A DNA stretch of 64,000 nucleotides, from positions 62,001 to 126,000 of the forward strand of contig NZ_BJKB01000004.1 in NCBI RefSeq assembly GCF_010725055.1, in the 5' to 3' direction. The position numbers and the translations under genes are program-made. Shown piece after piece: positions 1 through 64,000 of this stretch (within the stretch, counting starts at the first letter, position 1; each line of letters begins with the position of its first letter). This stretch comes from Gelidibacter japonicus (GTDB lineage Bacteria > Bacteroidota > Bacteroidia > Flavobacteriales > Flavobacteriaceae). Under the pieces are notes generated by a model, which was not told where the DNA came from, made no database searches, and saw only the letters and a list, made by a program, of their open reading frames with translations.

Positions 1-378
1 TTGAAACTATAGATTCCTGCCTTCGCAGGAATGTGGCAGAGGCAGGAACCTCATGATGGAGAGCAAGTACTTGTTTTGATAGGCTCAAATTAACTTCATT
101 CCTTTAATTAAAAGACTAAGATTAACTTCGTTGAACCTTATAACGGATAGAGGATACTTGACTTGTACAGCACAAATCAACTTCATTTCTTTTTTAAAAC
201 AATAAGATTATCTACGTTGAAACTAAAGATTCCTACCTTCGCAGGAATGTGGCAGAGGCAAGAACCTCATGATGAAGAGCCAGTGCTTGTTTTGTACCGC
301 TCAAACCAACCCCTTTTGTCGAATAAAACATCAAGATTAACCACGTTGAAACTAAAGATTCCTGCTTTCGCAGGAATG
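1..378. repeat. Degenerate tandem repeats carrying an 8-bp-stem hairpin
   Basis: At least three related units are visible, starting near 1, 217 and 346. Each opens with TTGAAACTA and a short palindrome, ATTCCTGC-CTTC-GCAGGAAT (13-32, 229-248 with one mismatch in the stem, 358-377 with a changed loop). The first two units continue with a shared tail (GTGGCAGAGGCA then GAACCTCATGATG), and a TCAA-CCTT/CTTCATT-type stretch leads into GATTA before the next unit. A shorter copy at about 117-205 lacks the hairpin. Spacing between units 2 and 3 is about 129 bp. Short reading frames across this block come from the repeat and are not believable genes. It resembles REP-like intergenic repeats; its function is unknown. 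Confidence 0.75.
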
Positions 379-427
379 TATGCATTTGTTCAATAAAACT
401 GGGTAATTTCTGCTCTAATACATCAAT

Positions 428-449
428 ATTGGTGAATACATTCACCAAT
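428..449. repeat. Perfect 10-bp inverted repeat (operator-like)
   Basis: ATTGGTGAAT (428-437) and ATTCACCAAT (440-449) are separated by two bases. A further half copy, TTTGGTGAAT, lies at about 460-469. The palindrome is about 35 bp upstream of the broken ATPase gene, where an operator could sit, but nothing shows that a regulator binds it. Confidence 0.5.
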
Positions 450-483
450 TATCATGTTATTTGGTGAATTGAAATCGTTTTTC

Positions 484-821
<338 letters not shown>

Positions 822-953
822 TACCAAACCAAAGTAAATCTCATTAATACATCAAATTTTACTGATTTTATAAAGTCTTAAAATTTATTTTTTTTATAAG
901 TATGTGATATGCTCAAATATTTTGTAGCTTTAAAGAACTAATAAAACTAACCA

Positions 954-2357
954 ATGAACATATTTCATATCAGTGCGGAATGCTATCCTATTGCCAAGGT
1001 CGGTGGTTTGGGGGATGTGGTCGGCGCACTTCCAAAATATCAGAATAAATTAGGTGAGACCAGTAGTGTCATCATGCCCTTTTATAATAATAAGTTTACC
1101 CAATCCCATACCTTCAAAAGAGTCTTTAGTGGCCGCTTTAATTTAGGAAGACCCTTTGGTTTTGACATCCTCACACTTGAGGATAACACTTTGGGTTATG
1201 ATCTTTATCTTGTTCATATTCCAGATTTGCTATATACTGAATATGTTTATTCTTCCAATGATACAGAGCGTTTTTTAGGATTTCAGATCGCTACTTTGGA
1301 TTGGTTGGTCCAACTGAAAGAGCAACCAAATATTGTACATTGCCATGACCATCATACAGGATTGATTCCTTTTATGATGTCACAATCTTATGCCTACCAT
1401 AAATTAAGAACGACCCCAACGGTTGTGACCATTCATAACGGGCAATACCAAGGCTGGTTCAGTCACAATAAAATACACCTCATCCCTCCATTCGATTTTT
1501 CTAAAGCCGGTTTATTGGATTGGAAACATCTCATAAATCCGTTGGCTTCAGCCATAAAATGCGCATGGAAAGTAACTACAGTATCTCCAAATTATATGGA
1601 GGAACTCAAATATGCGGCCAATGGCCTGGAAGATTTGCTACGTTACGAAAGTGGCAAGTGTGTGGGAATTTTGAATGGCATTGACGATAAGATTTGGGAT
1701 CCAGCTACGGACGATAATTTAATTCAAAATTATTCGATAAAAACATCTGCCTCTGGTAAAAAGGCCAATAAACAATGGCTATGTAAAGAATTCAATCTCA
1801 ATCCAGAACTTCCACTTTTTGCATTTATTGGACGTTTGGTAGGTGAAAAAGGTGCTGATTTGCTACCTGAAATTTTCAATAATTCATTGGTTCATAAAAA
1901 TCTATCCATTATCATGTTAGGTTCCGGAGATTCTTCGGTAGAACATCAGTTGGATCAACTAAAATACCAGCATCCAGGTTATTACAATAACTATATTGGA
2001 TATAACGAACGTTTGGCTCATATTGTTTACGCCGCGGCCGATTTCTTGGTAATGCCCTCACGTGTAGAGCCTTGCGGACTCAATCAAATGTATGCCCTAC
2101 GTTACGGCACCGTTCCAATTGTTAACAAAGTTGGAGGATTAAAGGATACGGTAAGGGATTTTGACGATAACGGCTTTGGGATTTTACACGATGGTGCTAC
2201 TGTACACGAAGGCAGCTTTGCCATTTTCAGAGCCATTAATTTTTACAACGATACCGATAGATTCAAAAAAAATCGTAACTTAATCATGAAAATCGACCAT
2301 TCTTGGGATTCTTCGGCCCAGGCTTATATAAATCTTTATAATTCTTTAATTCTATAA
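954..2357 (+). CDS. glgA: Glycogen synthase (ADP-glucose type)
   Basis: This enzyme transfers glucose from ADP-glucose to the growing alpha-1,4-glucan in the cytoplasm (GT5 family, GT-B fold). At the N-terminus, HISAECYPIAKVGGLGDV holds the ADP-glucose-binding KVGGLGDV signature (Lys15). The C-terminal half has GRLVGEKG and the PSRVEPCGLNQMYALRYG stretch typical of the nucleotide-sugar site. Its 467 residues match bacterial GlgA. The next gene, glgC, starts 2 bp after its stop and makes its substrate, so the two form an operon. No branching enzyme or phosphorylase gene is seen nearby. The start is the first ATG, just before conserved sequence. Confidence 0.95.
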   Translation: MNIFHISAECYPIAKVGGLGDVVGALPKYQNKLGETSSVIMPFYNNKFTQSHTFKRVFSGRFNLGRPFGFDILTLEDNTLGYDLYLVHIPDLLYTEYVYSSNDTERFLGFQIATLDWLVQLKEQPNIVHCHDHHTGLIPFMMSQSYAYHKLRTTPTVVTIHNGQYQGWFSHNKIHLIPPFDFSKAGLLDWKHLINPLASAIKCAWKVTTVSPNYMEELKYAANGLEDLLRYESGKCVGILNGIDDKIWDPATDDNLIQNYSIKTSASGKKANKQWLCKEFNLNPELPLFAFIGRLVGEKGADLLPEIFNNSLVHKNLSIIMLGSGDSSVEHQLDQLKYQHPGYYNNYIGYNERLAHIVYAAADFLVMPSRVEPCGLNQMYALRYGTVPIVNKVGGLKDTVRDFDDNGFGILHDGATVHEGSFAIFRAINFYNDTDRFKKNRNLIMKIDHSWDSSAQAYINLYNSLIL

Positions 2358-2359
2358 CT

Positions 2360-3622
2360 ATGTACCACGACTCAGTAATTTCTATCATTTTAGGTGGTGG
2401 ACAAGGCACGCGACTTTATCCGTTAACCGCAACACGTTCAAAACCAGCTGTTCCAATTGCTGGAAAGTACAGATTGGTGGATATTCCAATTTCCAACTGT
2501 ATCAATTCGGAAATTAAACGCATGTTCGTCTTAACACAATTTAATTCGGCATCCTTGAACAAACACATCAAAAACACATATCATTTCAGTTTCTTTAGTC
2601 AGGCGTTTGTAGACGTTTTAGCGGCCGAACAAACCATGACCAGCAGCAATTGGTTTCAGGGTACTGCCGATGCTGTACGCCAGAATATGCACCATTTTTT
2701 AAATCATGACTTTGAATATGCTTTGATATTATCTGGTGATCAATTATATCAAATGGATTTTAATAAGATGTTGGATGCACACGTAGCGAGTAATGCCGAA
2801 ATAACCATCGCCACCTTACCTGTGGTAGAAAGAGAGGCTACTTCTTTTGGTATATTAAAAACAGATGAGAACAGTATCATTACTTCCTTTATAGAAAAAC
2901 CAGACGCCAGCCTGCTTCCCGATTGGACCTCTGAAGTTAGCGATGAAATGAAAGCTCAAGGGCGGAACCATCTCGCATCCATGGGTATTTACATCTTTAA
3001 TAGACAACTTCTCATCGATCTTATGAACAATCCGGATACCAATGATTTTGGAAAAGAAATCATTCCGCAATCTATTGACAAGCATAAAACTTTAAGTTAT
3101 CCATTTGAAGGCTATTGGACGGATATTGGAAATGTTGATTCATTTTTTGAAGCCAATCTGGGTCTTACTGATGAAATACCAGAATTTGATCTTTTCAATA
3201 ATAAAAAACGAATTTACACAAGAGCGCGAATGCTGCCAACCACAAAAATAAGTGGTACAACGCTAAATAGAGCGGTCATTGCAGAAGGTTGTATCATTAA
3301 TGCTGCAAAAATAGAGCATTCCGTCATCGGAATACGGGCAAGAATAGGGCACGATTCCACTATTATCAATACCTATATGATGGGTAGTGATATTTATCAA
3401 ACTCTTAACGAAGTGACCTCTTCATCTAAAATCCCAATGGGAATTGGAAAGCGTTGTTTTATTAAGAATGCCATTATTGATAAAAATTGCTGTATCGGAA
3501 ATGATGTGAGAATCAATGTGGACGCGAATACAAAAGATAAAGAAACGGACAGCTATGTCATAAAAGAAGGAATTATAGTCATCAAGAAAGGTGCTACAAT
3601 TCCTCATGGGACAGTGATTTAA
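2360..3622 (+). CDS. glgC: Glucose-1-phosphate adenylyltransferase (ADP-glucose pyrophosphorylase)
   Basis: It makes ADP-glucose from ATP and glucose-1-phosphate, the committed step of glycogen synthesis. The N-terminal nucleotidyltransferase domain has the pyrophosphorylase signature ILGGGQGTRLYPLTATRSKPAVP written here as GGGQGTRLYPLT followed by SKPAVPIAGKYRLVD; LSGDQLYQMDF is the metal/sugar-phosphate region and IEKP follows. From about residue 290, the C-terminus shows the hexapeptide left-handed beta-helix pattern (AVIAEGCII, SVIGIRARIG). At 420 residues it is full length. It sits 2 bp behind glgA, so translation is probably coupled. A likely terminator follows, overlapping the end of the convergent antiporter gene. 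Confidence 0.95.
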   Translation: MYHDSVISIILGGGQGTRLYPLTATRSKPAVPIAGKYRLVDIPISNCINSEIKRMFVLTQFNSASLNKHIKNTYHFSFFSQAFVDVLAAEQTMTSSNWFQGTADAVRQNMHHFLNHDFEYALILSGDQLYQMDFNKMLDAHVASNAEITIATLPVVEREATSFGILKTDENSIITSFIEKPDASLLPDWTSEVSDEMKAQGRNHLASMGIYIFNRQLLIDLMNNPDTNDFGKEIIPQSIDKHKTLSYPFEGYWTDIGNVDSFFEANLGLTDEIPEFDLFNNKKRIYTRARMLPTTKISGTTLNRAVIAEGCIINAAKIEHSVIGIRARIGHDSTIINTYMMGSDIYQTLNEVTSSSKIPMGIGKRCFIKNAIIDKNCCIGNDVRINVDANTKDKETDSYVIKEGIIVIKKGATIPHGTVI

Positions 3623-3652
3623 ACTCTCAAAAATAATTCAAATATTACACAG

Positions 3653-3681
3653 GCCTCAACTATTATCGTTTGGGGCTTTTT
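3653..3681 (+). terminator. Probable intrinsic terminator after glgC
   Basis: GCCTCAA (3653-3659) can pair with TTGGGGC (3670-3676), including one G-T pair, followed by five Ts and more T-rich sequence. It overlaps the 3' end of the convergent antiporter gene and would end glgAC transcription. Confidence 0.5.
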
Positions 3682-5545
3682 CTTTTTCTTGAGATAAGGT
3701 CTTTTCCTTCTGTATTTTCTCCACATCATAAGGTTTTCCTAAATACACCAACTTCCAACCCTCCGTAAATTTTTCGTTCTCAATATCAACATCTGAAATG
3801 ATGTGCAATACATCCAATTCATCCTTCAAGAACATCGGGATGATATTCTCATCTTTTTCACTTAGATCGATCAAGCTTTCATAATGTTTTTTATCTTGAA
3901 TGTCTATTTCATGAATGGCAGGATGTTTTCTCGTCGTTTCAGTTAAGGATATAAAATCGTCTGTTTGTATAAAAATATGCTCCTTTGGCACGTAATTAGG
4001 ATCACTTAGTTCGTCTGCCGTAATCAGCCTAAAAACACCATTTTGCCCAAATTCTTTGCCGAATCTATTAATAGCAAATTGATTTATATCCGAATTTCCC
4101 GTTAACGCAATGATATAACCTATATCATTCAGTTCGATATTATCCTCCAAAGAGGCTTCATATACATTGGAAACAATGCCCTCCAAGCCTAATTCCTTTG
4201 CTTTGGAGATATTGATTTGATTGTTATCAAGAAGTACCACGCGCCTTCCATTTTTCTGTAAATAATTGCCGATAAGTCGGGAAGATTTTGAGGCACCCAC
4301 AATTAAAATACCGTTTGCTTTTTTGAGAAACACTCCCAATAGTTTTGCGATATATCGAGCGGTCGTAGCGTTCAGTATAACAGTCCCCAACACAATCATA
4401 AACACGAGAGGTGTAATATATTCGGCATCTTGAACGCCATTTCTTGCCAATTTCAAACCAAATAAAGAAGCAATACCTGCAGCAACAATCCCTCGTGGTC
4501 CAACCCAACTTATAAAAATCTTTTCATTGAATTTTAATGTGGACTTATAAGTACTCCAGAGAACGCCAATCGGCCTCAACACAAAAACTACAACGGCAAA
4601 TAGGGCGACCATATTCCAATTTAGCACTAGTCTTAAATCTTCCATATCAATATTCGCAGCAAGCAATATGAATAGGATAGAAACTAATAGAATGCTCAAG
4701 GATTCCTTGAAATACAATAATTCCTTTAAATAAGGTGAATTGGAATTACCCAAAACCATCCCCATAACCACAACAGCCAATAAACCAGATTCATGCGCAA
4801 ATTCATCAGCCAAAACGAACACGCCCAAAACACTCGCCAGTGCGAACACATTGAGCAAATAATGCGGAATCAAGCGTTTGTTCATGATAAAATTCAGGCC
4901 GTGTGCAAAGGCAAACCCGAAGGTGCTTCCAAACAACACAATCTTTCCAAACTCAATAAATGCCGTTTTGGTAAAAGCGCCACCAACATCCACACTGATA
5001 AATTCAAACACCAATACAGCCACTAGTGCGCCTATGGGATCTATAAGTATGCCTTCCCATCTCAAAACTGCTGAAACATCCTGTTTTAGGGGTATATGTC
5101 GTAAAATAGGTGTAATAACGGTGGGTCCGGTCACCACAATCAATGCCGAAAAGAGAAAAGACATTTCCCAACTGAGATAAAAGATATAATGCGCTGCCAC
5201 TGCGCCTCCAAAAAATGTAACTGTCGATCCAATAGTTATCAGCTTTGTAATAACTGGTCCAATATTTTTGATCTCTCTTACGCGTAGAGTCAATCCGCCT
5301 TCAAAGAGAATAATACTGATGGCCAAGGAGACAAAATAAAAAAGACTTTCACCGGGGAAAAGCCCCTTTTCCCCATTGTATATTGGCTGAATCCATTTGG
5401 TTCCGTCACTTGAAAGATATTCTGCGGCAAATGGGCCTACCAATAGCCCAATCAAAATTAGTGGAAGAATAGCTGGAATTTTCAACTTCCAAGCGACCCA
5501 CTGCGCCAAAATACCTAATATGACAATTCCTGATAGTTCAACCAT
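3656..5545 (-). CDS. Cation/proton antiporter with C-terminal NAD-binding (TrkA-N/RCK-like) domain
   Basis: This is a monovalent cation:H+ antiporter of the inner membrane (CPA family, Na_H_Exchanger fold). Residues 1 to about 400 form some 12 hydrophobic segments, with the family elements FEGGLTL, VTGPTVITPIL, EGILIDPIGA (Asp169 in the ion-binding region) and WVGPRGIVAAG. From about residue 411, ANGILIVGASKSSRLIG starts a Rossmann-like TrkA-N domain, followed by a ligand-binding-like tail. Its 629 residues suit antiporters with a cytosolic regulatory part. The reading IDP instead of the ND of many CPA1 members leaves ion specificity (Na+ or K+) open. It is transcribed alone, convergent with glgC. 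Confidence 0.85.
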   Translation of the reverse strand: MVELSGIVILGILAQWVAWKLKIPAILPLILIGLLVGPFAAEYLSSDGTKWIQPIYNGEKGLFPGESLFYFVSLAISIILFEGGLTLRVREIKNIGPVITKLITIGSTVTFFGGAVAAHYIFYLSWEMSFLFSALIVVTGPTVITPILRHIPLKQDVSAVLRWEGILIDPIGALVAVLVFEFISVDVGGAFTKTAFIEFGKIVLFGSTFGFAFAHGLNFIMNKRLIPHYLLNVFALASVLGVFVLADEFAHESGLLAVVVMGMVLGNSNSPYLKELLYFKESLSILLVSILFILLAANIDMEDLRLVLNWNMVALFAVVVFVLRPIGVLWSTYKSTLKFNEKIFISWVGPRGIVAAGIASLFGLKLARNGVQDAEYITPLVFMIVLGTVILNATTARYIAKLLGVFLKKANGILIVGASKSSRLIGNYLQKNGRRVVLLDNNQINISKAKELGLEGIVSNVYEASLEDNIELNDIGYIIALTGNSDINQFAINRFGKEFGQNGVFRLITADELSDPNYVPKEHIFIQTDDFISLTETTRKHPAIHEIDIQDKKHYESLIDLSEKDENIIPMFLKDELDVLHIISDVDIENEKFTEGWKLVYLGKPYDVEKIQKEKTLSQEKEKAPNDNS

Positions 5546-5682
5546 AAAATTAATTTATCTTATTTTCTGCGGAAAGATTGTAAAGTTATTTTTTTTGAAC
5601 CAAACAGCCCTAATAATATCATAAAATTAAAAATGAAGGACTAAAACCGCACGGAAATTCGTTTATGGAACATAAAATATCT

Positions 5683-6036
5683 CTACTTGGTCTGTTTTTT
5701 AGATTCTGAATTGTAGTATAAAGTTTTTAAGCTTTTTTTGAGCACCATAAAACGATAGATGCCAATGATAAGGAAAATGGCGCTAAAAACTAAGGATAGC
5801 ACCGCCAAATATTTGAAATCTGGAAAATTTTTCAACTGAAAAAAGGCAATTCCACCAAGCAATAAATACAGGGACGATCTGATATAGGATAATAAGGTTC
5901 GTTCATTTGCCAATCGAGTACGTTCTATCGCTAAATAATCTCTTAAAATAACCTCTTGGTCGGGTTTAAAATCACGTCCAAACCTCAAAAGTTTCATTTT
6001 ACTTAGCCTCAAAGGAGCCGGAACAATTCTTTTCAT
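5683..6036 (-). CDS. DUF202 family small membrane protein
   Basis: A 117-residue protein. DYLAIERTRLANERTLLSYIR is the DUF202 signature, here the stretch around residues 33-53. It is followed by two hydrophobic segments (about 55-70 and 75-97) and a basic, polar tail. The biochemical role of DUF202 proteins is not established; the fold is related to the VTC1/YidH-type membrane module. A second ATG at codon 14 is possible, but the first gives the basic N-terminal extension. Its promoter would lie in the 163-bp gap shared with the divergent metallo-hydrolase gene. Confidence 0.8.
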   Translation of the reverse strand: MKRIVPAPLRLSKMKLLRFGRDFKPDQEVILRDYLAIERTRLANERTLLSYIRSSLYLLLGGIAFFQLKNFPDFKYLAVLSLVFSAIFLIIGIYRFMVLKKSLKTLYYNSESKKQTK

Positions 6037-6199
6037 AACTCTTTTTTATAAAATTATAATAATTTTCAGTGCTTTCAAATTATCAGAGTCGTAAGTTAGC
6101 TTCAATATGTTAAAAAACAGCCAATATCAATGTTCAAATCCTTCAAATTTTAAGTGTTTTAGTAATTTGCGAGTTTAACGATGGTTTAAAGTAACAATT

Positions 6200-7063
6200 A
6201 TGCAATTATATCCTATTGAATCTGGTAATTTCAAACTCGATGGTGGGGCAATGTTTGGCGTAGTTCCAAAATCACTTTGGCAACGTACCAACCCTGCCGA
6301 TGCCAACAATATGATTGATATTGCGGCACGTTGCTTATTGATTGAAGATGGCGACCGACTCATTCTGATTGATACTGGAATGGGCAACAAACAAAGTGAT
6401 AAGTTTTTTGGCTATTATTTTCTATGGGGAAATGACTCTATTGACAATTCTTTAAAAAACTACGGATTTCATCGGGATGACATCACTGACGTGTTCATGA
6501 CCCACCTACATTTTGATCATTGTGGTGGCAGCATCCAATGGAACAAAGACAAAACCGGTTATGAACCTGCATTTAAAAATGCACATTACTGGAGTAATTC
6601 CAAACATTGGCAATGGGCTACCCAGCCAAATAGACGTGAAAAAGCTTCTTTTTTAAAAGAAAATATCCTTCCAATGGAAGAAAGCGGACAACTTAAATTT
6701 ACCTCTCTTCCGGAAAATCGACTTTTAAAGAATTCTGAATTGGGTTTTGATATCTTTTTTGCGGATGGCCATACCGATAAACAAATGATTCCACTTATCA
6801 CCTATAAAGATAAGACCATCGCTTTTATGGCCGATTTACTGCCAACTGCTGGCCATTTGCCACTGCCATTTGTGATGGGATATGACACGAGACCTCTCTT
6901 GACTTTAGATGAAAAAGAAGAGTTTCTCAATAAAGCAGCCGATGAGAATTATTACTTATTTTTGGAACATGATGCCCATAACCAAATCATCACGGTAAAA
7001 CACACAGACAAAGGGGTCCGTCTGGATAGGACCTATACTACAAAAGATATATTTACAAATTAA
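6200..7063 (+). CDS. MBL-fold metallo-hydrolase
   Basis: A 287-residue metallo-beta-lactamase-fold hydrolase. The zinc motif THLHFDHCGG is at residues 101-110 (His102, His104, Asp106, His107). LILIDTGMG at 54-62 is the strand before it, FADGHTD and MADLLP supply further metal-site positions, and EHDAH lies near the C-terminus. There is no signal peptide, so it is probably cytoplasmic. It resembles the lactonase-like or quinoprotein-associated MBL hydrolases common in Bacteroidota; the substrate cannot be told from sequence. It is followed after 12 bp by the S8 protease gene and probably shares a transcript with it. Confidence 0.85.
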   Translation: MQLYPIESGNFKLDGGAMFGVVPKSLWQRTNPADANNMIDIAARCLLIEDGDRLILIDTGMGNKQSDKFFGYYFLWGNDSIDNSLKNYGFHRDDITDVFMTHLHFDHCGGSIQWNKDKTGYEPAFKNAHYWSNSKHWQWATQPNRREKASFLKENILPMEESGQLKFTSLPENRLLKNSELGFDIFFADGHTDKQMIPLITYKDKTIAFMADLLPTAGHLPLPFVMGYDTRPLLTLDEKEEFLNKAADENYYLFLEHDAHNQIITVKHTDKGVRLDRTYTTKDIFTN

Positions 7064-7075
7064 TAGATAGATAAT

Positions 7076-8692
7076 ATGAAATTATTTAAATCATTCGCAA
7101 TTGTTGCGTTTGCAGCAAGTTTCCTCTTTAATTGTGGTTCCTCTAGTGGTGTTATTTCAACACCAATAGAAAATATTGACACATTACCACTAAAAGTTTC
7201 TGAATTGACCGAAGCTGAAAAGCAACATTGGGGACATTTGGATTTGAAAAGAGATACCATTCCTGGGATGAGTGTTGATAGAGCTTACGATGAAATTATA
7301 AAAAACAAGAAAGGTAGCACCGTTATTGTCGCAGTTATTGATTCAGGAATTGATATTGACCACGAAGATCTACAGGGTTCCATTTGGACCAATACAAAGG
7401 AAATTCCAGGCAATGGAATAGATGATGACAACAACGGTTATGTTGATGATATCCACGGGTGGAACTTTCTTGGCGATGGCTATAATGAGCAACTGGAATA
7501 TGTACGCTTATTGGCAAGTGGTGATACATCACATCCGCGATATGCAGAGGCTAAGGCTGAACGCGAATCGGAATACACCAAATACCTAGGCATCAAAACC
7601 AATTATGAGCAGTTTTTGCAACAAATCACCAACGCCGACGATGCCTTGCAAAAAGAAACAAAAAAAGAAAACTATACAAAGGAAGATGTGGACGCCATTA
7701 GCACAAACAATCAGACCTTAAAGCAATACATTGCTATTGCAAAATACGTGTACAGCATGGACTTTGATAGCCTTAAAGATGCAATAAAAGATATAAGTGA
7801 AGGCTTGGAAGATATTACTGACCGTCTTAACTATAACCTTAATGTCGATTTCAGAGGTCGTAAAACAGGAGACAACCCTGATGATATGGTGGAGAAATTT
7901 TATGGCAACAACAACGTTAAACCTATCAAACCATCGGAAAGCCATGGTACCCACGTTGCTGGTATTATTGCTGCGGGAAGAAATAATGGGAAAGGGGCAA
8001 ATGGTGTTGCAAACAATGTCAAAATAATGAGCATTAGAGCGGTTCCAAATGGTGATGAATATGACAAGGACGTGGCATTAGCTATTAGATATGCCGCAGA
8101 CAATGGTGCACAAATTATCAACACCAGTTTCGGAAAATACTACTCACCACATAGTGATTGGGTAAGAGATGCTATTGTTTATGCAGCTTCCAAAGATGTG
8201 TTGATTGTAAATGCCGCAGGCAATGAAGCCGCAGATTTGGATACCAAAGATGTCTATCCTAACGATGCCATTGGCACGGGGCCCGAAGTTTCAGATAATT
8301 TTATTAGTGTGGGATCTTTGGATCCAAAATATGGTTCTGGAATGATTTCAAGCTTTTCAAATTACGGTAAGATAAACGTTGATATTTTTGCTCCTGGAGG
8401 AGAAATTTATTCAACCTACCCTGAAAATACCTATAAATCAATTGGTGGAACCTCTATGGCCTCTCCGGCCGTTGCAGGTATTGCGGCATTGATTCGTTCG
8501 TATTATCCAAAATTGACAGCCCCACAAGTCAAGAAAATCATAATGGATTCTGGCTTGGCCCTAACCACCAAAGTTATGATTGGCGGCGATCCATCAAACG
8601 TAAAACCATTCAGCGATCTTTCAAAATCGCAACGCATTGCCAATGCGTATAACGCACTGATATTAGCAGAACAAACGGCAAGAAACCTTTAA
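7076..8692 (+). CDS. Subtilisin-like (S8) serine protease lipoprotein
   Basis: A secreted, lipid-anchored endopeptidase. The signal peptide ends in a lipobox (FLFNC, Cys20). The catalytic triad is complete: Asp89 in VIDSGID, His290 in ESHGTHVAG and Ser460 in GGTSMASP, with oxyanion Asn383 in AAGNEA. The Asp-His spacing is about 200 residues, far more than in subtilisin. The extra part, about 135-285, is polar and helix-rich, after a Ca-binding-like Asp/Asn stretch (GIDDDNNGYVDD, 114-125). No type IX sorting domain is present, consistent with lipoprotein anchoring. It lies between the MBL gene (12 bp) and the M1 peptidase gene (16 bp), probably one operon. Confidence 0.93.
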   Translation: MKLFKSFAIVAFAASFLFNCGSSSGVISTPIENIDTLPLKVSELTEAEKQHWGHLDLKRDTIPGMSVDRAYDEIIKNKKGSTVIVAVIDSGIDIDHEDLQGSIWTNTKEIPGNGIDDDNNGYVDDIHGWNFLGDGYNEQLEYVRLLASGDTSHPRYAEAKAERESEYTKYLGIKTNYEQFLQQITNADDALQKETKKENYTKEDVDAISTNNQTLKQYIAIAKYVYSMDFDSLKDAIKDISEGLEDITDRLNYNLNVDFRGRKTGDNPDDMVEKFYGNNNVKPIKPSESHGTHVAGIIAAGRNNGKGANGVANNVKIMSIRAVPNGDEYDKDVALAIRYAADNGAQIINTSFGKYYSPHSDWVRDAIVYAASKDVLIVNAAGNEAADLDTKDVYPNDAIGTGPEVSDNFISVGSLDPKYGSGMISSFSNYGKINVDIFAPGGEIYSTYPENTYKSIGGTSMASPAVAGIAALIRSYYPKLTAPQVKKIIMDSGLALTTKVMIGGDPSNVKPFSDLSKSQRIANAYNALILAEQTARNL

Positions 8693-8708
8693 TTAAATTA
8701 TATTTAAA

Positions 8709-10601
8709 ATGAAAATCACTTTTGCTTTAAGTCTTAGTATAATTTTGCTCATGCCACTTACCAAAGGGCATTCCCAAAATGAGACACTGCCATCTTCCAA
8801 TCCACACTATTGGCAACAACATGTGGACTATACCATGGAAATTGATATGGACGTTAAAACCTACAAATATACCGGTACCCAAAAATTGGTGTACACCAAC
8901 AATTCGCCAGATGTTTTAAATAGGGTTTATTATCATTTATATCCCAATGCCTTTCAACCAGATAGTGAAATGGATGCAAGATTGAAAAGCATTCCAGATC
9001 CGGATGGGCGAATGGTCAATAATTTGGGCACTAAGGCAGATCCTATTTACGAGAGTAGAATTAGCAAGTTGGGACCAGATGAAATAGGCTATATCAATGT
9101 CAGCTCATTGACTCAAGACGGCAAAAAGGTGCAACATGAAACTCAGGGCACTATTTTGATCGTTACTTTGGATAAACCTATCCAACCAGGAGGAAAAACA
9201 ACTTTCGATATGGTCTTTGATGCCCAGGTACCAGTACAAATTCGTCGTTCAGGAAGAAACAACAAAGAAGGAGTTGCATTGTCCATGTCGCAATGGTATC
9301 CGAAATTGGCAGAATATGATGATGAAGGTTGGCACGCAAATCCTTATATCGCAAGAGAATTTTATGGGGTTTGGGGAGATTTTGATGTCAAAATAACCAT
9401 CGATAAAAATTATATATTAGGTGGAACAGGCTACCTTCAAAATCCCAACGAAATTGGCCATGGCTATGAAACTGGCGAAGTCAAGAAACAAAGAGGTAAA
9501 ACCTTGACTTGGCATTTTAAAGCGCCAAACGTTCACGATTTCACTTGGGCTGCAGATCCAGATTATATCCATGACAAAAGACAGATTGAAAACGGACCTA
9601 TGTTGCATTTTTTATATAAAAAGACGATGCCAGAGGTTAATCTCGAAAACTGGAAAAAGTTACAACCAATTACTGAGCAGTTAATGGATTATTTTAGCAC
9701 CCATATTGGCGATTATCCCTACGATCAATATTCAGTGATACAAGGTGGTGATGGTGGTATGGAATATGGTATGTGCACACTTATAGTGGGCGAGGGCAGC
9801 ATTAGTGGTTTAATCAGTGTTACGGCCCATGAATTGGCCCATAGTTGGTTCCAATTTGTATTGGCCAGTAATGAGAGTAAACATTCTTGGGTAGATGAAG
9901 GATTTACCAGTTATATCCAAGATAGAGCACTAGATGCCATTACCGGCACCAATAGTGACAATCCTTTTGCAGGATCGTATCGCTCCTATATTTCAATCGC
10001 CAATTCTGATAGAGAACAACCACTATCTACACACGCTGACCGTTTTGCTTACAATCGGGCATTTTCAGTTGCATCCTATAGCAAAGGCGCCTTATTTTTA
10101 TCGCAGTTGGGATATATTATGGGAGAAGAAAATCTTGATAAAACGCTCAAACAGTATTATAAAGAATGGGCCTTTAAACACCCAAAACCAATGGATTTCA
10201 TTCGCATTGCCGAAAAAGTTTCCGGACTTGAATTGGATTGGTACTTAACCGATTGGACCCAGACTACCAATACCATTGACTATGCGATTAAAAATGTAGA
10301 TTCTGAAAATAATAAAACCACGGTAACCTTAGAACGTATAGGATTAATGCCAATGCCTTTGGATCTTGAAATTACTTATGTTGATGGTTCAAAATCAGTG
10401 TTTTATATTCCATTGAGAATGATGAGAGGTGTAAAACCAACTGCTCATACCACAACAGTTTTATCGAATTGGGCTTGGGCATACCCAACCTATACATTTG
10501 ATATTGGAAAACCAAAAAATGATATTAAGTCCATTACCATTGACCCAAGAGGATATATGGCAGATGTCAACAGAGAAAACAATGTATTAAACGTCAATTA
10601 A
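8709..10601 (+). CDS. M1 family zinc metallopeptidase (aminopeptidase N-like), exported
   Basis: A zinc aminopeptidase with an N-terminal signal peptide (about residues 1-22, ending near GHSQ). Metal ligands are His374 and His378 in the HELAH motif and Glu397 in WVDEGFTSY; the exopeptidase motif GGMEYG is at about 349-354. The N-terminal domain has the beta-rich M1 fold (YKYTGTQKLVYTN). Its 630 residues fit the shorter M1 proteins common in Bacteroidota, which lack the large C-terminal helical domain. The operon link with the S8 protease suggests stepwise degradation of peptides in the periplasm or at the surface. A strong terminator follows. Confidence 0.93.
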   Translation: MKITFALSLSIILLMPLTKGHSQNETLPSSNPHYWQQHVDYTMEIDMDVKTYKYTGTQKLVYTNNSPDVLNRVYYHLYPNAFQPDSEMDARLKSIPDPDGRMVNNLGTKADPIYESRISKLGPDEIGYINVSSLTQDGKKVQHETQGTILIVTLDKPIQPGGKTTFDMVFDAQVPVQIRRSGRNNKEGVALSMSQWYPKLAEYDDEGWHANPYIAREFYGVWGDFDVKITIDKNYILGGTGYLQNPNEIGHGYETGEVKKQRGKTLTWHFKAPNVHDFTWAADPDYIHDKRQIENGPMLHFLYKKTMPEVNLENWKKLQPITEQLMDYFSTHIGDYPYDQYSVIQGGDGGMEYGMCTLIVGEGSISGLISVTAHELAHSWFQFVLASNESKHSWVDEGFTSYIQDRALDAITGTNSDNPFAGSYRSYISIANSDREQPLSTHADRFAYNRAFSVASYSKGALFLSQLGYIMGEENLDKTLKQYYKEWAFKHPKPMDFIRIAEKVSGLELDWYLTDWTQTTNTIDYAIKNVDSENNKTTVTLERIGLMPMPLDLEITYVDGSKSVFYIPLRMMRGVKPTAHTTTVLSNWAWAYPTYTFDIGKPKNDIKSITIDPRGYMADVNRENNVLNVN

Positions 10602-10619
10602 ATTCAAAATTACTATTTT

Positions 10620-10647
10620 AAAACCGCTTCTTACAAGCGGTTTTTTT
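10620..10647 (+). terminator. Intrinsic terminator after the M1 peptidase gene
   Basis: Perfect 10-bp stem: AAAACCGCTT (10620-10629), 5-base loop, AAGCGGTTTT (10635-10644), followed by more Ts. It ends the MBL-S8-M1 operon just before the rnpA promoter. Confidence 0.9.
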
Positions 10648-10661
10648 ATTCTGCAAAGTAT

Positions 10662-10669
10662 TACCTTTG
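10662..10669 (+). promoter_or_regulatory. Bacteroidota-type -7 box before rnpA
   Basis: TACCTTTG matches the TAnnTTTG consensus and sits 8 bp before the rnpA ATG, so the transcript would have almost no leader. No clear -33 TTG is present. Confidence 0.45.
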
Positions 10670-10676
10670 CTGCCCT

Positions 10677-11060
10677 ATGGATCAGTCATTTAGAAAAATC
10701 GAAAAACTTAAAGGCCAGAAGCTTATTGAAAAACTCTTTTCTGAAGGCCAGTCTGTAGCTGCTTATCCATTGCGATTGGTATATTTAAAGACCAATTTTG
10801 ACGATCCTGTAAAAATAAAGACGGGCGTTTCAGTAAGCAAACGGAATTTTAAAAAAGCCGTTGATAGAAATAGAATAAAGCGCTTGATGAGAGAGGCTTA
10901 TCGACTTAATAAATCGGAATATTTTAACAACATTCCTGATCAATATGCGTTTATGATTTTGTACATTGGTAAGACCCAAACAGATTTCGAAACTGTTTCG
11001 AGAAAAATGAAAACCCTAATGGACGCCTTTTTAAAACAACAATCCCTCCTTAAAACTTAA
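10677..11060 (+). CDS. rnpA: Ribonuclease P protein component
   Basis: The protein subunit of RNase P binds the catalytic RNA and helps process the 5' ends of tRNA precursors. The RNR signature is present as RNRIKRLMREAYR (about residues 61-73), with preceding KTGVSVSKRNFKKAVDR forming the basic central cleft. Its 127 residues fit the family. rpmH, its usual neighbour elsewhere, is absent, as is common in Bacteroidota. The S41 protease gene starts 18 bp downstream and is likely co-transcribed. Confidence 0.95.
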   Translation: MDQSFRKIEKLKGQKLIEKLFSEGQSVAAYPLRLVYLKTNFDDPVKIKTGVSVSKRNFKKAVDRNRIKRLMREAYRLNKSEYFNNIPDQYAFMILYIGKTQTDFETVSRKMKTLMDAFLKQQSLLKT

Positions 11061-11078
11061 ATTTTTGAGACGAAGATT

Positions 11079-12713
11079 ATGAAAAAGTTATTGACCAAAA
11101 AAATAGTGCTTCCTGTTTTTATAGGCGTGCTATTTATCACTGGATCCGCATTTAAAAACGATTTCTTTGAAATTGCCAAACAAATAGAAATTTTTACAAC
11201 GCTTTTTAAAGAAGTCAACATGAATTATGTTGACGAAACAAATCCTGCAGATTTAATGGATACAGCTATAAAAAGCATGCTCCAGGATTTGGACCCCTAC
11301 ACCAATTTTTATAATGAACAAGATGTAGAAGCCTCCAGAATTAATAATACTGGCGATTATACCGGTATTGGAGCCAGCGTATTGACCTTAAAGGATAAAT
11401 TGGTCATCATAGAACCTTACAAAGGTTTTCCGGCAGATAAAGCTGGTTTAAAAGCGGGCGACGAGATTATCAAGGTAGATAATACCGTAGTTGCCGATTT
11501 TAGTGATGATGCCGGCAATTTACTGCAAGGTGCTGCAGGAACAACAGTAAACGTTACCTATGTTCGTCAGGGAAAAACACAAACGGCAACGATTAAACGT
11601 GAGGCCGTAGAAATTCACGCTGTACCACATTATTCCATGATTGATGATAAAACGGGCTATGTCGTACTGCGTAAGTTCAATGAAAAAGCCTCTTCAGAAA
11701 CCATCAATGCCATTAGGACCTTAAAAAGTCAAGGGGCCAAACAGCTTGTTCTGGACCTTAGAGGAAATCTGGGTGGTCTATTGAACGAAGCGGTAAACGT
11801 GACCAATATTTTTGTACCTCAAAATCAACTGGTGGTTACGACAAAATCAAAAGTTGACAAATACAATAAAACCTATTATACCCAAAAGGAACCTATAGAC
11901 ACAGAAATTCCAGTAGTAGTACTTATTGACGGCAAAAGCGCATCCGCCAGTGAAATTGTTGCCGGCGCTTTACAAGATTTGGATAGAGCAGTGATAGTAG
12001 GGGCAAGAAGTTTTGGAAAAGGTTTGGTACAACGTCCAAAATCATTGGTTTACGGAACGCAATTAAAAATTACCATCTCACGCTATTATACACCTTCAGG
12101 ACGTTGTATCCAGTCATTAGACTATTGGAATAGAGATGAATTGGGTAAGGCCACGCGTGTCAAAAAAGAGAATTATACAGCATTCAAAACCAAACGCGGA
12201 AGAACGGTTTACGATGGTGGCGGTATCCAACCGGATGTAGAACTTGGCATTTCCAAATTAAGTCCCATAACCACAGCCATTGTCAACGAAAACCTAATTT
12301 TTGACTTCGCTACAGAATATTATTACTCACATCAAGTAACAGATTTAAAGAGCTTTAAATTGACTGATGCGGATTTCAACGAATTTAAAAACTTTTTGAA
12401 AGTGAATAACTTTACCTTTTCAACCAAAACCGAAAAAGCATTTGATGATGCCCTATTGGTGGCCGATGAAGAAGGTTTAAAGAAGGTGATTGATGGGCAA
12501 TACACCACATTAATGAATGCTTTGAACACCTATAAAACAGAAGCAATTAACGCCAATAAAACACAACTAATGGGATTATTGGCGGAAGAAATAGTCAAAC
12601 GGTATTTTTATAGAGAAGGCATGTATTCTTACTATATTGACCACAATACGGAAATCAAAAAAGGCACAGAAATCCTTAAAAATCCTTCAACTTATCTCAG
12701 TTATCTTCAATAA
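11079..12713 (+). CDS. S41 family C-terminal processing peptidase (PDZ protease)
   Basis: A periplasmic tail-specific protease. An N-terminal hydrophobic segment (about 8-24) acts as signal or anchor. A PDZ domain spans about 93-178 (YTGIGASV, KAGLKAGDEI). The S41 catalytic core spans about 190-330, with LVLDLRGNLGG, Ser289 in GKSASASEI and general-base Lys314 in SFGKGLVQ, 25 residues apart as in Prc. The remaining 200 residues form a helical extension common in Bacteroidota CtpA-like proteins (544 residues in all). The start lies 18 bp behind rnpA. Confidence 0.93.
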   Translation: MKKLLTKKIVLPVFIGVLFITGSAFKNDFFEIAKQIEIFTTLFKEVNMNYVDETNPADLMDTAIKSMLQDLDPYTNFYNEQDVEASRINNTGDYTGIGASVLTLKDKLVIIEPYKGFPADKAGLKAGDEIIKVDNTVVADFSDDAGNLLQGAAGTTVNVTYVRQGKTQTATIKREAVEIHAVPHYSMIDDKTGYVVLRKFNEKASSETINAIRTLKSQGAKQLVLDLRGNLGGLLNEAVNVTNIFVPQNQLVVTTKSKVDKYNKTYYTQKEPIDTEIPVVVLIDGKSASASEIVAGALQDLDRAVIVGARSFGKGLVQRPKSLVYGTQLKITISRYYTPSGRCIQSLDYWNRDELGKATRVKKENYTAFKTKRGRTVYDGGGIQPDVELGISKLSPITTAIVNENLIFDFATEYYYSHQVTDLKSFKLTDADFNEFKNFLKVNNFTFSTKTEKAFDDALLVADEEGLKKVIDGQYTTLMNALNTYKTEAINANKTQLMGLLAEEIVKRYFYREGMYSYYIDHNTEIKKGTEILKNPSTYLSYLQ

Positions 12714-12784
12714 ATTCCATACATCGATAAGAAAATGTGATTCTTGAAAAATTAATTATATTTAATCTTTCAAGTGAATATATT

Positions 12785-13618
12785 ATGAAAAAAATCTTCT
12801 TCATAGGTTTTCTTTTCACCCAAATAATTTGGGCGCAAGAGGAATTGAAGCACGAGGTATTTTTTAAAACAGATGCCTATGATGTATCAGATACAGAACA
12901 TAGCAAACTCTTACTTTTTTTATCAGAAATTGAATCCTTAGATATAGAAAAAATTTCCATTTACGGATTTACGGACGATAGAGGAAGTGCCGAATATAAC
13001 CTGGTTCTATCACAAAATAGAGCCAATAGTATCAAAGCCATTTTTTCTAATAATGAATTTGATGAATCCATTATCACCAACGTGGATGGGAAGGGAAAAA
13101 TTTTACTAAAACTTGTTAAAGAGGAGGACGTTAGCAAAATAAGAAGTTTGAACAGAAAAGTAGAAATTATAGTCTCTCCATATTTTCCTCCACGACCAGA
13201 AGTCATCACTAAAACAAAAACAGCTAGTGAAACCTTGGCAGGTGATATAAAAATTGGGGATTATATTCTCTTAGAAAATATCCTCTTTAAAACGGGTTAC
13301 AGTTACTTACTACCAGAATCCAAAAAAACCTTGGAAGAAATTTCAAAAGTACTTCTACAACGTGAAGATATCTATTTTACCATTCAAGGTCATGTATGTT
13401 GTACCCAGAACAGTCGGGATGCTATTGATAGAAAGACAAAAAAACGTAATTTATCCTTAGCTCGAGCTAAATACATTTATGATTATCTGGCTAAAAAAGG
13501 AATCAATCCCAGACGTATGAAGTATGTTGGCATGCGACGTAAATTTCCACTTGGAGGCGAAGCAAAATATGATCGACGCGTGGAAATTTTAGTGACCTAT
13601 GTCAATGAAGTCAATTAA
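12785..13618 (+). CDS. Exported protein with two OmpA-like peptidoglycan-binding domains
   Basis: An ATG at 12785 gives a clean signal peptide (MKKIFFIGFLFTQIIWAQ); an upstream in-frame start at 12737 would bury it, so I prefer 12785 (277 residues). Two OmpA-like domains follow with no beta-barrel: the first begins EVFFKTDAYDVSD and includes IYGFTDDRGSAEYN and LSQNRANSI; the second begins NILFKTGYSYLLPES and includes IQGHVCC and LSLARAKYIYDYL, ending RRVEILV. Such domains bind peptidoglycan, so the protein probably sits in the periplasm. The second domain has a two-cysteine insertion-like stretch after GHV. Its 3' end overlaps the convergent GNAT gene by 4 bp. Confidence 0.85.
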   Translation: MKKIFFIGFLFTQIIWAQEELKHEVFFKTDAYDVSDTEHSKLLLFLSEIESLDIEKISIYGFTDDRGSAEYNLVLSQNRANSIKAIFSNNEFDESIITNVDGKGKILLKLVKEEDVSKIRSLNRKVEIIVSPYFPPRPEVITKTKTASETLAGDIKIGDYILLENILFKTGYSYLLPESKKTLEEISKVLLQREDIYFTIQGHVCCTQNSRDAIDRKTKKRNLSLARAKYIYDYLAKKGINPRRMKYVGMRRKFPLGGEAKYDRRVEILVTYVNEVN

Positions 13619-14058
13619 ACCTTTTCCATGCCAATATGGGGAATGCCGTCTTCCAAATACTGCTCACCAATCTCTACAAATCCTAAATTATTATAAAAAC
13701 GTTTCAAATGGGCCTGTGCCGAAATTCTAATTTTAGTTTCGTGATAGGTATCCTCAATTACCCTTATGGAAGCTTCCATAATAGCATATCCATATTTTAA
13801 ATGACGCTCTCCAAATTTAACCAAAACTCTTCCAATTCCAGCGTGGTCAAAATTTTCATCGGGCTTAAAAACACGTGTATAAGCCACTATTCCATCATTT
13901 TTATAACCTATAATATGTAGGGCATTTTGGTCTTTATAATCGATATCTTGATAGACACAATTTTGCTCGACCACAAAAATTTCACTTCGTAATTGTAAGA
14001 TGGCATATAGCTCCTCAAGGGTAAGTTCTTTAAAAGTTTTTACTATGATGTTTAGCAT
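13615..14058 (-). CDS. ElaA-like GNAT family N-acetyltransferase
   Basis: A 147-residue acyl-CoA N-acyltransferase. The N-terminal part (LYAILQLRSEIFVVEQNCVYQ) and the acetyl-CoA-binding region (HAGIGRVLVKFGERHLKYG, a variant of the RxxGxG/A loop) match the ElaA branch of GNAT, and RFYNNLGFVEIGEQYLEDGIPHIGM is the usual C-terminal strand and substrate loop. Substrate unknown; cytoplasmic. It lies 3' to 3' with the OmpA-domain gene (4-bp overlap) and 135 bp downstream of rpiB on the same strand. Confidence 0.88.
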   Translation of the reverse strand: MLNIIVKTFKELTLEELYAILQLRSEIFVVEQNCVYQDIDYKDQNALHIIGYKNDGIVAYTRVFKPDENFDHAGIGRVLVKFGERHLKYGYAIMEASIRVIEDTYHETKIRISAQAHLKRFYNNLGFVEIGEQYLEDGIPHIGMEKV

Positions 14059-14193
14059 TATGAATCTATTTTTTGCGGGTCTAAATTGCCACTCCTATAA
14101 GAAAAGGAGTAAGCCAAATAAGGATATTTCATCAAGATAGGAATCATCATTTAGTTGTCCTCATATAGAATGTAAATATCTCTGAGCCTTCGG

Positions 14194-14628
14194 TTACTGT
14201 TGTACCGGAATCTTTTTGACTCGGTCTTCATGTCGGCCACCTGCAAATGCCGTATCTAAAAAAGTATCTACCATTTCAATAACTTGAGGTAATGCGGTAA
14301 ATCTTGCGGGAATACTCAATATATTAGCATTGTTATGTTGCCTGGCCAAGGCTACAATTTCCTTCGTCCAACACAAGGCAGATCGTACCCCTTGATGCTT
14401 ATTTGCCGTCATATTGGCACCATTACCACTTCCGCAGATAATAATGCCGTAGTCTACAACTTTATCTTCGACATCTTTTGCAACGGGATGTACAAAATCG
14501 GGATAGTCCACACTGTCATTACTGTTGGTTCCATAATTTTTGACCATAAATCCTTTGTTTTCCAAGTGCTTTACAACAGCTAACTTATACTCAGTTCCGG
14601 CGTGATCATTACCAATTGAGATTTTCAT
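14194..14628 (-). CDS. rpiB: Ribose-5-phosphate isomerase B
   Basis: It interconverts ribose-5-phosphate and ribulose-5-phosphate in the non-oxidative pentose phosphate pathway. Signatures are IGNDHAGTEYK at the N-terminus, a phosphate-binding CGSGNGANMTANK (the common form is CGTGxG) and the closing AFAGGRHEDRVKKI. Its 144 residues are typical of RpiB/LacAB. The start ATG is followed at once by conserved sequence. It faces away from the large AT-rich gap that precedes rnr. Confidence 0.95.
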   Translation of the reverse strand: MKISIGNDHAGTEYKLAVVKHLENKGFMVKNYGTNSNDSVDYPDFVHPVAKDVEDKVVDYGIIICGSGNGANMTANKHQGVRSALCWTKEIVALARQHNNANILSIPARFTALPQVIEMVDTFLDTAFAGGRHEDRVKKIPVQQ

Positions 14629-14639
14629 TTTTATAAAAT

Positions 14640-15180
14640 TTTATTTAGCCCATAAAGTTACTAAATGCACATTAATAATAGAGCTATTTATACATCTATA
14701 TCTCCATCAATTAGCCTTGTTAACAATTGGCTGAGTTCTTTTCATTACATGTTGATATCTTGTCATTAATTTCTAACATAAATATTTCCAAATATCATTT
14801 ATTTTTACAAGCAAGTATAGAAACCATATGGCCTAAAATTTAACTCTTTTTTTACTGTTCACTTATCACCAAAAATAAATGCTCTATCAACATAAAATTT
14901 AAATAATCTTATTGGGAAAACGATGTTAAACTCAGTTATGGACAGTTGTTAATAACTATATGAATATGCTTTATAATCAGACCATTCAAATGATATATCC
15001 TGTTAACTACGGCTTGATGGATTGTCAATATCTACATTGCAAAATAAAAACCAACAAAGTTATACCCGTTATTAACAGACTATCATAATCACCAATATTT
15101 TTTTAAAATTTTAATAAAAACTGATTATTATAAATATAAATGTGAATAACTGTTTTTTAGGTTGAAAATTGAAGTCAAGT
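14640..15180. other. Candidate replication origin region (AT-rich, DnaA-box-like words)
   Basis: This stretch between rpiB and rnr holds no believable gene. It has words close to the DnaA box TTATCCACA: TGTGAATAA (15141-15149, one mismatch on the reverse), TTATCACCA (14863-14871), TTATGGACA (14936-14944), and an inverted pair TGTTAATAAC (14947-14956) / GTTATTAACA (15068-15077), plus the palindrome TTGTTAACAA (14717-14726). A very AT-rich run at about 15090-15140 could unwind. Hand counts suggest that + strand GC skew changes sign around here, and parS-like sites lie 15-18 kb to the right. No dnaA gene is in the window. This is inference. Confidence 0.4.
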
Positions 15181-15407
15181 TATGGAAGAAATTGACATCT
15201 TATCCTTTTCAGGGTTTAATAGAACAGCGGTAATTATAGTTACTAAAATAGTACTGGTTAAGAAAAAGCTTTTTTATTTCATTTATCATGCTGACATAAT
15301 ATTTTATTACCCAATGTGTTTTTGCCTGAGGGTCTTATCAATATTAGAAAGGCTGCTTTTTGTGAAAGTTTAGCCAGTATAACGCTCCTAAGTAGTCTTA
15401 ATAGAAC

Positions 15408-15571
15408 GGAGTTTCAATACTTAAAAAAGCAAGAATTTTTAACAATTTGGGTCATTTGGTTTCAGAAAAAAGAATAATAAAATCAGTGTTTCCAACTATT
15501 CAAAAGGTCTGAATTTTGTAGAAATAGAGACTATTCAAGGTAAGATTAACAAGAAATTTGTGATAGAGTAA
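15408..15571 (+). pseudogene. Relic of a type IX secretion (Por) C-terminal sorting domain
   Basis: Frame one from 15408 reads LKKARIFNNLGHLVSEK, and a second frame then reads KISVSNYSKGLNFVEIE followed by KINKKFVIE and a stop at 15569-15571. Joined, these are the classic T9SS type A sorting domain (…YNxxGxLV…NxxxLxxGxYxVxI…KKxxxx). The join falls in an A-rich run, so a frameshift has occurred, and no cargo domain can be read upstream. A short open frame at 15182-15373 does not resemble a cargo protein. It is probably the last remnant of a secreted adhesin or enzyme gene. Confidence 0.75.
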
Positions 15572-15772
15572 CTTATTAAAAGTATGTGATTTATAAAGGT
15601 ACAGGTTATTTTTTTGACCTTTTTACGTTAACTTAACCATAATTTTATAATGGTTTCACATTAAAACCGTAGTTTTGTAAAATCTTAATTACCAATCTTC
15701 TCCTTTAATTAAGTTTCGAATAACTGAATTTCGCTAACTTTAGAAATTCAATAAGATTACATTATAAAATAA

Positions 15773-18007
15773 ATGACAAAAAAAAGAAGAAAGGGATCAT
15801 CAAATAAGATCTCTAACCTAACAAATACAATTCTAAGTATTTTAAAAAAAGATAGAAATCAATCCTTTAATTACAAACAAATTGCTGCTAAACTTGGAGT
15901 GGATGACGCTTCCAGCAGAAATCAAATAATAAAAAAACTTCAAGAGCTCCTTGCCAAAAAGGAAATTGAAGAAACAGAACGGGGTAAATTTAAAGCTATT
16001 GTTACTACAGAATACCACACTGGGATTCTTGACATGGCCTCCAAAGGTTCAGGATACATCATTAGTCCAGACTTTGATGAGGATGTCTATATCGCATCAA
16101 ACAATATCAACAAAGCCTTAAATGGTGATGAGGTTGAATTCTACGTCTATAAACGTCGTAAGAAAGGAAAGTTTGAGGGTGAAATTACAAATATTATCAA
16201 ACGTGCCAAAAGTGAGTATGTGGGTGTGATACAAATACACTCAAATTATGCTTTTGTAGTGGTGAATGGAAACAAGATGTACACTGATATTTTCGTACCA
16301 ATCAATAAAATCAATAAAGCTGAAGATGGAGATGTTGTTCTTGTATCTCTTGAAAGCTGGGATCCAAAAGAAGATTCACCAAAAGGAGCCGTATTAAAAG
16401 TTTTAGGAAAACCTGGAGAACACAATACTGAAATCCATGCTATTCTGGCGGAATACGGTTTGCCTTATGAATTTCCTCAGGAAGTTGAAGACTATGCCAA
16501 TAATTTAGATACCTCCATAAATGAGAAAGAAATAGCCAAACGACGTGATATGCGGAAGGCACTCACATTTACCATAGATCCAAAGGATGCCAAAGATTTT
16601 GATGATGCGTTGTCTTTTGAAGTTTTGGATAATGGATTGTATGAAATAGGAATCCATATTGCGGATGTATCGCATTATGTACAAGAAAATACCATTTTGG
16701 ATGATGAGGCCTACGAGCGTGCCACATCGGTTTATTTAGTAGATAGAGTAGTACCCATGCTTCCAGAAGTACTTTCAAACAATGCGTGTTCTTTAAGACC
16801 CAATGAAGAAAAATATACCTTTTCTGCAGTGTTTCATATGAATGATATGGCAGAAATTAAGAAGCAATGGTTTGGGAGAACGGTGACTTACAGTGATGCA
16901 CGTTTTTCTTATGAAGAAGCGCAAGTTATTATTGAAAATAATACAAAAGTGCCTTCTCATAAAGATATTTCCTCAATAGATACGTTAATTCCCGAAGACA
17001 TTGCCATTGAAGAAAAGGAATACCATGCGGATAAAAAAGTTGGATACGCCGTTTTAAAAATGGACGAGATGGCCAAGATCATGCGTGGAAAAAGGATGAA
17101 AGAAGGCGCTATTTCATTTGATAAAGTAGAAGTAAAGTTTGAATTGGATGAACAGGCCAATCCGATTGGTGTGTTTTTTAAAACCAGCCAGGACGCCAAC
17201 AAACTGATTGAAGAATTTATGCTGCTGGCCAATAAAAAAGTGGCCGAATTTATTGGAAAACAATCGCCTAAAAAGACATTTGTATACCGGGTCCATGATG
17301 AGCCAGATGCTACTAAATTGGCAACCTTACAAGGTGTGGTTTCTAAATTTGGATACAAACTTAATTTTAAAGATCGCAATAGCATTGCCTCATCCTTAAA
17401 CGGCTTATTACGTGATGTCCAAGGTAAAAAAGAACAGAATTTAGTCGATACCTTGACCATCAGAACGATGAGTAAAGCAGAATATACCACGGATAACATC
17501 GGACATTACGGTTTAGCATTTGATTACTATACACATTTTACCTCGCCGATTCGTCGTTACCCGGACGTTATGGTACATCGTTTATTACAACATTATCTTG
17601 ATGGTGGAAAATCAGCTAATGAAGCCATCTATGAAGAAAAATGTAACCATTCCAGTAATATGGAAAATCTGTCTACAAAGGCAGAGCGCGATTCTATAAA
17701 ATACATGCAGATCAAGTTTATGGAAAACCATAAAAATGAAGAGTTTGTTGGAGTTATTTCAGGAGTGACCGACTGGGGGATTTATGTGGAAATCATCTCC
17801 AATAAATGTGAAGGTATGGTGTCTGTAAGAGATATGAACGACGATCATTACGAATTTGACGAGACTGAATATGCCTTGATTGGAAGAAAATCTGGTGTAA
17901 GTTATCAACTTGGTGAAGAAGTTGTTGTAAAGGTTAAAAGTACAGATTTGGTCAAAAAGCATCTCGATTTTACCTTGATTGGGAAACCTCAAATTATTCA
18001 ATTGTAA
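15773..18007 (+). CDS. rnr: Ribonuclease R
   Basis: A processive 3'-5' exoribonuclease (RNase II/RNB family) able to degrade structured RNA. From the N-terminus it has a basic start, a helix-turn-helix-like segment (about 20-65), cold-shock-type domains (about 75-240), the RNB catalytic domain with TIDPKDAKDFDDALS (the Asp cluster binding Mg2+) and TSPIRRYPDVMVHRLL, and an S1 domain near the end (FVGVISGVTDWGIYVEI, about 665-735). At 744 residues it is full length. An ATG followed by a lysine/arginine-rich start suits the family. Confidence 0.95.
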   Translation: MTKKRRKGSSNKISNLTNTILSILKKDRNQSFNYKQIAAKLGVDDASSRNQIIKKLQELLAKKEIEETERGKFKAIVTTEYHTGILDMASKGSGYIISPDFDEDVYIASNNINKALNGDEVEFYVYKRRKKGKFEGEITNIIKRAKSEYVGVIQIHSNYAFVVVNGNKMYTDIFVPINKINKAEDGDVVLVSLESWDPKEDSPKGAVLKVLGKPGEHNTEIHAILAEYGLPYEFPQEVEDYANNLDTSINEKEIAKRRDMRKALTFTIDPKDAKDFDDALSFEVLDNGLYEIGIHIADVSHYVQENTILDDEAYERATSVYLVDRVVPMLPEVLSNNACSLRPNEEKYTFSAVFHMNDMAEIKKQWFGRTVTYSDARFSYEEAQVIIENNTKVPSHKDISSIDTLIPEDIAIEEKEYHADKKVGYAVLKMDEMAKIMRGKRMKEGAISFDKVEVKFELDEQANPIGVFFKTSQDANKLIEEFMLLANKKVAEFIGKQSPKKTFVYRVHDEPDATKLATLQGVVSKFGYKLNFKDRNSIASSLNGLLRDVQGKKEQNLVDTLTIRTMSKAEYTTDNIGHYGLAFDYYTHFTSPIRRYPDVMVHRLLQHYLDGGKSANEAIYEEKCNHSSNMENLSTKAERDSIKYMQIKFMENHKNEEFVGVISGVTDWGIYVEIISNKCEGMVSVRDMNDDHYEFDETEYALIGRKSGVSYQLGEEVVVKVKSTDLVKKHLDFTLIGKPQIIQL

Positions 18008-18046
18008 GCATCCAAAAGTAAGTACTCCTCATATAATTTAAATGTT

Positions 18047-18343
18047 ATGATCCTCACAACTACCAACTCTATAGAAGGGTTTAAAATAATGGAATATAAA
18101 GGCATTGTTTCTGGAATTTCAGTAAATGTCCAGAAAATGAAAATGACTTTCAATATGGAAAAATATTATCAAGCCATTGCTGAAAGTATGGGCCTGGTTA
18201 AAGAACAGGCATTTCAGCAACTGAAGGATAATGCTGTAAAATTAAATGCCAATGCCATTGTAGGGATTAAAGTGGATATCGAATTGACCACAAGTAATTA
18301 TGTTACTGTTGCAGTCACTGGCACTGCGGTTTCTGTGGCCTAA
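18047..18343 (+). CDS. YbjQ/UPF0145 family protein
   Basis: A 98-residue protein with the YbjQ-like pattern: TTTNSIEGFKIMEYKGIVSG at the start, AFQQLKDNAVKLNANAIVGIKVD in the middle and VAVTGTAVSV at the end. Family members form ring-like homopentamers and carry an old 'heavy-metal-binding' label, but no function is proven. No signal peptide. It lies 39 bp after rnr and may be read through from it. Confidence 0.85.
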   Translation: MILTTTNSIEGFKIMEYKGIVSGISVNVQKMKMTFNMEKYYQAIAESMGLVKEQAFQQLKDNAVKLNANAIVGIKVDIELTTSNYVTVAVTGTAVSVA

Positions 18344-18442
18344 AAAATTTATGTTTTATTTATCATTAGTAAACATTTGAATCCGGGATAATAATTTAAA
18401 TTTAATTTAAGAAAATCCATATAGAACCGTAAAATATTAAAA

Positions 18443-19117
18443 ATGAAATTAGTTATAACAATAGCATCACTTTTTTTGAGTGTCCTTGCCATTGCACAAC
18501 AGGATATTGAGAAAAATATTGGTGATTTTGATGAAATCAAAGTGTATGATTTGATCAATGTAGAATTGGTGAAATCAGATGAAAACAGGGCCATCATTAC
18601 CGGCGATAATAAAAGTGATGTTGAATTGATCAATAAGAACGGTATCTTAAAAATAAAGATGCGGCTTGGAGAAAGTTTTGTGGGCAATAAAACGGTGGTC
18701 AGGTTGTATTATAAGAATATATCTACTATTGATGTTAATGAAGGTGCTTATGTGTCTTCTGACGATATATTCCAACGTTATAAAATGGAATTAAGAGTTC
18801 AGGAAGGCGCTGTAATAAAATTGCAGTTGGAAGTTACCGATCTTCATTTGAAAGCGGTTACAGGAGGTCAAATTGAAGTTTCTGGTAAAGCCGATAGACA
18901 AGATATTTCCATTAATACAGGTGGAATTTTTCTTGGACAATCCTTGGAATCAGAGTCTAGCTATGTGGCTATAAGAGCTGCTGGCGAAGCACATATAAGA
19001 GCCTCCCGATTGGCGGATATTAAAATTAGAGCAGGAGGTGATGTCTATATTTATGGCAATCCTGAAACGGTAAATGAAGATAAAATTTTTGGTGGTCGTA
19101 TTAAACGCATGGATTAG
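18443..19117 (+). CDS. Exported DUF2807 (head GIN) domain protein
   Basis: Signal peptide of about 19 residues (MKLVITIASLFLSVLAIAQ). The rest is the repetitive beta-strand pattern of DUF2807: FDEIKVYDLINVELV, KIKM, VRLYYKNISTIDVNEGA, IEVSGKAD and IKIRAGGDVYIYGNPETV, which forms a beta-helix-like sheet. Such proteins are abundant in Bacteroidota and are thought to act in the cell envelope, without a known activity. Its 224 residues are normal. No partner gene is evident. Confidence 0.85.
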   Translation: MKLVITIASLFLSVLAIAQQDIEKNIGDFDEIKVYDLINVELVKSDENRAIITGDNKSDVELINKNGILKIKMRLGESFVGNKTVVRLYYKNISTIDVNEGAYVSSDDIFQRYKMELRVQEGAVIKLQLEVTDLHLKAVTGGQIEVSGKADRQDISINTGGIFLGQSLESESSYVAIRAAGEAHIRASRLADIKIRAGGDVYIYGNPETVNEDKIFGGRIKRMD

Positions 19118-19217
19118 AATTTCATCGAACACTTTAAACGATGGTTATAGATCAATTTATCCCAGTCATATATACTGTTTTGAAGATTTCAAAGCGTTAA
19201 AAAGATAAAAAATTATG

Positions 19218-19225
19218 TAGCTTTG
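19218..19225 (+). promoter_or_regulatory. -7 box before the LysE-type gene
   Basis: TAGCTTTG matches TAnnTTTG and lies 16 bp before the ATG at 19242. No well-placed -33 TTG is seen. Confidence 0.4.
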
Positions 19226-19241
19226 TTGAAACACTAGTTAA

Positions 19242-19919
19242 ATGTTTGACGAAATTCTATCAGCAATTCCTTTTGGTATCATATTGGCATTCACAATTGG
19301 TCCGGTGTTTTTTGTGCTCTTGGAAACCAGTGCTACCAAAGGTTTTAAAAGCGCCCTTATTTTTGATTTGGGTGTCATGTTGGCAGATATTTTGTTTATT
19401 GCCGTCGCTTTTCTAAGTACCAATAAACTGCTCGATAAAATTAAGGATGATCCAAATTTCTTGGTCTTTGGAGGTGTTATTTTAATAGTTTACGGGATTA
19501 TTACCTTTACCAAAACTTCGAAATCATTTCGCTCAATCGTCAGAGAATATCATAAGGTGGAAATACAGAAGAATTATGGAAAGTTGTTTTTAAAAGGATT
19601 TTTGTTGAATTTTATCAATATCGGAGTCTTGGTGGGATGGTTAGGCTTTATTATTATTGCCAATTCCTTTACGGAGACTAAAAGTGGGGTTATTGTTTTT
19701 CTGAGTACCATTCTTATCACTTATTTTATCATTGATCTCTTTAAAATTTTGATTGCCAAAAAATTAAAGAATAAATTGACCCCAAGGCGTATCTTCAAAA
19801 CCAAAAAAATCATTGCCTTGGTAATTTTAGCCTTTGGAATTCTATTGTTATCGCAGGCATTCTTCCCTAAAGAAAAAGAATTGCTTAAGGACCGATTGGA
19901 ACAGATTACACCTTTTTAG
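19242..19919 (+). CDS. LysE family transporter
   Basis: A 225-residue inner-membrane protein of the LysE/RhtB exporter superfamily, which moves amino acids or related small metabolites out of the cell. The N-terminus IPFGIILAFTIGPVFFVLLETSATKGFKSAL is the family signature (GPxxxxxxxxxxxxGxxxG). About six hydrophobic segments follow, with KLFLKGFLLNFINIGVLVGW in the middle. The substrate cannot be told from sequence. It is monocistronic and followed by an inverted-repeat element. Confidence 0.88.
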   Translation: MFDEILSAIPFGIILAFTIGPVFFVLLETSATKGFKSALIFDLGVMLADILFIAVAFLSTNKLLDKIKDDPNFLVFGGVILIVYGIITFTKTSKSFRSIVREYHKVEIQKNYGKLFLKGFLLNFINIGVLVGWLGFIIIANSFTETKSGVIVFLSTILITYFIIDLFKILIAKKLKNKLTPRRIFKTKKIIALVILAFGILLLSQAFFPKEKELLKDRLEQITPF

Positions 19920-19939
19920 GATACTTTGGTGTTACATAG

Positions 19940-20208
19940 ATAGAACGCAGATGACGTGGGATTTTTATGATTTTCACTGATTTTTCATATTATTTTGACC
20001 GACTCAAACCTGTCAGGTTTTCAAAACCTGACAGGTTTTTTCATTCTAAATCAGTGTCCATCTGCTCAATTTGCTTCACCCGCCTGAACTGACGGGCAGG
20101 TCAGCGATCCGTAAATAGAACTTAGATGACAAAAATTTCTAATGATAATTGTTGATTTTAAGCATTTATCAGTGACTATCTGCTCAATCTACGTCATCAT
20201 CGTTCTAT
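19940..20208. repeat. Inverted-repeat element with nested hairpins
   Basis: The left end ATAGAACGCAGATGACGTGG (19940-19959) is mirrored imperfectly by CTACGTCATCATCGTTCTAT (20189-20208). Inside, an ATCAGTG-TCCATCTGCTCAAT stretch (about 20048) recurs as ATCAGTG-ACTATCTGCTCAAT (about 20169), and a second left-type end, AATAGAACTTAGATGAC, is at 20114-20130. The element therefore looks like two nested or fused copies. Two further hairpins lie inside: a 16-bp one at 20006-20038 and an imperfect one near 20079-20101. No coding capacity. An internally deleted half copy occurs at 32590-32612. It resembles a MITE-like or REP-like intergenic element. Confidence 0.65.
20006..20038. repeat. 16-bp perfect hairpin ending in a T run
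   Basis: AAACCTGTCAGGTTTT (20006-20021) and its exact reverse complement (20023-20038) are one base apart, with more Ts following. Each arm also holds the palindrome ACCTGTCAGGT or its mirror. It could end transcription of the LysE-type gene; it is also a repeat-type sequence nested in the larger element. Confidence 0.7.
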
Positions 20209-20222
20209 TTTAAAAATTTGAA

Positions 20223-20258
20223 ATAAAAAAACCCCCAACGTTCGTTGAAGGTTTTTTT
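20223..20258 (-). terminator. Intrinsic terminator of tRNA-Cys
   Basis: On the minus strand, AAACCTTCAACG pairs with CGTTGGGGGTTT (two G-T pairs) and a T run follows, just after the tRNA 3' end. Confidence 0.8.
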
Positions 20259-20259
20259 G

Positions 20260-20330
20260 AGGCATCAAGCGGATTCGAACCGCTGTAGAAGGTTTTGCAG
20301 ACCTCTGCCTAGCCACTCGGCCATGATGCC
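20260..20330 (-). tRNA. tRNA-Cys (GCA)
   Basis: Read on the minus strand, the acceptor stem GGCATCA pairs with TGATGCC, the D arm is GGCCGAGTGGCTAGGC, the anticodon loop CTGCAAA gives anticodon GCA, and the T arm is GCGGTTCGAATCCGC. The discriminator base is U, as in bacterial tRNA-Cys. CCA is not encoded. The 71-nt length and full cloverleaf support a working gene. Confidence 0.95.
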
Positions 20331-20383
20331 AGTTTTTGCGAAGTGCAAAGGTAAAAAAAATAAACTTGGTAAACTATATAGTT

Positions 20384-20746
20384 TTATTTATTTCGGTGTG
20401 CTGTTATTTTTATGGTCACTTTTTCCACATCACCACCAATAGGAGGATTTAACTTACTTACACAAACTGTCGCTTTCTTGACCTTCTGGTCTTCACTAAA
20501 TATTCGGTCCAAAATACGTTGCGCAACGGTTTCAAGCAAATAGGAAGGTATTTGCATTTCTTCTTTAATAATTCGGTTAAGCAAAACATAATCTACAGTA
20601 TCACTTAATTTGTCTGAGGTTGCAGAAGTTTTTAAATCTGCTTTTACTTTTAGATCTACACGATAGTCGCTGCCAATGGTAGTTTCTTCCTTCAGACATC
20701 CATGGTGTGCAAACACTCGGATATTTTCAACTTTTATAGTCCCCAT
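20384..20746 (-). CDS. folB: Dihydroneopterin aldolase
   Basis: This enzyme of folate synthesis cleaves 7,8-dihydroneopterin to 6-hydroxymethyl-dihydropterin and glycolaldehyde. FolB signatures visible are VFAHHGCLKEE at the N-terminus (family: F.a.HGv...E), SDTVDYVLLNRII, SYLLETVAQRIL (the Glu that binds the pterin) and KLNPPIGGDVEKVTI at the end. Its 120 residues are typical. It is divergent from glnS with a short shared promoter region, and lies just upstream of tRNA-Cys on the same strand. Confidence 0.93.
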   Translation of the reverse strand: MGTIKVENIRVFAHHGCLKEETTIGSDYRVDLKVKADLKTSATSDKLSDTVDYVLLNRIIKEEMQIPSYLLETVAQRILDRIFSEDQKVKKATVCVSKLNPPIGGDVEKVTIKITAHRNK

Positions 20747-20763
20747 AATTCCTTTTATTATCG

Positions 20764-20771
20764 CAAAAATA
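20764..20771 (-). promoter_or_regulatory. -7 box for folB
   Basis: On the minus strand TATTTTTG matches TAnnTTTG, 17 bp before the folB ATG. It is back to back with the glnS box. Confidence 0.45.
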
Positions 20772-20798
20772 AGGCATTTATAGAACTAAAAAAATCCT

Positions 20799-20806
20799 TA
20801 ATTTTG
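20799..20806 (+). promoter_or_regulatory. -7 box for glnS
   Basis: TAATTTTG matches TAnnTTTG, about 50 bp before the glnS start, in the region shared with folB. Confidence 0.45.
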
Positions 20807-20854
20807 CACAGGAATTCCTATTGTGTAATTCATATGAATAAATAATAGGAAATA

Positions 20855-22876
20855 ATGGATAGCAGTATGTCAGAAGAAACAAGATCACTCAATTTTATAG
20901 AGCACATTATAGAAGAAGATTTAGCCAAAGGCATGTCTAAAAAGGACCTTCGTTTCAGGTTTCCACCTGAGCCTAATGGATATTTACATATTGGCCATAC
21001 CAAGGCCATTGGCATCAGCTTTGGTTTGGGTGAAAAATATAATGCACCCGTCAATTTACGGTTTGATGACACCAATCCCATAAAAGAAGAACAGGAATAT
21101 GTGGATGCCATTAAGGAAGACGTGGCGTGGTTAGGCTATACATGGGAAAATGAAGTCTATTCTTCTGATTATTTTCAGCAGTTATATGATTGGGCTGTAC
21201 AATTGATTAAAGAAGGAAAGGCCTATGTAGATTCTCAATCTTCTGAAGCTATGGCGGAACAAAAAGGGACTCCAACCCAACCAGGAGTGGATAGTCCTTT
21301 TAGAAATAGGAGCGTGGAAGAAAATCTTGATCTGTTCGAAAGAATGAAGAATGGAGAATTTGATGAAGGTACCCACGTTTTGCGTGCTAAGATTGACATG
21401 GGACATACCAATATGCTCATGCGAGATCCGATAATGTACCGTATTTTAAAGAAACACCATCACAGGACTGGTTACGATTGGTGCATTTATCCAATGTATG
21501 ATTGGACCCATGGGGAAAGTGATTATATCGAAAGCATATCGCACAGTTTATGTTCTCTTGAATTTAAGCCCCATAGAGAGCTTTACGACTGGTTCTTGGA
21601 CCAAGTTGTCGAACCTGATAAATTGCGCCCTAAGCAACGAGAATTTGCACGTTTAAACCTTAGCTATACCATAATGAGCAAACGAAAGTTACTCAGATTG
21701 GTTGAGGAAAACATCGTTTCTGGATGGGATGATCCTAGGATGCCTACTATTTCCGGTCTGCGCCGTCGCGGCTATACGCCAAATGCCATTAAAAAGTTTA
21801 TTGAAACAGTAGGTGTTGCCAAACGCGATAACGTCATTGATGTGGCACTTTTAGAATTTTGCATCCGTGAAGATTTGAACAAAACCGCACCACGTGTTAT
21901 GGCAGTTTTGGATCCTATTAAATTGATCATTACCAACTATCCGGAAGGAAAGGAGGAGTGGCTTGACGCAGAAAACAATCAGGAGGATGAAAGTGCCGGT
22001 TTTAGAAAAGTTCCTTTTTCAAGAGAATTATATATTGAAAGAGATGATTTTAAAGAACAAGCAGGTAGTAAATTTTTCCGATTGACCTTAGATCAGGAAG
22101 TGCGTTTAAAGAACGCTTATATAGTGAAAGCTGAAAGTGTTGTTAAGGATGATGCGGGACATATCGTGGAAATCCACGGTACTTATTCTGAAGACCCTAC
22201 TATAAAAGTGAAAAGCACGATTCATTGGGTCTCCGTAAGGCACGCTGTAAAAGCTGAAGTTAGGGAATACGATCGGTTGTTTATGCATGAATCACCAGAT
22301 ACCCATCCGGAAAAGGATTTTATGGAGTTTTTAAATCCAGAATCCTTGAAAATTATTGACGCCTATGTAGAGCCAAGTTTGCAGGATGCCAAGGTTAATG
22401 ATAGATTCCAATTTCAGCGTTTAGGTTATTTTAGCGTTGATAAAGATTCAACTTCTGAACAATTGGTGTTCAATAAAACAGTGGGCTTACGTGATTCATG
22501 GGCAAAGGAATCTCGAAGTAAGAGTGCGACGTCAAAAAAACCAGAAAATCAGGCCAAACAAAAACATAACCAGCCACAACGGAAAGCCATTGATATTATT
22601 CAGCAATTAGGTAAAAAATATACCAATCTGCCTGAAGAAAAACAATTGACGACCAAAGCTGAAATTCAAGAATTAGCTAAGAACGTTACCTATGATGAAT
22701 TGAAGCCATGGTTTAATACAGCAGCCAAAAAAGTGGGAACCCGTATCGCTACGATGATCACACTTGGCGTATTACTGGAGCAAGGGTTGGACAGAAATGA
22801 GGATGTTGATGCCTTTATTGCTTCAGGATTGGAGGATAAGAATGAGGCTTTGGTAACCGTAGCAAAAGGCCTTTAA
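20855..22876 (+). CDS. glnS: Glutaminyl-tRNA synthetase with C-terminal extension
   Basis: It charges tRNA-Gln directly with glutamine. The class I signatures are PPEPNGYLHIGHTKA (HIGH motif) near residue 40 and IMSKRKL (KMSKS motif) near 275. The catalytic and beta-barrel anticodon-binding domains fill residues up to about 550. After a lysine-rich linker (SRSKSATSKKPEN), an extra domain of about 100 residues follows (KAIDIIQQLGKKY … MITLGVLLEQG), which E. coli GlnRS (about 554 residues) lacks; it recalls the YqeY-like tail of some GlnRS enzymes. A second ATG four codons in (20867, MSEETRSLNF) is an equally good start. Confidence 0.93.
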   Translation: MDSSMSEETRSLNFIEHIIEEDLAKGMSKKDLRFRFPPEPNGYLHIGHTKAIGISFGLGEKYNAPVNLRFDDTNPIKEEQEYVDAIKEDVAWLGYTWENEVYSSDYFQQLYDWAVQLIKEGKAYVDSQSSEAMAEQKGTPTQPGVDSPFRNRSVEENLDLFERMKNGEFDEGTHVLRAKIDMGHTNMLMRDPIMYRILKKHHHRTGYDWCIYPMYDWTHGESDYIESISHSLCSLEFKPHRELYDWFLDQVVEPDKLRPKQREFARLNLSYTIMSKRKLLRLVEENIVSGWDDPRMPTISGLRRRGYTPNAIKKFIETVGVAKRDNVIDVALLEFCIREDLNKTAPRVMAVLDPIKLIITNYPEGKEEWLDAENNQEDESAGFRKVPFSRELYIERDDFKEQAGSKFFRLTLDQEVRLKNAYIVKAESVVKDDAGHIVEIHGTYSEDPTIKVKSTIHWVSVRHAVKAEVREYDRLFMHESPDTHPEKDFMEFLNPESLKIIDAYVEPSLQDAKVNDRFQFQRLGYFSVDKDSTSEQLVFNKTVGLRDSWAKESRSKSATSKKPENQAKQKHNQPQRKAIDIIQQLGKKYTNLPEEKQLTTKAEIQELAKNVTYDELKPWFNTAAKKVGTRIATMITLGVLLEQGLDRNEDVDAFIASGLEDKNEALVTVAKGL

Positions 22877-23333
22877 AGATTTTCAATAATAATGTTTTTT
22901 AAGATCTGCCGTGCAAGCCTATATCCAATTGGTTGCACGGCAGACTATTTGGTATAAGGCTTCATTCACTACTGAAATGATCTTTTGCCCAGGCCGAAAT
23001 AATGGCATATATATGATTGAGTTTTTTTGGTTATTTCCAAAAGAAGTGGGGCATGGTCATTGAATGGATGCCTTGACTGACAGAGAACGAATTCCAAGCT
23101 TCAACTGTTTAAAATTTACCATAAATGAAGGGTTAAGGGTGAAGACAATTTATTTGAAATATACTATCCCATTTTGAAGGTGATGTTTAAATCTTTTTCA
23201 AGTTGAACCATACAGAACAAAAAAGGAATTAGCCCATCTTTTTAAGAATTTTAAGCAAGTTTAATTTTAAACTAAATGTTTTGTCGTCTTTGGTAAATTG
23301 AGTAACTTATATGATTAATTAACATATCGATAA
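22877..23333. other. Non-coding gap after glnS with an 11-bp inverted repeat
   Basis: The only clear structure is CTGCCGTGCAA (22906-22916) mirrored by TTGCACGGCAG (22933-22943) around a 16-base spacer that holds the palindrome CCAATTGG. There is no T run, so this is not a standard terminator, although it could stop or stabilise the glnS transcript. I see no convincing gene in the rest. Short minus-strand frames (for example around 22970-23030) resemble nothing I recognise. Confidence 0.5.
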
Positions 23334-23546
23334 ATGAAGTTATCACAAAGTATATTGTCTGAGATCATGCAAATCACCAGAGATATTGAAGGGAACTATC
23401 CAGAGTTGGAGAAATACTTGGATGAACGGCCATTGACCCTCCCTGACGAAAATGATCCTACATTTAAGGTCGACAATGAAGCTTTACAGAAATATTTGAG
23501 TAGCTTAAAGTCGATGGTTAGGAAATACAAAAAGAATAGGCATTAA
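23334..23546 (+). CDS. Small conserved protein of unknown function
   Basis: A 70-residue acidic/basic soluble protein without signal or membrane segments: an N-terminal helix (SQSILSEIMQITRDIE), a proline-containing middle (ERPLTLPDEND) and a C-terminal helix ending in a basic cluster (VRKYKKNRH). It begins with ATG, and a strong terminator follows its stop at once, which supports a real, separately transcribed gene. I recognise no family or function. Confidence 0.65.
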   Translation: MKLSQSILSEIMQITRDIEGNYPELEKYLDERPLTLPDENDPTFKVDNEALQKYLSSLKSMVRKYKKNRH

Positions 23547-23588
23547 AAAAGGACTGTTTCATGGGTTGAGAACGAGTCCTTTTTTTTG
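23545..23588 (+). terminator. Intrinsic terminator after the small conserved gene
   Basis: AAAAAAGGACT (23545-23555) pairs with AGTCCTTTTTT (23575-23585) around a 19-base loop, followed by Ts. It begins within the stop codon. Confidence 0.85.
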
Positions 23589-23679
23589 ATTTACTTTTGT
23601 CTTCGATCAAATATCATCACTCAAATATTTTAATTATTCAAGGATTTGATTGATTATTAAGACATCCTTTATATAGAAT

Positions 23680-24480
23680 TTACGGTTTCTTTTCTTCGTT
23701 TTTCTTCTTCAGCTTCGCTTCTTTCATGGCTTCACCAATCTGATTGCTCGCGGTAAAACTGGCCACCATATTGTTTAGCATATCACTTCCTGCTTGAGGT
23801 GAGTTTGGTAATAATATCAAATTACTATTGACATGTTCTCCAATTGATTGAAGCGTATCATAATGCTGTGTCACTACAATCAATGCGGAGGCTTCTTGTG
23901 AGTTGATCCCAACACGGTTTAAGACATCAACGGATTCTTCCAAGCCTCGCGCAATTTCACGGCGTTGGTCTGCAATACCCTGACCTTGCAAGCGCTTGCT
24001 TTCTGCTTCTGCTTTGGCGCGTTCAACAATTAAAATACGGGCAGCATCACCTTCAAATTGGGCTGCTATCTTTTCACGTTCGGAGGCATTAATCCTGTTC
24101 ATCGCAGCTTTTACCTGGGCATCCGGATCAATGTCCGTTACAAGGGTTTTAATGATGTCATAGCCATAATCTAACATGGCATCATTCAATTCGGTTTTTA
24201 CGGCAATAGCGATGTCGTCTTTTTTAACGAAAACATCATCCAATTTCATTTTGGGCACTTCGGCACGTACCACATCAAAAACGTAACTGGTGATCTGGTC
24301 ATGTGCGTAATCCAATTTATAAAAAGCGTCATAAACTTTTTTAGAGATCACCATAAACTGAACAGAGATTTTTAAACGCACAAACACGTCATCCAAAGTC
24401 TTTGTTTCTACAATGACATCCAACTGTTGGATCTTAAGGCTCATTCTGCCTGCAATCCGGTCAATTATCGGAATTTTCAT
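23680..24480 (-). CDS. SPFH/Band 7 (stomatin-like) protein, soluble part only
   Basis: This 266-residue frame holds the SPFH core: RMSLKIQQLDVIVETKT, VFVRLKISVQFMV, YVFDVVRAEVPKMKLDDVF, DIIKTLVTDIDPDAQVKAAMNRINASEREK, then the long Ala/Glu-rich helix (RILIVERAKAEAESKRLQGQG) and a polar tail. Such proteins normally begin with a membrane anchor and scaffold membrane microdomains. The anchor is missing here, but is encoded in the same frame directly upstream (24481-24618) and separated only by TAG. The ATG used here comes straight after that stop. The gene may be a one-codon pseudogene or a soluble version may be made. Confidence 0.8.
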   Translation of the reverse strand: MKIPIIDRIAGRMSLKIQQLDVIVETKTLDDVFVRLKISVQFMVISKKVYDAFYKLDYAHDQITSYVFDVVRAEVPKMKLDDVFVKKDDIAIAVKTELNDAMLDYGYDIIKTLVTDIDPDAQVKAAMNRINASEREKIAAQFEGDAARILIVERAKAEAESKRLQGQGIADQRREIARGLEESVDVLNRVGINSQEASALIVVTQHYDTLQSIGEHVNSNLILLPNSPQAGSDMLNNMVASFTASNQIGEAMKEAKLKKKNEEKKP

Positions 24481-24618
24481 CTAAAGTCCGGAATGCCGAA
24501 TGCTCTGAAATTTTCCAAAGCGCTCAACAATAGCGGCTGATTGTTGCTTTACAGTAAAAAATGAAGAAAACAATATAACAAGTCCGATAATAATAAGGGG
24601 GATAGCAAAGGGAAGCAT
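24481..24618 (-). pseudogene. Severed N-terminal membrane anchor of the SPFH protein
   Basis: Reading on the minus strand from an ATG at 24618 gives 45 codons: a hydrophobic anchor (LPFAIPLIIIGLVILFSSFF) then TVKQQSAAIVERFGKFQSI and RHSGL, the usual lead-in to a stomatin-like SPFH domain. Next is TAG (24481-24483), then ATGAAAATTCCG, which continues the domain as KIPIIDRIAG in the same frame. Family proteins read through here (…GLxxKIPxIDR…). One base change at the TAG would restore an about 312-residue protein. Confidence 0.85.
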
Positions 24619-24712
24619 AGCATGGTTTTGTTTAAAGGTTAGAAATATAAAATACTAATTTAAGCTATATTTACTCTGTATTTACTGTTTTATGTTAAAA
24701 ATCAGTCTAATG

Positions 24713-26224
24713 CTATAAGGTTTGAACCAATTTGTCAATGCGCTGAACAGTCTCAGCTTTACCAATCATAAACATGATTTCAAAAAGATCAGGACCTTGC
24801 ATCGCACCAACTAAGGCCAAACGCAAGGGTTGCATCACTTTACCGAAACCTACGCCTTTTTCACCAATCCAAGCTTTTACATCGGTTTGAAGATTAGCAA
24901 CGGTAAAATCAGAAATATGAGTAATAATTTGCTCCAGTTCGCTCATCAATTCACGAGCATCATTGTTCATTATTTTTGCGAAAGATTTCTCGTCATAAGA
25001 TTGTGGGGCCTCAAAAAAGTAGGAGGATAGGTTCCAAAAATCTGAAACGAAAGTTGCACGTTCTTTGATGAGTCCTATGACAATGGCAATATAATTTACA
25101 TCTATATCTTTTAATTGCGGTTGACTCTCTTGAAAAATTTCAGCCAATTCATTATCATGTTGATATTGCATATATTGATGATTGAACCATTTGATTTTAT
25201 CAGGATCAAAACGAGCGCCAGATTTGTGGACGCGTTCCAATTCAAACGCATCAACTAGTTCTTCCAAAGTAAATTGTTCTTGCTCTGTGCCTGGATTCCA
25301 TCCTAAAAATGCTAAGAAGTTGATCAGGGCATCTGCAAAATAGCCGTCTTCTTTATAGCCACGAGAAATCTCGCCAGTCTGTGGATCTTTCCATTCCAAA
25401 GGAAATACAGGGAAACCCAGTTTATCGCCATCCCGCTTGCTCAATTTTCCTTTACCGGTTGGCTTGAGCAGTAAAGGTAAATGTGCAAATTGCGGTTTTT
25501 CCCACCCAAAAGCATCGTATAATTGGTAGTGCAAGGCTAAGGAAGGTAGCCATTCCTCACCTCGGATGACGTGGGTGATTTCCATTAAATGATCGTCGAC
25601 TATATTTGCCAAATGGTAAGTGGGCATGCCATCACTTTTAAACAAGACTTTATCATCTAAAATATTGGTATCAATAGTGATGTCTCCTCTTACAATATCC
25701 GTTAAATGAAGGGTTTGATCCTTGGGCGATTTAAAACGGATGACATAATCCTCTCCAGCATCCAATTTAGCTTGTGTTTCTTCCTTAGAAAGAGCCAGTG
25801 AATTGAGTAAGAGCTTTCTATTATGCCAGTTGTAAATAAACGTCTTTCCTTTGGACTCATGATTTTTTCTATGGTGATCTAAGCTTTCAGGGGTGTCAAA
25901 GGCATAATAGGCATCACCTGAAGATAGAAGCTTTTCAGCATATTCACGATATAAATGTTTACGTTCACTTTGTCTGTATGGACCAAATTTTTCGTTGTGG
26001 TTGGGTCCTTCATCAAATGGGATATGACACCAGTTTAGGGCGTCAATAATATACTGTTCAGCACCTTCCACATAACGGTTTTGATCGGTATCTTCTATTC
26101 TGAGAATAAAAGTCCCGTTGTGCTTTTTGGCAAATAAATAGTTGAAAAGGGCAGTACGAACACCACCAATATGTAAAGGTCCTGTTGGACTTGGTGCAAA
26201 GCGCACACGAACTTGATCAGTCAT
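24713..26224 (-). CDS. gltX: Glutamyl-tRNA synthetase
   Basis: It charges tRNA-Glu with glutamate. The class I motifs are FAPSPTGPLHIGGVRTALF near the N-terminus (HIGH-type PLHIGG) and KLSKRDGDKLG near residue 258 (KMSKS-type). RIEDTDQNRYVEGAEQYI and HVIRGEEWLPSLALH are catalytic-domain signatures, and the C-terminal helical anticodon-binding part ends …QRIDKLVQTL. At 503 residues it is full length. It is transcribed from its own promoter just upstream. The SPFH gene lies about 95 bp downstream on the same strand. Confidence 0.95.
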   Translation of the reverse strand: MTDQVRVRFAPSPTGPLHIGGVRTALFNYLFAKKHNGTFILRIEDTDQNRYVEGAEQYIIDALNWCHIPFDEGPNHNEKFGPYRQSERKHLYREYAEKLLSSGDAYYAFDTPESLDHHRKNHESKGKTFIYNWHNRKLLLNSLALSKEETQAKLDAGEDYVIRFKSPKDQTLHLTDIVRGDITIDTNILDDKVLFKSDGMPTYHLANIVDDHLMEITHVIRGEEWLPSLALHYQLYDAFGWEKPQFAHLPLLLKPTGKGKLSKRDGDKLGFPVFPLEWKDPQTGEISRGYKEDGYFADALINFLAFLGWNPGTEQEQFTLEELVDAFELERVHKSGARFDPDKIKWFNHQYMQYQHDNELAEIFQESQPQLKDIDVNYIAIVIGLIKERATFVSDFWNLSSYFFEAPQSYDEKSFAKIMNNDARELMSELEQIITHISDFTVANLQTDVKAWIGEKGVGFGKVMQPLRLALVGAMQGPDLFEIMFMIGKAETVQRIDKLVQTL

Positions 26225-26245
26225 TTTTTCATTGATTTATAATTA

Positions 26246-26276
26246 CAAAGATAGATTTTTACCAAGCAAGGTTCAA
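26246..26276 (-). promoter_or_regulatory. gltX promoter (TTG-N20-TATCTTTG)
   Basis: On the minus strand a -33 TTG (26274-26276) and a -7 box TATCTTTG (26246-26253) are 20 bp apart, close to the Bacteroidota consensus TTG-N19-TAnnTTTG. The box lies 21 bp before the gltX ATG. Confidence 0.6.
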
Positions 26277-26560
26277 GGTTTTGGGTTCAAAGTTATGACT
26301 AAAGCATTCAGTGTTTTGGATTCAAGGTTTTCCCATATGGGATTTTCAATTTCTTGCACTTTATATACGAAACATTTAAATTGATACACTGAGCGCAGTC
26401 GAAGTGTCAACTTTAATTTCAAGAGGTGCTTCACTTCTTAATTAACACAAGCTTATCATATTTAGAGTATTACAGAATAAAATAAAATTGTAGTTTAGTA
26501 GGTTATATATTTATGGTTAATTTAACGTAAACCTTAATCTTTAAAAAAATCACTAAATCT
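26277..26560. other. Non-coding gap before the DUF4175 gene
   Basis: Near 26270-26335 short imperfect repeats of GTTCAAGGTTTTGGGTTCAA type occur. At 26388-26399, ACTG-AGCG-CAGT forms a small palindrome inside the word CACTGAGCGCAGTCGAAGTG (26387-26406), which I believe recurs between genes in many flavobacteria. No gene is visible. Confidence 0.5.
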
Positions 26561-29500
26561 GTGTTAGGCAACTTTAAAGTCATACAATCCAAATTAGAAC
26601 AGTTTATCAGGCGTTATTATACGAACGACTTGTTAAAGGGCGCCATTCTGTTTTTTGCCATTGGATTACTGTATCTTTTATTTACTTTATTTATTGAATA
26701 CATATTGTGGTTGGGTCCATCGGCAAGGGCTATATTGTTTTGGGTATTTGTCAGCGTGGAGCTGGGTCTGTTTATCAGGTTTATTGTGTGGCCATTATTA
26801 AAATTATTTAAACTTCAGAAAGGTATCGATTATGATGAGGCCTCCAATATTATTGGTAAACATTTTCCTGAGGTCAGTGATAAATTATTGAACGTGCTTC
26901 AATTACAAAGAAATTCTGTGCAATCTGAACTTTTATTGGCAAGTATTGAACAAAAGTCAGCCGAATTAAAGCCTGTTCCTTTTAAATTGGCGATCAATTT
27001 TAATAAGAATATTAAGTACTTAAAATATGCTGCCATCCCGGTCTTGATTTTATTATTGACTTTTATTACGGGGAATTTCAGTTGGTTTAGTGATAGCTAT
27101 GATCGCGTGGTAAATTATAAAACGGCATATGAACCACCTGCTCCTTTTCAGTTTTTCGTGGTCAATGAGGATCTTCAGGCCATAGAAAATAAAGATTTTA
27201 AACTGGTGGTCAAAACAGCTGGGAAGATCATTCCAGAGAATGCACAAATTCATTATTCGGGCGAAACCTATTACTTACGGCAAACTGATCCAGGATCTTT
27301 TGAATATGTTTTTCCACAATTGAAAAGTGCTGTTTCATTCACACTTTCGGCAAATCAGGTTCTCTCAAAAACCTACCAATTAGACGTCGTCAATGTGCCA
27401 ACTTTGGTCAATTTTGAAATGGTGTTGGATTATCCTTCATATATCAATAGATCCGATGAGGTTTTAAAAAGTACCGGGAATACAACAATACCAGAAGGCA
27501 CTACGGTCACATGGAAAATTAAAACGCGAGCTACTGATGAAGTGGTCATGTACGCAAATGATACCTTGCAGTTTGAATTAAAAAACAATGATAGTTTTGA
27601 AATCTCCAAACGGTTGTTTTCCAGATGGGATTACAATATTGCAACGAGTAACCAATCATTACGCAATTATGAGAACTTGGCCTTCAGTATACAGGTGACA
27701 AAGGATACTTATCCTGAGCTCAATATTAAGGTAGAACGAGATACCCTTGATAACCAATCGCTTTATTTCTATGGTCAAGCAAGTGATGATTACGGATTGA
27801 GTAAATTACAATTGGTTTACTATCCTATTGATAATGAGGAGGATAAAAAAATAGAAACGATACCAATTTCGTTTTCCAATTTTGAGGAATTCGTGAGTGC
27901 ATTCCCAAATAATTTGAAACTAAAGGAGGGAGTTACCTATGAATTATATTTTCAGGTATTTGATAATGATGTGATCCATAATTTTAAAAGTGTAAAAAGT
28001 TCAGTATTTACGTACAGAAAGCTCACTCAGGATGAAGAAGAGTTAAAGCAATTGAAAGAACAGAGCGAAACGATCAAGCAGCTTGACCATTCATTTGAAA
28101 AAATGAAACTTCAGGAAAAGCAATTGGAAGAACTGTCGAAAACCCAAAAGGAGAAGGAACAACTTAATTTTAGTGACAGAAAGAAACTCGAAAATTTTAT
28201 AAAGCGCCAGAAGCAGCAGGAAGAAATGATGCAAAATTTCAACAAGCGGCTTAAGGATAACCTTGAAGATTTTCAGAGAGAGAATATCGAAAATGATCCT
28301 TTTAAGGAAGATCTTAAAGAGCGCTTAAAGGATAATGAGGAACAATTACAAAGTGATGAAAAATTGCTGAAGGAGTTGGAGAAGCTTCAAGATAAAATCC
28401 AAAAGGAAGAATTAACCGAAAGACTCGATCAATTGGCTAAACAGAACAAAAACAAACAAAGAAGCCTTCAGCAATTATTAGAGCTGACCAAAAGGTATTA
28501 TGTGGCAAAAAAGGCGGAGAAGCTACAACAGGAACTTGAGAAATTGGCTAAGGAACAAGATCAACTATCCAAGGAAGATAAGGAATCAAATACCAAAGAA
28601 AAGCAGAACAAATTAAATCAGGAGTTTGAGGATTTTCAAAAAGAGTTGGAAGAACTACAAAAGGAAAATCAAGCGTTGAAGAAGCCTTTGGATGTTCCGC
28701 AAGATAAAGGATTGGAAAAGGAGATTCAGAAGGATCAGCAGGAGGCCACAGATGAACTACAAAAGAAAGAAGATGCTGAAGAATTGAACGATAAAAAAAA
28801 CGCAGATCAGAAACATAAGGATGCGCAACAAAAGCAGAAAGATGCTTCAAAGAAAATGAAGCAGATGAGTTCCAAAATGGCACAGTCCATGATGTCGGGC
28901 GGAATGGATCAGATGCAGGAAGATGCGGCGATGTTACGACAGATATTGAAAAATCTCTTATTGTTCTCCTTTGAACAGGAAGATTTGATGGACCAATTTA
29001 AAAGCATACAAATCAATCATAATCAATATGGCAAATTTCTTCGAAAACAAAGTAGTTTACGTGAGCATTTTGAACATATAGATGATAGTCTTTTCGCTTT
29101 ATCCTTACGTCAGCCAAAGCTTTCTGAACATGTAAACTCTAAGATTACTGATGTCTATTTCAATATTGACAAATCCATGGATCAGCTTTCTGAAAACATG
29201 TTGTATCAAGGTGTCGCAACCCAGCAATATACGATGACGGCAACAAATGAGTTGGCTAGTTTTTTAAGTGATGTTTTGGATACTATGGAAGCCGACATGA
29301 ATGCTGCACTGGGAGAGGGTTCTGGTAAGGGTCAGGGACAGGGTGGTGGTTCTGGTGGAATGCAGTTGCCAGACATAATTATGAGCCAGGAAGAACTTAA
29401 TAAGCAGATGGAAGAAGGTTTAAATAAAAGTAATTTTGGTAAGAAAAGCGATGGTGAAGGTGAACAAGATGGTGATGGTAAACAAGGCGAAAAAGGGAAA

Positions 29501-29992
29501 GGTAAGTCGGGTAAAAATGGCAAAGAAGGTGATGGAGGTCAGCAGCAAGGGGAAGGAGAAGGGTCTTCTGAAATAATGAATGGTGAGTTGTACCGGATCT
29601 ACCAACAGCAGCAGCAATTGCGGGAAGCCTTACAAAATAAGCTTAAAGAATTAGGGATGCCTTTAGATGGGCAGCAATTATTAAAACAGATGGAACACAT
29701 TGAATCTGATTTGATAAATAAGGGGTTTACCAATCAAACGTTACAACGGATGATGAATTTACAGCACCAACTTTTAAAGCTTGAGAATGCAACATTTTTG
29801 CAAGGTGAAGAGAATAGGCGTGAATCCAATACGAATAGAAAGCAGTTTGAAAACATATCGAATGATCAAATTCCTACGGCCAAAGAATATTTTAATACTA
29901 CTGAAATATTAAATAGACAAGCTTTACCTTTGCAACAAATTTACAAAAGGAAGGTACAGGACTATTTTAAAAAGGAGAATGATCAGCTTTAA
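26561..29992 (+). CDS. DUF4175 family large membrane-anchored coiled-coil protein
   Basis: A 1143-residue protein that I match to flavobacterial DUF4175. Two hydrophobic segments near the N-terminus (about 26-48 and 54-76) and one near 150-168 anchor it. A beta-rich region to about 480 is probably periplasmic. Residues about 490-800 are a very long Glu/Lys/Gln coiled coil, and a Met/Gln-rich helical part (KMKQMSSKMAQSMMSGG) and a Gly/Lys/Glu-rich low-complexity stretch (about 920-1010) follow. The start is GTG; conserved sequence (GNFKVIQSKLEQFIRRYY) begins at once. Function unknown. It overlaps ybeY by 14 bp, so translation is probably coupled. Confidence 0.8.
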   Translation: MLGNFKVIQSKLEQFIRRYYTNDLLKGAILFFAIGLLYLLFTLFIEYILWLGPSARAILFWVFVSVELGLFIRFIVWPLLKLFKLQKGIDYDEASNIIGKHFPEVSDKLLNVLQLQRNSVQSELLLASIEQKSAELKPVPFKLAINFNKNIKYLKYAAIPVLILLLTFITGNFSWFSDSYDRVVNYKTAYEPPAPFQFFVVNEDLQAIENKDFKLVVKTAGKIIPENAQIHYSGETYYLRQTDPGSFEYVFPQLKSAVSFTLSANQVLSKTYQLDVVNVPTLVNFEMVLDYPSYINRSDEVLKSTGNTTIPEGTTVTWKIKTRATDEVVMYANDTLQFELKNNDSFEISKRLFSRWDYNIATSNQSLRNYENLAFSIQVTKDTYPELNIKVERDTLDNQSLYFYGQASDDYGLSKLQLVYYPIDNEEDKKIETIPISFSNFEEFVSAFPNNLKLKEGVTYELYFQVFDNDVIHNFKSVKSSVFTYRKLTQDEEELKQLKEQSETIKQLDHSFEKMKLQEKQLEELSKTQKEKEQLNFSDRKKLENFIKRQKQQEEMMQNFNKRLKDNLEDFQRENIENDPFKEDLKERLKDNEEQLQSDEKLLKELEKLQDKIQKEELTERLDQLAKQNKNKQRSLQQLLELTKRYYVAKKAEKLQQELEKLAKEQDQLSKEDKESNTKEKQNKLNQEFEDFQKELEELQKENQALKKPLDVPQDKGLEKEIQKDQQEATDELQKKEDAEELNDKKNADQKHKDAQQKQKDASKKMKQMSSKMAQSMMSGGMDQMQEDAAMLRQILKNLLLFSFEQEDLMDQFKSIQINHNQYGKFLRKQSSLREHFEHIDDSLFALSLRQPKLSEHVNSKITDVYFNIDKSMDQLSENMLYQGVATQQYTMTATNELASFLSDVLDTMEADMNAALGEGSGKGQGQGGGSGGMQLPDIIMSQEELNKQMEEGLNKSNFGKKSDGEGEQDGDGKQGEKGKGKSGKNGKEGDGGQQQGEGEGSSEIMNGELYRIYQQQQQLREALQNKLKELGMPLDGQQLLKQMEHIESDLINKGFTNQTLQRMMNLQHQLLKLENATFLQGEENRRESNTNRKQFENISNDQIPTAKEYFNTTEILNRQALPLQQIYKRKVQDYFKKENDQL

Positions 29993-30389
29993 TTACGAAA
30001 CGAATTTTGAATTGGACAATGAAGATAAGTTGTCTTCATGGATTTCTAATACCATCTCCGATGAAGGTTTTAAGGAAGGTGACGTCAATTATATTTTTTG
30101 TGATGACGCGTATCTGTTAAATCTCAATATGGAATTTTTGGATCACGACACCTTAACGGATATTATTAGTTTTGATTACACCATGGGTAAACTCATTAGT
30201 GGTGATGTTTATATATCCATAGATAGAGTGAGAGAGAACGCGAAAGATTTTAATGTTTCATTTGAGAACGAATTGAGTAGAGTCATGATCCATGGCATTC
30301 TTCATTATTGTGGGTATAAGGACAAAACGGACAGGGAGACCTCAGAGATGCGTTCGAAGGAAAACTACTACATTTCGAAATTAACCTAA
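29979..30389 (+). CDS. ybeY: Endoribonuclease YbeY (rRNA maturation factor)
   Basis: YbeY is a metal-dependent protein acting in 16S rRNA 3'-end maturation and ribosome quality control. The motif region is HGILHYCGYKDKT (about residues 104-116): the first two histidines of the HxxxHxxxxxH motif are kept, and the third position is Asp in a KDK context, which I believe is usual in Bacteroidota. LDHDTLTDIISFDY upstream is also typical. At 136 residues it is near the family size. It starts 14 bp inside the DUF4175 gene. Confidence 0.92.
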   Translation: MISFNYETNFELDNEDKLSSWISNTISDEGFKEGDVNYIFCDDAYLLNLNMEFLDHDTLTDIISFDYTMGKLISGDVYISIDRVRENAKDFNVSFENELSRVMIHGILHYCGYKDKTDRETSEMRSKENYYISKLT

Positions 30390-30406
30390 GTATCAGGAAA
30401 TCACCG

Positions 30407-30414
30407 TATATTTG
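30407..30414 (+). promoter_or_regulatory. -7 box before mnmG
   Basis: TATATTTG matches TAnnTTTG, about 120 bp before the mnmG ATG. If used, the first parS-like palindrome lies in the mRNA leader. Confidence 0.4.
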
Positions 30415-30494
30415 CAAACTTTTATTTTTAAATATAAATTTTGGGCGGATTTGCTGACCACGATCTTCAAAACCTGATTTTAGTAAAAGCACAT

Positions 30495-30510
30495 TGTTCC
30501 ACGTGGAACA
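30495..30510. promoter_or_regulatory. parS-like centromere site 1
   Basis: TGTTCCACGTGGAACA is a perfect 16-bp palindrome and closely matches the bacterial parS consensus TGTTNCACGTGAAACA bound by ParB. It lies 23 bp before the mnmG start. A second copy follows the gene. Confidence 0.75.
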
Positions 30511-30533
30511 TTAAAATTTAAAATTAACAAACA

Positions 30534-32405
30534 ATGTTTGATAAAGTATATGATGTAATTGTTGTTGGAGGCGGGCATGCCGGTAGTGAGGCGGCTGCGG
30601 CTGCGGCCAATATGGGTAGTGCTACACTTTTGATTACAATGAATCTTCAAAACATAGCACAAATGTCCTGTAATCCTGCTATGGGCGGTATCGCTAAAGG
30701 ACAGATTTTGCGTGAGATTGATGCCTTGGGTGGGTATAGCGGTATTGTGAGCGATACCTCGGCTATCCAATTTAAAATGCTAAATAAATCAAAAGGACCT
30801 GCTATGTGGAGTCCGAGGGTCCAAAGTGACCGTATGCGTTTTTCAGAGGATTGGCGATTGATGTTGGAACGTACCCCTAATCTCGATTTTTATCAGGATA
30901 TGGTTTCTGGGCTTTTAGTAGAAAATGAACAAGTGGTTGGTGTTAAAACCTCCTTGGGATTGGAAGTGCGAACCAAAACGGTTGTCCTTACTAATGGCAC
31001 TTTTCTGAATGGCTTGATTCATATTGGTGATAAAAGTTTTGGTGGGGGTCGTGCTGGTGAAAAGGCCGCCACTGGAATTACCGAACAACTTGTTGATTTG
31101 GGATTTGAATCTGGAAGAATGAAAACAGGAACGCCTCCAAGAGTTGATGGCCGATCTTTGGACTATTCTAAAATGGTCGTTCAGCCAGGAGATGAGATCC
31201 CGGAAAAGTTTTCTTATTCGGATGTTACGAAGCCTTTAACGCATCAACGCGATTGTCACATGAGTTATACAAGTCCGCTGGTCCACGATTTATTACGTGA
31301 AGGATTTGACCGTTCACCAATGTTCAATGGCCGAATTAAAAGTACAGGACCAAGATATTGCCCATCTATTGAAGATAAAATCAATCGGTTTGCAAGCAAA
31401 GACAGACATCAAATTTTTGTAGAACCAGAAGGCTGGAATACCATTGAAGTATATGTGAATGGATTTTCGACATCCCTGCCAGAAGATGTACAGTTTAAAG
31501 CTTTGCGTTCTGTAGAAGGGTTTGAGAACGTTAAATTCTTTAGACCGGGATATGCCATCGAATATGATTATTTTCCACCAACTCAGTTGAAGCACACCTT
31601 GGAAACCAAATTAATTAATGGACTTTATTTTGCTGGACAGATCAATGGGACTACAGGTTATGAAGAGGCGGCTTCACAGGGTTTAATGGCCGGAATCAAT
31701 GCTGCACTTCAAGTTCAGGAGAGAGATGAGTTTACCTTGAAGCGAAATGAGGCCTATATTGGAGTCTTAATTGACGATTTGATTACCAAAGGCACTGAAG
31801 AGCCATATCGTATGTTTACGTCCCGTGCTGAATATAGAACACTATTAAGACAGGATAATGCCGATTTAAGGCTCACTCCAAAAGGATATGAACTTGGTTT
31901 GGCTAGTGAAAAACGTTTAAGGAGAATGGAAGAAAAACATTCCAAATCGGATGCCTTTGTTGAGTTTTTTAAACAGACCAGTGTTCAGGCCGATGACATC
32001 AATCCTATTTTAAGTGACAATGATTCTGCATTGGTAAATCAATCTGGTAAACTTTTTAAAATTTTTGCACGACCAAACATTTCTATGGATGACGTTAGAA
32101 AACTGGAAAGTGTAGAATCGTATATACAAGAGCATAATTTGGATAAGGAAACAATTGAACAAGCCGAAATTCAAGTCAAATATTCTGGCTATATCGACAA
32201 AGAAAAGAATAATGCCGATAAGCTCAATCGTTTGGAAGATTTGAAAATCCCGGCAGGATTCGACTATAGTAAACTTAAATCAATGAGTATTGAGGCGAGA
32301 CAAAAGCTAGAGAAAATTCAGCCACGTACCATTTCGCAAGCCTCGCGAATTAGTGGTGTAACGCCAAGTGATGTTTCTGTGCTTTTAGTTTATATGGGTA
32401 GATAG
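30534..32405 (+). CDS. mnmG: tRNA uridine-5-carboxymethylaminomethyl(34) synthesis enzyme MnmG
   Basis: This FAD enzyme acts with MnmE to install (carboxymethyl)aminomethyl groups on U34 of several tRNAs. The FAD-binding VVGGGHAGSEAA is at the N-terminus. GIDA signatures GPRYCPSIEDK and GYEEAASQGLMAGINAAL are present, and the C-terminal helical part ends near ISQASRISGVTPSDVSVLLVYM. At 623 residues it is full length. It stands between two parS-like palindromes (30495-30510 and 32424-32439). mnmG (gidA) is often near the replication origin in other bacteria. Confidence 0.97.
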   Translation: MFDKVYDVIVVGGGHAGSEAAAAAANMGSATLLITMNLQNIAQMSCNPAMGGIAKGQILREIDALGGYSGIVSDTSAIQFKMLNKSKGPAMWSPRVQSDRMRFSEDWRLMLERTPNLDFYQDMVSGLLVENEQVVGVKTSLGLEVRTKTVVLTNGTFLNGLIHIGDKSFGGGRAGEKAATGITEQLVDLGFESGRMKTGTPPRVDGRSLDYSKMVVQPGDEIPEKFSYSDVTKPLTHQRDCHMSYTSPLVHDLLREGFDRSPMFNGRIKSTGPRYCPSIEDKINRFASKDRHQIFVEPEGWNTIEVYVNGFSTSLPEDVQFKALRSVEGFENVKFFRPGYAIEYDYFPPTQLKHTLETKLINGLYFAGQINGTTGYEEAASQGLMAGINAALQVQERDEFTLKRNEAYIGVLIDDLITKGTEEPYRMFTSRAEYRTLLRQDNADLRLTPKGYELGLASEKRLRRMEEKHSKSDAFVEFFKQTSVQADDINPILSDNDSALVNQSGKLFKIFARPNISMDDVRKLESVESYIQEHNLDKETIEQAEIQVKYSGYIDKEKNNADKLNRLEDLKIPAGFDYSKLKSMSIEARQKLEKIQPRTISQASRISGVTPSDVSVLLVYMGR

Positions 32406-32423
32406 GTTTTAAAGCTTTAAGAT

Positions 32424-32439
32424 TGTTCCACGTGGAACG
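32424..32439. promoter_or_regulatory. parS-like centromere site 2
   Basis: TGTTCCACGTGGAACG has the same 14-bp palindromic core as site 1 (GTTCCACGTGGAAC) and lies 19 bp after the mnmG stop codon, in the opposite flank. Confidence 0.72.
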
Positions 32440-32746
32440 TGTGACTGTTTTTTAATGGTTGTTGTCAGTTTTTATCTTAGAATTGTGTTTGATCCTAGTG
32501 GTGTAAGTATAATTAACTGCATTTTTGTTTGATAGATTTTAGCTGCAACAATGTTTAGTAGGGAAAAACTACCTGTGTGTTCAGAATAGATCAGTGTCGT
32601 CAGCGTTCTATTATTTAACTAAAAAATCGATAGAAGAGTCAAAGCCTTTTATAAGATTGAATGTTGAAAAAGTATGGACCGATTGTTCTAAAAGATTCAA
32701 GCAATTCATTAATTTCGCTCCCGTATAATCATTTTAAAATCATCCA
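32440..32746. other. Non-coding gap after mnmG, with a partial repeat copy
   Basis: ATCAGTG-TCGTCAGCGTTCTATT at 32590-32612 matches the right end of the element at 19940-20208 (ATCAGTG … CGTTCTATT) with its middle deleted. I see no gene in the rest. Confidence 0.5.
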
Positions 32747-33622
32747 TTGAGCGTGTCAGATCCGTTGCAGAAAAACTGTTATATCAAAGTAAAAGATTAC
32801 TCTGTTTCCAAAGAGAGTTTTGACTTGTTGTATGATGACGAATTTGAAATGCTCGAAACCTTCCCGCAACCTTCTGTAGAAAAATTACCAGACTATTATA
32901 AAAGCGAAGATTATATTTCGCATACCGATGCCAAAAGGAACGTCTTTGAAAAAGTGTACCATCTTGTAAAAGGTATCGCGCTAAAGCGTAAATTGAAACT
33001 CATCAATTCTTTTTCAAATAATTCAAAGTTCCTTTTGGATGTCGGATGTGGTACTGGCGATTTTCTGCAGGTCGCTTATAAATCTGGTTGGGCGATAACT
33101 GGTATTGAACCCAATGAACAAGCTCGGAAGATCGCCAACAAAAAAACAAACGATTCTGTATTCAATAGTGAGAAACTTTTTAAACTGGAAGAGCAAAAAT
33201 TTGATGTGATCACACTTTGGCATGTGTTGGAACATTTACCGGAACTAAATGAACATTTATCCGTTTTTGCTAAATTATTAAAACCTGAAGGTGTTCTTAT
33301 TATAGCTGTACCCAATTATAAAAGTTACGATGCTAAATTATATAAGGAATATTGGGCAGCCTATGATGTGCCTAGACACCTTTGGCATTTTAGTCAGGAG
33401 TCGATAACCAAGTTGGCTAACAAGATAAATATGAAAATAATTAAAACGGCACCAATGAAATTTGATGCCTTTTATGTCAGTTTACTTTCCGAAAAATATA
33501 AAACCGGACAAATGAATTATATCAAGGGATTTTGGAACGGTTGGCGTTCAAACCTTGAAGCAAAGACCTCTGGGGAGTACTCTTCACTGATTTATGTCTT
33601 AAAACATGAAAATACGAAATAG
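32747..33622 (+). CDS. Class I SAM-dependent methyltransferase
   Basis: A methyltransferase of about 290 residues. The AdoMet-binding motif LLDVGCGTGDFL is near residue 100, the acidic motif II GIEPNEQA follows, and ITLWHVLEHLPELNEHL is the post-motif typical of the Methyltransf_23 type. The N-terminus (KVKDYSVSKESFDLLYDDEFEML … PDYYKSEDYISH) suits a family of conserved flavobacterial methyltransferases. The substrate is unknown. No ATG is available: TTG at 32747 or GTG at 32753 are the candidate starts. Confidence 0.85.
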   Translation: MSVSDPLQKNCYIKVKDYSVSKESFDLLYDDEFEMLETFPQPSVEKLPDYYKSEDYISHTDAKRNVFEKVYHLVKGIALKRKLKLINSFSNNSKFLLDVGCGTGDFLQVAYKSGWAITGIEPNEQARKIANKKTNDSVFNSEKLFKLEEQKFDVITLWHVLEHLPELNEHLSVFAKLLKPEGVLIIAVPNYKSYDAKLYKEYWAAYDVPRHLWHFSQESITKLANKINMKIIKTAPMKFDAFYVSLLSEKYKTGQMNYIKGFWNGWRSNLEAKTSGEYSSLIYVLKHENTK

Positions 33623-33797
33623 GAGCGTTTTTAGAGGCTCTTTTCGCTATAGATGATGTTGAACCTATGATTTTCTCGAAACCACGCTTAAATTTAATGC
33701 TATGAAGTTGTTTTTTATTGATTATAGCTATTGTAAACTAAAATACGATTTACTTAAACTATAGTATAAATTTTCTTAAAAATCACATCGACTTTAT

Positions 33798-33805
33798 TAC
33801 ATTTG
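33798..33805 (+). promoter_or_regulatory. -7 box before the OmpH-like gene
   Basis: TACATTTG matches TAnnTTTG, 25 bp before the ATG at 33831. A T-rich stretch stands where a -33 element would be. Confidence 0.45.
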
Positions 33806-33830
33806 CAACAAATTTTAATAAACATAAATA

Positions 33831-34346
33831 ATGAAAAAAGGTTTTATCGCTCTAGTCGCTTTAGTGATGTTGTCATCATGTCAGGAGCAAACAAAAATTG
33901 GATTTGTTGACAATAGCAAATTGATTAATGATTATCAGAAGAAAAAGGACGTTGAGGCTAAATTCCAAATTGAAATTGATGCGTTTAATAGAAAAGTTGA
34001 CAGTATAGGTCAATCTTTTCAGGCCTTGGCTGCAGAAATGCAGGCAAATGACCCACAAATGGTAAAAAAGAGTTCTCAAGAGCAATATCAAGCCTTGGCC
34101 CAACAGTACCAACGTTTTCAACAGCAGTTTCAAATGGAAGAGCAGCAAATCCAGAGAAAGAGCCAATCTCAAATCGATACACTTATTCAAGACATCAGAT
34201 CATTTGTAAAGGATTATGGCAAAAAAAATGGCTATTCTTTTATATTGGGTAGCAATGAAGCTGGAAGTGTGATGTACGGAAAAGAAAGTGAGGATTTAAC
34301 CAAAGATATTTTGGAAGCACTTAACGCTGAAAAAAAGAAGGACTAA
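33831..34346 (+). CDS. OmpH/Skp family periplasmic chaperone-like lipoprotein
   Basis: A lipoprotein signal ends at MLSSC (Cys17). The mature part starts with the Skp/OmpH strand KIGFVDNSKLINDYQKKKDVE, then a long Gln/Glu-rich coiled coil (about 45-130) and YSFILGSNEAGSVMYGKE at the C-terminus, where OmpH proteins form their trimer base. Skp-like proteins carry unfolded outer-membrane proteins across the periplasm. A lipid anchor is unlike classic soluble Skp, though not rare in Bacteroidota. At 171 residues it is normal in length. A good terminator follows. Confidence 0.87.
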   Translation: MKKGFIALVALVMLSSCQEQTKIGFVDNSKLINDYQKKKDVEAKFQIEIDAFNRKVDSIGQSFQALAAEMQANDPQMVKKSSQEQYQALAQQYQRFQQQFQMEEQQIQRKSQSQIDTLIQDIRSFVKDYGKKNGYSFILGSNEAGSVMYGKESEDLTKDILEALNAEKKKD

Positions 34347-34373
34347 TTCGATAGAAAAGTTATAGATATTATA

Positions 34374-34402
34374 AAAGAGCCAGTTTTTAACTGGCTTTTT
34401 TG
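34374..34402. terminator. Terminator between the OmpH-like gene and holB
   Basis: AGCCAGTT (34378-34385), loop TTT, AACTGGCT (34389-34396), then Ts. A-rich sequence on the left lets it act on both strands; it also covers the end of holB. Confidence 0.85.
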
Positions 34403-35541
34403 TGTAATAACCGTGTCAATCTAATCGAGAGATCGGTTAGGATTATTTTGGAATTTCCGTTGCGTTCAATATGATAAATGGCATCCTGAAGTTCTTGGCT
34501 GATGTCCAAGATATTGCCCTCATGGACATAAGGAGCAAAATTTTCAAGCTTAAAGTTTTTGGTTTTTGGTTCCATAAACACCAATTGGCTGGCATTATAA
34601 TTCATTAAAAGAGCCTGTCTGAAAAAGTCAATGCAAAACAATAAAAATTGCTTTTGGGTTTCTCGTCCTGTTTTGGCAACTTGTTCACTCCAACTTATCA
34701 AATCGTGAATAGCTGCTTTATTGCCCTTCGCTTTAAATGCGCTTCTTATCCAAAATACAAACCATTCTTCAAATTGAAGGTCTTCAGAATCGTGATATAC
34801 CAAATCGCAGGCCTTATTGTAATTGCCGTTTGATTGTCTGGCAATTTTCGTTGCCGTGATCTCGTCAAGTTGGTAGTTTTTCTTGAGGGCTTCCGTGATT
34901 ACCGCTTCGGCCAATGGAGGAAAATGCAATACTTGGCACCGCGATCTGATGGTATTGATGATTTGGCCTTCATCTTCTGCAATAAGAATGAATACCGTTT
35001 TTGCCGGTGGTTCTTCAATTAATTTCAAGAGTTTGTTGGCGGCAGAGGTATTCATCCTTTCTGCCATCCATATCAACATTATTTTATAACCACCTTCATA
35101 GGATTTTAGTGAGAGCGCTTTGACAATATTCAATGCTTCATCCACACCTATTTGTCCCTGTTTATTGTCAACGCCCAACATGCGGTACCAATCAAAAAGA
35201 TTTCCATATGGCTGTTCTTTAAGCAACTGTCGCCAATCTTCCAAGAAATTGGATGAAATCGGATGGCTTTTTATTTTATCAGTAGTTGCCACAGGAAAAG
35301 CAAAATGTAGATCTGGATGGGAAAAGTTTTTGAATTTTAAATTACAATTGTCATTCCCTCCCTGGTTTTCAGAACCTTTATTTCCACAAAGGATGTATTG
35401 TGCATACGCTATGGCCATCGGCAAGGTGCCAGACCCTTCTGGACCTACAAACAATTGTGCATGGGGGATACGTCCATTGTCCACGCTTTGGGTTAAATGG
35501 TTTTTGAGATGTTCCTGTCCTAAAACGCTTTTAAATTGCAT
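34387..35541 (-). CDS. holB: DNA polymerase III delta' subunit-like protein
   Basis: Clamp-loader subunit. The N-terminus FKSVLGQEHLKNHLTQSVDNGRIPHAQLFVGPEGSG is the delta'/DnaX AAA+ opening, but the Walker A lysine is lost (GPEGSGTLPM), as expected for delta', which does not hydrolyse ATP. KIMLIWMAERMNTSAANKLLKLIEEPPAKTVFILIAE is the sensor and SRC-containing region, with SRCQVLHFPPL next. The C-terminal helical domain follows. At 384 residues it is normal. It is transcribed alone on the minus strand, divergent from pgk. Confidence 0.92.
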   Translation of the reverse strand: MQFKSVLGQEHLKNHLTQSVDNGRIPHAQLFVGPEGSGTLPMAIAYAQYILCGNKGSENQGGNDNCNLKFKNFSHPDLHFAFPVATTDKIKSHPISSNFLEDWRQLLKEQPYGNLFDWYRMLGVDNKQGQIGVDEALNIVKALSLKSYEGGYKIMLIWMAERMNTSAANKLLKLIEEPPAKTVFILIAEDEGQIINTIRSRCQVLHFPPLAEAVITEALKKNYQLDEITATKIARQSNGNYNKACDLVYHDSEDLQFEEWFVFWIRSAFKAKGNKAAIHDLISWSEQVAKTGRETQKQFLLFCIDFFRQALLMNYNASQLVFMEPKTKNFKLENFAPYVHEGNILDISQELQDAIYHIERNGNSKIILTDLSIRLTRLLHKKAS

Positions 35542-35628
35542 GGCACAAAACTATGTATTTTTTTTCATTAAAAATTTATGGGAATCCAATTCCTAAAAAA
35601 ATGCAATTATTATCATTTTAGAATTGGT

Positions 35629-35636
35629 TACATTTG
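35629..35636 (+). promoter_or_regulatory. -7 box before pgk
   Basis: TACATTTG matches TAnnTTTG, 26 bp before the pgk ATG; the same box type precedes the OmpH-like gene. Confidence 0.45.
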
Positions 35637-35662
35637 TTTCTATTTTATAAAAACACAGACTA

Positions 35663-36850
35663 ATGAAAACCTTGAACGATTTCAATTTTAAAAATAAAAA
35701 AGCACTCATCAGAGTAGATTTTAATGTTCCCTTGGACGATAATTTTAAAGTGACCGATGACAGTAGAATAGCTGCGGCAAAACCAACGATATTGAAAATA
35801 TTGGAAGACGGGGGCAGTTGTATTTTAATGTCGCATTTGGGACGGCCAAAAGGCGTACAGCAGGAGTTTTCATTAAAACATATTCATGATAAAGTTGAAG
35901 ATATTATTGGAGTCAAAACTATTTTTGTATCCAACAGTATTGGTGGAGAAGTTCAAGCCGCGGCAGATAACCTGCAACCTGGAGAAATATTACTTTTAGA
36001 GAATTTACGCTTCCATAAAGAGGAAGAGGCAGGAGATAAAGAGTTTGCAGAAAAGCTTTCAAAGCTTGCAGATGTTTATGTCAATGATGCTTTTGGAACA
36101 GCACATAGAGCACACGCTTCAACCGCGGTAATTGCTGATTATTTCCCAGAAAGAAAATACTTCGGTTATTTATTGCAGCAGGAAATTGAAAGTATTGAAA
36201 AAGTAATGAAAAATGGTGAAAAACCTGTATTGGCGATTCTTGGCGGAGCCAAAGTGTCTTCAAAAATCACAATAATAGAAAACATCTTGGACAAAGTTGA
36301 CCACTTGATTATTGGAGGTGGAATGACTTTTACCTTTGTAAAGGCACAAGGAGGAAAAATAGGTGATTCCATTTGTGAAGATGATAAAATGGATTTGGCT
36401 CTGGAAATCCTCGAAAAGGCCAAGGCTAAGAATGTAAAAGTCCATCTTCCTGTTGATGTAGTTGCCGCTGACTCTTTTAGCAATGATGCCAACACCCAAA
36501 TTGTAAAGGTTAGCGAAATTCCTGATGGATGGCAAGGTTTAGATGCTGGTCCACAAACTATAAGAAATTTTCATGAGGTCGTACTTCAATGTAAAACCAT
36601 ACTATGGAATGGGCCGTTAGGTGTTTTTGAAATGGAGAATTTTGCAAATGGCACTATCGAACTTGGTAAGTCAATTGCGGAATCCACAAAGAACGGCGCA
36701 TTTTCACTTGTAGGTGGTGGCGATTCAGTGGCTGCTGTGAAACAATTCGGCTTCGAAGATAAAATGAGTTACGTCAGTACAGGCGGGGGTGCCATGCTAG
36801 AAAGTTTGGAGGGAAAAACCTTACCAGGAATTGCAGCAATCTTAAAATAA
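35663..36850 (+). CDS. pgk: Phosphoglycerate kinase
   Basis: A glycolytic enzyme transferring phosphate from 1,3-bisphosphoglycerate to ADP. It has the N-terminal signature [53 protein letters not shown] and the C-terminal nucleotide-binding loop [15 protein letters not shown]. At 395 residues it is full length. It stands alone between holB (divergent) and the transglycosylase gene, with its own -7 box. Confidence 0.97.
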
Positions 36851-37012
36851 GAAGCTCGTTGAAGACCGCTATCTAATTAAAAGCATAGACAAAAGGACAA
36901 TTTGCTCGACGAAATACAGTTTAGTGTGTTAAATTGTTGTTTTGTATCATCATTTTAGATATTATTGTACGATAATTATCATCCTATCGTTGATTTATAA
37001 AACACCTTACTA

Positions 37013-38605
37013 ATGAACCAAAAACGAGTATTTCTGACTTTTGGTGCCTTATGTGTATTTGGCTTAAGTTTTTCTCAAATAAAAACTAAGGAGAAAGTCA
37101 CCACTACGACGGCATCTGATAAATCTGTTTCAGTTCGAATTGATTCCATTAGTGATGGGAATAATTTGGACTTAAAGGAAATAGAACCTGTAGTCGATTC
37201 CTTGTCTACAATGACCATTGAAGATTTGCAATTTGCCTCAGAAATTGATCAAAAGTGGTTAGATGAGTTATACAGCAACGAATTGTTTGACAGCATCTAT
37301 GCATCGGTCACAGATTTGAAATATGACGCGGTTGATTATCCTGAGTTGCCCACCGATACGTTAAAAGCCCGACTTCATAAGTTAAGCTCCAAAACGCCAT
37401 TTAATATTGAATATAACGAGTCGCTGGAAAGTGTCATCAAATCCTATTTAAAACACAGACGTAATTCTTTGGAGCGTCTGATGTCTTTGAGCGATTATTA
37501 TTTTCCTATGTTTGAAAGAGAGTTGGACAATTATAATATTCCGCTGGAAGTCAAATATTTGGCCATTGTAGAATCAGCATTAAAACCAAGAGCAAAGTCT
37601 CGTGTTGGTGCCACAGGACTATGGCAATTTATGTATGCTACTGGGAAGCAGTATAATTTAAATGTGAGCAGTTATGTAGATGAGCGAAGTGATCCTCTTA
37701 AATCAACGGAAGCAGCTAGTAAGTATCTTGCCAGACTTTATGAGATTTTTGGTGATTGGGATTTAGCCTTGGCTTCATACAATTGCGGTCCGGGGAATGT
37801 CAGTAAAGCGATACGCCGTTCAGGGGGTTACGAAAATTACTGGAATATCAGACCTTATTTGCCTCGGGAGACAGCAGGTTATTTGCCGGCGTTCCTGGCA
37901 ACCATGTATATTTTTGAATATGCCGAGGAACATGGCTTTAAAAAACACAGACCAGATTTTAGATATATCGATACAGATACTATTCACGTGAAACAAACAA
38001 TCAGTCTGGATCAGGTTTCCGAGTTGTTGGAATTGCCAATGGAGGAATTACAGTTTTTAAATCCTTCCTACAAACTGGATATCATTCCGTATGTTGAAGG
38101 TAAAAATTACACGCTTAGATTACCACGACATGCCGTTGGAAAGTTCGTGACCAATGAAGCAAGTATATATGAGTTTGTGACCAATGAAATGAACAAGCGG
38201 GAAACGCCATTGCCCCAATTGTTTAATGCTGAAACCAAAACGACATATAGGGTGGTGTCAGGTGACAATTTAGGAAAAATTGCGCGACAATTTAATGTAC
38301 GTGTGTCCCAACTTAAACAATGGAATGGTCTGCGGAGCAACAATATAAGAATAGGGCAGCGCCTTACTGTTTATAGAACACAGCCTAACACTTCTCCTTC
38401 AAAATCAGTATCCAGCGTCTCAACTAAATCGAATGTCCTGAGTAGTGATTCAAACACTATAAAGACCTATAAAGTAAGGTCTGGAGATTCCCTATGGAGC
38501 ATATCTAGAAAGTTTCCTGGAGTTTCCATTCAAAATATCAAAGATTGGAACGATATTAGTGGTAATAATTTGAAAGTAGGAACAACACTTAAAATTTCGA
38601 AATAA
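37013..38605 (+). CDS. MltD-type lytic transglycosylase with LysM domains
   Basis: It cleaves peptidoglycan glycan strands with formation of 1,6-anhydro-MurNAc. The signal peptide is about residues 1-22 (ending LSFSQ). The SLT catalytic domain covers about 170-320: YLAIVESALKPRAKSRVGATG (catalytic Glu in VESAL), LWQFMYATGKQY and LALASYNCGPGNV. A degenerate LysM-like stretch lies at about 335-375, and two clear LysM domains follow (TYRVVSGDNLGKIARQFNV and TYKVRSGDSLWSISRKF), binding peptidoglycan. Its 530 residues are typical. DUF4837 follows after 28 bp. Confidence 0.93.
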   Translation: MNQKRVFLTFGALCVFGLSFSQIKTKEKVTTTTASDKSVSVRIDSISDGNNLDLKEIEPVVDSLSTMTIEDLQFASEIDQKWLDELYSNELFDSIYASVTDLKYDAVDYPELPTDTLKARLHKLSSKTPFNIEYNESLESVIKSYLKHRRNSLERLMSLSDYYFPMFERELDNYNIPLEVKYLAIVESALKPRAKSRVGATGLWQFMYATGKQYNLNVSSYVDERSDPLKSTEAASKYLARLYEIFGDWDLALASYNCGPGNVSKAIRRSGGYENYWNIRPYLPRETAGYLPAFLATMYIFEYAEEHGFKKHRPDFRYIDTDTIHVKQTISLDQVSELLELPMEELQFLNPSYKLDIIPYVEGKNYTLRLPRHAVGKFVTNEASIYEFVTNEMNKRETPLPQLFNAETKTTYRVVSGDNLGKIARQFNVRVSQLKQWNGLRSNNIRIGQRLTVYRTQPNTSPSKSVSSVSTKSNVLSSDSNTIKTYKVRSGDSLWSISRKFPGVSIQNIKDWNDISGNNLKVGTTLKISK

Positions 38606-38633
38606 GTGTTATTAAATTAAAAAACCACACATC

Positions 38634-39605
38634 ATGAGAACCATTTATGCAATTGTCTTTTCTTTGATCCTGTTTACTTCATGTAATAATGGCAAAGACC
38701 AACGAATTATTCCTCCTTCCAACGGTAACATAAATAACCTTTTGGTAGTTGTTGATAATCTTTTATGGGATGACAGTGTAGGTGAAACGATTAGAGACAT
38801 TGTTGCAGCTCCCGTTCCAGCATTAAGTCAGGAAGAACCCTTGTTTTCACTAAACCAGATGCCACCTATGGTATTTGATGGATTTGCAACCAAGAACCGG
38901 ATCATCCTAAAAATAGAAAAAGGTGGAGAAGCTGGTACGGTCATAAAAAATGATGTGTACGCAAGACCCCAAACAGTTGCAGTAATTTCAGGAAAAACAG
39001 ATCAGGAAATCAAAGATCAATTAGAGAAAAATGGCGATAAAATAATTGCTGCCTTTAAAAAGGAAGAATTGAAAGAAAACCAACGCCGCATTAGGATTTC
39101 CTTAATGGATGATAAACCACTTGAAGAAAGTTTAGGTGTTAAATTGAATTTTCAAACGGCCTATCGCATCGCTAAACAGGACAAGGATTTCTTCTGGATC
39201 AGGAAAGATATTCCTACGGGTACAATGGATATCATGATTTATGAAGTCCCTCTGAGCACGATAAAGAAGGGAGATAGCACCATCATTGATATTGTGAGAA
39301 TGAGAGATTCTATTGGAAAAGCACAGATTCCTGGTCCTGTAGAAGGTTCTTATATGATAACCGAAGCTGCATATACGCCTTATTTATCTGAAACCACCAT
39401 TGACGGAAAGCCTGCCTATGAAACCAAAGGTATTTGGGATGTAAAAAATGCGTTTATGTCGGGTCCGTTTATAAACTATGCTATTGAGGACAAGGCGAAT
39501 AACAGATATGTGGTCATTGAAGGCTATGTTTTTGCACCCTCGGTTGAAAAACGAAACAATATTTTTGAATTGGAGGCCATCATGAAATCCATTAAGATTA
39601 AATAG
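38634..39605 (+). CDS. DUF4837 family lipoprotein
   Basis: A 323-residue lipoprotein with lipobox ILFTSC (Cys17). The mature part begins IIPPSNGNINNLLVVVDNLLWDDSVGETIRDI and ends …IFELEAIMKSIKI, which I match to DUF4837, a Bacteroidota family of unknown function. It is probably in the periplasm or anchored in the outer membrane. It lies 28 bp behind the MltD-type gene, so an envelope or cell-wall role is plausible but unproven. Confidence 0.8.
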   Translation: MRTIYAIVFSLILFTSCNNGKDQRIIPPSNGNINNLLVVVDNLLWDDSVGETIRDIVAAPVPALSQEEPLFSLNQMPPMVFDGFATKNRIILKIEKGGEAGTVIKNDVYARPQTVAVISGKTDQEIKDQLEKNGDKIIAAFKKEELKENQRRIRISLMDDKPLEESLGVKLNFQTAYRIAKQDKDFFWIRKDIPTGTMDIMIYEVPLSTIKKGDSTIIDIVRMRDSIGKAQIPGPVEGSYMITEAAYTPYLSETTIDGKPAYETKGIWDVKNAFMSGPFINYAIEDKANNRYVVIEGYVFAPSVEKRNNIFELEAIMKSIKIK

Positions 39606-39616
39606 AATAATGACTT

Positions 39617-39658
39617 AAAAACAAAAGAGCCAACGGTTAAGTTGGCTCTTTTGTTTTT
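39617..39658. terminator. Strong bidirectional terminator (18-bp stem)
   Basis: A perfect 18-bp stem, arms 39617-39634 and 39641-39658 with core GAGCCAAC/GTTGGCTC and A-rich/T-rich outer parts, around a 6-base loop. It serves both the DUF4837 gene and the convergent tatA. Confidence 0.95.
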
Positions 39659-39669
39659 ATAGGAGATAA

Positions 39670-39864
39670 TTACTTGTTTTTATCAGTGGATGCTTTTGTT
39701 TCATCACCATCTTCTTTACTGGCATCTTTAAACTCTTTAATGCCACTTCCCAATCCTCTCATGAGTTCTGGAATTTTCTTGCCTCCAAAAAGCAATAATA
39801 CCAACACGACTACGACGACTATCTGCCATGGTCCAACCGCTAAAAAAATACTTGATGCTATCAT
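39670..39864 (-). CDS. tatA: Sec-independent protein translocase subunit TatA/E
   Basis: Pore-forming component of the twin-arginine export pathway. From the ATG at 39864 the 64-residue protein has a short start, then [38 protein letters not shown], that is the membrane helix, the FGGKKIPEL hinge and the amphipathic helix, and a charged tail. A longer frame back to 39885 would need a TTG start that overlaps the -7 box, so I reject it. tatB/tatC are not in the window. Confidence 0.93.
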
Positions 39865-39882
39865 AACATTTGATTTGAACTG

Positions 39883-39890
39883 CAAATTTA
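39883..39890 (-). promoter_or_regulatory. -7 box before tatA
   Basis: On the minus strand TAAATTTG matches TAnnTTTG, 18 bp before the tatA ATG. Confidence 0.45.
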
Positions 39891-39963
39891 ATAATTAAAC
39901 TTCAAATTATACGTTAAAAACAAACTTTAGATGAAAGTCAATCTAGATTGGCTTAATTTTATT

Positions 39964-39971
39964 TAATTTTG
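39964..39971 (+). promoter_or_regulatory. -7 box before the M23 peptidase gene
   Basis: TAATTTTG matches TAnnTTTG and ends 6 bp before the ATG at 39978, so the transcript would be almost leaderless. Confidence 0.45.
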
Positions 39972-39977
39972 TTCAGC

Positions 39978-40844
39978 ATGACCAGTAGAAAAAAAGAAAA
40001 GAAATTCACAAAAAAACTGCTTCATAAGTACCGTTTGGTGGTGCTTAATGAAGATACCTTTGAAGAGCGCTTTGCTATTAAATTGACGCGCTTGAATGTA
40101 TTCGTTATCGTCTCTTTAAGCAGCATCCTCCTCGTATCGGGAACTATCTTTTTAATCGCCTTTACGCCATTGAGGGAGTATATACCCGGGTATTCTTCAG
40201 CCAAATTAAAAAAGCAGGCCACAGAACTCAGTTTTAAAACAGATTCTTTGAAACAGGTTATTGATGTCAATGAAAAGTATTTTGCGTCCATTAAACGTGT
40301 GCTTACAGGTGATGTTAAAACTGTGGAGTTCAATAAGGATTCTATTTTAAATGCTTTTAATGAAGAAGTAGGGCCCTTAACCGTTAAGCCCACCAGGCAG
40401 GATTCCTTATTACGCGAAAAAGTAGATAAGGAAGATAAATATAACTTTTTTGAATCGGCCATCTCTGCTTCAAATTTTGTTTTATTTCCGCCGGTAAATG
40501 GAAATATCTCAGAGGGTTACAATGTCAAGGAAAAGCATTATGCCGTAGATATTATTGTTGCCAAGAACACACCGGTTAAAGCTACAGCCGATGGAACCGT
40601 TATTTTTGCCGAATGGACAACAGAAACGGGTTATGTTGTGATTATAGAACACAGTTATGAACTCATTTCAGTATATAAGCACAATGCCTCGTTAACCAAA
40701 GAACAAGGTGATGTGGTCAAAGCCGGCGAGGTCATTGCCTTGGCCGGAAGCACAGGAGAATATTCTACAGGCCCCCATTTGCATTTTGAATTATGGAGCA
40801 AAGGATATCCCATCAATCCAACCAATTTTATAGATTTTAAATAA
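39978..40844 (+). CDS. M23 family (LytM-type) peptidase, membrane-anchored
   Basis: The ATG at 39978 gives 288 residues; an upstream TTG is less likely. One membrane segment (about 34-58, VFVIVSLSSILLVSGTIFLIAF) follows a basic cytoplasmic start. A coiled stretch leads to the LytM domain at about 165-285: EKHYAVDIIVAKNTPVKATADG (HxxxD zinc ligands), YVVIIEH and GPHLHFELW (HxH). The zinc ligands are intact, so it is probably an active peptidoglycan endopeptidase in the periplasm. The GH3-family gene starts in the stop codon (TAATG), showing tight coupling. Confidence 0.92.
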   Translation: MTSRKKEKKFTKKLLHKYRLVVLNEDTFEERFAIKLTRLNVFVIVSLSSILLVSGTIFLIAFTPLREYIPGYSSAKLKKQATELSFKTDSLKQVIDVNEKYFASIKRVLTGDVKTVEFNKDSILNAFNEEVGPLTVKPTRQDSLLREKVDKEDKYNFFESAISASNFVLFPPVNGNISEGYNVKEKHYAVDIIVAKNTPVKATADGTVIFAEWTTETGYVVIIEHSYELISVYKHNASLTKEQGDVVKAGEVIALAGSTGEYSTGPHLHFELWSKGYPINPTNFIDFK

Positions 40845-42346
40845 TGTTCACAATAAAATCGGCTCTTGCCAAAGTCTTTGCGCTCTCTGTTAGAAGGTCG
40901 GTTTTAAAATGGGCGAACAATCCCATTGAAACCCAAAACAATGTTTTCAAAAACCTCATGCAAGAGGCCAAGGATACACAATTTGGAAGGGATCATGATT
41001 TTCATGCCATCATATCACACTCAGACTTTGTTTCACGTGTTCCAGTTCGGGATTACGAAGATTTAAAGCCTTATGTGGAACGGGTTGTCGCAGGAGAATC
41101 GGACATTTTATGGAAGGGCAAACCACTTTATTTTGCGAAAACTTCCGGAACAACTTCGGGATCAAAATATATTCCCCTCACCAAAGAAAGCATGCCAACG
41201 CATGTTGAAGCGGCCAGAAATGCCATCCTGATGTACATTGCCGAAACTGGAAATTCAGAGTTTGTCAATGGGAAGATGATTTTTCTTCAGGGCAGTCCAA
41301 TTTTGAAAGAACAAAACGGAATTCAACTTGGGCGTTTATCAGGTATTGTTGCCCATTATGTCCCAAAATATCTTCAAAAAAACAGAATGCCTTCTTGGGA
41401 AACCAATTGTATAGAGGATTGGGAAACAAAAGTAGAGGCTATTGTCGCTGAAACACTCCCAGAAAACATGACCGTTATTTCGGGAATTCCATCCTGGGTA
41501 CAAATGTATTTTGAAAAAATCTCTCAACAAACAGGTAAAAAAGTGGGAGAGGTTTTTAAAAACTTCAACTTGTTTATTTTTGGAGGAGTCAATTATGAAC
41601 CCTATCGGGCAAAATTTGAGAGTTTAATTGGACGTAAGGTGGATAGCATAGAGCTTTATCCAGCTAGTGAAGGATTCTTTGCCTATCAAGATCGGCAGGA
41701 TCAAAAAGGAATGCTTTTGCAACTAAATTCCGGTATTTTCTATGAGTTTATCAAAGCAGACGAATTTTTTGATGAGCATCCAAAACGAATCACCATCAAA
41801 GATGTGGAATTGGACACCAATTATGTGATGATCATTTCATCAACGGCGGGTCTTTGGGCCTATAATTTAGGAGACACAGTTCAGTTTACCTCCTTAAAAC
41901 CATATCGGGTTATTGTCTCGGGTCGTATTAAGCACTTTATTTCTGCCTTTGGGGAACACGTCATCGGAAAGGAAGTAGAACAAGCGCTTCATGAAGCCAT
42001 AAAGGGATCTGATACTCAGGTTTCAGAATTTACCGTGGCACCACAAATTAATCCGTCTAGTGGATTGCCCTATCACGAATGGTTTATTGAATTTGAAAAT
42101 GAGCCTGATAACCTTTCGGAACTGGCAGATAAAATCGAGAATTCACTTCAAAAACAAAACAGTTACTACTTTGATCTGATTCAGGGCAAGGTATTACAAC
42201 CCTTAAAAATTAAGAAGGTCAAAAAGAATGGTTTTCAAGACTATATGAAATCTATTGGGAAATTGGGAGGTCAAAATAAACTCCCCAGACTTTCCAATGA
42301 CCGAAAAATAGCAGACGCTATGACCGAACAAAATTTAACTAAATAA
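40844..42346 (+). CDS. GH3 auxin-responsive promoter family protein (acyl-adenylate/amide synthetase fold)
   Basis: A 500-residue member of the GH3 family, known in plants as acyl acid-amido synthetases of the ANL adenylating fold. ATP-binding motif I is AKTSGTTSGSKYIPLTK (about 101-117), motif II is ELYPASEGFFA and motif III is WAYNLGDTVQFTS; VSGRIKHFISAFGEHV is the hinge to the C-terminal domain. Its natural acyl acid and amine are unknown in bacteria. It overlaps the M23 peptidase gene by 1 bp and is followed by the conserved unknown gene at 30 bp, an arrangement that I believe recurs in Flavobacteriia. Confidence 0.9.
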   Translation: MFTIKSALAKVFALSVRRSVLKWANNPIETQNNVFKNLMQEAKDTQFGRDHDFHAIISHSDFVSRVPVRDYEDLKPYVERVVAGESDILWKGKPLYFAKTSGTTSGSKYIPLTKESMPTHVEAARNAILMYIAETGNSEFVNGKMIFLQGSPILKEQNGIQLGRLSGIVAHYVPKYLQKNRMPSWETNCIEDWETKVEAIVAETLPENMTVISGIPSWVQMYFEKISQQTGKKVGEVFKNFNLFIFGGVNYEPYRAKFESLIGRKVDSIELYPASEGFFAYQDRQDQKGMLLQLNSGIFYEFIKADEFFDEHPKRITIKDVELDTNYVMIISSTAGLWAYNLGDTVQFTSLKPYRVIVSGRIKHFISAFGEHVIGKEVEQALHEAIKGSDTQVSEFTVAPQINPSSGLPYHEWFIEFENEPDNLSELADKIENSLQKQNSYYFDLIQGKVLQPLKIKKVKKNGFQDYMKSIGKLGGQNKLPRLSNDRKIADAMTEQNLTK

Positions 42347-42375
42347 TCCTATCTTTACAGGCTAAATACTAACCT

Positions 42376-44061
42376 ATGAATAAAAAGCATCATGCCAGAA
42401 CGAGAGCTCAGGAAAGCTCAAATGCCATTGAAAGAATGTATATTACAATGCGCCATTTGTTTAATCGTGGATTTTACAAACCAATGGGCGTTTCTGGTGA
42501 AACGCTCCGAGAAGCATTATTACTTTTAAGACCTGAAATTTATGGGTCCATTGGAGATGAGAAGGCAGAGTTGGAAGGTCTGCTTTATGTTGTTGATAGG
42601 CTACCTTATGGAATTGAAGAATGCACCTTTATCAATTTAACTAGCGATGAAGGCTATATCAATTCGCATTTTAAAGCAATCATTCCACCTAAAAGAAGAC
42701 GGAATTGCTTCCGTATTGACCACGAACAAATGAATATTGAAATCACACGTGGTCGCTCAGAGATCTATGATATTTTGACCCACCTGACCTTTATGTTTGT
42801 GGAATCTCATAAAATAAGCAAGCGGGTCTTAATTGATGAGGAAGGCACGACCACGCGCGACTGGTTAAAACTCGAAAAAGCGGTACTTTCCAACAAAGAG
42901 TTGACACAGGAAGAGCGTGAGATTGCTATTGCACATACAGCAAATATTTTGGGAAGGACATTTAATGAACTGACCAACATGTACAGTTCTTTTGCTTTAC
43001 CGGACCAACCGGAACGTTTTCTTCATTTAATCTATTGGTTAGGTAAGCTGGCGATTGAGGAAGTGGTCAATAACAAAGGACGGACGGTAACATTTAGTCC
43101 TGTCTTAAGAGAACGATTGGGCCATCATATCCACGGTGAGATTTGGTCAGACACCATTAAGGAAGCCTTAATGAAAAATGGACTTATCGATCGACCTATC
43201 CATGTGATCAGTGCAAATATGCACAGTGTCATGAATTCCATCTTTGCTCCCCAAGCCTTAAAGACCTTGGCGGCAAAAAAGAGCATGTTTGAAGTCTATG
43301 AGGCTTTAAGTCAAAAGGAAAATCAAGAGCTGCGAAATAAAGTCACCAAAGAGGCCTTGTCAAAAGGGATGATCTATATTCCAGATACCTCAGGCACCAA
43401 TATTGATGTGCAAATTTTTGATACCGCCAAAATTGATTTTAAAAAAACCGATTTAGAAGTCTCCAAAATGTTTGAGGATTCTGAAAAACCGGTCCTCTTT
43501 GTTATGGATTATGCCTTTGGGGAACAAGCCTATGAAACCATTGACGAGCTGTTAAAACCAATCAAATTAAAGGATAAGCAGATCCATTTAAATGTTGATT
43601 CAATATCCATTATGGGGAAAGCAGGAATTCTGGAAGGTGGAAAAGGCGACATAATGATCCCATCGGCGCATATTTTTGAAGGAACTGCGGATAATTATCC
43701 ATTGGACAATCAACTCTCTAAATCGGATTTCGAAGGCCATGGCATTGATGTCTACGAAGGGACGATGATTACGGTCTTAGGGACTTCCCTTCAGAATAAA
43801 GAGATCTTAAAATTCTTTTTCAATTCCACCTGGAATGTCATTGGATTGGAAATGGAAGGTGCACATTATCAAAAAGCCATACAGGCAGCCTCAAAAGTGA
43901 GAGGCAGTATCAATCCCAATGTCAAGGTCAGATATGCTTATTATGCCAGTGACAATCCCTTAGAAACTGGAAGCACTTTAGCGTCGGGCGGCTTGGGAAC
44001 TACGGGCGTAAAACCAACCTATTTGATCACTAGAAAAATATTACAGCAAATATTTAACTAA
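42376..44061 (+). CDS. Conserved Bacteroidota protein (probably DUF6909) with phosphorylase-like C-terminus
   Basis: A 561-residue soluble protein without signal or membrane segments. The N-terminal half is mostly helical (AIERMYITMRHLFNRGFYKPMG, ILTHLTFMFVESHKISKRVLID). The C-terminal third resembles nucleoside phosphorylases: DIMIPSAHIFEGTADNYPL, GIDVYEGTMITVLGTSL, VIGLEMEGAHYQKAI and VRYAYYASDNPLETGSTLA (compare the EMEG/A and SD motifs of purine nucleoside phosphorylase). I think it belongs to DUF6909, not certainly. No activity is proven. It follows GH3 and precedes the polysaccharide locus. Confidence 0.7.
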   Translation: MNKKHHARTRAQESSNAIERMYITMRHLFNRGFYKPMGVSGETLREALLLLRPEIYGSIGDEKAELEGLLYVVDRLPYGIEECTFINLTSDEGYINSHFKAIIPPKRRRNCFRIDHEQMNIEITRGRSEIYDILTHLTFMFVESHKISKRVLIDEEGTTTRDWLKLEKAVLSNKELTQEEREIAIAHTANILGRTFNELTNMYSSFALPDQPERFLHLIYWLGKLAIEEVVNNKGRTVTFSPVLRERLGHHIHGEIWSDTIKEALMKNGLIDRPIHVISANMHSVMNSIFAPQALKTLAAKKSMFEVYEALSQKENQELRNKVTKEALSKGMIYIPDTSGTNIDVQIFDTAKIDFKKTDLEVSKMFEDSEKPVLFVMDYAFGEQAYETIDELLKPIKLKDKQIHLNVDSISIMGKAGILEGGKGDIMIPSAHIFEGTADNYPLDNQLSKSDFEGHGIDVYEGTMITVLGTSLQNKEILKFFFNSTWNVIGLEMEGAHYQKAIQAASKVRGSINPNVKVRYAYYASDNPLETGSTLASGGLGTTGVKPTYLITRKILQQIFN

Positions 44062-44068
44062 TAAAGTT

Positions 44069-45121
44069 ATGAATGAAGATTTAAGAAATAATCAGCCCCC
44101 AAATGAGGAGGTTGATTTGGGCCAATTATTTAATGCTATTGGGAGGCTGTTTTCACGGTTATACCGGTTTATAGGCCGTATTTTTACAGGCATATTTGGA
44201 GTTGTCGTTTTGTTTTTGCTCTTCATTCAAAAGCATTTTGTAAAACTTGTTGCTGTAGTTGTTGTAGGGGTTATATTAGGAACCATTTTAGATTTAAAGA
44301 AACAACCTTTATATATTTCAACCATGGTTATTGAGCCTAATTTTAATAGTGTTCAACAGCTTTATAACAATGTTGGATTTTATAATGAACTAGCAAAGGC
44401 CAAAGATTCTCTGTCCCTTTCTGAAGCACTAAACATTACTACAAAGGAAGCTATATCCATAAAGAATTTTAGTGTCGAGTCCTACTCAGATGAAAATCAG
44501 AAGATTGTATTATTTGATAGGTTTGTGCGTAGTTTGGATAGCACAACTAAAAAAGCGATAGATATGAAAGCGTATCTTAAGAATTTTAATTCTTTTGATG
44601 CTCGATTTCATACAATTTCCGTTACTGCAAGTGACAATACCGTGGCAAAAAAAATTCAGCCCGCCATTATCTCCTCTATTTCAAATAACAGCTATTTTAA
44701 TCTTCAAAAGAACATTAGCGATAGCAATATAAAATTACAAGACAGTCTTTATAAAAAACAAATTGCTGAAATAGATTCTTTGCAGGCATTGTATAAAAAG
44801 GTCCTGCTAAAGGAGGCAGAGCGCGCCATTCAGGGAACAAACATTAGCCTTGGAGAAACTGGAGAACAGAATAACAAAGAACTTTCATTGATCAATAAAA
44901 TGGATGAATTGAAATTAGGACTTGTGGAACTAAACAATGAACGAGGAAATAAGTCTAGCATTTTAAACGTGATTTCTGATTTTCCCAGAAAAGGAGTACG
45001 TGATTCAGGTATTTTAAAAAGCAATAAATTTCTAATACCTGTTCTATTCTTGATAGTTACTGCACTAGTATTATTATTACTTTCATTAAATAAGTATCTT
45101 AAAAATTATAGGAGAAAATAG
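44069..45121 (+). CDS. Wzz-like chain-length determinant protein
   Basis: A 350-residue inner-membrane protein with the Wzz/PCP layout: a cytoplasmic start, a hydrophobic stretch (about 40-57, then the TM helix LVAVVVVGVILGTIL near 63-80), a periplasmic part with coiled coil (about 195-290), and a C-terminal TM helix (about 318-340, FLIPVLFLIVTALVLLLLSL). No kinase domain and no strict proline-rich motif is seen. Such proteins set polysaccharide chain length together with a Wzy polymerase. It opens the polysaccharide locus, 8 bp before rmlB. Confidence 0.75.
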   Translation: MNEDLRNNQPPNEEVDLGQLFNAIGRLFSRLYRFIGRIFTGIFGVVVLFLLFIQKHFVKLVAVVVVGVILGTILDLKKQPLYISTMVIEPNFNSVQQLYNNVGFYNELAKAKDSLSLSEALNITTKEAISIKNFSVESYSDENQKIVLFDRFVRSLDSTTKKAIDMKAYLKNFNSFDARFHTISVTASDNTVAKKIQPAIISSISNNSYFNLQKNISDSNIKLQDSLYKKQIAEIDSLQALYKKVLLKEAERAIQGTNISLGETGEQNNKELSLINKMDELKLGLVELNNERGNKSSILNVISDFPRKGVRDSGILKSNKFLIPVLFLIVTALVLLLLSLNKYLKNYRRK

Positions 45122-45128
45122 TAAAGAA

Positions 45129-46172
45129 ATGAATTTATTAATTACGGGCGGTGCGGGTTTTATAGGTTCGCACGTCGTGAGATTGTTTGTAAAAAACTAT
45201 CCAAATTATCATATTTATAATTTGGACTTACTCACCTATGCCGGTAATTTAGAAAACTTAAAAGATATTGAAAACCAACCTAATTATACGTTTATCCAAG
45301 GCGATATTGCTAATGAAGGCTTTATAAATGGATTATTCGAAAAGCATAAATTTGAAAGGATCATTCATTTGGCAGCAGAATCTCATGTAGATCGTTCCAT
45401 AAATGATCCGTTGGCCTTTGTGAAAACGAATATTATGGGAACAGTGATTCTGTTAAATGCTTTTAAAATGCTTTGGCTGGACAATTATACCGACAAGCTT
45501 TTTTACCACATCAGTACAGATGAAGTATATGGTAGCTTAGGTGATAGCGGTTTTTTTACGGAAGACACGTCTTATGACCCCAATTCGCCTTACTCTGCCT
45601 CTAAAGCAGGCTCAGATCATTTTGTAAGAGCCTATGGGGAAACTTATGGATTGCCATATATTATAACAAACTGTTCAAATAATTATGGGCCCAATCAGTT
45701 TCCTGAAAAATTGATTCCATTGTTTATCAATAATATCATCCATAACAAACCACTTCCTGTATATGGTGATGGCAACTATACTAGAGATTGGTTATTTGTT
45801 ATAGATCATGCACGTGCAATCGACATTGCATTTCACGAAGGAAAACTAGGTGAAACTTATAATATTGGCGGTTTTAATGAGTGGAAAAACATTGACTTAG
45901 TCAAATTGTTATGCGCTCAAATGGATATTGAATTGCAGCGGGAAAAAGGCACTTCTGAAAAATTGATCACCTTTGTTAAAGACCGACCAGGACATGATTT
46001 AAGATATGCCATAGACCCGAGTAAAATTAAAAATGAATTGGGTTGGACACCTTCTCTAACTTTTGAAGAAGGTTTAGAAAAGACGATTCGATGGTATCTG
46101 GATAATGAAGAATGGTTAAATAACGTCACGAGTGGCGACTATCAAAACTATTATCAAAAGCAATATAATTAA
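45129..46172 (+). CDS. rmlB: dTDP-glucose 4,6-dehydratase
   Basis: Second step of dTDP-L-rhamnose synthesis: dTDP-glucose to dTDP-4-keto-6-deoxyglucose, with bound NAD+. It is an extended SDR enzyme with GGAGFIGSH (7-15), catalytic Thr130-Asp131-Glu132 (STDEVYG) and Tyr155-xxx-Lys159 (SPYSASKAGSD). NCSNNYGPNQFPEKLIPL follows, as in RmlB. At 347 residues it is typical. It heads rmlB-A-C-D, whose genes are 3 bp apart or overlap. Confidence 0.97.
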   Translation: MNLLITGGAGFIGSHVVRLFVKNYPNYHIYNLDLLTYAGNLENLKDIENQPNYTFIQGDIANEGFINGLFEKHKFERIIHLAAESHVDRSINDPLAFVKTNIMGTVILLNAFKMLWLDNYTDKLFYHISTDEVYGSLGDSGFFTEDTSYDPNSPYSASKAGSDHFVRAYGETYGLPYIITNCSNNYGPNQFPEKLIPLFINNIIHNKPLPVYGDGNYTRDWLFVIDHARAIDIAFHEGKLGETYNIGGFNEWKNIDLVKLLCAQMDIELQREKGTSEKLITFVKDRPGHDLRYAIDPSKIKNELGWTPSLTFEEGLEKTIRWYLDNEEWLNNVTSGDYQNYYQKQYN

Positions 46173-46175
46173 GAA

Positions 46176-47042
46176 ATGAAAGGAATAGTTTTAGCTGGAG
46201 GTTCTGGTTCGAGATTGCATCCGTTGACCTTGTCCGTAAGTAAGCAATTAATGCCTATTTATGACAAACCAATGATCTATTATCCGTTGTCAACTTTGAT
46301 GTCTGCGGGTATTAGAGAAATCTTGATTATTTCTACCGCTAAAGACCTTCCCTTATTTAGAGATTTATTGGGAGATGGTAAAAAGTATGGTTGTAGGTTT
46401 GAATACGCTGTACAAGATGCCCCAAATGGATTGGCAGAGGCATTTATCATTGGGGCAGATTTTATTGGATCAGATAAGGTGGCGCTCATCTTAGGCGATA
46501 ATATTTTTTATGGATCGGGGCTGTCAAAATTGTTGCAGGCAAATAGTGACCCAGATGGCGGAATCATCTATGCTTATAGAGTTCATGACCCTGAACGCTA
46601 TGGTGTGGTCGAATTCAATGACCAGGGTCAAGCGGTCTCGATTGAAGAAAAACCCAAAAGGCCCAAATCAAATTTTGCTGTTCCCGGGATTTATTTTTAT
46701 GATAATAGCGTGATTGAAATCGCAAGAAATATCCAACCAAGTCAGCGTGGAGAACTGGAAATAACCGATATAAACAAAGAATATTTGAAACAAGGGAAAT
46801 TGCATGTTAGTATTTTAGACCGAGGAACCGCGTGGCTGGATACCGGCACCTTCCAATCTTTGATGCAAGCCTCACAATTTGTTGAAGTGATCGAAGAGCG
46901 GCAAGGTTTAAAAATTGGTGCCATTGAAGCGGCTGCTTTCGAAATGGGATACATCAACGAACAGCAATTCAGAGAGCTGGCAGAACCTTTGTTAAAAAGT
47001 GGTTATGGCAAAAATTTATTAGGACTTCTCAAAAACAATTAA
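46176..47042 (+). CDS. rmlA: Glucose-1-phosphate thymidylyltransferase
   Basis: First step of dTDP-rhamnose synthesis: dTTP plus glucose-1-phosphate to dTDP-glucose. [13 protein letters not shown] carries the nucleotidyltransferase signature (usual GGxGTRLxPxT; here Ser for Thr), then [29 protein letters not shown] (metal-binding Asp) and [21 protein letters not shown]. At 288 residues it is normal. Its stop overlaps the rmlC ATG by one base. Confidence 0.97.
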
Positions 47043-47587
47043 TGACGGTAAAGGAAACAAAGCTTAAGGGATGTTTTATTATTGAACCAAAAATTTTCAA
47101 GGATGCCAGAGGGTATTTTCAAGAAACTTTTAATCAAAAAACTTTCCAAGAATTAATTGGCGAAACCATTAGTTTTGTTCAAGATAATGAGTCTATGTCC
47201 TCTAAAGGTGTGTTAAGAGGATTACATTATCAAAGAGGGTCGTATGCTCAGGCCAAATTGGTGCGGGTAATTAAAGGTAAAGCTTTGGATATTGCGGTTG
47301 ACTTACGAAAAGATTCTCCAACTTTTGGAGAACATATGGCAATTGAACTATCTGAAGAAAATAAGTTGCAAGTATTTTTACCCCGTGGATTTGCGCATGG
47401 ATTTATTGTTCTTGAAGACCAAACCTTATTTTCTTATAAATGCGATAATTTCTATAATAAATCATCAGAAGCGGGAATTATTTACAATGATCCCACCTTA
47501 AATATTGATTGGTTGTTGCCAAATGAAGCGGTTTTGGTTTCAGAAAAGGATAAATGTCTTCCAGAATTTAAAAATGCTAAATTATGA
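47042..47587 (+). CDS. rmlC: dTDP-4-dehydrorhamnose 3,5-epimerase
   Basis: Third step of the pathway: epimerises C3 and C5 of dTDP-4-keto-6-deoxyglucose. It has a cupin fold with DARGYFQETF, catalytic His62 in LRGLHYQ, AKLVRVIKGKALDIAVDLR, PRGFAHGFIVLEDQTLFSYKCD (with Tyr132) and the IDW motif near the end. Its 181 residues are typical. It overlaps rmlD by 4 bp (ATGA). Confidence 0.96.
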   Translation: MTVKETKLKGCFIIEPKIFKDARGYFQETFNQKTFQELIGETISFVQDNESMSSKGVLRGLHYQRGSYAQAKLVRVIKGKALDIAVDLRKDSPTFGEHMAIELSEENKLQVFLPRGFAHGFIVLEDQTLFSYKCDNFYNKSSEAGIIYNDPTLNIDWLLPNEAVLVSEKDKCLPEFKNAKL

Positions 47588-48441
47588 CAACCGTTTTAGT
47601 AACTGGAGCTGACGGTCAACTCGGACAATGCATCCAAAATATAACCCACCAATTCCCATCTCTTGATTTCCTTTTTGCGGATAGAAACACACTGGATATT
47701 ACGGTTGCTAACGATGTTTTAGATTTTTTTGAAACAAATGCTATTGACTGGTGCATTAATTGCGCCGGTTACACCGCAGTAGATAATGCAGAGAATGATC
47801 AGGAAAATGCCTATAAAGTTAACTCCATTGGTGCCAAAAACATGGCCCAAGCTTGTCAAAAAAATGATGTCAAAATGGTTCACATCTCCACTGATTTTGT
47901 TTTCGACGGTTTAAAAACAACACCTTATACTGAACTGGATAAAACCAACCCGGTCAATGTGTACGGAGAATCAAAATTAAAGGGAGAAAATGAGATTAAA
48001 CAAATTTTAGATAAGCATTTTATAATTAGGACTTCTTGGTTATATTCCGAATATGGAAATAATTTCATGAAAACAATGTTGGGATTGGCTCAAGATAGAC
48101 AAGAGCTGAGCGTGGTTAATGATCAATTGGGAACACCGACATATGCTGGTGACTTAGCTCGAGTTGTGTTAAATATAATAAAATTAAGGTCCCAGGATTA
48201 TGGTGTTTATCATTATAGCAATGAGGGAATTACAAGTTGGTTTGAATTTGCTAAAGCAATCTTCGAAGAAAGTAATATAGAACTCTATATAATACCAATT
48301 GAAACTAAAGATTATCCCACATTGACAAAACGGCCTAGATATAGTGTTTTAGATAAATCTAAAATTAAAAAGATGCTTAATGTTGAAATTCTTGATTGGA
48401 GACAAAGTTTACGAAAAGCGCTGTTGAAATTAAACCTTTAA
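47584..48441 (+). CDS. rmlD: dTDP-4-dehydrorhamnose reductase
   Basis: Last step, giving dTDP-L-rhamnose with NAD(P)H. It is an SDR enzyme with TGADGQLGQ at 7-15, STDFVFDG at 102-109 and Tyr127-xxx-Lys131 (VYGESKLKGE). RTSWLYSEYGNNFMKTM is an RmlD signature. At 285 residues it is complete. It ends the rhamnose block; decayed GDP-fucose genes follow. Confidence 0.96.
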   Translation: MTTVLVTGADGQLGQCIQNITHQFPSLDFLFADRNTLDITVANDVLDFFETNAIDWCINCAGYTAVDNAENDQENAYKVNSIGAKNMAQACQKNDVKMVHISTDFVFDGLKTTPYTELDKTNPVNVYGESKLKGENEIKQILDKHFIIRTSWLYSEYGNNFMKTMLGLAQDRQELSVVNDQLGTPTYAGDLARVVLNIIKLRSQDYGVYHYSNEGITSWFEFAKAIFEESNIELYIIPIETKDYPTLTKRPRYSVLDKSKIKKMLNVEILDWRQSLRKALLKLNL

Positions 48442-48475
48442 GTAAAGAGAAAATTAATTTTAGATAAAAATGGGA

Positions 48476-48596
48476 ATGATATTGATTACTGATGTTACCC
48501 AGTAAGTCGGAGCCAACTTAAACGAGTTCCTGTATAAAAAAGGAAATAGGATTTGTGGTTTAAAACGGTATCCTTTTGAGTATAATGGAGAATAAG
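48476..48596 (+). pseudogene. gmd: Relic of the GDP-mannose 4,6-dehydratase gene (5' end)
   Basis: From an ATG at 48476 the frame reads ILITDVTQ, a stop (48503-48505), then VGANLNEFLYKKG and GLKRYPFEYN. This aligns residue for residue with the Gmd start (ALITGVTGQDGAYLxEFLLxKGYxVHGxKRR), with the GxTGQDG motif destroyed. The rest of the gene, over 300 codons, is gone. Confidence 0.75.
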
Positions 48597-48646
48597 GATT
48601 TTAAAGACACTACCGCTGGAGTAAAGACATTAGAAAGGCGCAGTGT

Positions 48647-48886
48647 AAAAAGAGTACCCTAAATTGTGTTTCTATAAATGGACTGACACTAGCTATTAAA
48701 TCAATTATGGGATTTAAGAGAGAAATAGTCTTTAATACTTCAAAACCAGAAGGAACTATGAGAAAACTAAATGATTTTTCTAATTTAAATAGTTTAGGCT
48801 GGAGACCTACAATTACCTTGAAAGAAGGTGTTAAGAGAGCTTATCATTGGTATAAAAGAAACGCTGATGAAAGAACATATTCTTAA
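48647..48886 (+). pseudogene. fcl: Relic of the GDP-L-fucose synthase gene (3' end)
   Basis: The frame ending at TAA 48884-48886 reads VSINGLTLAIKSIMGFKRE, IVFNTSKPEGTMRKL, SLGWRPTITLKEGVKRAYHWY, the C-terminal signature of GDP-fucose synthase (…GWxPxxxLxxGIxxxYxW…). There is no N-terminal catalytic part. With the gmd relic before it, this is the join left by a deletion running from gmd into fcl. The relic overlaps the flippase start by 20 bp. Confidence 0.8.
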
Positions 48887-50231
48887 AATATTAAACACTC
48901 TTGGTGTTAAAAGTGCTCGCACAAAAAATATTGTCAAACATATTTCAATATCTTTTTTTTATAAGGCAGGCGCTGTTTTAGCAAATTTTTTATTGGTTCC
49001 ACTTACCATCAATTTTTTAGATACCGAAAATTATGGCGTTTGGCTTATCATAAGCTCGTTTATTGCGTGGTTCTCTTTTTTTGATATTGGATTAGGAAAC
49101 GGCTTAAGAAATAAACTAACAGAGGCCAAAACAAATGGAGATCTAAAGCTAGCCCGAGGTTATATAAGTTCAGCCTATTATACCATTGCGGGCGTAAGCC
49201 TCTTCCTGTTTTGTGTTTTTGTTTTTTTTAATTATTTTATTGACTGGGCTTCTGTTTTTAATACTAGTGAAGCCTTTAATACAGACTTGAACTTATTGAT
49301 GCTTTTAGTGTTTGGTTTTTTTTGTATTCAATTAGTGGTAGGGCTTGTTACTAATATATACTTGGCAGACCAAAGCCATTCGATTCAAGTAAAAATTCAT
49401 TTCTCAACACAGGTAGTCTCATTGTTTACAATTTGGATATTGACAGAAACAAGCCATAGTTCCCTATTAATATTTGGAGCTATATTTGCAGCCCTGCCAG
49501 TAATCATACTTTTAGCTTTAAATTTATTGGCGTTTTCTAATAAATTTAAAGAATTGAAACCGTCTCTATCTCTATGGAGCAAAAGTCATTTGAAAGACAT
49601 TATGGGCGTTGGTTTTGATTTTTTTATTATACAAATAGCTGGAATTGTGATTTTTTCAACAGACAACTTTATAATTAGTAAACTTTTTAGCCCAGAAGAG
49701 GTTGTACCTTACAATATTGCTTTTAAGTACTTTTCCATTCTCACCATTGTTTTTTCTATCGTGGTTGCTCCTTATTGGTCTTCATTTACTGAAGCCTACG
49801 TAAAAAAGGAATATGAATGGATCAAGGTTTCTGTTAACAACATTATGAGAGTTTGGCTCTTGATTCCCATAGTTGTGGTTATAATGTTATTGCTGTCCGA
49901 TTGGTTCTATAATATCTGGGTTGGAGATAAAGTTTTGGTTCCTTTTATGCTCTCAGTCTCGATGGCTGTGTTTGTAATGAGTTTTACGTTCAACAATATT
50001 TTTGTGTTTTTTATAAATGGAACCGGTAAAATAAAAGTACAATTGATAGTGAGTATTTTCATGGCTATTATTAATATACCGCTTTCAATATTCATGGCCA
50101 AAAGTTTGAATATGGGTGTAAAAGGGGTAATTATCGCAACTATTTTGAGCTACCTACCTGGTCTGATATTAATGCCTTTACAATACAACAAGATTATAAA
50201 TAACAGGGCAAGGGGAATTTGGAATAAATAG
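48867..50231 (+). CDS. Oligosaccharide flippase (Wzx-like)
   Basis: A 454-residue polytopic membrane protein of the MOP/polysaccharide-transport superfamily, expected to flip lipid-linked repeat units to the periplasmic side. Signatures are FYKAGAVLANFLLVPLTINFLDTENYGVWLI at the start, ISSFIAWFSFFDIGLGNGLRNKLTEA, STDNFIISKLFSPEEVVPYNIAFKYF, and about 12 hydrophobic segments. The ATG at 48867 is preferred over an upstream GTG at 48828, which would lie inside the fcl relic. Lower GC than the rml genes is in keeping with exchange of locus interiors. Confidence 0.9.
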   Translation: MKEHILKILNTLGVKSARTKNIVKHISISFFYKAGAVLANFLLVPLTINFLDTENYGVWLIISSFIAWFSFFDIGLGNGLRNKLTEAKTNGDLKLARGYISSAYYTIAGVSLFLFCVFVFFNYFIDWASVFNTSEAFNTDLNLLMLLVFGFFCIQLVVGLVTNIYLADQSHSIQVKIHFSTQVVSLFTIWILTETSHSSLLIFGAIFAALPVIILLALNLLAFSNKFKELKPSLSLWSKSHLKDIMGVGFDFFIIQIAGIVIFSTDNFIISKLFSPEEVVPYNIAFKYFSILTIVFSIVVAPYWSSFTEAYVKKEYEWIKVSVNNIMRVWLLIPIVVVIMLLLSDWFYNIWVGDKVLVPFMLSVSMAVFVMSFTFNNIFVFFINGTGKIKVQLIVSIFMAIINIPLSIFMAKSLNMGVKGVIIATILSYLPGLILMPLQYNKIINNRARGIWNK

Positions 50232-50250
50232 TTTTTAATAAAATTAAATC

Positions 50251-51033
50251 ATGAAAGAGTTGGTAAAGAAAGGAATAAAAACAATGCTTAGTAGAGAAAG
50301 CAGAACACTATATAAGATCAGTAAACTACCTAGATACACGAAATTTACGACAACGGTTTTGGGTTCCATATTTGAAGGGGTGGATCCACCATCTTTTATA
50401 GCGCAATATAATGAACAGATCAGACGAAAAACCTATAAATTCAATACCACCAAAGAATCTCCATATATAATTGATTGCGGAGTCAATATTGGTTTAAGCG
50501 TAATCAGCTTGAAGAATATGTATCCAAAGGCAAAAATAATTGGTTTTGAGCCTGATCCCAATATCAAAGAAATTGCCGATAAAAACATTAAAAACGCGGG
50601 ATATTTTGATGTTGAATTGTTACAAAAAGCAGTTTGGACTGAAGAAACCACAATGACATTTTTTAAAGAAGGATCTGCAGGAGGAAAACTTACCAAAGAG
50701 GAGAGTGATAAAACGATAACTGTGGAAACATTCGATTTAAAAAAGCTTTTGACAAAAGAAGTGGACTTTTTGAAAATTGATATTGAGGGCGCAGAGTTCG
50801 ATGTTATTAAAGATATAAATAAACAGCTTCATTTAGTTAAAAACATATTTTTAGAATATCACTCAAAAATCAATGAAGACCAAAATCTAGGTGAAATTCT
50901 CGACATATTAAAAAGTAATGGCTTTAAATACTTTGTAGAATCTGGTTATATCAATCCCGAAAGTCCACTTATAGAAAGAATTGAAATAGATGGTTTTGAT
51001 AACTTGATTAATATTTTTGGTTATAGAATATAA
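50251..51033 (+). CDS. FkbM family methyltransferase
   Basis: A SAM-dependent methyltransferase of 260 residues. It has DCGVNIGLSVISLKNMYPKAKIIGFEPDPN (AdoMet motifs I and II, about 72-102), and FLKIDIEGAEFDVIKDI (about 173-189) is the FkbM signature. Proteins of this family often O-methylate sugars of surface glycans, and the setting between a flippase and glycosyltransferases fits. The exact substrate is unknown. Confidence 0.88.
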   Translation: MKELVKKGIKTMLSRESRTLYKISKLPRYTKFTTTVLGSIFEGVDPPSFIAQYNEQIRRKTYKFNTTKESPYIIDCGVNIGLSVISLKNMYPKAKIIGFEPDPNIKEIADKNIKNAGYFDVELLQKAVWTEETTMTFFKEGSAGGKLTKEESDKTITVETFDLKKLLTKEVDFLKIDIEGAEFDVIKDINKQLHLVKNIFLEYHSKINEDQNLGEILDILKSNGFKYFVESGYINPESPLIERIEIDGFDNLINIFGYRI

Positions 51034-51035
51034 AA

Positions 51036-52286
51036 GTGAAAATACTTATAGTTAATTTTAGTGATATGGAAGGAGGCGCAGCAAGAGCGGCCTATAGACT
51101 GCATTCCTCTCTTTTAAAAGAAGATATTGATTGCCAGATGCTGGTATTGAGAAAACGAAGTGAGGATGACACGGTTATAGGACCTACCTCAATCGCTAGG
51201 AAGTTCACAGCTAAATTACAATCAATAATAAATACCTTTCCACTAAAACATTACGATTGTAAAGATGAATTCTCAGCATCTTTTTCCCCCAGTTTCCAAA
51301 TTGTTGAAAAAATCAACAAACTAAATCCTGACCTTGTTCACTTACATTGGATAAATGCTGGGTTTCTGAAGATCGAAGATTTAAAAAAAATAAAGGCACC
51401 TATTGTATGGTCATTGCATGATATGTGGGCGTTTACTGGAGGATGCCACTACGCCGACACGTGCGTTTCATATACAGCTAATTGTGGGAACTGCCCTGTT
51501 CTAAACTCCATCAAAGAGAATGATTTAAGTAGGGACATATTTAAAAGAAAGCAAAAGATTTTCTTTGAAATTAATAACTTGACCATCGTAGGATTGAGCA
51601 AATGGTTGGAAACATGTGCAAAATCGAGTACCCTTTTTAAAAATAGGGAGGTTGTGAATCTACCAAACCCGATTGACACCTCTGTATTTAAGCCATTCGC
51701 AAAAGAAGAAGCCAGATCTTTATTGGGATTGCCTAAAAAAAAGAAACTCATCCTTTTTGGGGCTATGTCTGCAACCAGCAACCCACGAAAGGGTTTTATA
51801 GAACTGAAAAGTGCCTTAAAAAAGTTGCAGACCAGGGATATAGAATTTCTTGTTTTTGGAAGTGACCAACCAAAGGACCCTCAGGAGTTTGATTTTAAAA
51901 CACACTATTTGGGCCAGCTCAACACCGATATAAGCTTAGTAAAACTCTACAGTGCTGCCGATGTTATGATAGTGCCCAGTTTACAGGAAAACTTATCTAA
52001 TGTTATTTTGGAAAGTCTTTCTTGTGGGACCCCTGTCGTGGGATTTAAGATTGGTGGAAATAGTGATATGATAGAGCATAAAATAAATGGATATCTGGCA
52101 GAACCTTATGAAACCGACGATTTGGCACATGGAATTGAATGGGTATTAAACAATGAAAATTCAAAGGAAATTTCTAAAATGGCAAGAGATAAAGTGCTTA
52201 AAAATTTTGATAGCAAATTGGTGGCAAAGAAGTATATTGAACTTTATAATAAAAACATAGAAAAGAAGACGACAGGCTCATATTAA
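51036..52286 (+). CDS. Glycosyltransferase, GT4 type
   Basis: A 416-residue GT-B fold glycosyltransferase. The N-terminal domain starts KILIVNFSDMEGGAARAAYRLH. PDLVHLHWINAGF and WSLHDMWAFTGGCHYADTC (with a Cys-containing loop) mark a known subgroup. The C-terminal donor domain has ILFGAMSATSNPRKGF and the EX7E-type stretch PSLQENLSNVILESLSCGTPVVGFKIGG. Sugar and acceptor are unknown. It starts at GTG, 3 bp after the FkbM stop. It is followed by a gene relic, not by an intact gene. Confidence 0.9.
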   Translation: MKILIVNFSDMEGGAARAAYRLHSSLLKEDIDCQMLVLRKRSEDDTVIGPTSIARKFTAKLQSIINTFPLKHYDCKDEFSASFSPSFQIVEKINKLNPDLVHLHWINAGFLKIEDLKKIKAPIVWSLHDMWAFTGGCHYADTCVSYTANCGNCPVLNSIKENDLSRDIFKRKQKIFFEINNLTIVGLSKWLETCAKSSTLFKNREVVNLPNPIDTSVFKPFAKEEARSLLGLPKKKKLILFGAMSATSNPRKGFIELKSALKKLQTRDIEFLVFGSDQPKDPQEFDFKTHYLGQLNTDISLVKLYSAADVMIVPSLQENLSNVILESLSCGTPVVGFKIGGNSDMIEHKINGYLAEPYETDDLAHGIEWVLNNENSKEISKMARDKVLKNFDSKLVAKKYIELYNKNIEKKTTGSY

Positions 52287-52957
52287 AGTTTCAAACTTTT
52301 AATAATTACATAGAAACGGTAGATTTCTATATATCTCACACTATTCCCTTTTTGACTCTAAAGGTTTGAGTTTGAAACCTGAGATCTAAAATAGTTTGTA
52401 ACCGTGAAAGAACTAATAATAAATATTATGTTGGATTGTTAATAAAATATATAAAAATTAATGAATGAAATAACTCTGAAAGTGTTTCTGGATTGAAGTC
52501 AGAGCTGGAGCAGACCAAAACCTTAGGAGCTGACCTCAAAAAGTTGCTGGAGGAATTGATTATAGGCTCCTTACTTGATATTCAATGTTGATTTTTGTGG
52601 ACGCGAAAGTAAATTTATCGAGCGTTCATCATGCGGTGACGAAATCGCATCAGAGATTATGAAAGTCAATAATAAGAGTTACCAAAATTCGGAGGTAGAA
52701 ATTTAAGTTTTAAATCTAATTAATGATCCTTTATCAAAAACCGATTTAATTATTATAAAAGATTGCTTAGTGCATCTTAGTTTTGAGAATATTATTGCCA
52801 GGATCAAAACATAAAATACTCGGGGGAGGTAAATATGTTTTAATGACGATATTTGTAAACCGAAAATCTAATTATGATAAAGAATAAGTACTTATCAATA
52901 ACCATTGGTATAAAGATTCAAGACACTTAACTTCACACGCCTAGATCAAAAGTTATA
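52287..52957. other. Gene-free stretch occupied by decayed sequence
   Basis: Apart from the methyltransferase relic at 52472-52815, I see no feature here. The downstream part (52816-52957) probably also derives from that gene (a CGGGGGAGGTAA stretch, then FVNRKSNYD-like and RFKTLNFTRL-like traces), but is too worn to claim. Confidence 0.5.
52472..52815 (+). pseudogene. Relic of a SAM-dependent methyltransferase gene
   Basis: Three pieces in changing frames can be joined. SESVSGLKSELEQTKTLG with KKLLEELIIGSLLDIQC runs into a stop where the family has the DxPCGDF motif. Next comes NNKSYQNSEVEI, a stop, then VLNLINDPLSKTDLIII and KDCLVHLSFENI (family: …DLIIxRDCLVHLSxxxI). This is a known class I methyltransferase pattern of polysaccharide loci. 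Frameshifts and at least two stops show that it is dead. Weak traces may continue to about 52950. Confidence 0.75.
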
Positions 52958-54184
52958 ATGTATATTACTAAAAGCAGATTATTAAAATGGGGACTATATA
53001 GCAATGCCATATATATTCTGTTGTTTTTTTTATTGAAACCTGACGGTTTTGGTTTTCAAAAAGTCGTAATCTCGATGTTCTTCTTATTTTCGGTTTTTTC
53101 AATTTATTTCTTATGCGTAAAGGATGGACAGCAATTAAACCAGCTATCAACCGGAAATAGGTGGGTCATTTATCTATTGCTTTTTTGGGGAGTTATTGTT
53201 ATTGTTAAGAGTTTTACCTTAAATCCACAAGACTGGATTACAAACTTTGGAAATGTATATATGGGTTTTGCATGGTTGATGCCGGCAATAACCGTATTGG
53301 GTCTGAAAATTGAAAATTGGACAGTGATGTTTAAATCCATTTCATTTATGTTCACATTAATGATTGGTGCGTTTCTATTTTTATCCGTTTTAACGATAAA
53401 TGACGAATGGATATGGCTATTAAGACCATTGGTTTTTGTTTTAATTATAGGTTTTAATCGATTTACACTTATTAAAAAAATACAGATACTCATTATTATT
53501 GTCGTGTATATGGTAGTTTCTACTATAGGAGAAAGACGCATGGAATATCTATGGCTAATTATGGTATTCGGATTCTTAATCATGGATAGAGTCATGTCCT
53601 TTCGGGTTAGAAGAACTTTTATAAAATATATAATTGCTGGTTTTCTATTGGTTCTAACCTTAATTTTCACCTTAGGTTATGAGTATGTTTGGAGAATAGT
53701 CACAATGTTTGCCGACATTCAAGACTCTAGGACATTTTTGTTCAGAGAATTAATGTCTGAACTTAATTTCAGTGAGAAAATATTTGGTAGAGGTTCTTTG
53801 GGCACTTATTATAGTGAATATTTTGAGCATACCAAGTGGTATGTTGTTGATGTTTTAAAGAAGCCTTGGTATGGAGATTCTTCAACAAGAATAACTATTG
53901 AGGTTGGCTATTTACAGATGATTTTAAAAGGGGGTTTCATTATGATGCTGCTCAACCTAATCATACTTATTAGCTCTAGTTATGTCGCTATTTTTAAATC
54001 CAGAAATAAATTCATCAAACGATTGGGGTATTATATTTTAATTTTTATGATATTATACTTAATTGAATTGAGACCAACTTTTACCCCGATATTTTTTATT
54101 TTATGGATGGCCATTGGGACTGTGCTAAATAAGAAATATAGGTTAATGGATGATGAAGAAATAAATGCCTTAATTAAATTTTGA
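52958..54184 (+). CDS. Polytopic membrane protein, probable Wzy-like O-antigen polymerase
   Basis: A 408-residue protein with about 10-11 hydrophobic segments and a longer hydrophilic loop (about 235-315, including DSRTFLFRELMSEL and FGRGSLGTYYSEYF) near the C-terminal part, followed by STRITIEVGYLQMILKGGFIM. This layout and the position among glycosyltransferases fit a Wzy polymerase, which is poorly conserved at sequence level. No Pfam-level signature is recognised, so the call is by topology and setting. It overlaps the next gene by one base. Confidence 0.6.
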   Translation: MYITKSRLLKWGLYSNAIYILLFFLLKPDGFGFQKVVISMFFLFSVFSIYFLCVKDGQQLNQLSTGNRWVIYLLLFWGVIVIVKSFTLNPQDWITNFGNVYMGFAWLMPAITVLGLKIENWTVMFKSISFMFTLMIGAFLFLSVLTINDEWIWLLRPLVFVLIIGFNRFTLIKKIQILIIIVVYMVVSTIGERRMEYLWLIMVFGFLIMDRVMSFRVRRTFIKYIIAGFLLVLTLIFTLGYEYVWRIVTMFADIQDSRTFLFRELMSELNFSEKIFGRGSLGTYYSEYFEHTKWYVVDVLKKPWYGDSSTRITIEVGYLQMILKGGFIMMLLNLIILISSSYVAIFKSRNKFIKRLGYYILIFMILYLIELRPTFTPIFFILWMAIGTVLNKKYRLMDDEEINALIKF

Positions 54185-54939
54185 TGAATAGAGATGAAGA
54201 ACTATTGGTGTCTGTTATTACGGTGGTTTTTAATGGTGAAGACTATTTGCAACAAACTATTGATAGTGTAAAAAACCAAACCTATAAAAATATTGAGTAC
54301 ATCATTATTGACGGAGGTTCTACAGATAATACGATCAATATTATAAAGAAAAATCAAGATCACATATCTCATTGGATAAGTGAACCTGACAAAGGTCTAT
54401 ATGATGCCATGAACAAAGGGGTGAAAATAGCAAGTGGCGATTTGATAGGCACGATAAATAGTGATGACTGGTATGAATTGGACGCTATACGATTAGTTGT
54501 AGATGCCTATTTAAAGAACCCTAAAGCTAAAGTAATTCACTCTAATAGATACGATGTCTACAGTGATAATACTCGAAAAGTATACGCTTATAACCCTTCG
54601 GTTTTTAAACTTAAATATTTAAGTATGACTTTTTCACATCCTTCAATGTTTGTCACGAGAGAAGTCTATCAACAATATTCCTATAATATTGCATTAAAAT
54701 CATATGCTGATTATCAATTCTCTTTAATGGTATTTATGAACAATAATAAGTTTGTACATATAGATAAGCCTTTAGTTAATTTCCGAGTAGGAGGAATCAG
54801 TGGACAATTAAGTTTGAGAGAAGAATTACAACAGGGATTTATTGCAAGAAACAACGCAGGATTGAATGTTTTTGAAAACATTTTTGCTCTTTTTTTGAGG
54901 ATTCTTACGAAGACTTTTTTGACTCATAAAAAAAAATGA
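54184..54939 (+). CDS. Glycosyltransferase family 2
   Basis: A 251-residue GT-A enzyme of the WcaA type. LVSVITVVFNGEDYLQQTIDSV, YIIIDGGSTDNTINII (nucleotide binding), DKGLYDAMNKGVKIASGDLIGTINSDDWY (the SDD equivalent of the DXD metal motif), and FSHPSMFVTREVY (acceptor side) are all clear. The ATG at 54184 overlaps the previous stop (TGATG); a TTG one codon earlier is less likely. The sugar is unknown. Confidence 0.92.
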   Translation: MNRDEELLVSVITVVFNGEDYLQQTIDSVKNQTYKNIEYIIIDGGSTDNTINIIKKNQDHISHWISEPDKGLYDAMNKGVKIASGDLIGTINSDDWYELDAIRLVVDAYLKNPKAKVIHSNRYDVYSDNTRKVYAYNPSVFKLKYLSMTFSHPSMFVTREVYQQYSYNIALKSYADYQFSLMVFMNNNKFVHIDKPLVNFRVGGISGQLSLREELQQGFIARNNAGLNVFENIFALFLRILTKTFLTHKKK

Positions 54940-55086
54940 GACTACCATTTATTAGATAATAATTTATAGTAGGATAAAGTGCGCTTTTGATAAGGTGAAT
55001 TCTATATTTGTATTTTATTAAAACATTGCCTTAAGGACTTATGTAAATTTTGAGATAAGTTTCCAAAACCTTTATTTATCAAGTAA

Positions 55087-56262
55087 ATGAGAATCTTAAT
55101 TATTCATACACGATATCATCATTTTGGAGGGGAGGATAGCGTTGTTGACCAAGAGATTAAAATTCTTGATGAAAAATATACTGTTGACTCATTGATATTT
55201 AAAAATCATGTTGGTTTTAAAGGGGCCCTTCTGTTTGCTTCCTCTATTTGGAATATTAAAAAAGCAAAAATTGTTAAAGCAAAAATTAAAGCATTTAAAC
55301 CCGACATAGTCCATTTACACAATTGGCATTTCTCAACAGGTCCTATAATAATCAGAACCATAAAGAAAATGGGTGTCCCATTGGTGTGTACCCTACATAA
55401 TTACAGATTGTTATGTCCTTCAGCAACCTTAATAAACAAAAACAATTTATTTTTAAATAGCTTAGAACAAAACTTTCCTTGGAATGCTATTAATAATAAA
55501 GTTTATAGAAACTCAAGAATCCTTACCTTTTGGTTGGCTTTCATAGTTTGGAGTCATAAAAAAATTAAAACTTGGGATAAAATTAATTGTTTTATATGTT
55601 TAACCCCCTCAATGGCAAAACTCTATAAAGGCTCTAAATTAGGCATAACCCATGATCGTTTTTTTATTAAACCCCATTTTGTGTTTCCCTCCAAAAACAA
55701 TGAAATGATCGAAAAGGGAAATGATTTTATCTATGTCGGCCGACTTTCAGAAGAAAAAGGAATTCACCTATTAGTCCAAGCGTTTAAACATCTTCCCTAC
55801 AATTTAAAAATCATAGGGGATGGCCCAATGAGAGAAATGATTGAAAAGAATATTTTTGAACATAAAAATATCAGTTATATAAGCTCAATGTCAAGAGAGG
55901 ATATCTTTTTTGAATTAAGAAGCGCTAGTGCTTTAATAAATCCTTCCATTTGTTTAGAAACCTTTGGTTTGACGATTATAGAATCATTTTCTAACCATTG
56001 TGCCGTTATAACAACTAATATTGGAGGGCCATCAGAAATAGTAACTAATGGAATCAATGGAATTCATTTTAAAATAGGTGATGTTGAGGACCTAAAAAGA
56101 CAGATAAAAATTTGGTTTGATTATTCTGATTTAAAAAAGGAGAAAATGAGAAATAATGCCTTTCAGACCTATTTAGAATTATATTCCCCAGATAAGCAAC
56201 TCGGATTTTTTGAGGACATCTATGAAAAAGCTCTTAATGAAGTCAAGAATGACTTTATTTAA
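55087..56262 (+). CDS. Glycosyltransferase, GT4 type
   Basis: A 391-residue GT-B enzyme. The start RILIIHTRYHHFGGEDSVVDQE, then DIVHLHNWHFSTGPIIIRTIKKMGVPLVCTLHNYRLLCPSATL, is an acceptor domain seen in many capsule and O-antigen enzymes. The donor domain has FIYVGRLSEEKGIHLLVQAF, LKIIGDGPMREMIE and NPSICLETFGLTIIESFSNHCAVITTNIGGPSEIV (EX7E motif). Sugar and acceptor are unknown. A 147-bp gap without features precedes it. Confidence 0.92.
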   Translation: MRILIIHTRYHHFGGEDSVVDQEIKILDEKYTVDSLIFKNHVGFKGALLFASSIWNIKKAKIVKAKIKAFKPDIVHLHNWHFSTGPIIIRTIKKMGVPLVCTLHNYRLLCPSATLINKNNLFLNSLEQNFPWNAINNKVYRNSRILTFWLAFIVWSHKKIKTWDKINCFICLTPSMAKLYKGSKLGITHDRFFIKPHFVFPSKNNEMIEKGNDFIYVGRLSEEKGIHLLVQAFKHLPYNLKIIGDGPMREMIEKNIFEHKNISYISSMSREDIFFELRSASALINPSICLETFGLTIIESFSNHCAVITTNIGGPSEIVTNGINGIHFKIGDVEDLKRQIKIWFDYSDLKKEKMRNNAFQTYLELYSPDKQLGFFEDIYEKALNEVKNDFI

Positions 56263-56290
56263 TCATTGTTTAATTTAATGCATTAAAGTT

Positions 56291-57025
56291 TTGAACACAG
56301 TCTGTTTAAATAATTACCATATCTTTAACGATGATATTAATACTATCTTCATTAACAATGAGCAAACAATCATTAATACCATCAATGCCCACTCTTATAT
56401 AGTCGCCAAATCTGATGATGTATTTAAAAATGCCCTTTTAGAATCAGATATTCTACTTCCCGACGGAGAAGGCATTGTCTTAATGGCACGTACCCTGATG
56501 GGCAAAAAAATAAAAAAAATAGCAGGAGCAGATATACACAGCTATTTGCTAAAAGTAGCTAATGATAAAACACTCAAATGCTTTTATCTTGGAGCAAGCG
56601 AATCTACTTTAAAACTGATTAAAAACAAACTTTCAAAGAATCATACTAATATTACTTTCGGTTTCTATTCCCCGCCATTTAAGGATGTTTTTTCAGAATC
56701 CGATAATCGAGATATGCTCAATAAGGTAAATGAGTTTGCTCCTGATATTTTATTTATGGGGATGACTGCTCCAAAGCAGGAGAAATGGGTTCACAATCAT
56801 AAAGACCAAATAAACTCCAAAATTATATGTTCAATTGGGGCGGTGTTCGATTTTATTGCCGAAACCAAGAAACGGGCTCCGGAGTGGGTGATAAATTTAA
56901 AACTGGAATGGTTATACAGAAGCTTTACAGCTTGGAGATTAACAAAAAGATATATTTATTCGACACCTCTCTTTTTAATTGAGGTTTATAAGTTGAAATA
57001 TTTTAAGAAGCAACCTAATGATTAA
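56291..57025 (+). CDS. WecG/TagA/CpsF family glycosyltransferase
   Basis: A 244-residue GT26 enzyme; known members transfer ManNAc or ManNAcA (or glucose in CpsF) to undecaprenyl-linked acceptors. AHSYIVAKSDDVFKNALLESDILLPDGEGIVLMARTL, KIAGADIH, FYLGASESTL, FAPDILFMGMTAPKQEKWV and SIGAVFDFIAETKKRAPEW are family signatures. The frame starts at TTG (56291), with no ATG available near. WecB at the end of the window makes UDP-ManNAc, the likely donor. It overlaps the next gene by 8 bp. Confidence 0.9.
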   Translation: MNTVCLNNYHIFNDDINTIFINNEQTIINTINAHSYIVAKSDDVFKNALLESDILLPDGEGIVLMARTLMGKKIKKIAGADIHSYLLKVANDKTLKCFYLGASESTLKLIKNKLSKNHTNITFGFYSPPFKDVFSESDNRDMLNKVNEFAPDILFMGMTAPKQEKWVHNHKDQINSKIICSIGAVFDFIAETKKRAPEWVINLKLEWLYRSFTAWRLTKRYIYSTPLFLIEVYKLKYFKKQPND

Positions 57026-58217
57026 CTTAACACCTAAAATCTCTATTTTAAAGTCCATTTATTTAGAAAAAGATTTTTCCTTTTTAGCAATTGCAACAAG
57101 TTTATTTTTTCTACCACTTTCTATCAATTTAAGCACATTTGCTTTGATAGTAGGTCTAGCCCTTAAACTAATTCAAGTACTCTTTTTAAAGCAAAAGTTT
57201 TTTGTAGCAAAGTCGTTACGGGTTTCTAGTGCTATAGGGGCATTGTTTTTAGTATATGTTTTACTGAACTGCCTAATACAAAACGATTTACATTACCTTA
57301 TTGCTATTTTTGGAAATGAATTTTCTCCGTGGGTGTTATTGATTTTGGTGCCATTTATATTAAGGGAAAAAAACCAAAACATTATTCTAAGCTATGCATT
57401 TTTTAGTGGCTTAATTGTTGCTTGCCTCTATGTATTGGTGGTGTCCTTCATTTTAAGAATAAATTTTGATAGAGATGCCTTTCAAAATATCATAGACATT
57501 CATCACACCTATTTGTGTATGTATCTTTTGTTTTTTGTCAATTTTTTACTTGAACGTTTTTTTACCAAAACCAAGAAAAACCATTATCTAAAGAGCATAT
57601 CTTATTTGGTTGTGTTTTCCTTGGTTTTTCTATTGATATTTATTTTGAAAAGCAAAGTGTCCATCGTCATTTATGCACTTTTAGTGGGCGGATATCTTGT
57701 GGTTTCCTTTTCAAAGAAAAATGCTATCGTTTATTTGTTCATTGTTTCAGCCTTGACCCTAAGTATTATTCTATTTAATCAAAAACTAAATACGAGTTAT
57801 AAAAATGCTATGGATTTTAGATTGGAGATATGGGGCCAATCAATAAACTCTATAAAAGAAAATCTTTTATTTGGGAATTTAAAAATGCAGGAAAAGGATC
57901 TTTTAAACGAGAAGCATTATTTGAATGGAAGGTATGATTTAATGGACAGTGATTTAAATAGTCATAACCAATATTTGTCGATTTTGCTCAAATATGGCAT
58001 TATTGGTTCTATAATATTAACCCTTTATATTTTAAACTTAATAATGGCGTTTAATACGACCACACCTAAAGAAACGGTTAAAAGTGTTCTCGGGTTTAGT
58101 GTCATTATATTAACAATATTTTATATCGAAAATATATTGGATAGACATCATGGAATTGTATTCGTTACTGTATTTTATAATTATTTCTTAGTTGCTGTTC
58201 AAAATGAAACCAATTAA
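57018..58217 (+). CDS. O-antigen ligase/polymerase family membrane protein (Wzy_C)
   Basis: A 399-residue protein with about 11 membrane segments and a periplasmic loop holding SDLNSHNQYLSILLKYGIIGS, the Wzy_C/WaaL signature (conserved HN in the loop). Earlier, LEIWGQSINSIKENLLFG is also typical. It could be the ligase that moves the finished glycan to its acceptor, with the 52958 protein as polymerase, or the roles could be reversed. It overlaps the WecG-type gene by 8 bp and the propeller gene by 14 bp. Confidence 0.82.
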   Translation: MINLTPKISILKSIYLEKDFSFLAIATSLFFLPLSINLSTFALIVGLALKLIQVLFLKQKFFVAKSLRVSSAIGALFLVYVLLNCLIQNDLHYLIAIFGNEFSPWVLLILVPFILREKNQNIILSYAFFSGLIVACLYVLVVSFILRINFDRDAFQNIIDIHHTYLCMYLLFFVNFLLERFFTKTKKNHYLKSISYLVVFSLVFLLIFILKSKVSIVIYALLVGGYLVVSFSKKNAIVYLFIVSALTLSIILFNQKLNTSYKNAMDFRLEIWGQSINSIKENLLFGNLKMQEKDLLNEKHYLNGRYDLMDSDLNSHNQYLSILLKYGIIGSIILTLYILNLIMAFNTTTPKETVKSVLGFSVIILTIFYIENILDRHHGIVFVTVFYNYFLVAVQNETN

Positions 58218-59124
58218 ACATGCATTTTTATTTATTTTAATATCTATGGGTTCGCAAGCCCAAGAGACATTATTAAGAAATAATTTTTCTGTACGGGATT
58301 TTTTCATAAAAAAGGATTCAATTTTCTTAATAGAAAAAAGAGATGTATCCTATTTTAACTACCTAGAAAAAAATAGAACTGTACAGACTTATTTTATAGG
58401 GGGATATGGTTTGGAGATTTATGATGATTCGAAAAACAATCAAATAATTACGGTTTCAAATGAGTTTTCGCGACCTGTTTCTAGCTTGCGATTTTATAAT
58501 AAATCATTCAAGGAAGTAAAAGATGTGTATTATTACACCGAAGGCCGAAGTTTAGATGCTATAATAATCCCAGATTTAAATTATGCCATTTTAAGCTTGA
58601 GCGATAAAAAGATAATTGTAGTCAATTATGAAAAAAAACCTGATTACGAAATTTCACACAATATCACACTGAGTTCTATTGCAAGAAGCATGGCCTTTAA
58701 AGATGGATATTTGTATTATGCAACCGACTTAGGTGAGATTTTTAAATACAATTTTGCAACCAAAGAAAATACCATTCTGCTTGCTTATGAAAAAATGATT
58801 ACGGATTTTACTATATTCGATAAGTATATTGTTTTTACAACCAAAGAAGGAGAAATTGTAAAATTCTCTTTTGAGAATGGTTTTATTTCAAAATTAGACC
58901 TTAGCACTGATTTTATTTTGAATAGCATCCAATACCAAAAAGACCAACTCATCTGCGGAACTTTTAAAGGAAAAATTTTAGTGATCAATGTTGAGACTAT
59001 GTCCATTTTGGATCAATTAAATTATCATAAAAGAAGTATTCTTAAAATAGTAAACTATAAAAACAATGAGTTTTATTCAAGTAGTATAGATAAAACCATA
59101 AAAAAATGGAAATTAATTCAATAG
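58204..59124 (+). CDS. Exported WD40-like beta-propeller protein
   Basis: The ATG at 58204 gives a signal peptide (KPIKHAFLFILISMGSQAQ) and 306 residues; a TTG four codons earlier is less likely. The rest consists of repeated four-strand blades, such as DGYLYYATDLGEIFKYNF, FDKYIVFTTKEGEIVKFSF, YQKDQLICGTFKGKILVIN and a final YSSSIDKTIKKWKL, the last being WD40-like. There is no catalytic motif. It is translated from within the ligase-like gene (14-bp overlap), which ties it to export or ligation of the polysaccharide, but a function is not known. Confidence 0.75.
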   Translation: MKPIKHAFLFILISMGSQAQETLLRNNFSVRDFFIKKDSIFLIEKRDVSYFNYLEKNRTVQTYFIGGYGLEIYDDSKNNQIITVSNEFSRPVSSLRFYNKSFKEVKDVYYYTEGRSLDAIIIPDLNYAILSLSDKKIIVVNYEKKPDYEISHNITLSSIARSMAFKDGYLYYATDLGEIFKYNFATKENTILLAYEKMITDFTIFDKYIVFTTKEGEIVKFSFENGFISKLDLSTDFILNSIQYQKDQLICGTFKGKILVINVETMSILDQLNYHKRSILKIVNYKNNEFYSSSIDKTIKKWKLIQ

Positions 59125-59420
59125 GAAATCCAATTCAGAAAGTAATAATATAATAAACAGCAGATAAGGAAGTGAAATATATTGTGTGGAGTTAAAACAA
59201 TATTAGCGGCCTAAACGTTATCTGTGTTTATAAAGTGAGCATAGAATATAAAAAATATCGAGCCTTCGTTTTAAATCAGGAATAATACTTTTAATAGCAA
59301 CTATTTATAAGTTAAAACAACTTATAAAACAACAAATTGTATTTTTGCCTTATTCTTATCAAAATTATAGATAAAGCAATCAACGACTTGTTGTTAATTT
59401 TTAATATAATAAATTACTTA
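59125..59420. promoter_or_regulatory. Gap with a -7 box before the UDP-xylose synthase gene
   Basis: TATTTTTG at 59340-59347 matches TAnnTTTG, about 75 bp before the ATG at 59421. The gap suggests a fresh transcript for the last two plus-strand genes. Nothing else is seen in it; an open frame from 59337 would need a TTG start inside the box. Confidence 0.4.
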
Positions 59421-60410
59421 ATGTTAAAAAAGGTATTAATTACAGGAGCTGCAGGATTTTTGGGGTCACATTTATGTGATCGTTTTATTAAGGAGGGGTT
59501 CCATGTAACTGGAATGGATAACTTTATCACTGGTAGCCCATCCAATTTAAAACACTTAGAGCATCATCCACAGTTTAAGTTTATAGAGCACGACGTCACG
59601 GAACATATTGATATTAAGGAAGACATCCATTATATTCTTCACTTTGCATCCCCTGCTAGTCCTATCGATTACTTAAAAATTCCTATTCAAACTTTAAAAG
59701 TGGGCTCCTTAGGCACCCACAATTTGTTGGGTTTGGCGAAAGCAAAAAATGCCAGATTGCTCATTGCATCAACTTCTGAGGTTTATGGAGATCCATTGGT
59801 GCATCCACAATCAGAAGATTACTATGGCAATGTCAATACCATTGGTCCTCGTGGTGTTTATGATGAAGCCAAACGCTTTCAAGAGTCCATTACCATGGCC
59901 TACCACAGGTTTCATGGCCTTGAGACCCGTATTGTCCGGATTTTTAACACCTATGGGCCGCGAATGCGCCTTAACGACGGCCGTGTTATTCCTGCATTTA
60001 TGGGTCAAGCGCTAAGAGGGGAAGATTTAACGATTTTTGGCGACGGTTCGCAAACGCGATCATTTTGTTATGTTGATGATCAGATAGAAGGTATATATAG
60101 ACTGCTTTTCAGTGATTATGCATATCCTGTAAATATTGGCAATCCTCATGAAATTTCGATTAAGGATTTCGCTGAAGAAATTATAAAACTCACCAATACC
60201 AACCAAAAGGTGGTTTATAAAGATCTACCAATTGATGATCCGATGCAACGCCAGCCAGACATTAGTTTAGCTAAAAAACTTTTGGACTGGGAGCCAAAAG
60301 TTGGGAGAGCTGAAGGTATGGCCATTACCTATAAATATTTCAAAAGTCTTTCGGAAGAGGAGTTATATAAAAGTGCACATAAAGATTTTACAAACCATAT
60401 AAAACGATGA
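59421..60410 (+). CDS. UDP-glucuronate decarboxylase (UDP-xylose synthase)
   Basis: It makes UDP-xylose from UDP-glucuronate with bound NAD+. The ATG at 59421 starts directly at [17 protein letters not shown]; an earlier TTG is rejected. SDR-family motifs are [10 protein letters not shown] (8-17), [15 protein letters not shown] (116-130) and [14 protein letters not shown] (Tyr147, Lys151), all specific for UXS; the family Arg is in [16 protein letters not shown]. At 329 residues it is normal. No UDP-glucose dehydrogenase is in the window, so UDP-GlcA must come from elsewhere. Confidence 0.93.
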
Positions 60411-60411
60411 T

Positions 60412-61770
60412 GTGAGTACTTTTAAACAAGGTCGATATTCTGGATACTTAAGGCCCATTTCATATTTAATTGATTTATGTGTGGTCAATGGTTTGGCGGT
60501 TCTTTATTTTTTCAGAAATATTGACCCGATCCTTTTCGTATTGGTGGTGTCTATGGCCTGGATAATTCTCTCCATAGCTTCAAAATTCTATGAAGTGTAT
60601 AGATATACACGAGAGGTAACCATCTTTTCTTTGGTAATGCGGCAGATGATTCTATTTACCTTGATCATTTTTGCATTTTCCGGATACCACCAGGAATTCA
60701 ATATTGCTCCTAAAACGGTAATTAATTATGTGCTCGCTGTTTTCATCTTGATCACCATCTTTAAGTTTGCGGTGTATTATTTACTCCAAAAATACCGAAT
60801 TTCATTTGGCGGAAATTACAGGAATACGGTCATATTGGGTATCAATAAAAAAACCTTGGCCTTAGAAAACTTCTTTAATACGAATCCTGAATATGGATAC
60901 ATTCATAAAAAAACCTTTAGTTTCCGCGACAAAAAAGATGTCGATCTTAAACTATGCTTTGATTATATCAAGGAAAATGCTATTGATGAGATCTATTGCT
61001 CTATTTCTGAACTTACAAATAGGCAAATCATGGATGTTATTGATTTTGCCGACAATAACCTCAAAATATTGAAATTTTTACCGGACAACAAGGATATTTA
61101 TTCAAAAAAGCTAAAGTATGAGTATTATGATTATATCCCAATACTCACCTTAAGAAATATCCCCCTGGAAGACTCCATAAATCAAATAATTAAAAGGGGT
61201 TTCGATATTTTGTTTTCAAGTTTAGTAATTGTTTTCATCTTGTCATGGCTCACTCCTTTGATTGCCATTTTAATCAAGTTGGAATCAAAAGGTCCTGTGT
61301 TTTTTAAACAGTCTAGAAATGGATTCAATTATAAAGAGTTTGACTGCTATAAATTCAGGTCGATGATGCCAAATAACGAAGCCCATCTGTATCAAGCCAC
61401 GAGAGATGACCAACGTGTAACGAAAGTGGGAAAGCTGTTAAGAAAAACTAGTATTGATGAACTGCCTCAATTCTTTAATGTCCTTTTTGGCGATATGTCC
61501 GTGGTGGGGCCAAGACCGCATATGGTAAGCCATACAAGTATGTACGCAGAGCGAATAGATAAATTTATGGTAAGACACTTTGTCAAACCTGGGATTACGG
61601 GCTTAGCACAAATAAGTGGGTTCAGGGGTGAAATTGAAACCGATAAAGATATAATTGGTCGCGTTAAATATGATATTTTTTACATTGAAAACTGGTCCTT
61701 ATTATTAGATATTAGAATCATTATAAAAACATTTATAAGCGCTATTAAAGGCGATGAGAAGGCTTACTAA
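60412..61770 (+). CDS. Polyprenyl glycosylphosphotransferase (WcaJ-like initiating enzyme)
   Basis: It starts repeat-unit synthesis by moving a sugar-1-phosphate to undecaprenyl phosphate. The 452-residue protein has four to five N-terminal membrane segments, a CoA-binding-like Rossmann part (about 140-250), another membrane helix (about 265-290), and the bacterial sugar transferase domain: KRGFDILFSSLVIVF, GPVFFKQSRNGFNYKEFDCYKFRSM, LRKTSIDELPQFFNVLFGDMSVVGPRPH, FVKPGITGLAQISGFRGE. The start is GTG at 60412, just after the UXS stop. The sugar (Glc, Gal or other) cannot be decided. It is convergent with the next gene (4-bp overlap). Confidence 0.93.
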   Translation: MSTFKQGRYSGYLRPISYLIDLCVVNGLAVLYFFRNIDPILFVLVVSMAWIILSIASKFYEVYRYTREVTIFSLVMRQMILFTLIIFAFSGYHQEFNIAPKTVINYVLAVFILITIFKFAVYYLLQKYRISFGGNYRNTVILGINKKTLALENFFNTNPEYGYIHKKTFSFRDKKDVDLKLCFDYIKENAIDEIYCSISELTNRQIMDVIDFADNNLKILKFLPDNKDIYSKKLKYEYYDYIPILTLRNIPLEDSINQIIKRGFDILFSSLVIVFILSWLTPLIAILIKLESKGPVFFKQSRNGFNYKEFDCYKFRSMMPNNEAHLYQATRDDQRVTKVGKLLRKTSIDELPQFFNVLFGDMSVVGPRPHMVSHTSMYAERIDKFMVRHFVKPGITGLAQISGFRGEIETDKDIIGRVKYDIFYIENWSLLLDIRIIIKTFISAIKGDEKAY

Positions 61771-62933
61771 AGTTGCAGCACTAAACTGTCCAACTGTTTC
61801 TTAAAATCAAAATGCAGCGCCGCAGAGGATTTGATTCTTTCTTTAAAGGCCCCATTGAGACTAGCTTTCTCGATCGTAGAAAGTGTCCGATTTATATCGT
61901 CATACTCCCCAACTTTTGCAACCCACCCAAGTTGGTGTTCTGTAACGATAGCTTCACCCTCACCACCACCAAAATACAGCATAGGAAGCCCTAATTTGGC
62001 GTATTCAAATATTTTTGAGGGTACCGATCCATAAATCCGATTTAGCAATGGAATGATGCCTAAATCGTATTTTAGAAGTGATTTGTGCAGCTCCTCTCGA
62101 GAAACCTCCCCATGATAGCTAATGGGAAGCTCTGGGTGGGCTTCGATGTAGTTTTCTATGCTGGCCTGTTCTGCACCGGAACCATAAATATGGAATTCAA
62201 CATATTTATAGTCGAGTTCTTGACAAAGCCTTAAAATTCCTTGGGCAATTCCCAATAAACCAGCATAGACCATTTTAATTTTATCAGATCCATTCTTGGT
62301 CGAAGTACTGATCTCGGGAGAATCAAAATCAGGGTAGTTTCTATATAACAAGGTTTTCTTTTTTGGGAATAGGTCTGTTATATGAGTCAGTATTTCTTCG
62401 CTTTGACCTAAAATTAAATTGGCCTTCTTATAATTAGAACGTTCAATCCGCTCTAAAACCCGATAGCTGAAATTCTTTTTTAAAGCGCCTAACTCTAGTC
62501 CGGCAATGGGCCACAAATCGCTGACATTGAGAATCAATTGTCGTTTTTTTGAACGTAAAAAAGTGCAGCATGTAAATGCTACCAAAAGTGGCGGCGATTG
62601 AACAATAACAGTTTTGGGAATTTTGTGAAAAAGGAAATACCAGACGAGGCTAAAACTGTAGGATACCATTGCAAATAAACGGATAATCTTATTTTTTGAG
62701 ACGGTGGCATAAATCCATAGGCGATGGATCGCAATCCCTTTTTCATCAGAGCTATGAGTAAATTTACCTCGGTAGAATTTAAAAATTTTTCCTGTCGGAT
62801 AGTTGGGCAATGGTGTGATGACCGAAACCTTAAAGTTTCGATTGTTCAGGCCTTCAGCCAAATGAAAGATCCGATTGGATGCAGCACCAATTTCAGGAGG
62901 AAAATAACTTGTAATGATCAGAATCTCCTTCAT
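61767..62933 (-). CDS. Glycosyltransferase, GT4 (WcaI-like)
   Basis: A 388-residue GT-B enzyme: KEILIITSYFPPEIGAASNRIFHLAEGL, SVITPLPNYPTGKIF, ILNVSDLWPIAGLELGAL, GQSEEIL, then a donor domain (VYAGLLGIAQGILRLCQEL, FHIYGSGAEQASIE, GIIPLLNRIYGSVPSKIFEYAKLGLPMLYFGGGEGE). This matches the WcaI/WbuB-type branch; the last segment replaces the usual EX7E with SKIFEYAKLG, as in that branch. ATG at 62933 overlaps the wecB stop (ATGA); a GTG one codon upstream is less likely. It forms an operon with wecB on the minus strand. Confidence 0.9.
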   Translation of the reverse strand: MKEILIITSYFPPEIGAASNRIFHLAEGLNNRNFKVSVITPLPNYPTGKIFKFYRGKFTHSSDEKGIAIHRLWIYATVSKNKIIRLFAMVSYSFSLVWYFLFHKIPKTVIVQSPPLLVAFTCCTFLRSKKRQLILNVSDLWPIAGLELGALKKNFSYRVLERIERSNYKKANLILGQSEEILTHITDLFPKKKTLLYRNYPDFDSPEISTSTKNGSDKIKMVYAGLLGIAQGILRLCQELDYKYVEFHIYGSGAEQASIENYIEAHPELPISYHGEVSREELHKSLLKYDLGIIPLLNRIYGSVPSKIFEYAKLGLPMLYFGGGEGEAIVTEHQLGWVAKVGEYDDINRTLSTIEKASLNGAFKERIKSSAALHFDFKKQLDSLVLQL

Positions 62934-64000
62934 CACAATTTGTAGATATCTACGATATTATCGATGATGCGTTGGGCAGCGTACCCATCCCATAACTCTG
63001 GGATTTCACCCTTTTTCCAATTCCCGGAAAATAATTTTTTGAAAGCCTGAGTGATTTTTTCAGGGTCATTTCCTACCAATACATTGGTTCCTATAGTGCA
63101 AGTCTCCGGTCGCTCAGTGCTGTCTCTTAAAGTGATGCAGGGAACATGCATGACGGTGGTCTCTTCCGTGATGCCTCCAGAATCCGTAAGCACGGCAAAA
63201 GCGTTTTTAACGAGATAATTGAACTCCAAATAACCCAAAGGGGCCACATAATGCAGATTATCAAAATTTAGATTCAAACCTTCCAAAAGCTTTTTGGTTC
63301 TTGGATGAACAGGAAAGATAATAGGATAGTCCTTTGCTAATTGAGCCAACTGTGTTATTAAGGCTTTGAGTTGTTCTTCCTCATCCACGTTGCTAGGCCT
63401 GTGCAAAGTCATGACCATATACTTTTTTTCCTGCAGTTGCAACAATTTCCAGAGTTCAGGTGGTTGGAGTCTGCTCTCATTTTTGCGTAGGGTATCAATC
63501 ATCACATTTCCTACTAAATAAATTTGGTTTTTATCCACTCCAAGGTCTTCGAGGGTTTGTGAAGCCAAAGGCGTGGTGGTGAAAAAATAGTCGGTTAGGC
63601 TATCGGTGACAATTCTATTGATTTCTTCAGGCATATTCATATCGCCTGAACGGATTCCTGCCTCCACGTGTGCGACTTTTATACCTGCTTTTTTTGCGAC
63701 TATAGTACAGGCCATGGTTGAGGTGACATCACCAACCACCATGACTAAATCTGTTGGGTTTTCTGTCAAAACCTTCTCGAACCCAATCATAATCGCTCCG
63801 GTCTGTTCGGCTTGTGTGCCACTTTGCACATTCAAATTGATATCTGGAAACGGAATATTCAGTTCTTCAAAAAAGGTATCACTTAGGTTTTTATCGTAAT
63901 GCTGACCCGTATGGATCAATTGATAATTAATCGGAACACCTTCTGATTGTTTCTGTTTGATAGCCTCAATAATAGGGGCTATTTTCATGAAATTTGGACG
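62933..64000 (-). CDS. wecB: UDP-N-acetylglucosamine 2-epimerase (non-hydrolysing), 5' end beyond the window
   Basis: It interconverts UDP-GlcNAc and UDP-ManNAc. The visible part begins RPNFMKIAPIIEAIK at the window edge; WecB proteins have about 10-12 residues before this (…VxxGTRPxFxK), so the start lies past 64000, and the Met at 63988 is internal. Family motifs are LIHTGQHYD, VVGDVTSTMACTIVAKK, VAHVEAGIRSGDMNMPEEINR, TLHRPSNVDE and LTDSGGITEETTVMHVPCITLRDSTERPET (the epimerase active-site region). It probably supplies donor for the WecG-type transferase at 56291. Confidence 0.95.
   Translation of the reverse strand, partial: RPNFMKIAPIIEAIKQKQSEGVPINYQLIHTGQHYDKNLSDTFFEELNIPFPDINLNVQSGTQAEQTGAIMIGFEKVLTENPTDLVMVVGDVTSTMACTIVAKKAGIKVAHVEAGIRSGDMNMPEEINRIVTDSLTDYFFTTTPLASQTLEDLGVDKNQIYLVGNVMIDTLRKNESRLQPPELWKLLQLQEKKYMVMTLHRPSNVDEEEQLKALITQLAQLAKDYPIIFPVHPRTKKLLEGLNLNFDNLHYVAPLGYLEFNYLVKNAFAVLTDSGGITEETTVMHVPCITLRDSTERPETCTIGTNVLVGNDPEKITQAFKKLFSGNWKKGEIPELWDGYAAQRIIDNIVDIYKL

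Follow-up and report, generated by a model that had tools for sequence, protein, structure and literature searches.

A candidate chromosomal replication origin between rpiB and rnr of a Gelidibacter-like flavobacterium

The stretch of DNA analysed here (the window; 64,000 nucleotides) comprises positions 62001-126000 of contig C4 in a draft assembly of 4,669,066 bases (61 contigs), and we refer to the genome as Gelidibacter-like, its rnr gene sharing 96% identity with the one from Gelidibacter pelagius. The features on which our analysis centers lie in and around the region separating rnr from a divergently oriented rpiB-type gene, and are as follows (coordinates are those of the window).

14194-14628, minus strand: rpiB-type gene (LacAB_rpiB, PF02502; Pfam 1e-53), left border of the gap
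14629-15772: entire intergenic region separating the divergent genes rpiB and rnr, 1144 bp, no open reading frame longer than 63 aa
14711-15150: proposed oriC core, which can be aligned across relatives (10-gap and 41-gap alignments)
14718-14725: palindromic box-like site TGTTAACA (motif scan, 10-gap alignment)
14750-14757, minus strand: box-like site TATCAACA (motif scan, 41-gap alignment)
14885-14892, plus strand: box-like site TATCAACA (motif scan, 41-gap alignment)
14936-14944, plus strand: degenerate box TTATGGACA, left arm of an inverted pair (place conserved in both alignments)
14947-14955, minus strand: putative DnaA box TTATTAACA, right arm of the inverted pair (E. coli-type search, hold-out matrix)
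15069-15077, plus strand: putative DnaA box TTATTAACA, left edge of the unwinding element (strong conservation of TATTAACA here in the 41-gap alignment)
15093-15142: proposed DNA-unwinding element (lowest nearest-neighbour stability of any 50-bp segment in the 64 kb)
15141-15149, minus strand: putative DnaA box TTATTCACA, right edge of the unwinding element (often TTATCCACA in relatives)
15176-15504: stretch of ~330 bp between oriC core and rnr leader (sequence search, alignment)
15670-15677, plus strand: TAGTTTTG, likely rnr promoter (fits TAnnTTTG, which we take to be the consensus of the Bacteroidetes -7 promoter element)
15773-18007, plus strand: rnr (ribonuclease R; Pfam RNB 1.5e-106), right border of the gap
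30495-30510: putative parS site TGTTCCACGTGGAACA, 15.3 kb from the gap
32424-32439: second parS-like site, 3 mismatches (consensus search)

The gap is thus free of genes, as had originally been predicted, and its predicted AT-richness is likewise evident: the GC content of positions 14640-15180 is 25.1%, compared with 35.8% for the window, and only 0.35% of 541-bp segments are equally AT-rich. Pfam confirms all of the neighbours that had been named, that is, RnpA, an S41 protease, an Na/H antiporter, a gltX-type synthetase and mnmG. A search for repeats within the rpiB-rnr gap returned weak, chance-like pairs only.

The inverted pair TGTTAATAAC/GTTATTAACA that the original prediction had named is present, with TGTTAATAAC at 14947 and GTTATTAACA at 15068, each found a single time when the window is read on the plus strand. 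Over the window as a whole, boxes of the E. coli type (TTATNCACA, one mismatch) number 61 vs 94 expected and thus show no enrichment. A hold-out box matrix, trained on 41 gaps with the window and its five Gelidibacter relatives left out, identifies 3 sites in the own gap; of 1000 Markov sequences, 16 contain at least as many at the higher threshold and 24 at the lower one; the usual best-matching box reads TTATTCACA in the window. When counted with a motif set that was chosen after the gaps had been seen, the own gap represents the densest box cluster within the contig's first 200 kb (6 per 500 bp, runner-up 2), and the hold-out matrix applied to the same 200 kb yields 3 sites in the gap and 2 at the runner-up, so that the better cluster elsewhere which might have spoken against the prediction was not found in this part of the contig. 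Taken alone, the own gap is suggestive of an origin without being strong evidence for one; it is the comparison with relatives that decides.

This comparison supports the presence of an oriC, inasmuch as both the divergent rpiB-rnr place and the box array recur in related Flavobacteriaceae. Among 199 genomes of the family, 196 have a match to rnr and 192 a match to rpiB; both were found, among the matches listed, in 135 genomes and on one contig in 127, and the two genes are divergent within 15 kb in 125 of these 127 (likewise among the matches listed; median gap 823 bp). Outside the family, rnr and rpiB were read by hand, among the matches listed, within ~12 kb of each other in at least 15 genomes of the class, invariably with both genes on one strand; this class-wide sample also contains two family members besides the own genome, and in both of them the genes are divergent. 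It looks as if an inversion, or the origin itself, had come between rnr and rpiB in the family.

A single scan yielded 80 rnr loci, of which 70 have an rpiB match on the same locus (in one, L089, on the opposite side of rnr). After removal of L089, the ten loci that lack rpiB and the longer gaps, we obtained a set of 47 gaps, namely 46 shorter than 1500 bp plus the own one. In this set, TATTAACA occurs 153 times vs 10.4 times in Markov sequences and is present in 47/47 gaps, and TTATCCACA occurs 30 times vs 0.7 expected and is present in 30/47 (the expectations include a pseudocount of 0.3). The boxes are also regularly spaced: a forward TATTAACA box and a reverse TTATYMACA box lie 71-73 bp apart in 36/47 gaps, this facing pair being absent, as so defined, from the other 11, and a further reverse box precedes the forward box by 121-123 bp in 26/47. 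The window counterparts of the conserved three-box geometry are the boxes at 14947, 15069 and 15141. Each of the 47 gaps holds 3 to 9 box-like sites, and the best 500 bp of 80 sampled 20-kb stretches from four relatives hold at most 3 (3 in 5/80). Hence, a cluster of putative DnaA boxes within one intergenic region, as expected for an oriC, is seen both in the own contig and across the 47 gaps. In 20 further gaps, chosen by hand from genomes whose rnr is less similar (61-70% identity), TATCAACA is found 24 times (1.0 expected; 17/20 gaps) and TATTAACA 32 times (4.2 expected; 15/20), with TTATCCACA in just 1/20; the box of the lineage is therefore better written TTATYMACA. A search with the lineage's own consensus, which had been proposed as a check, thus reveals boxes that are enriched and regularly spaced in rpiB-rnr gaps.

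The strict module TATTAACA-N50-75-TGTGNATAA matches the whole of the own genome just once, inside the rpiB-rnr gap, and has 87 matches in 66 of the 199 family genomes, compared with 37 for the reversed control. Since only 41 of these 87 (in 39/199 genomes) lie within 1.5 kb of rpiB or rnr among the matches listed, and the remaining 46 are found elsewhere at near the control level, the strict module is not family-wide. In these sequence searches it proved to be limited to near relatives, which slightly lowers our confidence that the gap is an oriC.

Consistent with what is expected of an oriC, an AT-rich element predicted from nearest-neighbour energies to be easily melted is located beside the boxes. 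The least stable 50 bp sit between the boxes at 15069 and 15141, the margin being small (-0.957 for 15093-15142 vs -0.961 for the next-ranking stretch). As described in PMC8287927, the BUS unwinding module consists of DnaA boxes plus DnaA-trios; we took at least three DnaA-trios lying no more than 16 bp from a DnaA box to be indicative of it. In the window, too, the AT-rich unwinding stretch directly adjoins a DnaA box, and inspection of the 10-gap alignment by eye did not make out a clear 3'-GAT-5' run, looser 3'-NAN-5' triplets being expected often by chance in such AT-rich DNA.

The change of strand bias that had been predicted at the gap is found when skew is balanced for gene strand: its sign changes there in the own contig and in G. 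sediminis, and around the gap in the chromosomes of five relatives. The base counts that had been made by hand were right to within one base per count. A minimum of cumulative skew over the whole chromosome had also been expected at the gap. Within the window, the raw cumulative minimum falls at 6867 and not in the gap, which we ascribe to gene strand, and the step is located at the gap only once gene strand has been balanced. The evidence at the scale of chromosomes comes from relatives, because the own draft is in 61 contigs. For five single-contig chromosomes (Wocania ichthyoenteri and four relatives), twenty 20-kb samples each were taken ~200 kb apart, with gene strand balanced by a simple longest-open-frame assignment in place of a gene caller; 15 of the 100 samples were unscorable. 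On the higher-coordinate side of the gap, 40 of the 43 samples that could be scored have a positive balanced skew; on the other side, it is negative in 38 of 42. Four of the seven exceptional samples adjoin the point opposite the gap. Best fits to the raw skew of the first four chromosomes place the switch at the gap in two of them; in the other two, it is off by three sample steps (~0.6-0.7 Mb). For G. sediminis (20-kb bins), 8/8 scorable bins to the left are negative and 9/10 to the right positive, so that the sign changes across the gap, and in the own contig 4/4 scorable balanced bins to the left are negative and 5/6 to the right positive. In the own contig, the skew of plus-strand genes is 0.02-0.05 to the left of the gap and rises to 0.11-0.16 over the first 40 kb to its right; in 67 pooled loci it increases across the gap from 0.07-0.08 to 0.11-0.15, except for the adjoining left bin (0.231); minus-strand genes of the 67 loci exhibit no clear step at the gap. 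On gene-strand-balanced values, and at a resolution of ~200 kb in the five chromosomes and of 10-20 kb at best, the gap thus lies where leading- and lagging-strand composition switch, as seen in relatives and, locally, in the own contig.

In many other bacteria the origin lies beside dnaA, and three single-contig relatives (G014, G154 and G168) are indeed numbered from dnaA. The own genome encodes DnaA on another contig than the gap (C24:21075-22469; 516 bits, above the curated cut-off), and dnaA is at least 0.9 Mb away from the gap in 12/12 single-contig relatives. Measured from the gap, dnaA lies 0.60, 0.77, 0.58 and 0.30 of the way around the circle in four chromosomes, away from the skew switch, and the 600 bp upstream of the own dnaA contain one box-like site, with no box cluster found in 40 kb of its 49.6-kb contig. 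We therefore see next to no chance that this chromosome is replicated from dnaA.

The two parS-like sites that had been reported 15-18 kb from the gap are those at 30495 and 32424. With up to 3 mismatches, the window contains 4 parS matches vs 0.51 expected, a number reached in 0 of 100 shuffles. In 14 genomes, 45 sites with up to 2 mismatches were found, compared with 21 for the reversed control; 19 of the 45 are of the TGTTYCACGTGRAACA form (a form chosen after the hits had been seen), which occurs at least once in each of the 14 genomes and always within 55 kb of the gap, and 21 of the other 26 are farther than 60 kb from it. The consensus on which the assignment of the window sites is based is the one that we take to be that of parS, and judged from their sequence these sites presumably act as parS. 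The parS-like sites directly flank mnmG on both sides (30495-32439).

It may then be asked if the origin is located at mnmG itself, ~16 kb to the right of the gap, given that the skew is resolved here to 10-20 kb at best. According to PMC12843772, an origin predicted with Ori-Finder 2022 in a Bizionia relative is labelled 'mnmG', with GC skew said to validate it. Such an origin also fits the rpiB-rnr neighbourhood, and the published label may name an indicator gene only. Moreover, box-like sites were not found in either of the intergenic stretches beside mnmG (30390-30533 and 32406-32746), these flanks holding parS-like sites, and we regard an origin at mnmG as very unlikely.

A further possibility is that the gap represents nothing but a long divergent promoter region, in which DnaA or another regulator acts on rpiB and rnr, with the origin being elsewhere. 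The two genes are in fact divergent, and a conserved leader with a promoter-like element adjoins rnr at 15640-15772. However, the array in the window ends more than 600 bp from rnr, relatives such as G044, G121 and G145 keep the module by rpiB with rnr being 5-8 kb off, and control of transcription does not explain why the skew switch and the clustering of parS coincide at the same place. Hence, we give this possibility little credence.

Motif conservation, spacing, low duplex stability, the change in strand composition and the nearby parS-type sites are direct observations, and they agree on one place for oriC. The proposal of an oriC between rpiB and rnr is thus supported by the skew of relatives, the box consensus of the lineage and the comparison across the family, and we conclude that the chromosomal oriC of this Gelidibacter-like flavobacterium very probably lies in the rpiB-rnr gap and that the same place probably serves much of the family. 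At such an origin, DnaA produced from its distant gene would bind an ordered array of TTATYMACA boxes, mostly TTATTAACA, with one box nearer the E. coli consensus sitting beside the unwinding element; the AT-rich stretch of ~50 bp would then melt between two inward-facing boxes whose starts are ~72 bp apart, helicases would be loaded, and with initiation the forks would leave in both directions. ParB bound to the parS sites, ~15 kb away here, would segregate the new origins.

Comparison with solved DnaA structures provides a lead, and a lead only, as to a changed box. The helix signature by which we located the recognition helix is the one we take to be characteristic of DnaA. The own DnaA reads DHATV there and 8btg and 1l8q, presumably the B. 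subtilis and Aquifex proteins, respectively, read DHTTV, corresponding to alanine for threonine; a third solved DnaA, 2z4r, reads SHPVV. Alanine is found in 7/7 flavobacterial DnaA loci (the own one and the six best-scoring of 13 genomes). Among DnaA loci of the class (L244-L273, the best 30 of 57 genomes above the cut-off), 21 have alanine, 8 serine and 1 threonine, with DHATV or DHSTV in 29/30 (the own locus, L001, has DHATV); since 21/30 thus also have alanine, any shift in recognition would be wider than the family. Our search of the literature for contacts of DnaA Thr435 returned no paper, and a base contact at this position is therefore presumptive. It is conceivable, if rather doubtful, that the lineage possesses an origin code of its own, in which a DnaA with an alanine helix would read mainly TTATYAACA, in fixed spacing around the unwinding element and with a near-canonical box at its edge.

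Compared with the oriC of E. coli or B. subtilis, the present candidate likewise combines a cluster of 9-mer boxes with an AT-rich unwinding element, a skew switch and parS-type sites nearby, but its boxes are mostly TTATTAACA or TTATCAACA and not TTATCCACA, and dnaA is not adjacent. An oriC far from dnaA is common in Bacteroidetes according to PMC4755523 (Prevotella intermedia OMA14). The Bacteroidetes origins of Ori-Finder and DoriC, as there described, were similarly found by skew and boxes far from dnaA; what distinguishes the present case is a flavobacterial place with defined flanks (rpiB and rnr) and a defined geometry. For Blattabacterium, neither boxes nor dnaA were found, as stated in PMC2768785. 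In the literature searched, we did not find the rpiB-rnr gap named as the flavobacterial origin, and DoriC entries may already hold it. The element itself is ordinary in kind; its place is conserved and widely shared, and its box is typical of the lineage. This provides a concrete, testable oriC for a large marine family whose dnaA is a misleading guide, and it may serve as a reference point for read-depth estimates of growth rate and for flavobacterial oriC plasmids; the box variant and the 72-bp geometry are themselves testable with purified DnaA.

Finally, the ~330 bp at 15176-15504 are absent from close relatives in the 10-gap alignment. A word-11 search (E 0.01) with this stretch against the compared loci gave no match besides the window's own copies, and a word-7 search matched 15421-15531 to L031, among the matches listed. 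In G. pelagius (L018), extra DNA is found on the rpiB side instead. It seems that the edges of the origin gain DNA and that its core does not.
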